A stretch of DNA of 34,437 nt from NCBI GenBank assembly GCA_023382265.1, contig JAMCPX010000033.1, forward strand, positions 1 to 34,437, read 5' to 3'. Positions 1 through 34,437 of this stretch are shown piece after piece. The first letter of the stretch is position 1; each line of letters opens with the position of its first letter. The translations under genes were made by a program, and so were the position numbers. A model generated the notes under the pieces. That model searched no databases, had not been told where the DNA came from, and was given only the letters and a program-made list of their open reading frames with translations. This stretch comes from Deltaproteobacteria bacterium (GTDB lineage: Bacteria > JAMCPX01).

Positions 1-1
1 T

Positions 2-70
2 GAAATCTTTGGTATGAAAGTATATATCAAGAACAAGAAAGGAGAGCTTATTACCCAACCCCATGATTAG
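2..70 (+). CDS. C-terminal fragment of an unidentified protein (cut by window start)
   Basis: An open frame runs in from the window edge and gives 22 residues before a TAG stop. It reads EIFGMKVYIKNKKGELITQP followed by HD. It is too short to assign to a family. It lies on the same strand as the acyl-CoA cluster, 158 bases upstream of its first gene, so it may belong to the same locus. The call rests on the open frame and its position only. It could be a chance frame, although the lysine-rich hydrophilic ending is normal for a protein C-terminus. Confidence 0.4.
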   Translation, partial: EIFGMKVYIKNKKGELITQPHD

Positions 71-114
71 ATTTCTGGATGACAAGATGATACCTATTTC
101 GGTTAGATTTTTAC

Positions 115-131
115 ATGACTTGACAGGTCAT
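115..131. promoter_or_regulatory. Inverted repeat, possible operator upstream of the acyl-CoA cluster
   Basis: The sequence ATGAC-ttgacag-GTCAT is a perfect 5-bp inverted repeat with a 7-base spacer, about 100 bases before the SCP2-like gene. A TTGACA hexamer (120-125) lies inside it, but I see no matching -10 element at 16-18 bases, so I do not call a promoter. A dimeric repressor site, for example for a TetR-type acyl-CoA regulator, would look like this. Short palindromes also occur by chance. Confidence 0.25.
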
Positions 132-228
132 TAAATTACGATCGCCCGTCTACATTTATTTACAATAAAAAAAGAATGACTTTCATGGTAATAAATGGTA
201 TGGTCTTTAAAATAATAAAGGTGGGAAT

Positions 229-711
229 ATGCCCGTATTTAAAGATACGAACCATATGTATGATGTTCTTGGAGGTTTATGGAAGATCCTTTTCAATGAA
301 AATGAAACAGAACGGTATACGGAATTTCTGACCAAATCGGGTTTTCAATCGGAAGAGATAAAAAAACTCCAGGAAGTTCGTATAGATGCGACAAAAAAAT
401 TTAATGATTCAGGGATCACCATTAGGTTTACATTATCCGATCCGGAAGGAACGATATGGGTAATCCATGGCGAAGACAAGCCAAGAGTTATTCTTGGAAC
501 CTATGATGGAAAACCCGATGTGGAAATGATCCTATCCTCTGATAACGCACACAAATTCTGGCTAAAGCAATTGAGTGTACCTGTTGCAATTGCAACCAGG
601 AAGATCAAAACAAAAGGATCGGTAACAAAGGTCCTTGGAATGATTCCACTCGTCAATCCGATATTTGAACTTTACCCAAGGTATTGTAAAGAAAAAGGCA
701 TGCCTGTATAA
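229..711 (+). CDS. SCP2 sterol-carrier-domain protein
   Basis: This 160-residue protein resembles bacterial SCP2 sterol-binding domain proteins: small soluble alpha/beta proteins with a hydrophobic tunnel that bind fatty acyl-CoAs or sterol-like lipids. The supporting parts are the middle of the chain (about residues 64-105, a strand-rich stretch around VIHGEDKPRVILGTYDGKPD) and the typical C-terminal part around residues 120-140 with KIKTKGSVTKVLGMIPLV. There is no signal peptide or membrane segment, so it is cytoplasmic. The ATG is preceded by AAAGGTGGG at a good distance. It is first in a cluster followed 21 bases later by an acyl-CoA dehydrogenase, which suggests it presents or buffers the acyl-CoA substrate. 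The substrate itself cannot be read from the sequence. Confidence 0.75.
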   Translation: MPVFKDTNHMYDVLGGLWKILFNENETERYTEFLTKSGFQSEEIKKLQEVRIDATKKFNDSGITIRFTLSDPEGTIWVIHGEDKPRVILGTYDGKPDVEMILSSDNAHKFWLKQLSVPVAIATRKIKTKGSVTKVLGMIPLVNPIFELYPRYCKEKGMPV

Positions 712-732
712 TAAAATAGGAGAGGAGTCATC

Positions 733-1968
733 ATGCAATACAAGGAAATTAATATAAATCTGACCGATGATGAAATAGCAATAAAGAATAACGTACATAA
801 ATTTGCAATTGAGGTGCTCAGACCTGCGAGTATTGAGCTTGATAAATTATCACCGGAGAATGTCATAAAAAAAGATTCGATATTCTGGAGTACTTTAAAA
901 CAGGCTTATGCCATGGGATTGCATACTTTTTTGCTTCCTGAAAGTTATGGAGGTCTTGGATTATCTCCGCTCGCCGTTCATATTGTTGAAGAAGAGCTTG
1001 CTTATGGAAGTATTGATTTTGCAGTAGCACTCGGTGTTGCGACATTTCCTGCTTTTATTTCCATGTTAGCTCCAACAGATTATCTGATAGAAAACTTTAT
1101 ATATCCATATACAAAGGACAAAGAAGCAAAATTCATTGGATGCTGGGCGATTACCCAGCCCAATCGTGGTTCTGATACGCTGGCTGCAGGAACGGATCAG
1201 TTCAAGGATCCAAATATTAAAGGAGAGATTGCAGCAAAACTCGACGGTAATGAATGGCTGGTCAACGGTACTACATCTGCATGGGTTTCATGCGGTACAA
1301 TAGCAACACACGCCGCTGTCTTCTTGAATATAGATCCGTCCATGGGAATGGCCGGCGGGGGGATATGCATCATCCCTACGGACCTATCTGGCGTAAGCAA
1401 AGGTAAACCATTGAACAAGATGGGTCAAAGGGCGCTTAACCAGGGTGAGATTATTTTTGATAATGTCAGGGTGCCGAAGGATAATATGATCATAGATCAG
1501 GAAGCTTATGAAGCAATGACAGACATAACACTTGCAGCGGCTAACGGCTCAATGGGTGCGTTTCTTACAGGTGTTGCAAGGGCTGCTTATGAAGAGGCAT
1601 TAAACTATGCAAGGCAGAGGGTACAGGGCGGTAAGCTCCTGATAGAGCACGAGTTCATAAGACATAAGCTTTTACACATGTTTAAACTTGTTGAGGCTGC
1701 AAGGGCTTTTTCACGCAATGTGCTGGTATACAACCTTACCAATTCACCGCCTGATACAAAGTATTCCATAGCATCAAAGATATTCTGCACCGAAGCAGCC
1801 TTTAAGGTAGCCAATGAAGCATCCATGATCTTTGGCGGATACGGTGTTGCCAAAGAATACTATGTGGAAAAATTATTGAGGGACGCAAGGGCATCTCTTA
1901 TAGAGGATGGCTCAAATGATTCGCTTGCCATTTTTGCTGGTGAACTGATCGAAAAAAGCGAAGAATAG
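733..1968 (+). CDS. Acyl-CoA dehydrogenase family protein
   Basis: A full-length 411-residue acyl-CoA dehydrogenase, an FAD enzyme that oxidises an acyl-CoA between C2 and C3. It shows the helical N-terminal domain (1-130), the FAD-contacting middle strand region with GCWAITQPNRGSD (136-148), the middle beta domain ending near VRVPKDNMI (245-253), and the C-terminal helical domain with FGGYGVAKEYYVEKLLRDA (367-385). At the site where many family members carry the catalytic Glu in an EGT motif, this protein reads LIEDGSND (389-396), so Asp392 aligns with the usual Glu. Asp-containing relatives include alicyclic acyl-CoA dehydrogenases of anaerobic aromatic degraders; that link is an inference. 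The start is preceded by AGGAGAGGAG. The next gene begins four bases after the stop. Confidence 0.88.
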   Translation: MQYKEININLTDDEIAIKNNVHKFAIEVLRPASIELDKLSPENVIKKDSIFWSTLKQAYAMGLHTFLLPESYGGLGLSPLAVHIVEEELAYGSIDFAVALGVATFPAFISMLAPTDYLIENFIYPYTKDKEAKFIGCWAITQPNRGSDTLAAGTDQFKDPNIKGEIAAKLDGNEWLVNGTTSAWVSCGTIATHAAVFLNIDPSMGMAGGGICIIPTDLSGVSKGKPLNKMGQRALNQGEIIFDNVRVPKDNMIIDQEAYEAMTDITLAAANGSMGAFLTGVARAAYEEALNYARQRVQGGKLLIEHEFIRHKLLHMFKLVEAARAFSRNVLVYNLTNSPPDTKYSIASKIFCTEAAFKVANEASMIFGGYGVAKEYYVEKLLRDARASLIEDGSNDSLAIFAGELIEKSEE

Positions 1969-1972
1969 TATT

Positions 1973-3556
1973 ATGGATTTTTTATCAAACATCCTGCTTA
2001 CAAAGAGTAAAGAGAGCCCTGATAAAGAGATTTTTATCTTTGAATACGGGGAACTCGGCGAAGAAAGGATTACCTATAATACCCTTTATAAAAATACACT
2101 CAGAACCGCCAATGAATTAAAACGAGTCAATATTGGAACGGCTGATTCATTTGCAATTATAATGAAAAATTACCCAGAGTTCATATATCTGCTGGGTGCT
2201 GCCTCTTTAATAGGTGCAACAGCCGTTCCCATAGATCCTCGTTCAAAAGGTGAGAGATTAAAATATATGCTGGGCATCTCTGACAGCAAGGTTGTTTTTT
2301 TAACAGAGGATTTATTGGAAAATCTCATAAACATCAAACCAGAACTGCCGAATCTCAAGCATATCTACATCCTTAAGAAACCCGGGATTCAATCAAACAG
2401 ACATACAGGGTTTCCATATCTAAACGATGTTATTGAGAATGGCAATACTTCTGAGTTTGAACCCGTTATAACCGATAACCATCACCCGCTTGAAATTATC
2501 TTTACATCTGGTACCACGGGTGAACCTAAAGGGGTTGTTGTAAGGCAGGATCGGTTTGCAACTTATGCCCTACTTGCCCAAATGGTATGGGCATACACCG
2601 AGAACGATATTCTATACACAGGCCTTTCCTTTACCCATGGCAATGCGCAGGCAGTAACAATGCTTCCTGCAATTGCTTTAGGGGTAAAAGCAGTGATCAG
2701 TCCGCAGTTTACAAAGAGCAGGATATGGGATATTTGCAGAAAATACGGGATAACGACTTTTTCTCTTTTGGGCGGCATGATGTCGGGTATCTACAATGAA
2801 CCGCCTAAACAGGATGATAGTGACAATCCCGTAAAAATTGTTTTAAGTGCCGGCACACCAAGGGCTATATGGGAGGCTTTTGAGAAAAGATTTAATGTCT
2901 TGATCCATGAATGGTATGGCGCTGTTGAAGGCAGTTTTGCACATAAAGCTGTTGGAGAAGGTCCTATCGGTTCTTTAGGTAAACCGCTTCCCGACATAAT
3001 GGAGATGAAGATATTCGATGGTAATGACAGGGTGTGTCCGCCTTATGTTATAGGTGAGATTGTCTGGAGGATGACTGGCCAGGATGTAGAGGTTACATAT
3101 TTTAAAAACAAAAAAGCATCAGAAGACAAAACAAAGGGCGGATGGTTAAGAACAGGTGATATGGGACATACAGATGAAAACGGTTACTTCTTTTTTGATT
3201 ACAGGAAAGGCGGCGGTCTGAGAAGGATGGGTGAGTTTATACAGCCGGATTTTATAGAGAAGATTATAGGAGAACATCCGGATGTTTCCGAGGTATGTGT
3301 GTATGGTATACCCTCACCATTAGGTGCACCTGGTGAAAGCGATCTTGTTGCTGCAATTGTACCTTTTGAAGGTAGAACTTTAAACCCTTTCGACATATTT
3401 AAAATGTGCAGAAAGGAACTCACGCCCAACAGTATACCTTCATATATTCAAATAGTTAGTGAAATTCCCAAGACAATTTCTGAGAAGCCATTAGATATGG
3501 TTTTAAGTAAAAATTTTAATCCATCGGCAAACAATGTGTATAAAACATCTTATTAA
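1973..3556 (+). CDS. AMP-forming acyl-CoA synthetase (class I adenylate-forming ligase)
   Basis: A 527-residue enzyme that would activate a carboxylic acid to its CoA thioester with ATP through an acyl-adenylate. The P-loop-like signature IIFTSGTTGEPKG lies at 175-187, the adenine-binding region WYGAVEGS at 314-321, and the hinge motif GWLRTGDMG at 390-398. The C-terminal lysine region reads IPKTISEKPLD (498-508), so the catalytic Lys is probably Lys505, with Glu in place of the usual Gly before it. Length and motif order match the carnitine/crotonobetaine-CoA-ligase-like branch. The start is four bases after the dehydrogenase stop with only a weak GAAGA element, so translation is probably coupled. 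The acid activated cannot be told from sequence. Confidence 0.88.
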   Translation: MDFLSNILLTKSKESPDKEIFIFEYGELGEERITYNTLYKNTLRTANELKRVNIGTADSFAIIMKNYPEFIYLLGAASLIGATAVPIDPRSKGERLKYMLGISDSKVVFLTEDLLENLINIKPELPNLKHIYILKKPGIQSNRHTGFPYLNDVIENGNTSEFEPVITDNHHPLEIIFTSGTTGEPKGVVVRQDRFATYALLAQMVWAYTENDILYTGLSFTHGNAQAVTMLPAIALGVKAVISPQFTKSRIWDICRKYGITTFSLLGGMMSGIYNEPPKQDDSDNPVKIVLSAGTPRAIWEAFEKRFNVLIHEWYGAVEGSFAHKAVGEGPIGSLGKPLPDIMEMKIFDGNDRVCPPYVIGEIVWRMTGQDVEVTYFKNKKASEDKTKGGWLRTGDMGHTDENGYFFFDYRKGGGLRRMGEFIQPDFIEKIIGEHPDVSEVCVYGIPSPLGAPGESDLVAAIVPFEGRTLNPFDIFKMCRKELTPNSIPSYIQIVSEIPKTISEKPLDMVLSKNFNPSANNVYKTSY

Positions 3557-3576
3557 TAAGTCTGAAAGACAGGCAT

Positions 3577-4611
3577 ATGTTTCTTGAAAAATACAGAAAT
3601 GCTTATGCACCAAAAACCGTATGGCCCAAATGGATAAATGATAATGATAAATGTCTGGGAGATAAATGTAAGTTTTGTTTTGAAACCTGTCCGACAGGCA
3701 CTATTAAATGGGATCTGGCAACAGACAGACCATATATAAGAGGTATAGGCGGTTTTGAAAAGGCATGCCTGAATTGTTACAATTGCATAGCTGTTTGCCC
3801 TACGCAGTCAATAACAATGTCCGGAGAATACAGAGTTTTAAAAGGCAGGTACAAGACCGTAAAAGACACGACATTGAAACCGCCTACCCCTTTAAAAGAT
3901 AAGCCGTTTCCTTTTAAAGAGATTGAAAAAGAGCTGACAGAGGTTGAGAAGGTTGTATATAAAAGGCGTTCTAACAGGATCTTCAAAGATAAGCCGGTAA
4001 GCGAAGAGCTATTACATAGGATACTGGAAGCAGGCAGGTATGCACCAACAGCAGGGAATAATCTGCCTTTTACATTTATTGTTGTAACAAACAGAAACCT
4101 GATAAGAGAGCTTGAAGTTAAGTCCATGAAGATATTGCGGTTATTCAAAAAAATGTATTTGAATCCGAACTTTATAAAACGCATTATAGTAACCATATCC
4201 AGCTATTTTATGTTAAATGAATGGGATCAAAGGCCTTTTTTTCCACTGGAAAAGTCAGAAGAGCGTGATGATAATCTCTTTTATGGGGCACCTGCAGTTA
4301 TATTGGTACTCATAGATCACAGGGGTATAAGTAATCCCTGGCTTGACGCAGGGATTTGTGCCCAGAACATGATTCTGGTTGCCCACTCACTTGGGCTCGG
4401 CACCTGTTATAACGGTTATGCTGCAACAGCATTGAAATATTTACCGGGTATGAGAAAGCGATTTGGAATAGAGTATCCATGGAAGGTTGCAACAACTATT
4501 GCTGTTGGTTATGCAAGGGTAAAAACAGATAAGGCAATAGCGAGAGAGACAGTGCCTGTCAAATGGTTTAATGATAATTCTGTAACAAAAGGCGAAAAGG
4601 AAAATTTATGA
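3577..4611 (+). CDS. Two-[4Fe-4S] ferredoxin / nitroreductase fusion protein
   Basis: A 344-residue fusion. The N-terminal part has two ferredoxin-type cysteine sets: an unusual Cx4CxxCx3C (C26, C31, C34, C38) followed by P-T-G, and a standard CxxCxxCxxxC (C64, C67, C70, C74) followed by P. From about residue 125 it is a nitroreductase-family FMN domain, with YKRRSNRIFKDKPV (128-141) and EAGRYAPTAGNN (151-162) forming the usual FMN phosphate and ring contacts, and a later LGLGTCYNGY segment. Such fusions can move electrons between ferredoxin-level donors and a flavin-bound substrate. Its place between an acyl-CoA ligase and a thiolase suggests reduction of a CoA-thioester intermediate or re-oxidation of the dehydrogenase; that is inference. 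CAGG precedes the ATG at short spacing. Confidence 0.85.
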   Translation: MFLEKYRNAYAPKTVWPKWINDNDKCLGDKCKFCFETCPTGTIKWDLATDRPYIRGIGGFEKACLNCYNCIAVCPTQSITMSGEYRVLKGRYKTVKDTTLKPPTPLKDKPFPFKEIEKELTEVEKVVYKRRSNRIFKDKPVSEELLHRILEAGRYAPTAGNNLPFTFIVVTNRNLIRELEVKSMKILRLFKKMYLNPNFIKRIIVTISSYFMLNEWDQRPFFPLEKSEERDDNLFYGAPAVILVLIDHRGISNPWLDAGICAQNMILVAHSLGLGTCYNGYAATALKYLPGMRKRFGIEYPWKVATTIAVGYARVKTDKAIARETVPVKWFNDNSVTKGEKENL

Positions 4612-5846
4612 GTAATGTTTATGTTATCGGCATTGGCATGATAAGATTTGGTAAATACGCAGACAAGACTGTTAAGGGTATGGCACGTGAAGCATTAGAA
4701 CTTGCGTTAAAAGATGCAAACATTGAAAAGAAGGCATTAAACGCGGTTTTTGTGGCAAATTCTTACTGGGGCATATTTTCAAATCAGCATTCTATAAAAG
4801 GCCAGGTTATGTTAAGAGAAGCTGGTATTCAGGGTATTCCTATAACCAATGTAGAAAATGCATGTGCAGGTGCTTCAACAGCACTACACCTTGGATACAT
4901 GGGTATAAGGGCAGGTATGTACGATGTGGTCCTCGCTCTCGGCTCAGAGAAGATATCAAGCCCGGATAAAATGCTTTCTCTGCAGGCTTATGCTTCATCA
5001 ATGGATGTGGAAAGTATAGAGATGAATCTGCAAATGTACATGGAACTCAGTAAACAATTAGAAGGGGTAATACCTAAGGATCAATTACAGCCGGATGGGG
5101 ATAAAAGTATTTTTATGGATGCGTATGCAATGGGTGCGAGATGGCACATGATGAAGTTCGGCTCTACACAAAAACAGCTTGCAATCATAGCGGCAAAAAA
5201 CCACTGGCATGCATCCATGAATCCTCTTGCTCAGTATCAGAAGTCCATGACAGTTGACGAGATACTTAACGATAGGCTTGTATCTTACCCGCTTACCAGG
5301 GCAATGTGTGCACCGGTGGGAGATGGCGCTGCAGCAGCAATACTGTGTTCAGAGGCTTTTCTTGAAAAGTTGAGTAATCCAAGACCTGTTATTATAAGAG
5401 CATCTGTTTTAGGTTCCGGCACAGACAGGAACATGGATGCATCTGATATAGGTATGAGATTATCAAAACAGGTTTATGAACTCGCAGGACTCGGGCCCGA
5501 GGACATAGATACCGCGGAATTACATGATGCGACAGCGTATGGTGAATTACATCAGGCTGAAGCAATGGGATTCTGTCCATCCGGAGAGGGCGGAATATTG
5601 GCTGAAGCAGGAGCAACAAAGCTCGGCGGCAGGCTGCCGATAAATACCTCAGGCGGATTGGAATCAAGAGGTCACCCTGTAGGTGCATCAGGCCTTGCTC
5701 AGATATACGAGGAGATTGTACAGCTCAGAGGAGAAGCCGGTAAGAGACAGGTTGAAGGAGCAAGGATTGCTTTAACAGAGAATGGTGGCGGTTTTATTGG
5801 TGTGGAAGAGGCAGCCATGTGTATCAATATATTTGAAAAAGTCTGA
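4608..5846 (+). CDS. Thiolase-like protein, SCP-x / lipid-transfer type
   Basis: A 412-residue thiolase-fold protein of the SCP-x-like branch, usually annotated as acetyl-CoA acetyltransferase or lipid-transfer protein. Nucleophile candidate Cys86 sits in NVENACAGASTALHLG (81-96). LHDATAYGE (305-313) holds His306, INTSGGLESRGHPVGASG (345-362) holds His356, and TENGGG (390-395) lacks the C-terminal catalytic cysteine of classical degradative thiolases, as is usual for this branch. It could cleave a 3-ketoacyl-CoA or run a retro-aldol/Claisen step on a side-chain CoA ester. Its ATG overlaps the preceding TGA (ATGA) and AAGGAAAA precedes it, so it is in the same operon. The absence of a DUF35 partner after it is notable; one could lie upstream of the window. 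Confidence 0.85.
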   Translation: MSNVYVIGIGMIRFGKYADKTVKGMAREALELALKDANIEKKALNAVFVANSYWGIFSNQHSIKGQVMLREAGIQGIPITNVENACAGASTALHLGYMGIRAGMYDVVLALGSEKISSPDKMLSLQAYASSMDVESIEMNLQMYMELSKQLEGVIPKDQLQPDGDKSIFMDAYAMGARWHMMKFGSTQKQLAIIAAKNHWHASMNPLAQYQKSMTVDEILNDRLVSYPLTRAMCAPVGDGAAAAILCSEAFLEKLSNPRPVIIRASVLGSGTDRNMDASDIGMRLSKQVYELAGLGPEDIDTAELHDATAYGELHQAEAMGFCPSGEGGILAEAGATKLGGRLPINTSGGLESRGHPVGASGLAQIYEEIVQLRGEAGKRQVEGARIALTENGGGFIGVEEAAMCINIFEKV

Positions 5847-6024
5847 ATAAAATACCCTTTAAATAAACCCATGTCTTGATGCAATTCCTTGAATGAGGGT
5901 GGCTGCAGCTTTGTTGCACCCTTGTTGTTACGACTCGAAAAAATAACTTATGAATAATCTATATCGCAAACGGGTAAGCCATTGTTTGTCAAAACCCTTA
6001 CTATAATGTCGTAGTCTTAATAAA

Positions 6025-6052
6025 AAAAAGGCAGGCGCAAGCCTGCCTTTTT
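6025..6052. terminator. Bidirectional intrinsic terminator
   Basis: A perfect 7-bp GC-rich stem (GGCAGGC / GCCTGCC) closes on a GCAA tetraloop and is flanked by at least five A on the left and five T on the right, so it reads as a terminator on both strands. It lies between two convergent units: the acyl-CoA operon ending at 5846 and the cytochrome gene ending at 6075. The rest of the 5847-6074 gap holds nothing else I can support. Confidence 0.9.
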
Positions 6053-6074
6053 GAATTCACATTGTTATACCTTG

Positions 6075-8627
6075 TTACGGTAACTGGTTCAGCGTGTTGT
6101 TCAGAATTGTAAGAACGTAAGTCGGGTTGTGTATTCCAAGACTGCCCTCACTGTCAACAAGTGCATAGTTCCAGCCTGCTTCCAAAACCGTCGTGGTTAG
6201 AGGATTTGCTGCACTATTGATCCAGAATACAGGACCCGGGGCAGAACCTGTTGTTGCTGTTATAGAACCAATCGCAAGTGTGAATGTTGCGTTAGAGGAA
6301 TCCCACAACTGGTAGCCCTGCTGTCCGTGCACTTCCGAGAATGCTGCTGCCGTTACAGGAGTTGCGATTGTCTTTGTGTTTGAAGCCCATATTGTATAAC
6401 CTGATGAAGCTGAAAAGTTGATTGCAGCAATTACAGTATTAGAAAGGTTCGTTTCAAGCTGATTCAGTAAACCCTGAACCTCTGTTTGTAAGCCGTAGCC
6501 TGTAACACCCGAACCATGACAGTTTGCGCAAAGCTGTCCCTGATCAGCGTTCGATATAGCAAACTCATGCGAATACGCAGCATTGTTCGGATTATCCGGA
6601 TTAAGCTGCATGTGGCATGTTGCACAGGTATCTCCAATGTTTGCATGCTTGGACACGAAGATTGTGGTTGTTCCTGTAATGCCTGTGAAGTACGAGTTTT
6701 GTCCCATAAGTATATCAGCCTGTGATGGTGTGTGCGGTGCTGAATAATTCGAAATACCGGTTGAATCATTGTGCAAACCATTACGTGTGTTATGACACTG
6801 CATACATACTGCACCTGCCCCGACTGAGTTTACCGTAAACCCTGCTGCAAGTATTGTAGTGTCATATATCCTTAATTGATGTGGTAGTGAGTCATCATGC
6901 GGATCATGACATGCCTGACATGTCTGAGGCTGTACCTGCGAAACCGTAAGACCAATACCTGCAAGTGCGGTTATAGTCATACCTCCAAATCCCAATACGT
7001 TTGTCGCGCCTGTATAACCATACCCTGCAATCTGATCAAGATACGCAGCAAAACCCTGCGCTGAATGACATCTTCCGCAATGAGCTGCGTTGGGACTATT
7101 CTGAATAGTGCCTTCGTTCATAGCAAGATCATACTGTGCATGCGGTGACTGCTCCCACTGGGTACCCATAACGTGGTGTGTTGGCGCGTCGTGACACTGG
7201 TTGCAGACTCCTGCTGTCCATCCAACCCTTTCCTGCAGATCAAAAGAAAGTGAACTACTGTGATGCGCTAAAGAATTACTCGGTCCGTGGCAGTTTTCAC
7301 ACTGTATATTGGCAAGTGCTGAAACTGTAGGAGCTGTTGCAACCATGTTGTTCCAGTTTGATGGCTGAAGAATATGCGGGAATGTCCATCCATACAGTGC
7401 TGCAACATCATCGAACCCGTTGTTATTAGCTGTTGTAGCTTGATCAAATCCGACCGTGTGACATGGCTCGCATGACGATCCGTAATGGCTGCCAAGTACG
7501 CCGTTAATGCCGTTGGTAAACATGCTCGCATGGGGTGTTTGCGACCACGGAGCAAAATTGCCTGTTAAAGTACCATTATGACATCCTACACAATTAGTAT
7601 AACCGCCCGATACAGGGGCTCCAACACCTACCCATGTACCTGCTACAATTATGAAGCTATTGTTATAGGTTGTTTCTGTTATGCCATATTTACCTGCCAC
7701 ATCAGGTGTAAATGTTACAATTGTATATGGGCCTCCCGCTACAGTTGAAGTTACTGCAGATGAACCTGCGGGCCTTACAAAAGAGAAGCTCGGTGTTGCC
7801 TCGGTAAAACTCAGATATACCGGAACGCCAACTGCCACATTTGCTATACCCGTCTGTTTATCACTTGCCCTTACTGTAACACTGGAGCTGCTCACTATAC
7901 CCTTTGAGTTTGTCGCGGAAAGTGTAACCGTGTAACTGCCCATCTCATTATAGCTGATAGGGACGATGGCATCTCTGTTAACCAATAATCCGCCTACTGG
8001 ATCCACCAAAGAAGGATTCATAGATGCCAGAGCTGCAAAGGTATCCGTTGTAAACGATGCGGACAAACAGCTCGTTGAGCCTGAAAGCACCGGAGCTGTT
8101 GATAAAGGTGATGATATAGTCCATTGGCAAGTGAACGGTAAATTATTAGGATCTGTCACATTTGCATTTAATGTAACATTAGATGCATAGCCGACATTCA
8201 ACTTGTTTAAAAGGCCGGAGATCAACGGAGCCTGATAAGGCCCGTGGACTATAATGAGTTGGGTCGTCGATGTTACCCCTGCAACAACAGGTATTATGGA
8301 TGATGTAAACTGATTATACCCTGAAGCACTTATAACAGCCTGATATGACCCTATTGGAATGTTTGAAAATACAAACCCTCCATTCGTATCGGTTGATACA
8401 TTTGCTGCGACTGCAGGGTTTATCGCTACAGTAGCACCTGTTATAGGTTTTTGTGTTGCACTATCAAGCACAGTTCCAGATATACTACCCGTGCTTAACG
8501 CCGGTGTCCCTGGAGTTCCTGCCGCACCTGCCGGTCCGGTACTCCCATTACTACCACTACATCCTGCCGATAATACACCTGCAAGTGCCAAAAAACTTGC
8601 AAGTTGCACTACTCTTTTTAAATTCAT
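6075..8627 (-). CDS. Nine-heme c-type cytochrome lipoprotein with collagen-like and Ig-like N-terminal region
   Basis: An 850-residue exported protein. The signal peptide ends in a lipobox LSAGC (19-23), so Cys23 is probably lipidated. A short collagen-like stretch (GPAGAAGTPGTP, 31-42) precedes a carboxypeptidase-regulatory-like beta domain (about 45-125) and one or two Ig/PKD-like domains (about 130-330). Nine CxxCH heme-binding motifs start at residues 346, 386, 443, 475, 517, 570, 608, 668 and 700. The C-terminus contains EAGWNYALVDSEGSLGIHNP (816-835), a segment type shared by several multiheme enzymes. It is probably a surface or periplasmic electron carrier; a redox-enzyme role is not excluded. 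AAGGAGG lies just before the ATG. It appears monocistronic, with a sigma-54 promoter upstream and a terminator downstream. Confidence 0.9.
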   Translation of the reverse strand: MNLKRVVQLASFLALAGVLSAGCSGSNGSTGPAGAAGTPGTPALSTGSISGTVLDSATQKPITGATVAINPAVAANVSTDTNGGFVFSNIPIGSYQAVISASGYNQFTSSIIPVVAGVTSTTQLIIVHGPYQAPLISGLLNKLNVGYASNVTLNANVTDPNNLPFTCQWTISSPLSTAPVLSGSTSCLSASFTTDTFAALASMNPSLVDPVGGLLVNRDAIVPISYNEMGSYTVTLSATNSKGIVSSSSVTVRASDKQTGIANVAVGVPVYLSFTEATPSFSFVRPAGSSAVTSTVAGGPYTIVTFTPDVAGKYGITETTYNNSFIIVAGTWVGVGAPVSGGYTNCVGCHNGTLTGNFAPWSQTPHASMFTNGINGVLGSHYGSSCEPCHTVGFDQATTANNNGFDDVAALYGWTFPHILQPSNWNNMVATAPTVSALANIQCENCHGPSNSLAHHSSSLSFDLQERVGWTAGVCNQCHDAPTHHVMGTQWEQSPHAQYDLAMNEGTIQNSPNAAHCGRCHSAQGFAAYLDQIAGYGYTGATNVLGFGGMTITALAGIGLTVSQVQPQTCQACHDPHDDSLPHQLRIYDTTILAAGFTVNSVGAGAVCMQCHNTRNGLHNDSTGISNYSAPHTPSQADILMGQNSYFTGITGTTTIFVSKHANIGDTCATCHMQLNPDNPNNAAYSHEFAISNADQGQLCANCHGSGVTGYGLQTEVQGLLNQLETNLSNTVIAAINFSASSGYTIWASNTKTIATPVTAAAFSEVHGQQGYQLWDSSNATFTLAIGSITATTGSAPGPVFWINSAANPLTTTVLEAGWNYALVDSEGSLGIHNPTYVLTILNNTLNQLP

Positions 8628-8660
8628 ACTGCCTCCTTAAATAGTTTTTGAACAATAAGA

Positions 8661-8676
8661 AGCAAGTTTTGTACCA
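8661..8676 (-). promoter_or_regulatory. Sigma-54 (-24/-12) promoter of the cytochrome gene
   Basis: Read on the minus strand the site is TGGTAC-AAAAC-TTGCT. It matches the RpoN consensus TGGCAC-N5-TTGCW at all but one named base, with the required GG-N10-GC spacing. The expected start of transcription is about 12 bases further on, near 8650, which leaves a leader of about 20 bases holding AAGGAGG and then the cytochrome ATG. Such promoters need an NtrC-family activator, and one is encoded at 19458-20762. Confidence 0.75.
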
Positions 8677-8810
8677 TTTGTGTAACATATTATTTTATCA
8701 AATATAATCATCGTTTCTTCTTTCATATTTAATAGATAATAGTGGGTAAAAGCACTCATATCTGGGTGATAACACACAGTTTAAAATTGTATTGATGAAT
8801 AACAAAAGAA

Positions 8811-8828
8811 ACTATTAACAAGAATAGT
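8811..8828. promoter_or_regulatory. Inverted repeat, candidate upstream activator site
   Basis: ACTATT-aacaag-AATAGT is a perfect 6-bp inverted repeat about 145 bases upstream of the sigma-54 promoter, in the usual range for a bacterial enhancer-binding site. An extra AATAGT half-site occurs at 8738-8743. Binding by the sigma-54 activator in this window is only a guess. Confidence 0.3.
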
Positions 8829-8927
8829 AAGGTCTCAACTTTATTTTTTTAAAATCGATTACCTGCTGTTCTCGTAATGTATCAATCAGTTTTAGTAGAT
8901 TGGGTGTCTATCTATTACTTTATAGCC

Positions 8928-9746
8928 TTATTTTTGTTTGTATAAAATACCTGTGTATAGCTCGGAATTCCTTGCAATATCAAAGGCTTTGTCGAGATTG
9001 GTGTTATCATAGTCATGGGGAAGAGGTCTTACCCAGCTTCTCAGGTTGTCATAGAGATAATTAACTTTATCAAACGTAACGCATGGACTCATTATGTGTA
9101 TAAAAGAGAATCCATTGTGTTTGATGCCCTCTTCAAACAATTTCTGCATCTCATCAGGCAGACCTGCAAACCCTCTTGCAACATACGTTGCACCGTAAGA
9201 TAGTGCCAGCAATACGGGGTTCATCTTTGGGTCAGGATTTCCCATAGGGTGAGATCTTGTTACCTGATGCTGCGGGGTCATGGGACTGGTCTGTCCCTTC
9301 GTCAATCCGTATATGGCGTTGTCAAACAGAACGCATGTTATGTCTGGATTTCGTCTTATAGTATGGGGCAGGTGTCCTGCGCCTATACCGAGTCCGTCAC
9401 CATCACCAATCAATGCAAGGACTGTCAATTCAGGTCTTGCAAGTTTTGCTCCGGATGCCACAGGAAGGGCCCTTCCATGGAGGGTATGCATGCCATAACC
9501 CCTTATAAAAAACGGGTACCGGCCGACACATCCGATACCTGATACAACTATAAGGTCTTTGGGCTTTATGTTTAGATTGCTGAGTCCGTTGGTTAGTGCG
9601 GTCTCTATGCCAAAATAACCGCACCCCGGACACCACGTAGGAAGTCTTTCAGACCTATACTGGAGCACACCTTTTTCTTTTATCTCCTGAATGTCATTGT
9701 CCGGGTAATACACCTCCGGTTTTACGTATTCATCTATTTTATTCAT
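8928..9746 (-). CDS. korB: 2-oxoacid:ferredoxin oxidoreductase beta subunit (TPP-binding)
   Basis: A 272-residue beta subunit. It binds thiamine pyrophosphate: the motif GDGDGLGIGAGH starts at 114 and the paired Asn is N143 in FDNAIYG. Four cysteines fit the family's single [4Fe-4S] cluster: C39 and C42 in WCPGCG, C73 in GIGCVG, and C222 near the C-terminus. Together with the alpha subunit it decarboxylates a 2-oxoacid to acyl-CoA and reduces ferredoxin. Its ATG overlaps the korA stop (ATGA), preceded by a GGAAC element. Length and motifs favour 2-oxoglutarate or generic 2-oxoacid enzymes over pyruvate-specific ones. The exact substrate is not readable. Confidence 0.88.
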   Translation of the reverse strand: MNKIDEYVKPEVYYPDNDIQEIKEKGVLQYRSERLPTWCPGCGYFGIETALTNGLSNLNIKPKDLIVVSGIGCVGRYPFFIRGYGMHTLHGRALPVASGAKLARPELTVLALIGDGDGLGIGAGHLPHTIRRNPDITCVLFDNAIYGLTKGQTSPMTPQHQVTRSHPMGNPDPKMNPVLLALSYGATYVARGFAGLPDEMQKLFEEGIKHNGFSFIHIMSPCVTFDKVNYLYDNLRSWVRPLPHDYDNTNLDKAFDIARNSELYTGILYKQK

Positions 9747-11608
9747 GGGATTTGTTCCTTTAACAATCTATTTATTTCTTCCTCTATCTCATCGTGCGTG
9801 ATAGGCCTTGCTGCAACCTTGTCATACCTGTAGAATTTCCTCTGAAAGTGCATTAAAAGCCAGTTTGCAAATTGTCCCTCATAGTTCAGTTCCGGCACCA
9901 GCACCTTTTCGCAGTCGTCCAGGAATGCCTGTATCTCCTTTTCCCTGAGTGGATTAATAACGATGAGCTTGAGCATTGCTACGCTCTTCCCCTCCTTTAA
10001 AACACTGTCAAGTGCGTCTGCAACCGCACCTGCTGTCGAGCCCCATGATATCACACCAAGTTTTACCCTGCCCTTTGTACCTATTCTCTCCGGCGGTGGG
10101 ACATCGTTCTCAAGTGCTGCCTGTATCTTACTGAACCTTTTTTCCGTCATCATTGTGTGAGAGCGTTCGTCATAAACAGGCGTTCCATACTCATTCTGCT
10201 CGAGCCCTGAAACAACCTGATACCCATTTTCCTGCCCTGGAAGCGCTCTTGGTGATATACCATCGTCTGTTATCTTCTGACGGAGATAAAGCTTCATATC
10301 TTCCTGTGCCGGGAATTTATTGCTGCCTTTTTTGTAATCCGGTAACGGGTCGAGAAAAACATTTCTGACAGATAATGATAAAAACAGGTCTATAAGAACA
10401 ATTACAGGCATCTGGTACTTTTCAGCCATGTAGAATGCCTCTGCTGTCCATTGATAACATTCTTTGACGCTTGTGGGTGCTATAACAATGCGTGGTGTAT
10501 CTCCGTTGCCTCCGAATAAAGCGTGGTTAAGATCGGACTGCTCTGTTTTTGTGGGCAGGCCTGTTGCAGGCCCTCCCCTCTGGCTGTCAACCACAACAAT
10601 AGGATTTTCCGACATCACATTGTATCCTATGAACTCTGTCATGAGACAGAAGCCGGGTCCTGAGGTTGCAGTCATAGCCCTTACACCTGCAAATGCAGCA
10701 CCTGTAACATGACCTATGGCTGAGATCTCATCCTCGGTCTGCACGACAACACCGCCGTGCTTCGGCAGTTCTGTAAACAGAACCTCCATGATCTTCGTTG
10801 CAGGCGTAATAGGATATCCTGCATACAGCTTGCACCCGGCATCAATGGCCCCCTGTGCAACAGCCTTGTTCCCGTCCATCAGTTTGTAGCCTTTCCTGTC
10901 CACCGACAGCCTTTCAAAACTGTAGGGATCGAGCTTTACAATATTTTCAGTCACATACCTGTACCCTTCTTCAAATGCAGCAACAATGGCGTCAACACTC
11001 TTATCTTTTTTCCCGAGCTTTGCAGTGAGATTATTTATAAATTCTTTTTGGGGTATGTTAAACAGTGCTGCAACAGAGCCAAGAATAACTATGTTTCTTG
11101 ACCTGGACTCATTTGTTGTTTTCTGGCTCAATTGGTAAAGAGGTACGCCGTAAAGATACATACCTGGTCCAAGATGCCCTGCAATACTTATATTCCCGTT
11201 TGTAACCTCTTTCCATCCCTCTTTTTCCGTGTATACACCGGGACCGAGTTGGTGTTTGCCCGCTTGATCTTCATCGTATGGCAAATCTTCATAAGTAATA
11301 TCCCTCGGTCTGTTATCAAATATGACGACACCTTCATCGTTTAAACTTTTCAGCTGCTCGAGGGCGTACCGGTCATTCAAAGAAATTAGTATGTCGACCT
11401 TGCTGCTGAGGCTGAGCATGAATTCCCTGCCGGCCCTCATGTGTGCAACAGTTTTGCCGAATCCCCTTATCTCCGCAGGATAAGCATCAAACGATATGAC
11501 ATGATACCCGATATCGGACAGGGTCTTTATCAGTATCTCGCCTGCTGCAAGCGACCTGTCCCCGGAGCTCCCGCATATTTCGATTGTCAGGCTTTTTTTA
11601 TATGTCAA
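9743..11608 (-). CDS. korA: 2-oxoacid:ferredoxin oxidoreductase, fused gamma-alpha subunit
   Basis: A 621-residue fusion of the gamma domain (about 1-190, beginning LTIEICGSSGDRSLAAGEIL) and the alpha pyrimidine-binding domain (about 240-621). The alpha hallmark YPITPAT is at 265-271, followed by QTEDEISAIGHVTGAAFAG and a TSGPG segment. The start is a TTG that overlaps the previous gene's stop by 11 bases; AAGGA seven bases upstream and the immediate start of the gamma domain support it over any later Met, the next being far inside the domain. Gamma-alpha fusion is typical of KorA-type enzymes in anaerobes. It forms a complex with the downstream beta subunit and probably with the flavoproteins encoded upstream. 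Confidence 0.88.
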   Translation of the reverse strand: MTYKKSLTIEICGSSGDRSLAAGEILIKTLSDIGYHVISFDAYPAEIRGFGKTVAHMRAGREFMLSLSSKVDILISLNDRYALEQLKSLNDEGVVIFDNRPRDITYEDLPYDEDQAGKHQLGPGVYTEKEGWKEVTNGNISIAGHLGPGMYLYGVPLYQLSQKTTNESRSRNIVILGSVAALFNIPQKEFINNLTAKLGKKDKSVDAIVAAFEEGYRYVTENIVKLDPYSFERLSVDRKGYKLMDGNKAVAQGAIDAGCKLYAGYPITPATKIMEVLFTELPKHGGVVVQTEDEISAIGHVTGAAFAGVRAMTATSGPGFCLMTEFIGYNVMSENPIVVVDSQRGGPATGLPTKTEQSDLNHALFGGNGDTPRIVIAPTSVKECYQWTAEAFYMAEKYQMPVIVLIDLFLSLSVRNVFLDPLPDYKKGSNKFPAQEDMKLYLRQKITDDGISPRALPGQENGYQVVSGLEQNEYGTPVYDERSHTMMTEKRFSKIQAALENDVPPPERIGTKGRVKLGVISWGSTAGAVADALDSVLKEGKSVAMLKLIVINPLREKEIQAFLDDCEKVLVPELNYEGQFANWLLMHFQRKFYRYDKVAARPITHDEIEEEINRLLKEQIP

Positions 11609-12632
11609 TTGAAAATCCTTTCCACCCGTAGGTAATAAAATCTTCTCCCTCGATCGTTATCTTGCCGGGTTCAGCAAGGCTTACAACCTTTCTTTCATCG
11701 AGCATGTTTCTTGCAGATATGTTTCCAAGCATCTTTGCATTTATCTCCCCGGTTGTCTGACGGTAATCCTTCAATTCAGGATAATAAACAGTGGCGCATT
11801 CCCCTGCTGCCCATACATCCTGTGCACTTGTATGCATGTATTCATCGACGAGTATGCCGGTCTGAATATCTATACCGCTCCCATCAAGAAAATCTATGTT
11901 AGGGACCATACCGGAGGTGAGAAACGCAAGGTCTGTTTTTACGATTTTACCATTCTTTGTCATGACATTAAGACCTGTACCGTCCTTTACAATCTCTGTT
12001 GTCACATCATCAGCAATCACCTCAATGTGTTTCTTTTGAAGACTTTCCATGAGTTTGCTCTTTACTGTTTCATCATACTCAAGTGGCCAGAAATTATATT
12101 CGTTAAGTATAAAAGTAACCGATTTGCCTGATTTTAACATTGCTCCGGCAAGATGCAGAGCAATGCAGTCCCCTCCGACCATTGTTACATGCTTAAATTT
12201 CCATAGCCTATCCCTTATTTTCAAGGCATCAACGGCATCTGTAAATACCGTAAGGAGATTTTTGTATCTTGACAGGGATTCAGGCAGTTTTGGCTTTGCC
12301 CCTGATGCAACAAGGAGCCTGTCATAATGTATACGTTCGTTGTGTGCCAATATAAGCTCGTGTTTTTCCGGAATAACTTTTGTAACGGTCTGGTTAAGCC
12401 TAAGCTTAATATTATTCTGCTTGTACCATGTGTACGGGTATAAGTAGAGGGAGGTTATATCCTTTTTATCCAGCAGGAAAGCGGCAAGAAGGCTGTGATC
12501 AAAGTAGTGTGTGGGTTTGGATGATATGATTATTATTTCAGCATCATGGTTTCCTTTTCTGAGTGTCTCGGCAGCGCTGTTGCCTGCATGGCCGTCGCCT
12601 ATGATAACATATTTTAAAGACTTTTTTGCCAT
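11598..12632 (-). CDS. FAD-dependent pyridine-nucleotide-disulphide-type oxidoreductase
   Basis: A 344-residue flavoprotein related to nitrite-reductase/rubredoxin-reductase-like NAD(P)H oxidoreductases. An N-terminal Rossmann motif, IIGDGHAGNSAAETL, binds FAD, and VWAAGECATVYYP near the C-terminus is the second FAD contact. The NAD(P) motif in the middle reads MVGGDCIALHLAGA, with Asp where the third Gly of GGGxxG is expected, so nucleotide binding may be altered. A redox-active CxxC is not seen. It lies in the kor operon: it starts two bases after the preceding stop with AGAGG upstream, and its stop overlaps korA. It probably shuttles electrons between the Kor complex and a second carrier; the partner is unknown. 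Confidence 0.75.
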   Translation of the reverse strand: MAKKSLKYVIIGDGHAGNSAAETLRKGNHDAEIIIISSKPTHYFDHSLLAAFLLDKKDITSLYLYPYTWYKQNNIKLRLNQTVTKVIPEKHELILAHNERIHYDRLLVASGAKPKLPESLSRYKNLLTVFTDAVDALKIRDRLWKFKHVTMVGGDCIALHLAGAMLKSGKSVTFILNEYNFWPLEYDETVKSKLMESLQKKHIEVIADDVTTEIVKDGTGLNVMTKNGKIVKTDLAFLTSGMVPNIDFLDGSGIDIQTGILVDEYMHTSAQDVWAAGECATVYYPELKDYRQTTGEINAKMLGNISARNMLDERKVVSLAEPGKITIEGEDFITYGWKGFSIDI

Positions 12633-12634
12633 AC

Positions 12635-14428
12635 CTATACCTCTACGTCCTGCTCTATAAGCTCAGCCTTGACAACATCTATGCACTCCACCGGACATAC
12701 CTTCTTGCAATTACCGCATCTTATGCAGTTGTTGTTGTCGATAACAATGGCGCTTACCTCCTTCCAGTTATCCGTAGCAATCAGTCTCTGCCTGCCGTCC
12801 TCTTCCGTTATAACGTCCTTTGTTGTATGTATGCAGTTTGTCGGACATACATCCATGCAGTACCGGCAGTATATACACCTTGTTACATCTATCTCGAACT
12901 TGAGGTAGCACAGGTAGCATCTTTTTGCCTCTTCCTTGCCAAGTGTCCTGTTAAGTCCGAGTTCTACCTCTACCTGATCTACACGTTCCTTTACCGGAAG
13001 CGTAGGCATGCTCTGCCTTGGAATAAAATCCCATGCCCGCTCCCTCTGTTTTTCTGAGTATTTCTCGAACCTTACAACCTTTTTTCTCCGTGTCCTGTCT
13101 ACAAGATATCTGTCGATACTCCATGCAGCAATGCGTCCGGATGATATAGATTCTATGACAGTGGATGCACCGGTTCCGAAATCACCTGCAGCAAAAAGAC
13201 CTTTTACGTCCGTTGCTGAGCTTGACCTGTCAAATGTTATCATGCCGTTCTTTTCAAGTTTTAACACACTTTTTACAAAACCAGTTTCCGGCCTCTGGCC
13301 TATGGCATAGATTATACTATCTGCCTCATCCGTAAAATCTGACCCCTTTATCGGTACAGCAAGCCTCTCACCTTTTTCACCGTACCCTCCGAGCCTGTTT
13401 CTCCTGAACCTTACAGCAAGACCGTTACCGGAACGCTCAATCTGCTCTATTGAAACAAGCCCCCTTATCTCAACATTTTCGGTCTTCACCTCGTTGAGTT
13501 CATCCCTGTTTACCGTGATGTAATCCTCTGTTGTAAGCACATTTATAATCACCCTTTTTGCACCAAGCCTCAGCGATGTTCTGGCACAATCCATGGCTGT
13601 ATACCCGCCGCCCACAACAAGGACCTTACTGCCTACAAAAACGTCCCTGCCAGAATTCGCATCCATCATAAAATCAAGACCCGAGTAAACATGATCGAGT
13701 TCTTGACCTTTTATGCCGAGCTTGTTCGGACTGTAGGTGCCTGTGGTAAGCAGCACAGCATCGTAGGCATTAAGAAGTTCCTCAAGTTTTATATCCCTGC
13801 CCACACGCACACCTGCATTCAGATCAACACCGAGCCTGAGTATGTTTGAGATCTCAACATCCAGTATGTTCCTTGGAAGCCTGAATTCCGGTATGCCGTA
13901 TCTGAGCATGCCTCCGGGGTGTTCAAGCGCCTCATATATTGTTACCTTATGACCGAATATGGCAAGATCGTGTGCAGCACCAAGACCCGAAGGTCCGGAA
14001 CCGACAACAGCGACTTTCTTACCGGAAGGTCCAAACATAAATTCTTCTATGCGGTGCCCTTCGGGCTTAAAATCGCTTGCAATCCTTTTCAAATGGCATA
14101 TTGCAACCGATTCACCAAAACCGGGCCATCCGTGCCTGCATGCGAGTTCGCAGGGCCTTGAGCAGATCCTCCCGAGCACGCCTGGCAGGATGTTCACATA
14201 ACGGTTGATCTCGTAAGACCTGCCGTATCTTTCCTGATAATCGGCGTATATATAGCCCGGAATGTTTGTTAATGCAGGGCATGCTGTCTGGCATGGAACA
14301 TTCTCCCTCATCCATGCAAAGTCCTTTTTGTTGGTTGAGAAAAAAACAGTCCTCTCGACCCGGCGTGCAGCTGTCAGGTGATCGAATGATTCTCTCTCAG
14401 ACGAAAGATATGTTTTTTCTTCTTTCAT
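12635..14428 (-). CDS. FAD/NAD(P)-binding, 4Fe-4S oxidoreductase subunit (GltD/KorC-like)
   Basis: A 597-residue iron-sulphur flavoprotein from the preferred ATG at 14428. The N-terminal GltD-like cysteine region has C46, C50, C89, C93 and C97. An FAD motif VVGSGPSGLGAA starts at 141, the NAD(P) motif VVGGGYTAMDCA at 271, and the second FAD contact GLFAAGDFGTGAS at 410. The C-terminus carries two ferredoxin clusters, C518/C521/C524/C528 and C568/C571/C574/C578, each followed by a further cysteine. It would link ferredoxin-level electrons to NAD(P), like the third subunit of 2-oxoglutarate:NADP oxidoreductases in Azoarcus/Thauera (recalled, not compared). TTG/ATG codons at 14494/14491 extend the frame, but they overlap the likely -35 element, so the shorter start is chosen. 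Confidence 0.82.
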   Translation of the reverse strand: MKEEKTYLSSERESFDHLTAARRVERTVFFSTNKKDFAWMRENVPCQTACPALTNIPGYIYADYQERYGRSYEINRYVNILPGVLGRICSRPCELACRHGWPGFGESVAICHLKRIASDFKPEGHRIEEFMFGPSGKKVAVVGSGPSGLGAAHDLAIFGHKVTIYEALEHPGGMLRYGIPEFRLPRNILDVEISNILRLGVDLNAGVRVGRDIKLEELLNAYDAVLLTTGTYSPNKLGIKGQELDHVYSGLDFMMDANSGRDVFVGSKVLVVGGGYTAMDCARTSLRLGAKRVIINVLTTEDYITVNRDELNEVKTENVEIRGLVSIEQIERSGNGLAVRFRRNRLGGYGEKGERLAVPIKGSDFTDEADSIIYAIGQRPETGFVKSVLKLEKNGMITFDRSSSATDVKGLFAAGDFGTGASTVIESISSGRIAAWSIDRYLVDRTRRKKVVRFEKYSEKQRERAWDFIPRQSMPTLPVKERVDQVEVELGLNRTLGKEEAKRCYLCYLKFEIDVTRCIYCRYCMDVCPTNCIHTTKDVITEEDGRQRLIATDNWKEVSAIVIDNNNCIRCGNCKKVCPVECIDVVKAELIEQDVEV

Positions 14429-14465
14429 ATTCTTTAACCCAACTCCCTTCTCTACCAGTCTTGCC

Positions 14466-14494
14466 AATATAATGATTTTTTTGTTTACCATCAA
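14466..14494 (-). promoter_or_regulatory. Sigma-70-type promoter of the kor operon
   Basis: On the minus strand TTGATG, a 17-base spacer and TATATT (-10 at 14471-14466, five of six matches) form a good housekeeping promoter. The predicted start near 14459 gives a leader of about 30 bases containing AGGGAG before the ATG at 14428. This is the main reason for preferring that start. Confidence 0.5.
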
Positions 14495-14599
14495 TATCTT
14501 TTAAAATCAATAAAAATTAAGGGTCTTAGAATATTTATAACAAGCATAACACAGGGGTCCGGCTCAGATAACAGATTCTTAAGCGAGGGGCGTGGCTTG

Positions 14600-14605
14600 T
14601 ATAAT
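14600..14605 (+). promoter_or_regulatory. Possible -10 box for the RND exporter gene
   Basis: A perfect TATAAT stands about 60 bases before the ATG at 14667. At 17 bases upstream I find only TCTTAA, a poor -35, so this is tentative. It shares the divergent gap with the kor promoter. Confidence 0.3.
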
Positions 14606-14666
14606 TTATTAGCCAGGTCAACTTTGCTTGCATTATAAAATTTTATCATCTATATGCAAACACATT

Positions 14667-16928
14667 ATGAAAAAATTAGTTGAGCTATCCATAAAACATC
14701 CATGGCGAGTCCTTATATTTATTGCCATGCTTACAATAATAGCGGCTTATTTTGCCGTAGATGTACCCGTTGAAGACGACATCATGAAAACGCTTCCGGA
14801 GCATGACCCGCAGGTAACACTGTTTAACAATATAGGAAAACGTTTTGGCGGCACAGATTATTTCCTTGTTGTAATGGAAGGAAACAACCTGTTTAATCAT
14901 TCAAGCCTTGAGAAACTGAAGAATATTACAGATAAGCTTCAATCGCTTCCGGAACTCAACAGCGTTGAGAGTCTTACAAATGTTGAAGCTATAAAGGCAA
15001 GTCATGGTGAACTCGATATCTCAAAATTTATAGAGCATATACCGGATAATAAACAGGCATTGGAAGAGATTAAGCAGGACGCGATCTCAAACAAGCTGTA
15101 TCGCGGAAATCTTATTTCTCCAAATGGAAAGGCACTTGCCATACTGTGTCAGATCAAAAAGGATGTAAACAGCGAATCCCTCGTAAATATAATAGGCAAA
15201 ATCATTCAGCCTTTCAAAGGGCCTGAGAATATTTACTTAATAGGTGTACCCGTTGATAATGATATCATAAGCAAAGCAATACATTCTGATTTGGGCAGGC
15301 TACTTCCTCTGGCTATACTGCTCAACATAGTCATAATGTTTATCCTGTTCCGCAATTTTATAAGCGTGATCTTAAGGCTTACCCCTGCACTCATTGCCAT
15401 AGTAATCACTGTTGGACTCATGGGCATCACGCACACCCCTTTTACTATGCTTTCGGTGGGCATGCCTACCCTGCTGATCGCCCTCGGCAGCATATACAGC
15501 ATACACATTATGACAAGGTATTACCAGTTGCTTGAACATACAAAGGACAATGAAAGTGCATTAAGAAGTATGATAAAAGAACTCGGTATGCCAATGCTTT
15601 TCATCGGCTTGATAACCTCTATTGGATTTTTTGCCAACATATCCTCCACAATCATACAGGTAAAACAAGCGGGGATATTCGCCGGTATAGGCATACTCAT
15701 CTCTATGTTTGTTTCTGTAACATTTGTACCGGCTCTTCTCACACTCAGACATAAGGGAAAAGAGGAAGAACTCATAAATAATAAAAAACGCTTCAACCAT
15801 TTTCTTGAGAACCTCTCCGTATGGGTACAAAAACACAACTATACAATACTCATTATAGGCATAGGACTCGCTGTTATCGCTATCTATAATGTAAAAACCA
15901 TCAATACGGAAACAGACATAACAAAATTTTTCAAAGCTGATTCTGTTGTGAGGAAAACATCTGCAAAGGCTGTCAAAAACTTTGGCGGGATATTTGTGCT
16001 TCAGATTCTTGTACATGGTGACATAAATTCCCCTGCGGTCCTGAACACCATGGTCAAACTTGAAGATGAATTGGATACGATTAACGGGGTTCATTATCCA
16101 TTCAGTGTAGCTGACCTCATCGAGACAATGAATCAGGTGCTACACGACAATAATCCAGCATACCATGCGATACCGGATACAAAGAATGCCATAGCCCAGT
16201 ACATGCTTCTGTATTCAATGTCGGACCAAAAATTACTTGATACGCTGATCACGCCCGACTCCAAAGAAACGATCATCCAGGCGAGGATTGGCAAGTTCGG
16301 GTTTCATGAGATAGAACAGATCGTTAATCAGATCAAACAGAAGATACAGCCCCTTGAAACAAGGGACATTCATTTTACCCTGACCGGTTCACCTATGCTT
16401 ATAATAACCATAAATAAACACCTCATAGAAAATCAGGAGGCAAGCCTCTACATATCCATTATAGCCGTCTTTCTCCTGTTATCCATTGTATTCAGATCGT
16501 TGATAGGCGGTTTGATCACACTTATCCCGCTGCTAATAAAGGTCAGCTACAACTACGGAATCATGGAGCTCTTCCATATACCTCTGAACGTTGCAACAGG
16601 GCTTATAGCAAGCATGACTATCGGCGTTGGTGTGGACTATATCATACATTTTGTCATGGGATTCAGGGAGAGATACAAAGAGGGATCAAGTCATTCCATT
16701 GATACTGCCATGAAAGAGGCAACCGTTATCACAGGCAGATCAATACTGAACAGTGCTATAGTACTTGTCGGAGACTTTTCAGTGCTTACACTTTCAAGCT
16801 TCCTTCCGATGATCTACTTCGGCATCCTGTCTGCAAGCATGGTTATATACAGTTCTATTGTTTCTATAACCCTGTTCCCTGCCCTGCTTCAGATAGCCCA
16901 TAAGCATCTAAAATGGCTGAAAAAATAA
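14667..16928 (+). CDS. RND/MMPL-family transporter (predicted exporter)
   Basis: A 753-residue inner-membrane protein with the two-fold repeat of the MMPL/HpnN branch of the RND superfamily. Each half has one N-terminal transmembrane helix (TM1 about residues 13-31, after KHPWRVLIF), a large periplasmic loop, and a bundle of five helices; conserved stretches include SVGMPTLLIALGSIYSIHIM in the first half and TIGVGVDYIIHFVMGFRERY in the second. Members export lipids such as hopanoids or fatty-acid derivatives, driven by protons. The frame also opens at a TTG (14628), but the ATG at 14667 gives the standard N-terminus. Neither start has a strong Shine-Dalgarno. No periplasmic adaptor or outer-membrane channel gene adjoins it, so the cargo is unknown. 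Confidence 0.85.
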   Translation: MKKLVELSIKHPWRVLIFIAMLTIIAAYFAVDVPVEDDIMKTLPEHDPQVTLFNNIGKRFGGTDYFLVVMEGNNLFNHSSLEKLKNITDKLQSLPELNSVESLTNVEAIKASHGELDISKFIEHIPDNKQALEEIKQDAISNKLYRGNLISPNGKALAILCQIKKDVNSESLVNIIGKIIQPFKGPENIYLIGVPVDNDIISKAIHSDLGRLLPLAILLNIVIMFILFRNFISVILRLTPALIAIVITVGLMGITHTPFTMLSVGMPTLLIALGSIYSIHIMTRYYQLLEHTKDNESALRSMIKELGMPMLFIGLITSIGFFANISSTIIQVKQAGIFAGIGILISMFVSVTFVPALLTLRHKGKEEELINNKKRFNHFLENLSVWVQKHNYTILIIGIGLAVIAIYNVKTINTETDITKFFKADSVVRKTSAKAVKNFGGIFVLQILVHGDINSPAVLNTMVKLEDELDTINGVHYPFSVADLIETMNQVLHDNNPAYHAIPDTKNAIAQYMLLYSMSDQKLLDTLITPDSKETIIQARIGKFGFHEIEQIVNQIKQKIQPLETRDIHFTLTGSPMLIITINKHLIENQEASLYISIIAVFLLLSIVFRSLIGGLITLIPLLIKVSYNYGIMELFHIPLNVATGLIASMTIGVGVDYIIHFVMGFRERYKEGSSHSIDTAMKEATVITGRSILNSAIVLVGDFSVLTLSSFLPMIYFGILSASMVIYSSIVSITLFPALLQIAHKHLKWLKK

Positions 16929-17021
16929 ACCCCGATAGCAAGGACTCGGCATTACCGGGTAAAAGCTCCTGTTTTCTTTACAAGGCTATGCCATAAAGAG
17001 TATTGAAATTCGTATACAATC

Positions 17022-17054
17022 TTGACAGAATGATAATATCTGTTAAACTATCAT
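17022..17054 (+). promoter_or_regulatory. Promoter and overlapping inverted repeat before the Fur-family gene
   Basis: TTGACA (17022-17027), a 16-base spacer and TAAACT (17044-17049) form a plausible sigma-70 promoter. Transcription would start at about 17055-17058, on or just before the GTG start codon. The inverted repeat ATGATA-N13-TATCAT (17030-17035 and 17049-17054) covers the spacer and the -10. That is the layout expected of autoregulation, although the spacing differs from the classical Fur box. Confidence 0.4.
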
Positions 17055-17057
17055 ATA

Positions 17058-17507
17058 GTGAATAACGAGGTTTTGATTAAAAGAAGAATCATTTCAGAAC
17101 TTTCTGATAGAGGCTTTAGAAATAGCTCCAGCAGAAACGTTGTTATTACCGCATTTGCTGAAAGTAACAAGCATTTAAACATTGAAGAGCTTCATAAAAT
17201 TGTAAAACGGATTAAGCCGAAAATCGGGTTTGCTACAGTTTATAGAACATTAAAACTGCTTGTAGAAAATGGCTTTGCAAGGGAAGTTGATTTTAAAGAT
17301 GGATTTACAAGGTATGAACTCCAGAAGAAATCCCCTGATCAACATTATCACATGATCTGCATAAAATGTAAAAACGTAATAGAATTCGATGATAAAGGAA
17401 TAGAACAGATAAAACAAACCGTATGTATAAAAACCGGGTTTAAACCATTATATTACAGGCTTGAGATATTCGGGGTCTGTAAAAAATGCAGCAAAAAAAG
17501 AGGCTGA
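17058..17507 (+). CDS. Fur-family metal-dependent transcriptional regulator
   Basis: A 149-residue regulator. The winged-helix recognition segment IGFATVYRTLKLLVENG lies at 56-72, and the dimerisation/metal domain carries HYHMICIKC (96-104) and CKKC (141-144). The four cysteines fit the structural zinc site, and His39, Glu87, His96 and His98 fit the sensing site. Glu87, where PerR has Asp, argues for a Fur rather than a peroxide sensor. In the stretch before the last CxxC, which reads YYRLEIFG, Tyr stands where many Fur proteins have a metal-ligand His. The start is GTG without a Shine-Dalgarno and seems leaderless. The next Met is too far inside the protein. It heads a run with two DUF507 genes three bases downstream. 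Confidence 0.85.
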   Translation: MNNEVLIKRRIISELSDRGFRNSSSRNVVITAFAESNKHLNIEELHKIVKRIKPKIGFATVYRTLKLLVENGFAREVDFKDGFTRYELQKKSPDQHYHMICIKCKNVIEFDDKGIEQIKQTVCIKTGFKPLYYRLEIFGVCKKCSKKRG

Positions 17508-17510
17508 AAG

Positions 17511-17792
17511 ATGAGATTAAACAAATCAGAGATAGATAAAATAAGTTCTTTAATGATAAAACATCTGACCGAAAAAAATATTCTTGTAAAAACCGCCAAA
17601 CAAGATAATACTAAATCTATCATAAATAATGTTATTTATGATGATATGCTCAAAGAAGAAAAGTTAAATGAAGAAGTAAAAAACATAATGGAATCCTATG
17701 AATCGGAGCTTAAAAGTGGTAAAGTGGATTACAATAAATTGTTTAACATGATAAAACATCAGCTTATTAAGGAACGGAAACTTGTTATATGA
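17511..17792 (+). CDS. DUF507 family protein (first copy)
   Basis: A 93-residue, charged, mostly helical protein that matches the DUF507 pattern: an N-terminal MRLNKSEIDKISSLMIKHL, and a C-terminal helix ending HQLIKERKLV. No signal peptide or membrane segment is present. The family has no established function; tandem pairs like this one are common in deltaproteobacteria and related anaerobes. GAGG precedes the ATG, which is three bases after the Fur stop, so all are probably co-transcribed. The gene overlaps the next copy by four bases (ATGA). Confidence 0.8.
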   Translation: MRLNKSEIDKISSLMIKHLTEKNILVKTAKQDNTKSIINNVIYDDMLKEEKLNEEVKNIMESYESELKSGKVDYNKLFNMIKHQLIKERKLVI

Positions 17793-18067
17793 CAAGGCTA
17801 AATGATGATAGGATAAGCTACATATCCCATAACATCTTTGATAGGCTTTCCAAAAACAAACTGGTAGACCCGTCAAGGAGAGGTGAGATTATCAATATCC
17901 TGAAAGACAGTTTTATGGAGTTTGACAGACTTAATGATGCTATAGAAGAGGATGTTAAAAAACGTATCCGTTCTATGGCAAAAGAGATACCGGAGAACAG
18001 CCAGGAATGGAAGATACTTTACGCCAAAAACCTGGACCAGGAGCTGAAAAAGAAAGGCTTAAAATGA
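17789..18067 (+). CDS. DUF507 family protein (second copy)
   Basis: A 92-residue paralogue of the preceding gene that aligns with it along most of its length: the N-terminus MTRLNDDRISYISHNIFDRL corresponds to that of the first copy. It differs in the C-terminal part, which is basic (KNLDQELKKKGLK). The two may form a heterodimer; that is inference from tandem coupling. Its function is unknown. Translation start overlaps the previous stop. Confidence 0.8.
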   Translation: MTRLNDDRISYISHNIFDRLSKNKLVDPSRRGEIINILKDSFMEFDRLNDAIEEDVKKRIRSMAKEIPENSQEWKILYAKNLDQELKKKGLK

Positions 18068-18089
18068 AAATCGTGGAATGGAGGATAAC

Positions 18090-18320
18090 ATGAAAGAGCT
18101 TATAGAAATGATAGCAAAGGCATTGGTTGATAATCCTAACGATGTGGTTGTTTCAGAAATTGAAGGAGAACACACCATTGTGCTTGAGCTTAAAGTAGCT
18201 AAAAACGATGTAGGCAAGATTGTTGGTAAAGAGGGTAACCACGCAAAGGCTATAAGAACGATACTCTCAGCAGCAAGTGGTAAAAAAGGTAAGAAATATA
18301 CACTTGAGATAATTGGATAA
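18090..18320 (+). CDS. khpA: KH-domain RNA-binding protein (KhpA-type)
   Basis: A 76-residue single KH domain protein of the COG1837/YlqC type. The RNA-binding GxxG loop is GKEG (46-49), within VGKIVGKEGNHAKAIRTIL. An upstream in-frame ATG at 18078 is less likely because GGAGG lies inside it, five bases before the ATG at 18090; that Shine-Dalgarno decides the start. In Gram-positive bacteria KhpA pairs with KhpB to bind small and messenger RNAs. In Gram-negative bacteria the gene often sits beside rpsP and rimM, which is not the case here. It may be transcribed with the DUF507 pair, 22 bases upstream. Confidence 0.85.
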   Translation: MKELIEMIAKALVDNPNDVVVSEIEGEHTIVLELKVAKNDVGKIVGKEGNHAKAIRTILSAASGKKGKKYTLEIIG

Positions 18321-18429
18321 ATTATAATAGCTTCTACATTATTCTTGTTCAAATAAACGAGGGTACCTAATTGCCCTGTTTATAATGTTTCGGTTTGTGA
18401 CTGCATATATTTGATGGTTAAGAGATTTT

Positions 18430-19467
18430 ATGTCATTTAAAGGCTTGCATAATAAAAGATTGATCTTTATTATTGTCTTATCAATATTTACTGTATCGTT
18501 TCATTACATATATGGTTTGTCGCATAACTCATTTCTAATGGTAATTCATAATCGATTATGTTACATTCCCATCATGCTTGGCGGCTTATGGTTCGGCATA
18601 TACGGTGGCATAGGTACTGCCTTTGCTATATCAATTGCTATAACTCCTTTTATAGTTTTATATCACACTTCTATGTATAATGGATTTCTTTCAGATGAGC
18701 TTATTGAAATTGTTTTTTATCTATTTATAGGTTGGATTATAGGCATGCTTTCAACCGCTCAGCGAAAAGAACGTGAAAAAAATGATCTCTTAAAAGAACA
18801 GTTGAAGAATTCTGAGAAGCTATCTACAATTGGTGAGATATTTGCATATATGATGCATGAAATTAAAAATCCTTTAAATGCAATAAAAGGTACTGCAGAT
18901 ATTATTGCAGATAGCTCAGTTGAATCTCAAAAAAAACTTGAATTCTCAAATATACTAAAAAATGAGATTCAACGACTCAACAGAACCCTTGATTCGATGC
19001 TTGGCTATACAAAACTTAACCTTACATTAACATACTGTGATATTGGCGAAGAGCTTAACACCACTTTAAAAATGTTAGCACCACAAGCTGAAAAAACAGG
19101 GGTAAAAATGCAGCTATTCGGTATAAACAATTTTCAGGTTATTGTGGATTGCGATAAGATAAAACAGGTTTTTATAAATCTTGTCCTTAATGCCTTTGAT
19201 GCAATGAAAAATGGCGGTTTATTAAACATATCATTACAACAGTCAGCAAATGGATATATTGATATAGCATTCAAAGATACAGGACAGGGTATATTACCTG
19301 AAAATATGAAAAAGTTGTTTAAACCCTTTTTTACAACAAAATCTCACGGAACAGGGCTTGGACTTGCTATATCAAAACGAATAGTAGAGGAGCATAATGG
19401 CAAGTTGCTTGTTGAAAACGAGTATGGCAATGGAACATCTTTTATAGTGAGGCTACCATGCAATTAG
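18430..19467 (+). CDS. Membrane sensor histidine kinase (NtrB/AtoS-like)
   Basis: A 345-residue sensor kinase. Residues 1-110 contain about four transmembrane segments (around 10-28, 42-60, 63-79 and 90-107) with almost no periplasmic loop, so it probably senses within the membrane or through a partner. A linker of charged heptads (112-135) leads to the dimerisation/phosphoacceptor helix with His143 in MMHEIKNPLNAIKG. The ATPase domain shows the N box NLVLNAFDAM (250-259), the G1 motif DTGQGI (283-288) and GTGLGLA (307-313). Its stop lies inside the response-regulator gene, overlapping it by 10 bases, so the two form a coupled pair. The stimulus is unknown. Confidence 0.88.
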   Translation: MSFKGLHNKRLIFIIVLSIFTVSFHYIYGLSHNSFLMVIHNRLCYIPIMLGGLWFGIYGGIGTAFAISIAITPFIVLYHTSMYNGFLSDELIEIVFYLFIGWIIGMLSTAQRKEREKNDLLKEQLKNSEKLSTIGEIFAYMMHEIKNPLNAIKGTADIIADSSVESQKKLEFSNILKNEIQRLNRTLDSMLGYTKLNLTLTYCDIGEELNTTLKMLAPQAEKTGVKMQLFGINNFQVIVDCDKIKQVFINLVLNAFDAMKNGGLLNISLQQSANGYIDIAFKDTGQGILPENMKKLFKPFFTTKSHGTGLGLAISKRIVEEHNGKLLVENEYGNGTSFIVRLPCN

Positions 19468-20762
19468 TAAGGATTGCCGTAATAGAAGATGATAACACGC
19501 AAAGAAAGGTTATAGAATTTAATCTGTCAAGAGAAGGATATAATGTAAAGGGTGCCGGGACAATAAGTGAAGGTTTTAAACTTATAAAAGAACAAAATCC
19601 TGCTATAGTTATAACAGATGTCATGTTACCTGATGGAGATGGCGTAGAACTGCTTGGTAAAATTATATCTGCAAACCCATCAACTATTGTTATAGTTATA
19701 ACAGCGTATGGAACCATACGAATGGCTGTAGATGCTATCCGTAAAGGGGCTTATAACTACATTACAAAGCCTTATGAGATGGATGAACTGTTATTATCTA
19801 TAAGGCAAGCCCTGTCATCAATGGAAACAAGGCAGCATACACTAAAGGATGCTGTTCAGCTTATTGGCAGTTCAGAACCTATTCAAAAGATAAAGCAGAT
19901 GATAGAGCAGGTAAAAGACTCTGATATTCCTGTACTAATAACAGGTGAATCCGGAACGGGTAAAGAGATCATGGCAAGACTGATACATTTTACAAGTAGT
20001 AGAAAGGACAAACATTTTGTTGCATTAAACTGTGCAGCAATACCGGCAAGCCTGCTTGAAGCAGAGCTTTTTGGCTATGTTAAAGGTGCCTTTAGCGGTG
20101 CTGACAAAGCTAAACCAGGTAGATTCCAAATTGCAGATGGTGGTACATTATTCCTTGATGAAATAGGCAGCATGGATGTTGCTTTACAATCAAAACTTTT
20201 AAGGGTTGTGGAAACAGGAGAGATAGAGATGCTTGGTGAAGTTGAAGCTAAAAAAGTCAATGTAAGAATCATCTCAGCAACAAATGCAGACCTGAATGAC
20301 TTAATAATACGTGGAATATTTCGAGAAGACCTGTACTACAGGCTTAATGTCTTTAATATCCATGTCCCTCCACTAAGAGAAAGAAAACAGGACATAACAA
20401 TGCTTATGAATCATTTTATAAATCTTTATTCCGAAGACAAAACACTATCAATAGCTAACAAAGCAATAGACATGCTAATAAATTATCAATGGTATGGGAA
20501 TGTTAGAGAGCTTGAAAATTTTATAAGGCGTATGGCTGTTACAAAAAAACATGGGGTCATAACAGATGAAGATATAAGCCCTTATTTGAAATCCAATATC
20601 AGTAGTCTTAAGCAAGACTCATCACTTGATGAAGTAGAGAAGCAGATGATCTTATCTGCGCTTGAGAAATCAGGTCATAATAAAGCAATGGCTGCAGAGA
20701 TATTGAAAATACCGAGGCACAAGCTTATATACAGAATAAAAAAATTTGGTATACACGAATGA
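19458..20762 (+). CDS. Sigma-54-dependent NtrC-family response regulator
   Basis: A 434-residue enhancer-binding protein. The receiver domain has phosphoacceptor Asp54 in VITDVMLPDGDG and Lys104. The AAA+ domain has Walker A GESGTGKE (163-170), the sigma-54 contact loop GAFSGA (210-215) and Walker B GTLFLDEIG (229-237). The C-terminus is a Fis-type helix-turn-helix around EKSGHNKAMAAEILKIPRHK. It would activate RpoN promoters when phosphorylated by the kinase encoded just before it. A strong candidate target in this window is the cytochrome promoter at 8661-8676; the two are not adjacent, so that link is inference. Confidence 0.92.
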   Translation: MQLVRIAVIEDDNTQRKVIEFNLSREGYNVKGAGTISEGFKLIKEQNPAIVITDVMLPDGDGVELLGKIISANPSTIVIVITAYGTIRMAVDAIRKGAYNYITKPYEMDELLLSIRQALSSMETRQHTLKDAVQLIGSSEPIQKIKQMIEQVKDSDIPVLITGESGTGKEIMARLIHFTSSRKDKHFVALNCAAIPASLLEAELFGYVKGAFSGADKAKPGRFQIADGGTLFLDEIGSMDVALQSKLLRVVETGEIEMLGEVEAKKVNVRIISATNADLNDLIIRGIFREDLYYRLNVFNIHVPPLRERKQDITMLMNHFINLYSEDKTLSIANKAIDMLINYQWYGNVRELENFIRRMAVTKKHGVITDEDISPYLKSNISSLKQDSSLDEVEKQMILSALEKSGHNKAMAAEILKIPRHKLIYRIKKFGIHE

Positions 20763-20774
20763 GTATTCTATTTT

Positions 20775-21710
20775 ATGGATGAACTTCTTATAATAGCTAA
20801 ATCTCTATTCAAGAGCTATGGCGATGTAATAGCCGTTAGCGGCATAAGCTTCTCCTTGAAAAAGGGTGAGGTATTGGGTGTGGTTGGCCCGAACGGTGCA
20901 GGTAAAACAACAACAATAGGAATGATAACAGGCAGATGCCTCATTGATAAAGGTGAATTATATGTCGTCGGCAAAGATGTAAAAACACACGATCGGGATA
21001 TTAGAAAGGTTATGGGCGTTGTTTCCCAGGATGACAATGCTGATCCAGACCTCAATGTATATGAAACTTTATTAATCTATGCCAGTTATTTCGGTAAACC
21101 ATCAAAAGAAAGGATCAATGAGCTTTTAAATTTTTTCGAACTTGAACATTATAAAACATTCAATGTAATGTCTCTATCCGGCGGTATGAGGAGAAGATTG
21201 AGCATAGCAAGGGCTCTTATCAACGATCCATTGCTTTTGATTCTCGACGAGCCAACAACAGGACTCGATCCTCAAGCACGATATCATACGTGGGATAGGC
21301 TTTTAAGGATAAAAGAACAAGGTGTAACAATTCTTCTCACAACACATTACATGGAAGAGGTTACAAAACTATGCGACAGGGTTATGATAATAGATAAGGG
21401 TAAGATATTGGCAATCGATAAACCTCAAGACATAATCATTTCCCGGTACCCTTCCGATGTAATAGAGATAAAGATACAGGATAAAGACAGCTTTAACGGT
21501 ATAATAAAAAACCTTGATAATTTTGGTCTTAAACATGAGTTTACAGGTAAATTCGGTTTAATCATTCCATTCAAAAATGAGGATGCGCTTGCAATTGAAA
21601 AGTATTTATTAGAATCTTATCCCCGTGCTTATCCTCTAAGGAGACCACCAAACCTTGAAGATGCATTTTTATCAATGACAGGTAAAGAGCTTATGGAAAA
21701 CAACTTGTAA
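20775..21710 (+). CDS. ABC transporter ATP-binding protein without adjacent permease
   Basis: A 311-residue ATPase of the DrrA/NodI export branch. Walker A GPNGAGKTT is at 38-46, the Q-loop Gln at 85, the signature LSGGM at 134-138, Walker B LLLILDEP at 153-160 and the switch His at 191. After about residue 215 comes a C-terminal accessory domain ending LEDAFLSMTGKEL, typical of this branch. These ATPases need a separate permease, normally the next gene; here the next gene is hemL on the other strand after 186 bases. The partner may be encoded elsewhere or lost. It follows the response regulator by 12 bases with no clear Shine-Dalgarno, so it is probably co-transcribed with the two-component system. 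Confidence 0.88.
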   Translation: MDELLIIAKSLFKSYGDVIAVSGISFSLKKGEVLGVVGPNGAGKTTTIGMITGRCLIDKGELYVVGKDVKTHDRDIRKVMGVVSQDDNADPDLNVYETLLIYASYFGKPSKERINELLNFFELEHYKTFNVMSLSGGMRRRLSIARALINDPLLLILDEPTTGLDPQARYHTWDRLLRIKEQGVTILLTTHYMEEVTKLCDRVMIIDKGKILAIDKPQDIIISRYPSDVIEIKIQDKDSFNGIIKNLDNFGLKHEFTGKFGLIIPFKNEDALAIEKYLLESYPRAYPLRRPPNLEDAFLSMTGKELMENNL

Positions 21711-21896
21711 ATAAGTGATCCCTTGTTGATTAACTAAAAACACGTTTGGTTTAATATAAAGATTGGATAACGGCTGGTCTTCCCGCTTTTTTGATATAAA
21801 TTAAAAAGCTTGATTGATCAATTCTTACCGGAGATATCACGCTGGCAAGCGGCAATCTTACAATGCGGTTTGTATCTGCGGGATTATAATTAACAG

Positions 21897-23207
21897 TCAG
21901 GATACTTGTTTAAAAGCCTCATAAGCATGCTTTATAGTCCTGTCTATGTTTCTGACCGTATGCGCCATGGATACAAAGTGCGCTTCAAACTGTGACGGCG
22001 GGAGGTATACCCCCTTTTCAAACATATACTGGAAGAACTTTGCATATTTTTTTGTATCGGATCTCATAGCTGACTGCAGGTCTTTTACATGTCCTTCTGT
22101 AAAAAATGGTGTAAACATTGAGCCTATGCGGTTGATTGTGATCTTAGCGCCAGCCATCTTCGCAGCATCCTCTAATCCTTCAATAAGGTATGCTGTTTTT
22201 TTTTCGAGGTCTTCGTAAAACAAGGGCTTTGATTTTATTTCTTTTATCACACTGATGCCTGCTGCCATTGCAACCGGATTGCCCGATAATGTGCCTGCCT
22301 GGTAAACAGGTCCTTCCGGAGATACAAGCTTCATAATCTCCTTTTTACCTCCATAAGCACCAACCGGCATACCGCCGCCGATAATCTTCCCGAGCGTTGT
22401 GATATCAGGCTTAATATCATAGTATATCTGTGCCCCGCCTGATGAAAGTCTGAACCCGGTTATTACCTCATCAAAAATAAGCACTATCCCATGCTTGGCA
22501 GTTAATTCTCTTACTGTCTGAAGAAACCCGGGCTCGGGTAAAACAACACCCATGTTACCTGCAACTGGCTCAATTATAATAGCTGCTATCTCAGCAGCCT
22601 GTTCATCCGTTATTCTTTTTAGCGCATCCATATTATTGTATGGAGACGTTAATGTATTTTTTGCCATTGCCTCCGGAATTCCGGGGCTTGACGGAACACC
22701 AAGTGTTGTCAAACCGGAGCCTGCTTTTATTAAAAACTGATCTCCATGGCCATGATAACCGCCTTCAAATTTTACAATCTTTTCTCTTTTTGTGAATGCC
22801 CTTGCTACTCTGACTGCACTCATTGTTGCTTCTGTCCCCGAGTTAACCATTCTTACAAGCTCTATTGATGGAAATGATTCTTTGATCAATTCGGCAAGCC
22901 TTATCTCATAAGGGCATAATGTACCAAAACTTGTACCCGACCTGATAGCCCTTCGCATGGCATTTAATACCTTTATGTTGGCATGCCCGAGTATCAATGG
23001 CCCCCATGACATACAATAATCTATGTAGCTATATCCATCAACATCATAAAGCCTGTCTCCCTTTGCCCTTGAAACAACGATAGGCTCACCGCCAACCGCG
23101 TGAAAGGCCCGAACAGGGCTATTTACGCCGCCCGGCATTAGCGCTTTTGCTTTATTAAAATAATTGAGTGAGTGCGGTCTTTTCATGTTTTTTTGCCAGG
23201 ATTTCAT
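21897..23207 (-). CDS. hemL: Glutamate-1-semialdehyde 2,1-aminomutase
   Basis: A 436-residue PLP enzyme that converts glutamate-1-semialdehyde to 5-aminolevulinate in the C5 haem pathway. Its diagnostic parts are the N-terminal ALMPGGVNSPVRAF (22-35), VNSGTEATMSAVRVAR (121-136), IFDEVITGFR (244-253) with the PLP-binding Asp246, and the Schiff-base Lys274 in TTLGKIIGGGMPVGA. The length is normal. A second Met at residue 8 (MKRPHSLNYFN) is an equally likely start; both have weak Shine-Dalgarno sequences. Either start overlaps the end of the metalloprotease gene in another frame, by 53 or 32 bases. A haem gene fits a bacterium that makes multiheme cytochromes. Confidence 0.93.
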   Translation of the reverse strand: MKSWQKNMKRPHSLNYFNKAKALMPGGVNSPVRAFHAVGGEPIVVSRAKGDRLYDVDGYSYIDYCMSWGPLILGHANIKVLNAMRRAIRSGTSFGTLCPYEIRLAELIKESFPSIELVRMVNSGTEATMSAVRVARAFTKREKIVKFEGGYHGHGDQFLIKAGSGLTTLGVPSSPGIPEAMAKNTLTSPYNNMDALKRITDEQAAEIAAIIIEPVAGNMGVVLPEPGFLQTVRELTAKHGIVLIFDEVITGFRLSSGGAQIYYDIKPDITTLGKIIGGGMPVGAYGGKKEIMKLVSPEGPVYQAGTLSGNPVAMAAGISVIKEIKSKPLFYEDLEKKTAYLIEGLEDAAKMAGAKITINRIGSMFTPFFTEGHVKDLQSAMRSDTKKYAKFFQYMFEKGVYLPPSQFEAHFVSMAHTVRNIDRTIKHAYEAFKQVS

Positions 23208-25719
23208 AGTATCTTATGAACAGAAATTCCAATAAAATAAATTTTAAGTAGTATAAAGTAAAACCAATAAAAATGAATAAAGGCAGCAACACATATCTTA
23301 TCAAGTCCATGTTTACGCGGCTGCTTTGTGCAAGTTTTATTATATAGGGGGATAAAGCATAGTAGTAGACATGCACCAATTGTCTCCCGATTTTAGTTCT
23401 CATCAGATCTCCTCTTATATCCCGTAGAGGTTTGAAAAGATCGCTGTCATTACCATAAATGGCGCTCAATGCACATATACCATTCTTACTCGTATTGGAC
23501 GTAAGCACATTGATGTTGAATGACACATCTGTTGAACCATAGCAGTTGGAAATGTTAATGCCTACAGGATTAGTGCCTTTATCCTTGATTGTTGTCAGCC
23601 AGTGAACAATACCGTTATTGTCTATCGTAAGCGAGGATGGACCTGTCGTAACGGTATAACTAACCGGAGATGCGCCGGTTACCGGGAGGCTGAACGTAAA
23701 AGCTGAACCGGCATCTACGTTAAATGATGCGGGTATATTCGTGGAAAGGAACGGCATTGCATTATTAGGATCAAGTATAACATTAAAGTCAGCACCACCA
23801 TTATTATTAAAACTTATGTTGTCTATTGTAATATTTGTATTATAGCCTGTATAGCTTATGCTTGATGGCGATGATGACTCGGATAGGGCATCTCCTGTTG
23901 TATAGTAATCCTGTGGGTCACCAATATTTATACCTTTTTCAAGGTCATAAGTTCCATCAGCCTGAACAAGCGCAACCTGGTAGTGTGAAGTTGTATGCCC
24001 GGGATACCATGGGTAGGTATTCCCTGTAATTGCATCATCTACATGCCATATTAATAAGCCGTCACCTGGCAGATCCCTGTCAAAAGATGTATTTATAGAA
24101 TCCGATATCAGGAAATACTCAAGTGGTCCCATATTTTGTGTATGAATCTTAATAGCTCCGCCGTTAAGTTCAATAGGATTTAAAGTAACATTACACTCAT
24201 TAGATCTGATAGTTGTCGGGGTAAGCCAGCCAAGCAATTGCCGGGACCATGGTGATAATTCTGTAGGATAAGGGCCATGCGCTCCATAAGACATAAGTTC
24301 AAAATTACCTAAGCCATAAGCCCCATCCTGCTGCCAGTTTGTGTCATACAGATCAATAAGTCCAAGTGAATGGCCAAATTCATGAGCAAAAACACCCATA
24401 TCTATTGGTCCGACAGATCCCGTAAAAGTGGTAGAAGAAATCGATTCTTGATCAAAATACGGGAGCTCTGTTTGCTCCGGCAGTATCATGTATCCGTTTA
24501 TGGTTGTACCATTACATGTAATGGGTTCCATCATTGTATTCGACCAGATGTCGTTTAAATAACCTGTTTGCTCTGCACCAAGCCCCTGATGCACTATAAT
24601 GACATACCTTATACCATTCTGATCTCCAAAGCTTGAAAAAGGCACTCCTGCTGTACAGGCATCTGCAATGGCCTCTCTTGCAAGCGTATCTGCACCGGGT
24701 GTACCAAATCCATACTGGCCATAACCATAGTAATTATGACTATTGGTAGCGGTGAACCAGCCGTAAACAGTGCCTGTTACAGTCAACGAGCCGTGCGACA
24801 TATCCTTGTAGAACAAATCAAGACTTGAAAATGGGTATAGAGGAGCAGGACTGATTGTTGAAAAAAGCATCTGTTCAAAATAATTGGTAGTGGTTGTTGT
24901 CAGCGGCGTTGTATCGGAAAAATTTATAAGCAGAACCGGAACATCAATGGTACGGCTTGAAGGACTGAAGGTACTTCCAGTACCATATACGTCAAGGGGT
25001 GTAAATGTGTATGTATTGTTAAATCCAAATGAATTCAGGATTATTTTTTTTGATAATAATCTTATATCAGGAGGTGCATAGGAAGGCACATCATAACTTT
25101 TTAGTAATAATTCAGCACCAGGATGACTTAAAATCTTGACCCATCCTATGCCTTTTTTATACCAGTATTCCTGACTTAGAATGCTCTTTTCAAACTCAAG
25201 TACGTGCAAACAATTTTTAAAAATTCCATCAGGTGTGTTAACAACAGATGTCGTGCTTTTAATTATGAATGTATAATCTTTATATGTCCATTTTTTCCCT
25301 TTTTCTATTGGTGATTTTAAGAGCAATTTTTCCTGCTGTATCTTGTGCCTTAAAACACCATGTTCAAGTAATTCATTTGATTTGAAGACATAAGTCCATT
25401 TGGTTTTCATGGCCGAACCAAAAAAATTTACATCCTGTTCTATTTCATATTTGCCGTTCTTTATGCTTCTCACACGCCTTGATATCGTCCCTATCTGCAT
25501 TATGGGTTTTTTAGTTGTTTTAACAATGTATTCCCATTTGGCCCCTGCAATTATCGGGAAGTAATCCTTAATCCCTGCATAAGCAGGGGTTGAGTTTGTA
25601 AGAAGAGTAATGAGGGGAAATAGCAATGTTAACCCAAGAAACGCAATACTGGAGTCTGTTCGTTCGTTCAACACTGAGAGCCACTTAAGACACTTGAAGT
25701 TGTTATCCTTAATTACCAT
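23155..25719 (-). CDS. Secreted M6-like metalloprotease with C-terminal CFI-box-like sorting tail
   Basis: An 854-residue exported protein from the ATG at 25719, preferred over one 33 bases upstream because AGAGGA sits just before it. A signal peptide with a long N-region probably ends at AYA (46-48). A beta domain precedes an M6-like protease domain with the zinc motif HEFGHSLGLIDLYD (446-459; zinc ligands His446 and His450, catalytic Glu447), followed by GDGLLIWHVDD. An Ig-like domain comes next, beginning MPFLSTNIPASFNVDAGSAF. From Cys749 the tail CALSAIYG then KPLRDIRGDLMRTKIGRQL and a membrane helix (about 800-825) with basic residues after it resembles CFI-box C-terminal anchors. It probably degrades extracellular protein or processes surface proteins. 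The stop overlaps hemL. Confidence 0.82.
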   Translation of the reverse strand: MVIKDNNFKCLKWLSVLNERTDSSIAFLGLTLLFPLITLLTNSTPAYAGIKDYFPIIAGAKWEYIVKTTKKPIMQIGTISRRVRSIKNGKYEIEQDVNFFGSAMKTKWTYVFKSNELLEHGVLRHKIQQEKLLLKSPIEKGKKWTYKDYTFIIKSTTSVVNTPDGIFKNCLHVLEFEKSILSQEYWYKKGIGWVKILSHPGAELLLKSYDVPSYAPPDIRLLSKKIILNSFGFNNTYTFTPLDVYGTGSTFSPSSRTIDVPVLLINFSDTTPLTTTTTNYFEQMLFSTISPAPLYPFSSLDLFYKDMSHGSLTVTGTVYGWFTATNSHNYYGYGQYGFGTPGADTLAREAIADACTAGVPFSSFGDQNGIRYVIIVHQGLGAEQTGYLNDIWSNTMMEPITCNGTTINGYMILPEQTELPYFDQESISSTTFTGSVGPIDMGVFAHEFGHSLGLIDLYDTNWQQDGAYGLGNFELMSYGAHGPYPTELSPWSRQLLGWLTPTTIRSNECNVTLNPIELNGGAIKIHTQNMGPLEYFLISDSINTSFDRDLPGDGLLIWHVDDAITGNTYPWYPGHTTSHYQVALVQADGTYDLEKGINIGDPQDYYTTGDALSESSSPSSISYTGYNTNITIDNISFNNNGGADFNVILDPNNAMPFLSTNIPASFNVDAGSAFTFSLPVTGASPVSYTVTTGPSSLTIDNNGIVHWLTTIKDKGTNPVGINISNCYGSTDVSFNINVLTSNTSKNGICALSAIYGNDSDLFKPLRDIRGDLMRTKIGRQLVHVYYYALSPYIIKLAQSSRVNMDLIRYVLLPLFIFIGFTLYYLKFILLEFLFIRYYEILAKKHEKTALTQLF

Positions 25720-25865
25720 TTTGTCCTCTGCCAGTTTATGTGCATGCAGCACGTATTATTTTTTTTGCTTATACTCGCTGCAGCCCATATCAGACGCATT
25801 GTTTCACCCATCTCACAGCATTTCCTATTTTTTCAAATACATCACCCGGATTAATAACATATCAT

Positions 25866-27110
25866 CTACCATTTGAATTTTGCACAAACGCCAATGTTAT
25901 TTACAAATCTTGTATATGAATCAAAAGCTAATGCATTACCCGCATAGTTTACATACAAGTCCGGATGCCCTGAAACAGACTTAAATTCAACAACAGGGAC
26001 CGCAATTGAATACCCTGTTAAATATTGCGGCGTACTGCCCTGTATACTGGCAGAAGAAGATGCGGGACTGTTTGCGGATGTGCCGTAGACAAAATCGGCA
26101 CTTATCTCCGGATTAAATGCAGGAAAGAAATTTGTATAAACGTCTATCCCCAATGACGGCCCCTGTAGATCGTAATTCGTCTGTAGATCGGAACTATTGT
26201 ACGTTGACCAGAGATATGCATACCCGGGATCCAACCAGAGCTTTATAGACTTTAAAGAAACAATTTTAAATTCCATAGAACCGTGTATCCAATTTGTCTC
26301 CTCGTTTCCCTGATCGAATAATATACTTGGTGTACTATTATTAAAAGCCACCATATATGTAGAATTGAAAAATTCCGTTGTTGCATTAACGTTTAACTTA
26401 AACCACCTGAGGACACCGTAATATAGCCTTGCAGATAGCATAAAAGCTCCCGATGATGCTCCCGTGTTATCCTGATACATTACTCCTCCGCCAACAACCG
26501 GTGTGATTGAAAACCATTGTTTATAAGGTTTAGGCGGCGGTGAACTGATAACGTTGTTTATAGCTTCTTCTTCAGGCCTGTTATGGTTATTAAATGAAAC
26601 AGTTATTAAAGCGCCATAAGTGGCATTAGCCGATACCATTATCTGATATACATTGATTGCATCTGTTGTCTTTATGTTGATATCAAGCTCTTTTTCTGAC
26701 GGTGTTAATCCTTCATGACCGACAATGTCTAATTTAGATGTACCCGATGCCGGCATCGTATAGTATTGTACATTATTACCCGATGATACACTCACATCAA
26801 AACCTGCCATAGCAGATGCAGTTACAGGCATAAGGCTTTTAACAATAATGCTGATGGTCCCTTTACCATGAGTTTCGATATCAAGCATATTTGAATGAGT
26901 TAAAAGGTAATAGACCCTTTCAGGATGTTCATATAGTGTTACAGCCCTGCCATTTGTCAGAAGTCTAAAAAACGGACTTTGGTTTGCAAAGCCGGTTGAA
27001 ACAGTTATTGTTATAAACAACACAGCTGCTATAATCTTAAAACATAACCGCAACAGATCCGCCATTAAATAGCCTATTAGTGTTTTCAAATGTAAGCAAT
27101 CTTCCATCAT
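25866..27110 (-). CDS. Exported protein with C-terminal outer-membrane beta-barrel features
   Basis: A 414-residue protein that I cannot place in a named family. Residues 1-43 contain a hydrophobic signal-peptide core (about 24-39) ending in GFA. A start at Met16 would give a more standard signal peptide, and Met2 has a better-spaced AGG; the choice is open. Residues about 45-170 form a beta-rich domain and a proline-rich linker (SSPPPKPYKQW) follows. The rest has alternating aromatic and polar strands, for example RLYYGVLRWFKLNVNATTEF, and the chain ends NNIGVCAKFKW with an aromatic last residue, the classical outer-membrane barrel signature. It lies between the metalloprotease and an unknown exported protein on the same strand. 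Confidence 0.65.
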   Translation of the reverse strand: MMEDCLHLKTLIGYLMADLLRLCFKIIAAVLFITITVSTGFANQSPFFRLLTNGRAVTLYEHPERVYYLLTHSNMLDIETHGKGTISIIVKSLMPVTASAMAGFDVSVSSGNNVQYYTMPASGTSKLDIVGHEGLTPSEKELDINIKTTDAINVYQIMVSANATYGALITVSFNNHNRPEEEAINNVISSPPPKPYKQWFSITPVVGGGVMYQDNTGASSGAFMLSARLYYGVLRWFKLNVNATTEFFNSTYMVAFNNSTPSILFDQGNEETNWIHGSMEFKIVSLKSIKLWLDPGYAYLWSTYNSSDLQTNYDLQGPSLGIDVYTNFFPAFNPEISADFVYGTSANSPASSSASIQGSTPQYLTGYSIAVPVVEFKSVSGHPDLYVNYAGNALAFDSYTRFVNNIGVCAKFKW

Positions 27111-27196
27111 AACCTGTTTCTAATCGTATATCAGATGTTGTATAAAATGCAAGTTCCATTGAATAAAGGTAAAAGACTGTATGGATTTATTTTATA

Positions 27197-27964
27197 TTAA
27201 TCCCTTCCATGTCTATTTCCAATATCCATTTCCATTGGTGCTGTTTCAGGCTGTTTATATGGTTGTTCCGGTTTATATGTATTCATCTCATGGGATGAAT
27301 ACATGTCTGTCCCATTCCCCATAGACATACCTCTTTCGCCGGGCGGTACGTTAATTAAGTTAAATGTCTTTTTTTGTATATTATCAGCAGTTTGATTATT
27401 TTTAAATTCGCTTATCATAAAAGACAAGCTATCTTTTTTCTTATAGCCCATTGAGATCAAAGAACTTAAAGATACTGTTCCAATAATATAGTACGACTCT
27501 GATTTATCAGGAGCAGCATTATAAAGTAATCTTAATTCCGAGGGTTTTAGCCCGTTTAATACGGCTATCGCTATTGTTTCTTTTAATTCGCCTGTCCTGC
27601 GCCCTTTTACAGGGATACTATTATACATGGCATTTGCCTTCACATAAGCTTGTTCAAGCCTGTTTGCTACCATTATAACTCTTTGGGCAGGTACACGTTT
27701 GGTCAGCCCCTCCATAATCTTGCCCGAAATGAATGATACCGGAACACGGTTTTGTTTTGCATTGATAAGTGTATTTATCATATCGGTCGTTTCAACATTG
27801 CTTATAGATAGAAGATGTGCCTTGTTAACTATAAGTGAAATCTGAGTTCCTGAAATGCCTTTCTCCTTTGCAGTACTTATGGCATTACTCAGCTCATCTG
27901 CATAAACCGACGAACCCATTAAAAACATAATCAAGAGCGTTATTGTTATAATTCTTCTATTCAT
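27197..27964 (-). CDS. Exported helical protein of unknown function
   Basis: A 255-residue protein with a clear signal peptide: basic MNRR, a hydrophobic core, and a probable cleavage site VYA-DE after residue 22. The mature part is mostly helical, with repeated segments of the type AKEKGISGTQISLIVNKA and GLTKRVPAQRVIMVANRL, about 60 residues apart, suggesting a helical-repeat fold. The last 55 residues are low-complexity and rich in Met, Gly, Pro and Gln. No catalytic or cofactor motif is visible. I do not recognise the family. It sits between the CBM48-like gene and the barrel gene, all on the minus strand, so it probably belongs to a common surface module. Confidence 0.6.
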   Translation of the reverse strand: MNRRIITITLLIMFLMGSSVYADELSNAISTAKEKGISGTQISLIVNKAHLLSISNVETTDMINTLINAKQNRVPVSFISGKIMEGLTKRVPAQRVIMVANRLEQAYVKANAMYNSIPVKGRRTGELKETIAIAVLNGLKPSELRLLYNAAPDKSESYYIIGTVSLSSLISMGYKKKDSLSFMISEFKNNQTADNIQKKTFNLINVPPGERGMSMGNGTDMYSSHEMNTYKPEQPYKQPETAPMEMDIGNRHGRD

Positions 27965-28009
27965 CTTTTAAATAAGACTGTTTATATAATATACCGTAAC
28001 ATTATTATA

Positions 28010-28378
28010 TCATTTCTGTAGGATTATAACAACAGCATTTTTACCCTCAAACCCATCATTGCTATATTCATCGGCATTCGGCGGTACGATTAAGTTTTTA
28101 TTATCCACTAAAAACTGGTAATAATATATGCCCTTCTTTAGCGTGATACTTATCTCCCATGTTTGCTTATCGATTTTTTTCATCTGTAATGGGTATGTTC
28201 CCCATTCATTAAAACTTCCAACAAGGTTTACAGAACGAGCGGATTTAGAAACATACCTGAACAGACAGGTATTATTATTTACAAAAGTATTCGGTATTAT
28301 TGGAGCATGCGCACACTGAGAGATAAGGATCGATAAGATAAACATAACTATATATCGGTTTTTCTTATTTAACAGCAT
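28010..28378 (-). CDS. Small exported protein with CBM48/AMPK-type glycogen-binding domain
   Basis: A 122-residue protein. The N-terminus has basic residues and a hydrophobic core (9-20), then ISQCAHA: a signal peptidase I site after AHA fits better than a lipobox, since Gln before Cys is unusual. Residues 38-122 match the AMPK-type CBM48 fold: SVNLVGSFNEWG (49-60), then GIYYYQFLVD (83-92), then PNADEYSNDGFEGKNAVV. Such domains bind alpha-glucans or, in exported proteins, other polysaccharides and partners. No enzyme domain is attached, which is unusual since CBM48 normally accompanies glycosyl hydrolases or kinases. It starts 15 bases after the preceding TPR/ligase stop, preceded by GGGATAG. 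Confidence 0.75.
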   Translation of the reverse strand: MLLNKKNRYIVMFILSILISQCAHAPIIPNTFVNNNTCLFRYVSKSARSVNLVGSFNEWGTYPLQMKKIDKQTWEISITLKKGIYYYQFLVDNKNLIVPPNADEYSNDGFEGKNAVVIILQK

Positions 28379-28393
28379 CTATCCCTGTTTGTT

Positions 28394-30883
28394 TCACTTC
28401 TTAAATAGTTTTTTTATCTTCTCTATTTGTTCAAATTTATTCATATCGGTTTTACCTATTATCTTCTGAAAAGAAGGCATAGCCCTGAGCGGTGCAAATG
28501 AAGGCTCTTCTAATGCCGAGAATTTCAGATCCGGTTTTTTTTCTATGGCCTTCTTAAGACTTTCTATAGCCGCTCTGTTCTCTCCCTGTAGAGCGAGTCC
28601 CACAGCATGATCATACCATACTATCGGATTATCTGGATTTAGTTTTTTTGCCTTTTCAAAATACTTATCGCCATTGTTAAAATCCTTTATGTAATAGTAT
28701 GCCATTGCAATATTAAGCCATCCTGGCTGGAAAGTTGGATCCAGCTCTACGCTTTTCTGATAATTTGTCAGTGCTTCACTGTATTTACCTTCCAGAAACA
28801 TTGCATTCCCTATGTTGTAATAAGCATCCGGATTCTTTGGGCCGAATTTTATCTGGAGTTCCGCAACCTTAACAACATCACCATACTTACCTAATCTCAC
28901 ATCACAGGAGACAAGCTGATTGCCTATTTCCGATACAATGGGTGGAAGATACTTAATTGCGTTTTCAAAATCAGGAACGGCCTTTGCACAATTGTTCTCA
29001 GCGAGATAAGCCCCGCCCCTAAGTCTGTAAGCAAGTCCAAAGTATGGACTGAGTTTTAGAGATCGATCGAGATCGGATATGGTTTGTTTTATTTCTCCTG
29101 AATTAAATTCAACTATTGCCCTGTGGAAATAATAGATATACTCAAAAGGGTTGAGTGATATGGCATCATCAAACTCATGTATTGCAGCAGCAAAATCTCT
29201 TCTATTCCTGTACGCTACACCGTCCTTTATGTGATTTTCCGCATCCGCTGTTCTTCCAGCATATATAGGCAGAATGAACACGGAAATTATACTCAATATA
29301 ATAGCTCCTGTCATTATCAACTGTTTTAAAGGCATAGGGAATTTGTCCCTTTTTAAGGGATTATAAAACAAAAGATATTTTGGCGGCTCTTGAGGTATTA
29401 TCCATTTTTGTCTCTTCTGTATTTCCTGAGGAGTGTTGTCGTCAAATCCTCTGTAAATTATATCTGCCATAGCAATTAATCCCCAAAAGTACATACTTGA
29501 AGCCGGTTCTTGAAGCGGGAAACTAAATATAGCCGCTATCAATACGCTCATGATCCCACCACCAACAGCAAGGGACAAAAGGAATTTGTCTTCGTTAGCG
29601 ATGTTCTTCTTAGCTGTTTCTATCAGTTTTACAGCAATGTTTAGTATGATCCATAAAAAGGCGATAAATCCTATTATCCCAAGCTCTGCAAGTATCTGCA
29701 ACCAGTCGTTGTGTGATTCTGAAAATACCTGGTACGTTTTTGATATTATTTCCTGCAGCGGCAATACCTGATATTTATGAATATCAACTTCTATCTGTCC
29801 AACTCCAACTCCAAAGATAGGATTGTGCTTCCACGCATCGTAAGTGCTTCTCCATGCCATAAATCTGAAGTTAATGGATGGATCGTGTGTAAGGATCTTC
29901 GAAGTTAGAATATCATATATCGATCTGATGACTGTTTTATGCGGTTCCTCTACGTCTTCTACAGTATGATACACCGACACAAGCTGTTTTTTCTTACCGA
30001 AATGGGTAACAGATAGAATAGTGCCTCCTAAAGCCACAAGCAGTAAAAATGTTACAATAACACCAAACTGTCTTCCCTTTGAGAATTTTATTGGTACCGT
30101 ATGTTGTTCCTGTTTCGTTTTTACACCGCCGGCAGCAAGATATCTTATCTTACGCAGTTTTATCCACTGATACATAAAGAAACCGAGAAGCACTATACCG
30201 GAGAGCATAAATCCCACCCATGCTGCCCTTGCCTTTGTTAGAACAAAATAAAAATATGTTGGGATGAATAAGAAAAACAGGGCAGTCTTGGTCTCAAGAT
30301 TAAAATCTTCCATAAAAAATGCGAAGATAAGAAGTGACATGAATCCGATCATCCATTCTGCCGAGAAATTTGTTAAACCTATAGTTGAGGATGGATCCTT
30401 TTCACCATATATATCATAAGGGCATGGGAGTATTTGATAGAACTGCATTATGCCATACATAGCGACTATAAATACAGACACCGCCATCGCAATAATGATC
30501 CATCGAATATGAGAACGCTTCCTTATGTACAGCAGGGTGAAAAACCAGAAGAATATATTTGCACCAAGTCTTATCATCATATCAACAGCGCGCCATATAT
30601 CGGTCACATGAACCAGGTGTGCAAATGTTATACCTATCATTATAAGCATTGGAATCCATAGAGATGTTTTGGGAAATACTATCTCACCTCTATCTATACC
30701 CCTTAACAGCCATAGAAAAGTAAGGATCATTACAACTGCAATAAGCACAGTAGTTTTTATCCATATAAACTCATTCCCGAATTTGAGAATCGGTATTACA
30801 AGAAACGAAAGGATAATTGTAACGGTACCAACCTTGTCGTACCATGTATCTGCATTTGGTTTGAATTGATTATTTTCAGGCAT
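28394..30883 (-). CDS. O-antigen ligase/polymerase-type membrane protein with TPR repeats
   Basis: An 829-residue polytopic protein. Residues 20-480 hold about ten to twelve transmembrane helices with the Wzy_C/WaaL signatures: TKARAAWVGF (216-225) with Arg219, and SHNDWLQILAELGIIGF (390-406) with His391. A further helix (522-541) leads to a periplasmic or cytoplasmic tail of about six TPR repeats (545-790, for example DAYYNIGNAMFLEGKYSEAL). Family members attach or polymerise lipid-linked glycans such as O-antigen or exopolysaccharide. The TPR tail suggests protein-protein interaction or glycosylation of a protein. GGGGGA precedes the ATG; the gene follows aspS by nine bases. No other lipopolysaccharide genes are near, so the acceptor is unknown. 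Confidence 0.82.
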   Translation of the reverse strand: MPENNQFKPNADTWYDKVGTVTIILSFLVIPILKFGNEFIWIKTTVLIAVVMILTFLWLLRGIDRGEIVFPKTSLWIPMLIMIGITFAHLVHVTDIWRAVDMMIRLGANIFFWFFTLLYIRKRSHIRWIIIAMAVSVFIVAMYGIMQFYQILPCPYDIYGEKDPSSTIGLTNFSAEWMIGFMSLLIFAFFMEDFNLETKTALFFLFIPTYFYFVLTKARAAWVGFMLSGIVLLGFFMYQWIKLRKIRYLAAGGVKTKQEQHTVPIKFSKGRQFGVIVTFLLLVALGGTILSVTHFGKKKQLVSVYHTVEDVEEPHKTVIRSIYDILTSKILTHDPSINFRFMAWRSTYDAWKHNPIFGVGVGQIEVDIHKYQVLPLQEIISKTYQVFSESHNDWLQILAELGIIGFIAFLWIILNIAVKLIETAKKNIANEDKFLLSLAVGGGIMSVLIAAIFSFPLQEPASSMYFWGLIAMADIIYRGFDDNTPQEIQKRQKWIIPQEPPKYLLFYNPLKRDKFPMPLKQLIMTGAIILSIISVFILPIYAGRTADAENHIKDGVAYRNRRDFAAAIHEFDDAISLNPFEYIYYFHRAIVEFNSGEIKQTISDLDRSLKLSPYFGLAYRLRGGAYLAENNCAKAVPDFENAIKYLPPIVSEIGNQLVSCDVRLGKYGDVVKVAELQIKFGPKNPDAYYNIGNAMFLEGKYSEALTNYQKSVELDPTFQPGWLNIAMAYYYIKDFNNGDKYFEKAKKLNPDNPIVWYDHAVGLALQGENRAAIESLKKAIEKKPDLKFSALEEPSFAPLRAMPSFQKIIGKTDMNKFEQIEKIKKLFKK

Positions 30884-30892
30884 AGTTCCCCC

Positions 30893-32674
30893 TTAAACCT
30901 TTATATCTTTCTTAATGAACAGTTCTTTTAATTGTTTATTGTCAACGTCTGATGGAGCATCTGTTAATGGACAAACTCCTTTTTGAGTTTTTGGGAATGG
31001 GATAACATCCCTTATAGAATCAGAGCCGGTGAGTATCATCACAAGTCTGTCAAGCCCAAAGGCTATACCGCCATGCGGAGGTGCTCCGTATTGTAACGCA
31101 TCAAGCAAAAACCCGAATTTTAATCTTGCAGAATCTTCACTTATACCGAGCAGTTTAAACACCCTTGACTGCACTTCGCTGTTATGTATACGAATGCTTC
31201 CGCCTCCAACCTCTGTCCCATTTAAAACAAGGTCATAAGCCTTTGATTTAACATTTAAAGGCTCTTTTTCGAGTATTGCGACGTCTGAATCACGTGGAGA
31301 TGTGAAAGGGTGGTGAACAGAGTCGTATCGCTTTTCTTCTTCATTGTATTCATAAGCAGGGAAATCGGTAACCCACAACAATCTGTACTCTTCATCTTTT
31401 ATCAAATTAAGCTTTCTGCCAAGATACAATCTGAGATTTGACATCGCATCATTAACGATCTTTGATGATGCATCTGCCACGGCAAACACCGTATCTCCGT
31501 TTTTCATGCTGAACAGATTCTTAATGCCGTTTTTTTCTTCTCCGGAAAGGAATTTATCAATCTGAGACGATAATATCCCATCCTTCATTTTCAGCCATAC
31601 AAGCCCCTTTGCCTGATACTGTTTAACAAACAGCTCAAGTCCTTCTATTTCCTTCCTTGAGAAGTCCTGCTCTGCTTTAATCCCTTTTATAAGTCCTTTG
31701 TTTCCTAAAGCCTGCTTGAAAACATTAAACCCGCTATTTTTAAAGACTTCATTAAGCTCCATAAGTTCCATACCGAAGCGCATGTCCGGCTTATCATTGC
31801 CAAATCGTTTCATTGATTCATCATAAGATATCCTGTAAAATGGTCTCTGAAAATCGGTGTTCTTAAATGATTTAAATATTTTTATAAAAAGCCTTTCCAT
31901 TATCCCCATCAAGTCTTCCATCTCAATAAACGACATTTCAATATCTATCTGCGTAAATTCAGGTTGTCTATCCGCTCTGAGATCCTCGTCCCTGAAGCAC
32001 CTTGCAATTTGATAATAGCGATCAAACCCGGACACCATGAGCAATTGTTTGAACAACTGCGGGGACTGAGGCAAAGCATAAAATTTGCCCGCATTAAGCC
32101 TGCTTGGTACAAGGAAATCCCTTGCACCCTCAGGGGTGCTTTTTGTAAGTATCGGCGTTTCCACATCTATAAAGTCCTCGGAATTAAGAAATTCCCTTAC
32201 AAGATTTGTGAGTTTGTGTCTCAGTACAAGATTATCCCGCATCTTTTCTCTTCTTAGATCAATATACCTGTATTTAAGCCTCGTCGTTTCATCAACATCA
32301 AGCTTTTCCTGGGCCACCGGGAACGGGGGAGATTTTGACTCATTTAGAATCCGCAGTTCATTGACTGCAACCTCAAGCATGCCAGTTTTTAGCTCTTTGT
32401 TTTCCGTACCTTCAGGCCTTTTCGCAACCATACCTTTTACGGCTATTACATATTCGGCCCTTATAGCCTTTGCCTTTTCATAAGCTGCCTTATCCGTCTC
32501 AGGGTTAAAAACTATTTGTACAAGTCCTTCACGGTCTCTTATATCCGCAAAAATGAGCCCGCCATGATCCCTTCTTCTATGGACCCATCCCATTAATATT
32601 ACTTCCTTTCCGACAAGCGCATAATCGATCTGTCCGCAGTAGCATGTCCTTTTTAAAGAACCAAGAAACTCCAT
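30893..32674 (-). CDS. aspS: Aspartate--tRNA ligase
   Basis: A 593-residue bacterial-type class II aspartyl-tRNA synthetase. It has the N-terminal anticodon-binding OB domain (1-130; [20 protein letters not shown] at 28-47), motif 1 around [20 protein letters not shown], motif 2 [20 protein letters not shown], a GAD insertion domain in the middle as in bacterial enzymes, and motif 3 [15 protein letters not shown] near 540. The length is normal. AAGGAGA precedes the ATG. It is followed nine bases later by the O-antigen ligase-like gene and preceded by a SPOR protein gene, so it is in the middle of an operon. Whether it also charges tRNA(Asn) cannot be said. Confidence 0.96.
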
Positions 32675-32685
32675 ATATTCTCCTT

Positions 32686-33318
32686 CTATTTGCTTGTTAC
32701 AATACAGTTTATTAAACCATTCGGTTTAAGATGAATTTTTTCATATCTTAGTGCTTGTTCTTTTGTTCCAAAATGTCCAATCTTTACTCTATACCATTGT
32801 ACATGCCTTATTGTCACACTTTCTATCCATGGCATTACATGCGCTCTCTTCTTGATCTGTGAAATTGACGCCTCAGCCTCCCTTTTTCCCCTGTAAGCTC
32901 CGCACTGAATATTAAATCTGCCTGTCTGCTTTTTTGCGATCCTCTTTACAGGCTTTCTGGATTCAACCTTATTTTTAATCTCTTTGTGATTTTTCTCTTC
33001 TGTAAGAGACTTATAAAACGTCATTTCCGTATGTGTAGTTGCAGTTGTGGGAGACGATATCTTCGATGCACTCGACACCGCAACCGTATTGGTTTGTGTA
33101 GTAGCTGATACCGCAGATTGAGTAAAGATTATCGCATTTTGCGGTTTAACTTGCTGAACTTGGGTAACCTGCGGTATGGTCTTGGTATTCTTACCAAGTA
33201 CATACCCTATACTGAACACAAGTCCAAGTATGACAATAAAAGCAATCACCACCATGACAATCTGTTTGTTATCCATTGTTATGGTGTACTTTGGTTTTAT
33301 CCTTTCCATATCTCTCAT
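32686..33318 (-). CDS. SPOR-domain membrane protein
   Basis: A 210-residue inner-membrane protein: a short cytoplasmic N-terminus, one transmembrane helix (20-41), a linker rich in Thr, Ser, Val, Gln and Lys (45-132), and a C-terminal SPOR domain (134-207, starting [18 protein letters not shown]). SPOR domains bind denuded peptidoglycan at the division site. The protein therefore probably acts in septal cell-wall work; its exact role is inferred from domain only. AGGAGG lies 10 bases before the ATG. It sits between argS and aspS, 14 bases after the argS stop, an arrangement often seen in deltaproteobacteria. Confidence 0.88.
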
Positions 33319-33332
33319 ATAATTTATACCTC

Positions 33333-34437
33333 CTACATTTTTTCCGGTGCGTTAATACCCATAATTCCTAATGCATTTCTTAAAACAACTTTAATCATCT
33401 TTATCAACAAAAGCCTTTGAATCGTATTTACATTGTCGCTCACAACTCTTGTGTCCGTATAGTATTTATGCAGTAATCCTACAAGGTCAAGAAGATAATG
33501 AGCAATTTTATGAGGTTCCATTGTTACTGCGGCATCCCTGATGATATCTGGATAAAGCAGGCATGCTCTTATAAGCGATTTTTCCTGTTCATTGAATCTA
33601 TAATCCCTATCAATAACCAGATTCTCCGTATCAATACCTTTTGATCCGGCGTATTCAAATATGCTTGATATCCTCGCGTAAGCATACTGCACATAGTACA
33701 CCGGGTTATCCTGAGATTGTTTTTTGGCAAGTTCGATATCAAATGTAAGCTGGCTGTCATGCCTCCTTAGCAAGAAAAAAAACCTTGCAGCATCGGTGCC
33801 AACCTCACTAATAAGCTCCTTTAATGTTATGTATTCACCGGATCTTTTTGACATCTGGACAGGCACATCTCCACGCATCAATTTTACCATTTGAATGAAC
33901 ATGACCCGTAGTTTTTTTGCATCATACCCAAGAGCATTCAATGCGGCTTTTATTCTCGGAAGGTAGCCGTGATGATCTGCCCCCCATACATTTATCAATA
34001 AATCAAAACCTCTATCATATTTATCCGCGTGATATGCTATATCTGAGGCAAAGTATGTCAGCTCACCGGATTGTTTTTCGATGACCCTGTCTTTTTCATC
34101 TCCATAATGAGTTGATAAAAACCATTTCGCCCCGTCTTCCGTTTTTATGGCATTCTTCGCCTCTAACATACCGATAACAGCATCCACACTTCCCTTATCA
34201 AACAGATTCTTTTCACTGAACCAGTTATCAAATTCAATTCCAAAATCCTTGAGTGTTTGTTTTATGCCGTCAAGTATGGAATCCGCTGCTATCCCGGTTA
34301 TCGTATTGATATGAGCTTCATCTATTTGAGTTTTCTGAATACTCAGTTCAAGCTTCTTGCTTATGTCTTCTATATACTCCCCCTTGTATTCGCCCTCAGG
34401 AATTTTTTTATCAATGTTATTAATTTTGTAATAGGTA
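33333..34437 (-). CDS. argS: Arginine--tRNA ligase (N-terminus beyond window)
   Basis: The 3' part of argS, 367 codons, open to the window edge; the N-terminal part, with the HIGH motif, is missing. The frame reads back without a stop from an internal Met (34187) to the edge, including YKGEYIEDISKKLE and GIEFDNWFSEKN, both typical of ArgS. The catalytic region has NVWGADHHGYLPRIKAAL and the KMSKS-loop variant VQMSKRSGEYITLKEL. The C-terminal helical anticodon-binding domain ends ALGIMGINAPEKM. It attaches arginine to its tRNA. It probably heads or precedes the operon of SPOR, aspS and surface genes. Confidence 0.93.
   Translation of the reverse strand, partial: TYYKINNIDKKIPEGEYKGEYIEDISKKLELSIQKTQIDEAHINTITGIAADSILDGIKQTLKDFGIEFDNWFSEKNLFDKGSVDAVIGMLEAKNAIKTEDGAKWFLSTHYGDEKDRVIEKQSGELTYFASDIAYHADKYDRGFDLLINVWGADHHGYLPRIKAALNALGYDAKKLRVMFIQMVKLMRGDVPVQMSKRSGEYITLKELISEVGTDAARFFFLLRRHDSQLTFDIELAKKQSQDNPVYYVQYAYARISSIFEYAGSKGIDTENLVIDRDYRFNEQEKSLIRACLLYPDIIRDAAVTMEPHKIAHYLLDLVGLLHKYYTDTRVVSDNVNTIQRLLLIKMIKVVLRNALGIMGINAPEKM

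Follow-up and report, generated by a model that had tools for sequence, protein, structure and literature searches.

In Geobacter sulfurreducens, the RpoN regulon includes cytochromes of extracellular electron transfer, and the genes of sigma-54 activators (bEBPs) lie often, but not always, beside their targets (PMC2725144). In Desulfovibrio vulgaris, the sigma-54 regulator DVU3142 has been assigned to the operon of the octaheme cytochrome complex Ohc, and most bEBP regulons of Desulfovibrio comprise one to four operons (PMC4641369). Here, we analyzed a locus from an uncultured, phylum-level isolated family, in which the region of about 300 bp upstream of a nine-heme cytochrome gene is very probably a sigma-54 (RpoN) enhancer-type control region, judging from comparison among relatives.

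The window (the whole stretch of DNA that was analyzed, 34,437 nucleotides) is contig C33 of genome G000 (2.63 Mb, 73 contigs, 95.8% complete). The comparison set comprised nine genomes (G000-G008), the only ones returned by a phylum-wide search and all from one family; they are MAGs, 80-99% complete, of which six (G000-G005) carry an orthologue of the cytochrome and three (G006-G008) are relatives without it. Sequence comparison in this set is the source of the promoter, of the tandem boxes with their conservation and exclusivity, of RpoN and of the bEBP set described below (Table 1). Genome-wide site counts come from pattern searches and chosen stretches, with reversed patterns as controls; the double-box pattern was searched in all nine genomes with up to three mismatches and its own reversed control, and column-invariance figures derive from a single alignment of the six orthologous upstream regions (G000-G005).

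Table 1. Positions in the window of the cytochrome gene, its predicted control elements and the kinase/regulator pair.
Feature	Position	Strand	Remark
Intrinsic terminator	6025..6052	minus	strong, directly after the cytochrome gene
Nine-heme c-type cytochrome lipoprotein, 850 aa	6075..8627	minus	nine CXXCH
Shine-Dalgarno AAGGAGG	8632..8638	minus	23 bases downstream of the -12 C
Predicted sigma-54 promoter, -24/-12 elements TGGTACAAAACTTGC	8662..8676	minus	consensus match and conservation in G001-G005
IHF-like element AAATAATATGTTA	8683..8695	minus	position-conserved; possible bend between UAS and promoter
Predicted proximal activator box of the UAS, TGAGTGCTTTTACCCA	8743..8758	minus	conserved in six genomes
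Predicted distal activator box of the UAS, TGTGTGTTATCACCCA	8763..8778	minus	conserved in six genomes
Membrane histidine kinase (HisKA)	18430..19467	plus	about 10 kb from the promoter
NtrC-type response regulator, receiver-AAA+-Fis, GAFSGA loop	19458..20762	plus	one of about ten bEBPs

The nine hemes ascribed to the cytochrome by the first-pass annotation agree with the nine CXXCH motifs counted in its product, the N-terminal part of which is collagen-like and contains CarboxypepD_reg. Its N-terminus reads ...LSAGC, and those of orthologues ...LIAGC and ...LLVGC (lipobox read by eye), suggesting a multiheme lipoprotein with a putative outer-surface location and a putative role in electron transfer. 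Sequence comparison to solved structures gave no PDB match for this protein, and its orthologues in five other genomes of the family share 69-80% protein identity. Since a strong terminator follows directly, the gene is taken to be a single-gene (monocistronic) unit. The neighborhood varies among genomes, with ribosomal and RNA-polymerase genes in G002 and G004 and a divergent M6 peptidase gene in G003 and G005; in the latter two, the M6 metalloprotease (L017, L018) shares the control region with the cytochrome, and in G000 the corresponding M6-family metalloprotease (window 23155-25752) lies 15 kb from it. Elsewhere in the window, DUF507 (17511-18067) is spread over two neighboring ORFs, one corresponding to the front half of the family and the other to the back half.

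A sigma-54 promoter of the form TGGTAC-N5-TTGC, with exact GG-N10-GC spacing, had been proposed on the minus strand some 20 bases before a Shine-Dalgarno region. Both elements are there: the minus strand from 8676 to 8662 reads TGGTACAAAACTTGC (8661 being the following T) with this spacing, one mismatch from TGGCAC-N5-TTGC, and ends 34 bases ahead of the ATG (8627-8625). Taken alone, the bare consensus at up to two mismatches is about as common in the window as chance would have it (31 matches vs 29.7 expected), and genome-wide TGGYAC-N5-TTGC yields 15 sites, most of them inside genes, vs 5 for the reversed control. The site is raised above chance by its conservation across the six orthologous upstream regions, being found at the equivalent position in all six genomes with the cytochrome; in the five relatives TGGTAT-N5-TTGC stands 35-37 bases before the ATG. 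In the alignment, 11 of 15 promoter columns are invariant, compared with 6/23 from promoter to Shine-Dalgarno, 12/66 from the UAS to the -24 element and 1/109 upstream of the UAS. On this alignment, the conserved position of the promoter is read as selection, not chance, and the transcription start is predicted near 8650. A further good candidate for a sigma-54 promoter is TGGCACGATAATTGC at G000:C10:8987-9001 (L006), with a gene for a 423-aa outer-membrane-efflux-like protein 57 bases downstream of it.

About 100 bases upstream of the promoter, a feature absent from the first-pass annotation was found, namely two boxes with the layout TGTGTGTTATCACCCA-4-TGAGTGCTTTTACCCA (8743-8778), both approximating the palindrome TGKGTG-N4-CACCCA, with starts 20 bases apart, that is, two helical turns. 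The double box occurs exactly once per genome in G000-G005, always at the nine-heme cytochrome gene; at up to three mismatches there was none in G006-G008, which are without the orthologue, and the reversed control gave 0 in all nine genomes. It is strictly paired with the sigma-54 promoter in the six genomes, where 69% of it is invariant, and the distance from the start of the proximal box down to the -12 C is 96-115 bases, the UAS-to-promoter distance in G000 being 15-19 bases shorter than in relatives. By sequence, the double box resembles a UAS, the enhancer at which a sigma-54 activator binds. None of the distant homologues examined (~30-37% identity) has double box and promoter together, so the switch is, as far as seen, confined to the family. 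Paralogues with weaker promoter-like and UAS-like sequences are present on C17 and C19 of G000, in G003 (L021) and in G005 (L022). Directly upstream of the C19 paralogue lie recombinase/transposase-like ORFs (L142 724-4294; Tn3-type by eye), a possible sign of mobility of the cytochrome along with its switch.

Between UAS and promoter, the IHF-like core reads CAANNNNTTA in the five relatives and TAANNNNTTA in G000, with the distance to the boxes kept; a test with WATCAANNNNTTR matched 7-8 of 9 positions; taken one at a time, none of the sequences reaches significance, and G000 has the weakest match. Together, these elements point to a mechanism in which RpoN-polymerase would wait at the -24/-12 site (8662-8676) and a bEBP would bind the tandem boxes; a DNA bend at the IHF-like site would let this activator reach the polymerase, and the promoter would be opened by the AAA+ domain of the activator, the cytochrome gene staying off unless the activator is switched on.

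The genome encodes the sigma factor and the class of activator that such a mechanism calls for. RpoN is complete (449 aa, AID + CBD + DBD, on C57; TIGR02395 above cut-off) and about ten bEBPs are present, among which fragments at C26 and C55, assigned to a single orthologue group, seem to be two parts of one gene interrupted by a contig break. In this context, the sigma-54 control of the cytochrome claimed at the outset is supported, as far as sequence goes, by the conserved -24/-12 elements, the conserved tandem UAS, the complete RpoN and the single-gene unit closed by its own terminator. Four bEBP groups (C7, C17, PilR-like C28 and the GAF type) occur in all six genomes with the UAS; the C47 type was found in UAS-less G006-G008 but not in UAS-bearing G001. 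Therefore, no bEBP group fits the UAS distribution perfectly, and comparison of recognition helices singled out none. The C28 bEBP lies beside pilB/pilT/pilC-like genes, with a PilS-like kinase; PilR is not favored as the activator, because the sigma-54-like sites at two pilin genes are without this UAS. These sites, TGGCATAACAATTGC and TGGCATACGCCTTGC, lie just upstream of type IV pilin genes on L298 and L300 (G000:C50 and C34).

Single boxes at up to one mismatch are not enriched in the genome (64 vs 53 for the reversed control); therefore, any claim of a regulon rests on the double box and on eight exact single boxes. Six of the eight lie upstream of multiheme cytochrome genes, two at the window gene, two at the C19 paralogue, one on C18 and one on C40. 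As regulon members, we rejected the exact boxes C15:36210, inside a coding frame, and C19:1493, inside a long ORF that is probably a transposase. A tandem-like site at C56:11219 is downstream of a nearby sigma-54-like site.

C18 (L177) and C40 (L178) of G000 are 94% identical copies of one cluster, which encodes a 12-heme cytochrome, an NHL propeller, tetraheme OmcE-like proteins and a Wzy/TPR protein. The tetraheme proteins match PDB 7tfs (E 5.6e-22 and 5.3e-28), whose database entry is titled 'Cytochrome c' and which we take to be OmcE. A third copy of the cluster, in G005:C118, has an OmcE-like protein 89% identical, and a UAS-like box lies upstream of the OmcE-like gene in all three copies, in G005 as the perfect palindrome TGGGTGAAAACACCCA. 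At the OmcE-like promoter the -24 half TGGCATGA is kept, while the -12 element is CTGT/CTGA, not TTGC, and the C18 box sits in a local duplication. A sigma-54-like site, TGGCATGATGTTTGC (L177:4544-4558), was also seen in the C18 cluster, some 90 bases ahead of the 12-heme cytochrome. The single box at the OmcE-like cluster hints at a small electron-transfer regulon.

As to the activator, we would tentatively place a kinase/bEBP pair on C47 ahead of the other candidates. Under this possible reading, a heme-c-sensor kinase and its partner would drive both the cytochrome and the OmcE-like nanowire cluster as a redox-responsive regulon. The sensor part of the kinase contains C[FY][RK]CH in all six genomes where readable, and such a CXXCH-type motif suggests covalent heme, hence a redox sensor; moreover, the UAS box precedes the OmcE-like gene in G000 (C18, C40) and G005, and the OmcE-like proteins match 7tfs along nearly the whole length. 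Beside the nanowire cluster in G005:C118, a contig that may, however, be foreign DNA, there is also a remnant of a C47-type DNA-binding domain. Against the C47 pair stand its distribution, with absence from UAS-bearing G001 and presence in UAS-less G006-G008, the occurrence of the four other bEBP groups in all six UAS genomes, and the existence on C15 of another kinase whose sensor bears a CXXCH motif (CYACH). Thus, the C47 pair is the best of several weak candidates, better than the pair in the window, and is still unproven. Both CXXCH-bearing kinases (L183 7530-8990 on C47 and L176 8409-10004 on C15) adjoin a sigma-54 activator and are possible heme-c redox sensors. The remnant in G005:C118 (L296, first 780 bases of the reverse complement) is about 100 aa long and holds the DNA-binding domain only; it is directly upstream of the nanowire cluster and shares up to 94% identity with the copy in G002.

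The full chain is more doubtful than the C47 assignment, namely that a heme-c-sensing kinase and a sigma-54 activator sense redox conditions on the outer side of the inner membrane and, via TGKGTG-N4-CACCCA boxes, switch on the nine-heme surface cytochrome and OmcE-like nanowires as a dedicated extracellular-electron-transfer regulon. If the box does control the nanowires as well, surface cytochromes and nanowires would answer to a single regulator, a point open to binding assays that need no culture of the organism.

The activator originally suggested was the kinase/NtrC-type pair about 10 kb away. The pair itself was recovered as described, a HisKA kinase and a receiver-AAA+-Fis regulator (18430-20762), and its domains are intact (receiver, AAA+ with GAFSGA, Fis-type DNA-binding); it is on the same contig as the cytochrome, and, among the five other UAS genomes, four (G001-G004) have orthologues, 55-62% identical. 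Its link to the promoter fared less well. The pair has orthologues in G006-G008, which have neither double box nor cytochrome orthologue, whereas G005, with both, yielded a paralogous group only (MAG incompleteness weakens this and every other absence); in relatives it lies on other contigs with other neighbors, never beside the cytochrome, and no UAS box is near it. Furthermore, its C-terminal DNA-binding region is 57-72% identical among orthologues, set against a UAS that is 69% invariant. Nothing apart from a separation of 10 kb in a single genome speaks for the link, which is not supported, and we consider it improbable that this pair is the cognate activator of the UAS. An apparent covariation of UAS box 1 with one NtrC recognition-helix residue (T/His, C/Tyr; five genomes, by eye) was set aside, the sample being too small. 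The cognate activator is probably one of the genome's ten or so bEBPs, not the window's, and being on the same contig is a poor guide to it. The membrane signal and the extracellular electron transfer that had been attached to the pair are likewise presumed.

The boxes might instead bind a repressor or another non-bEBP regulator, independent of the sigma-54 promoter, given that near-palindromes serve many regulator classes. This reading is slightly less probable again, since two boxes in helical phase about 100 bases upstream are the usual bEBP layout, and since their pairing with the sigma-54 promoter is strict. It is hardly credible that the -24/-12 match is a chance one and that transcription of the gene depends on an ordinary sigma-70 promoter: in its favor are the chance-level count of the bare consensus and a weak sigma-70-like site at 8811-8838, but the six genomes keep the -24/-12 position despite divergence of the DNA around it, sigma-70-like sites are themselves at chance level (8 found vs 7.7 expected), and the one at 8811-8838 is upstream of the UAS, in the stretch with a single invariant column.

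In brief, with its promoter, enhancer and shortlist of activators, the enhancer-type sigma-54 control favored here offers a sequence-level way into the question of when a putative surface electron-transfer protein is switched on in an uncultured lineage. Compared with MtrC/MtrF-type cytochromes, the window protein is alike in its lipoprotein-type N-terminus and in a heme part weakly matching Pfam Mtrc-MtrF domains II/IV (E 5.7e-12), and unlike in its nine hemes, its collagen-like/CarboxypepD_reg N-terminal part, the lack of an adjacent porin-cytochrome partner gene and of a solved-structure match. Nor is it OmcE, even though the OmcE-like genes on C18 and C40 carry its activator box upstream. 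With the RpoN regulon of G. sulfurreducens it very probably shares sigma-54 control that includes cytochromes, in another lineage and another cytochrome family, and it differs by having a tandem UAS of its own and no adjoining bEBP gene. With DVU3142 and Ohc it would share the assignment of a sigma-54 activator to a multiheme cytochrome, Ohc being an operon with membrane subunits and the window a single lipoprotein gene; one double box per genome is in line with bEBP regulons of one to four operons (PMC4641369). Given these precedents in Geobacter and Desulfovibrio, sigma-54/UAS control is of a known kind, of which the window system is a new member, what is new being the box, the cytochrome family, the lineage and the regulator.
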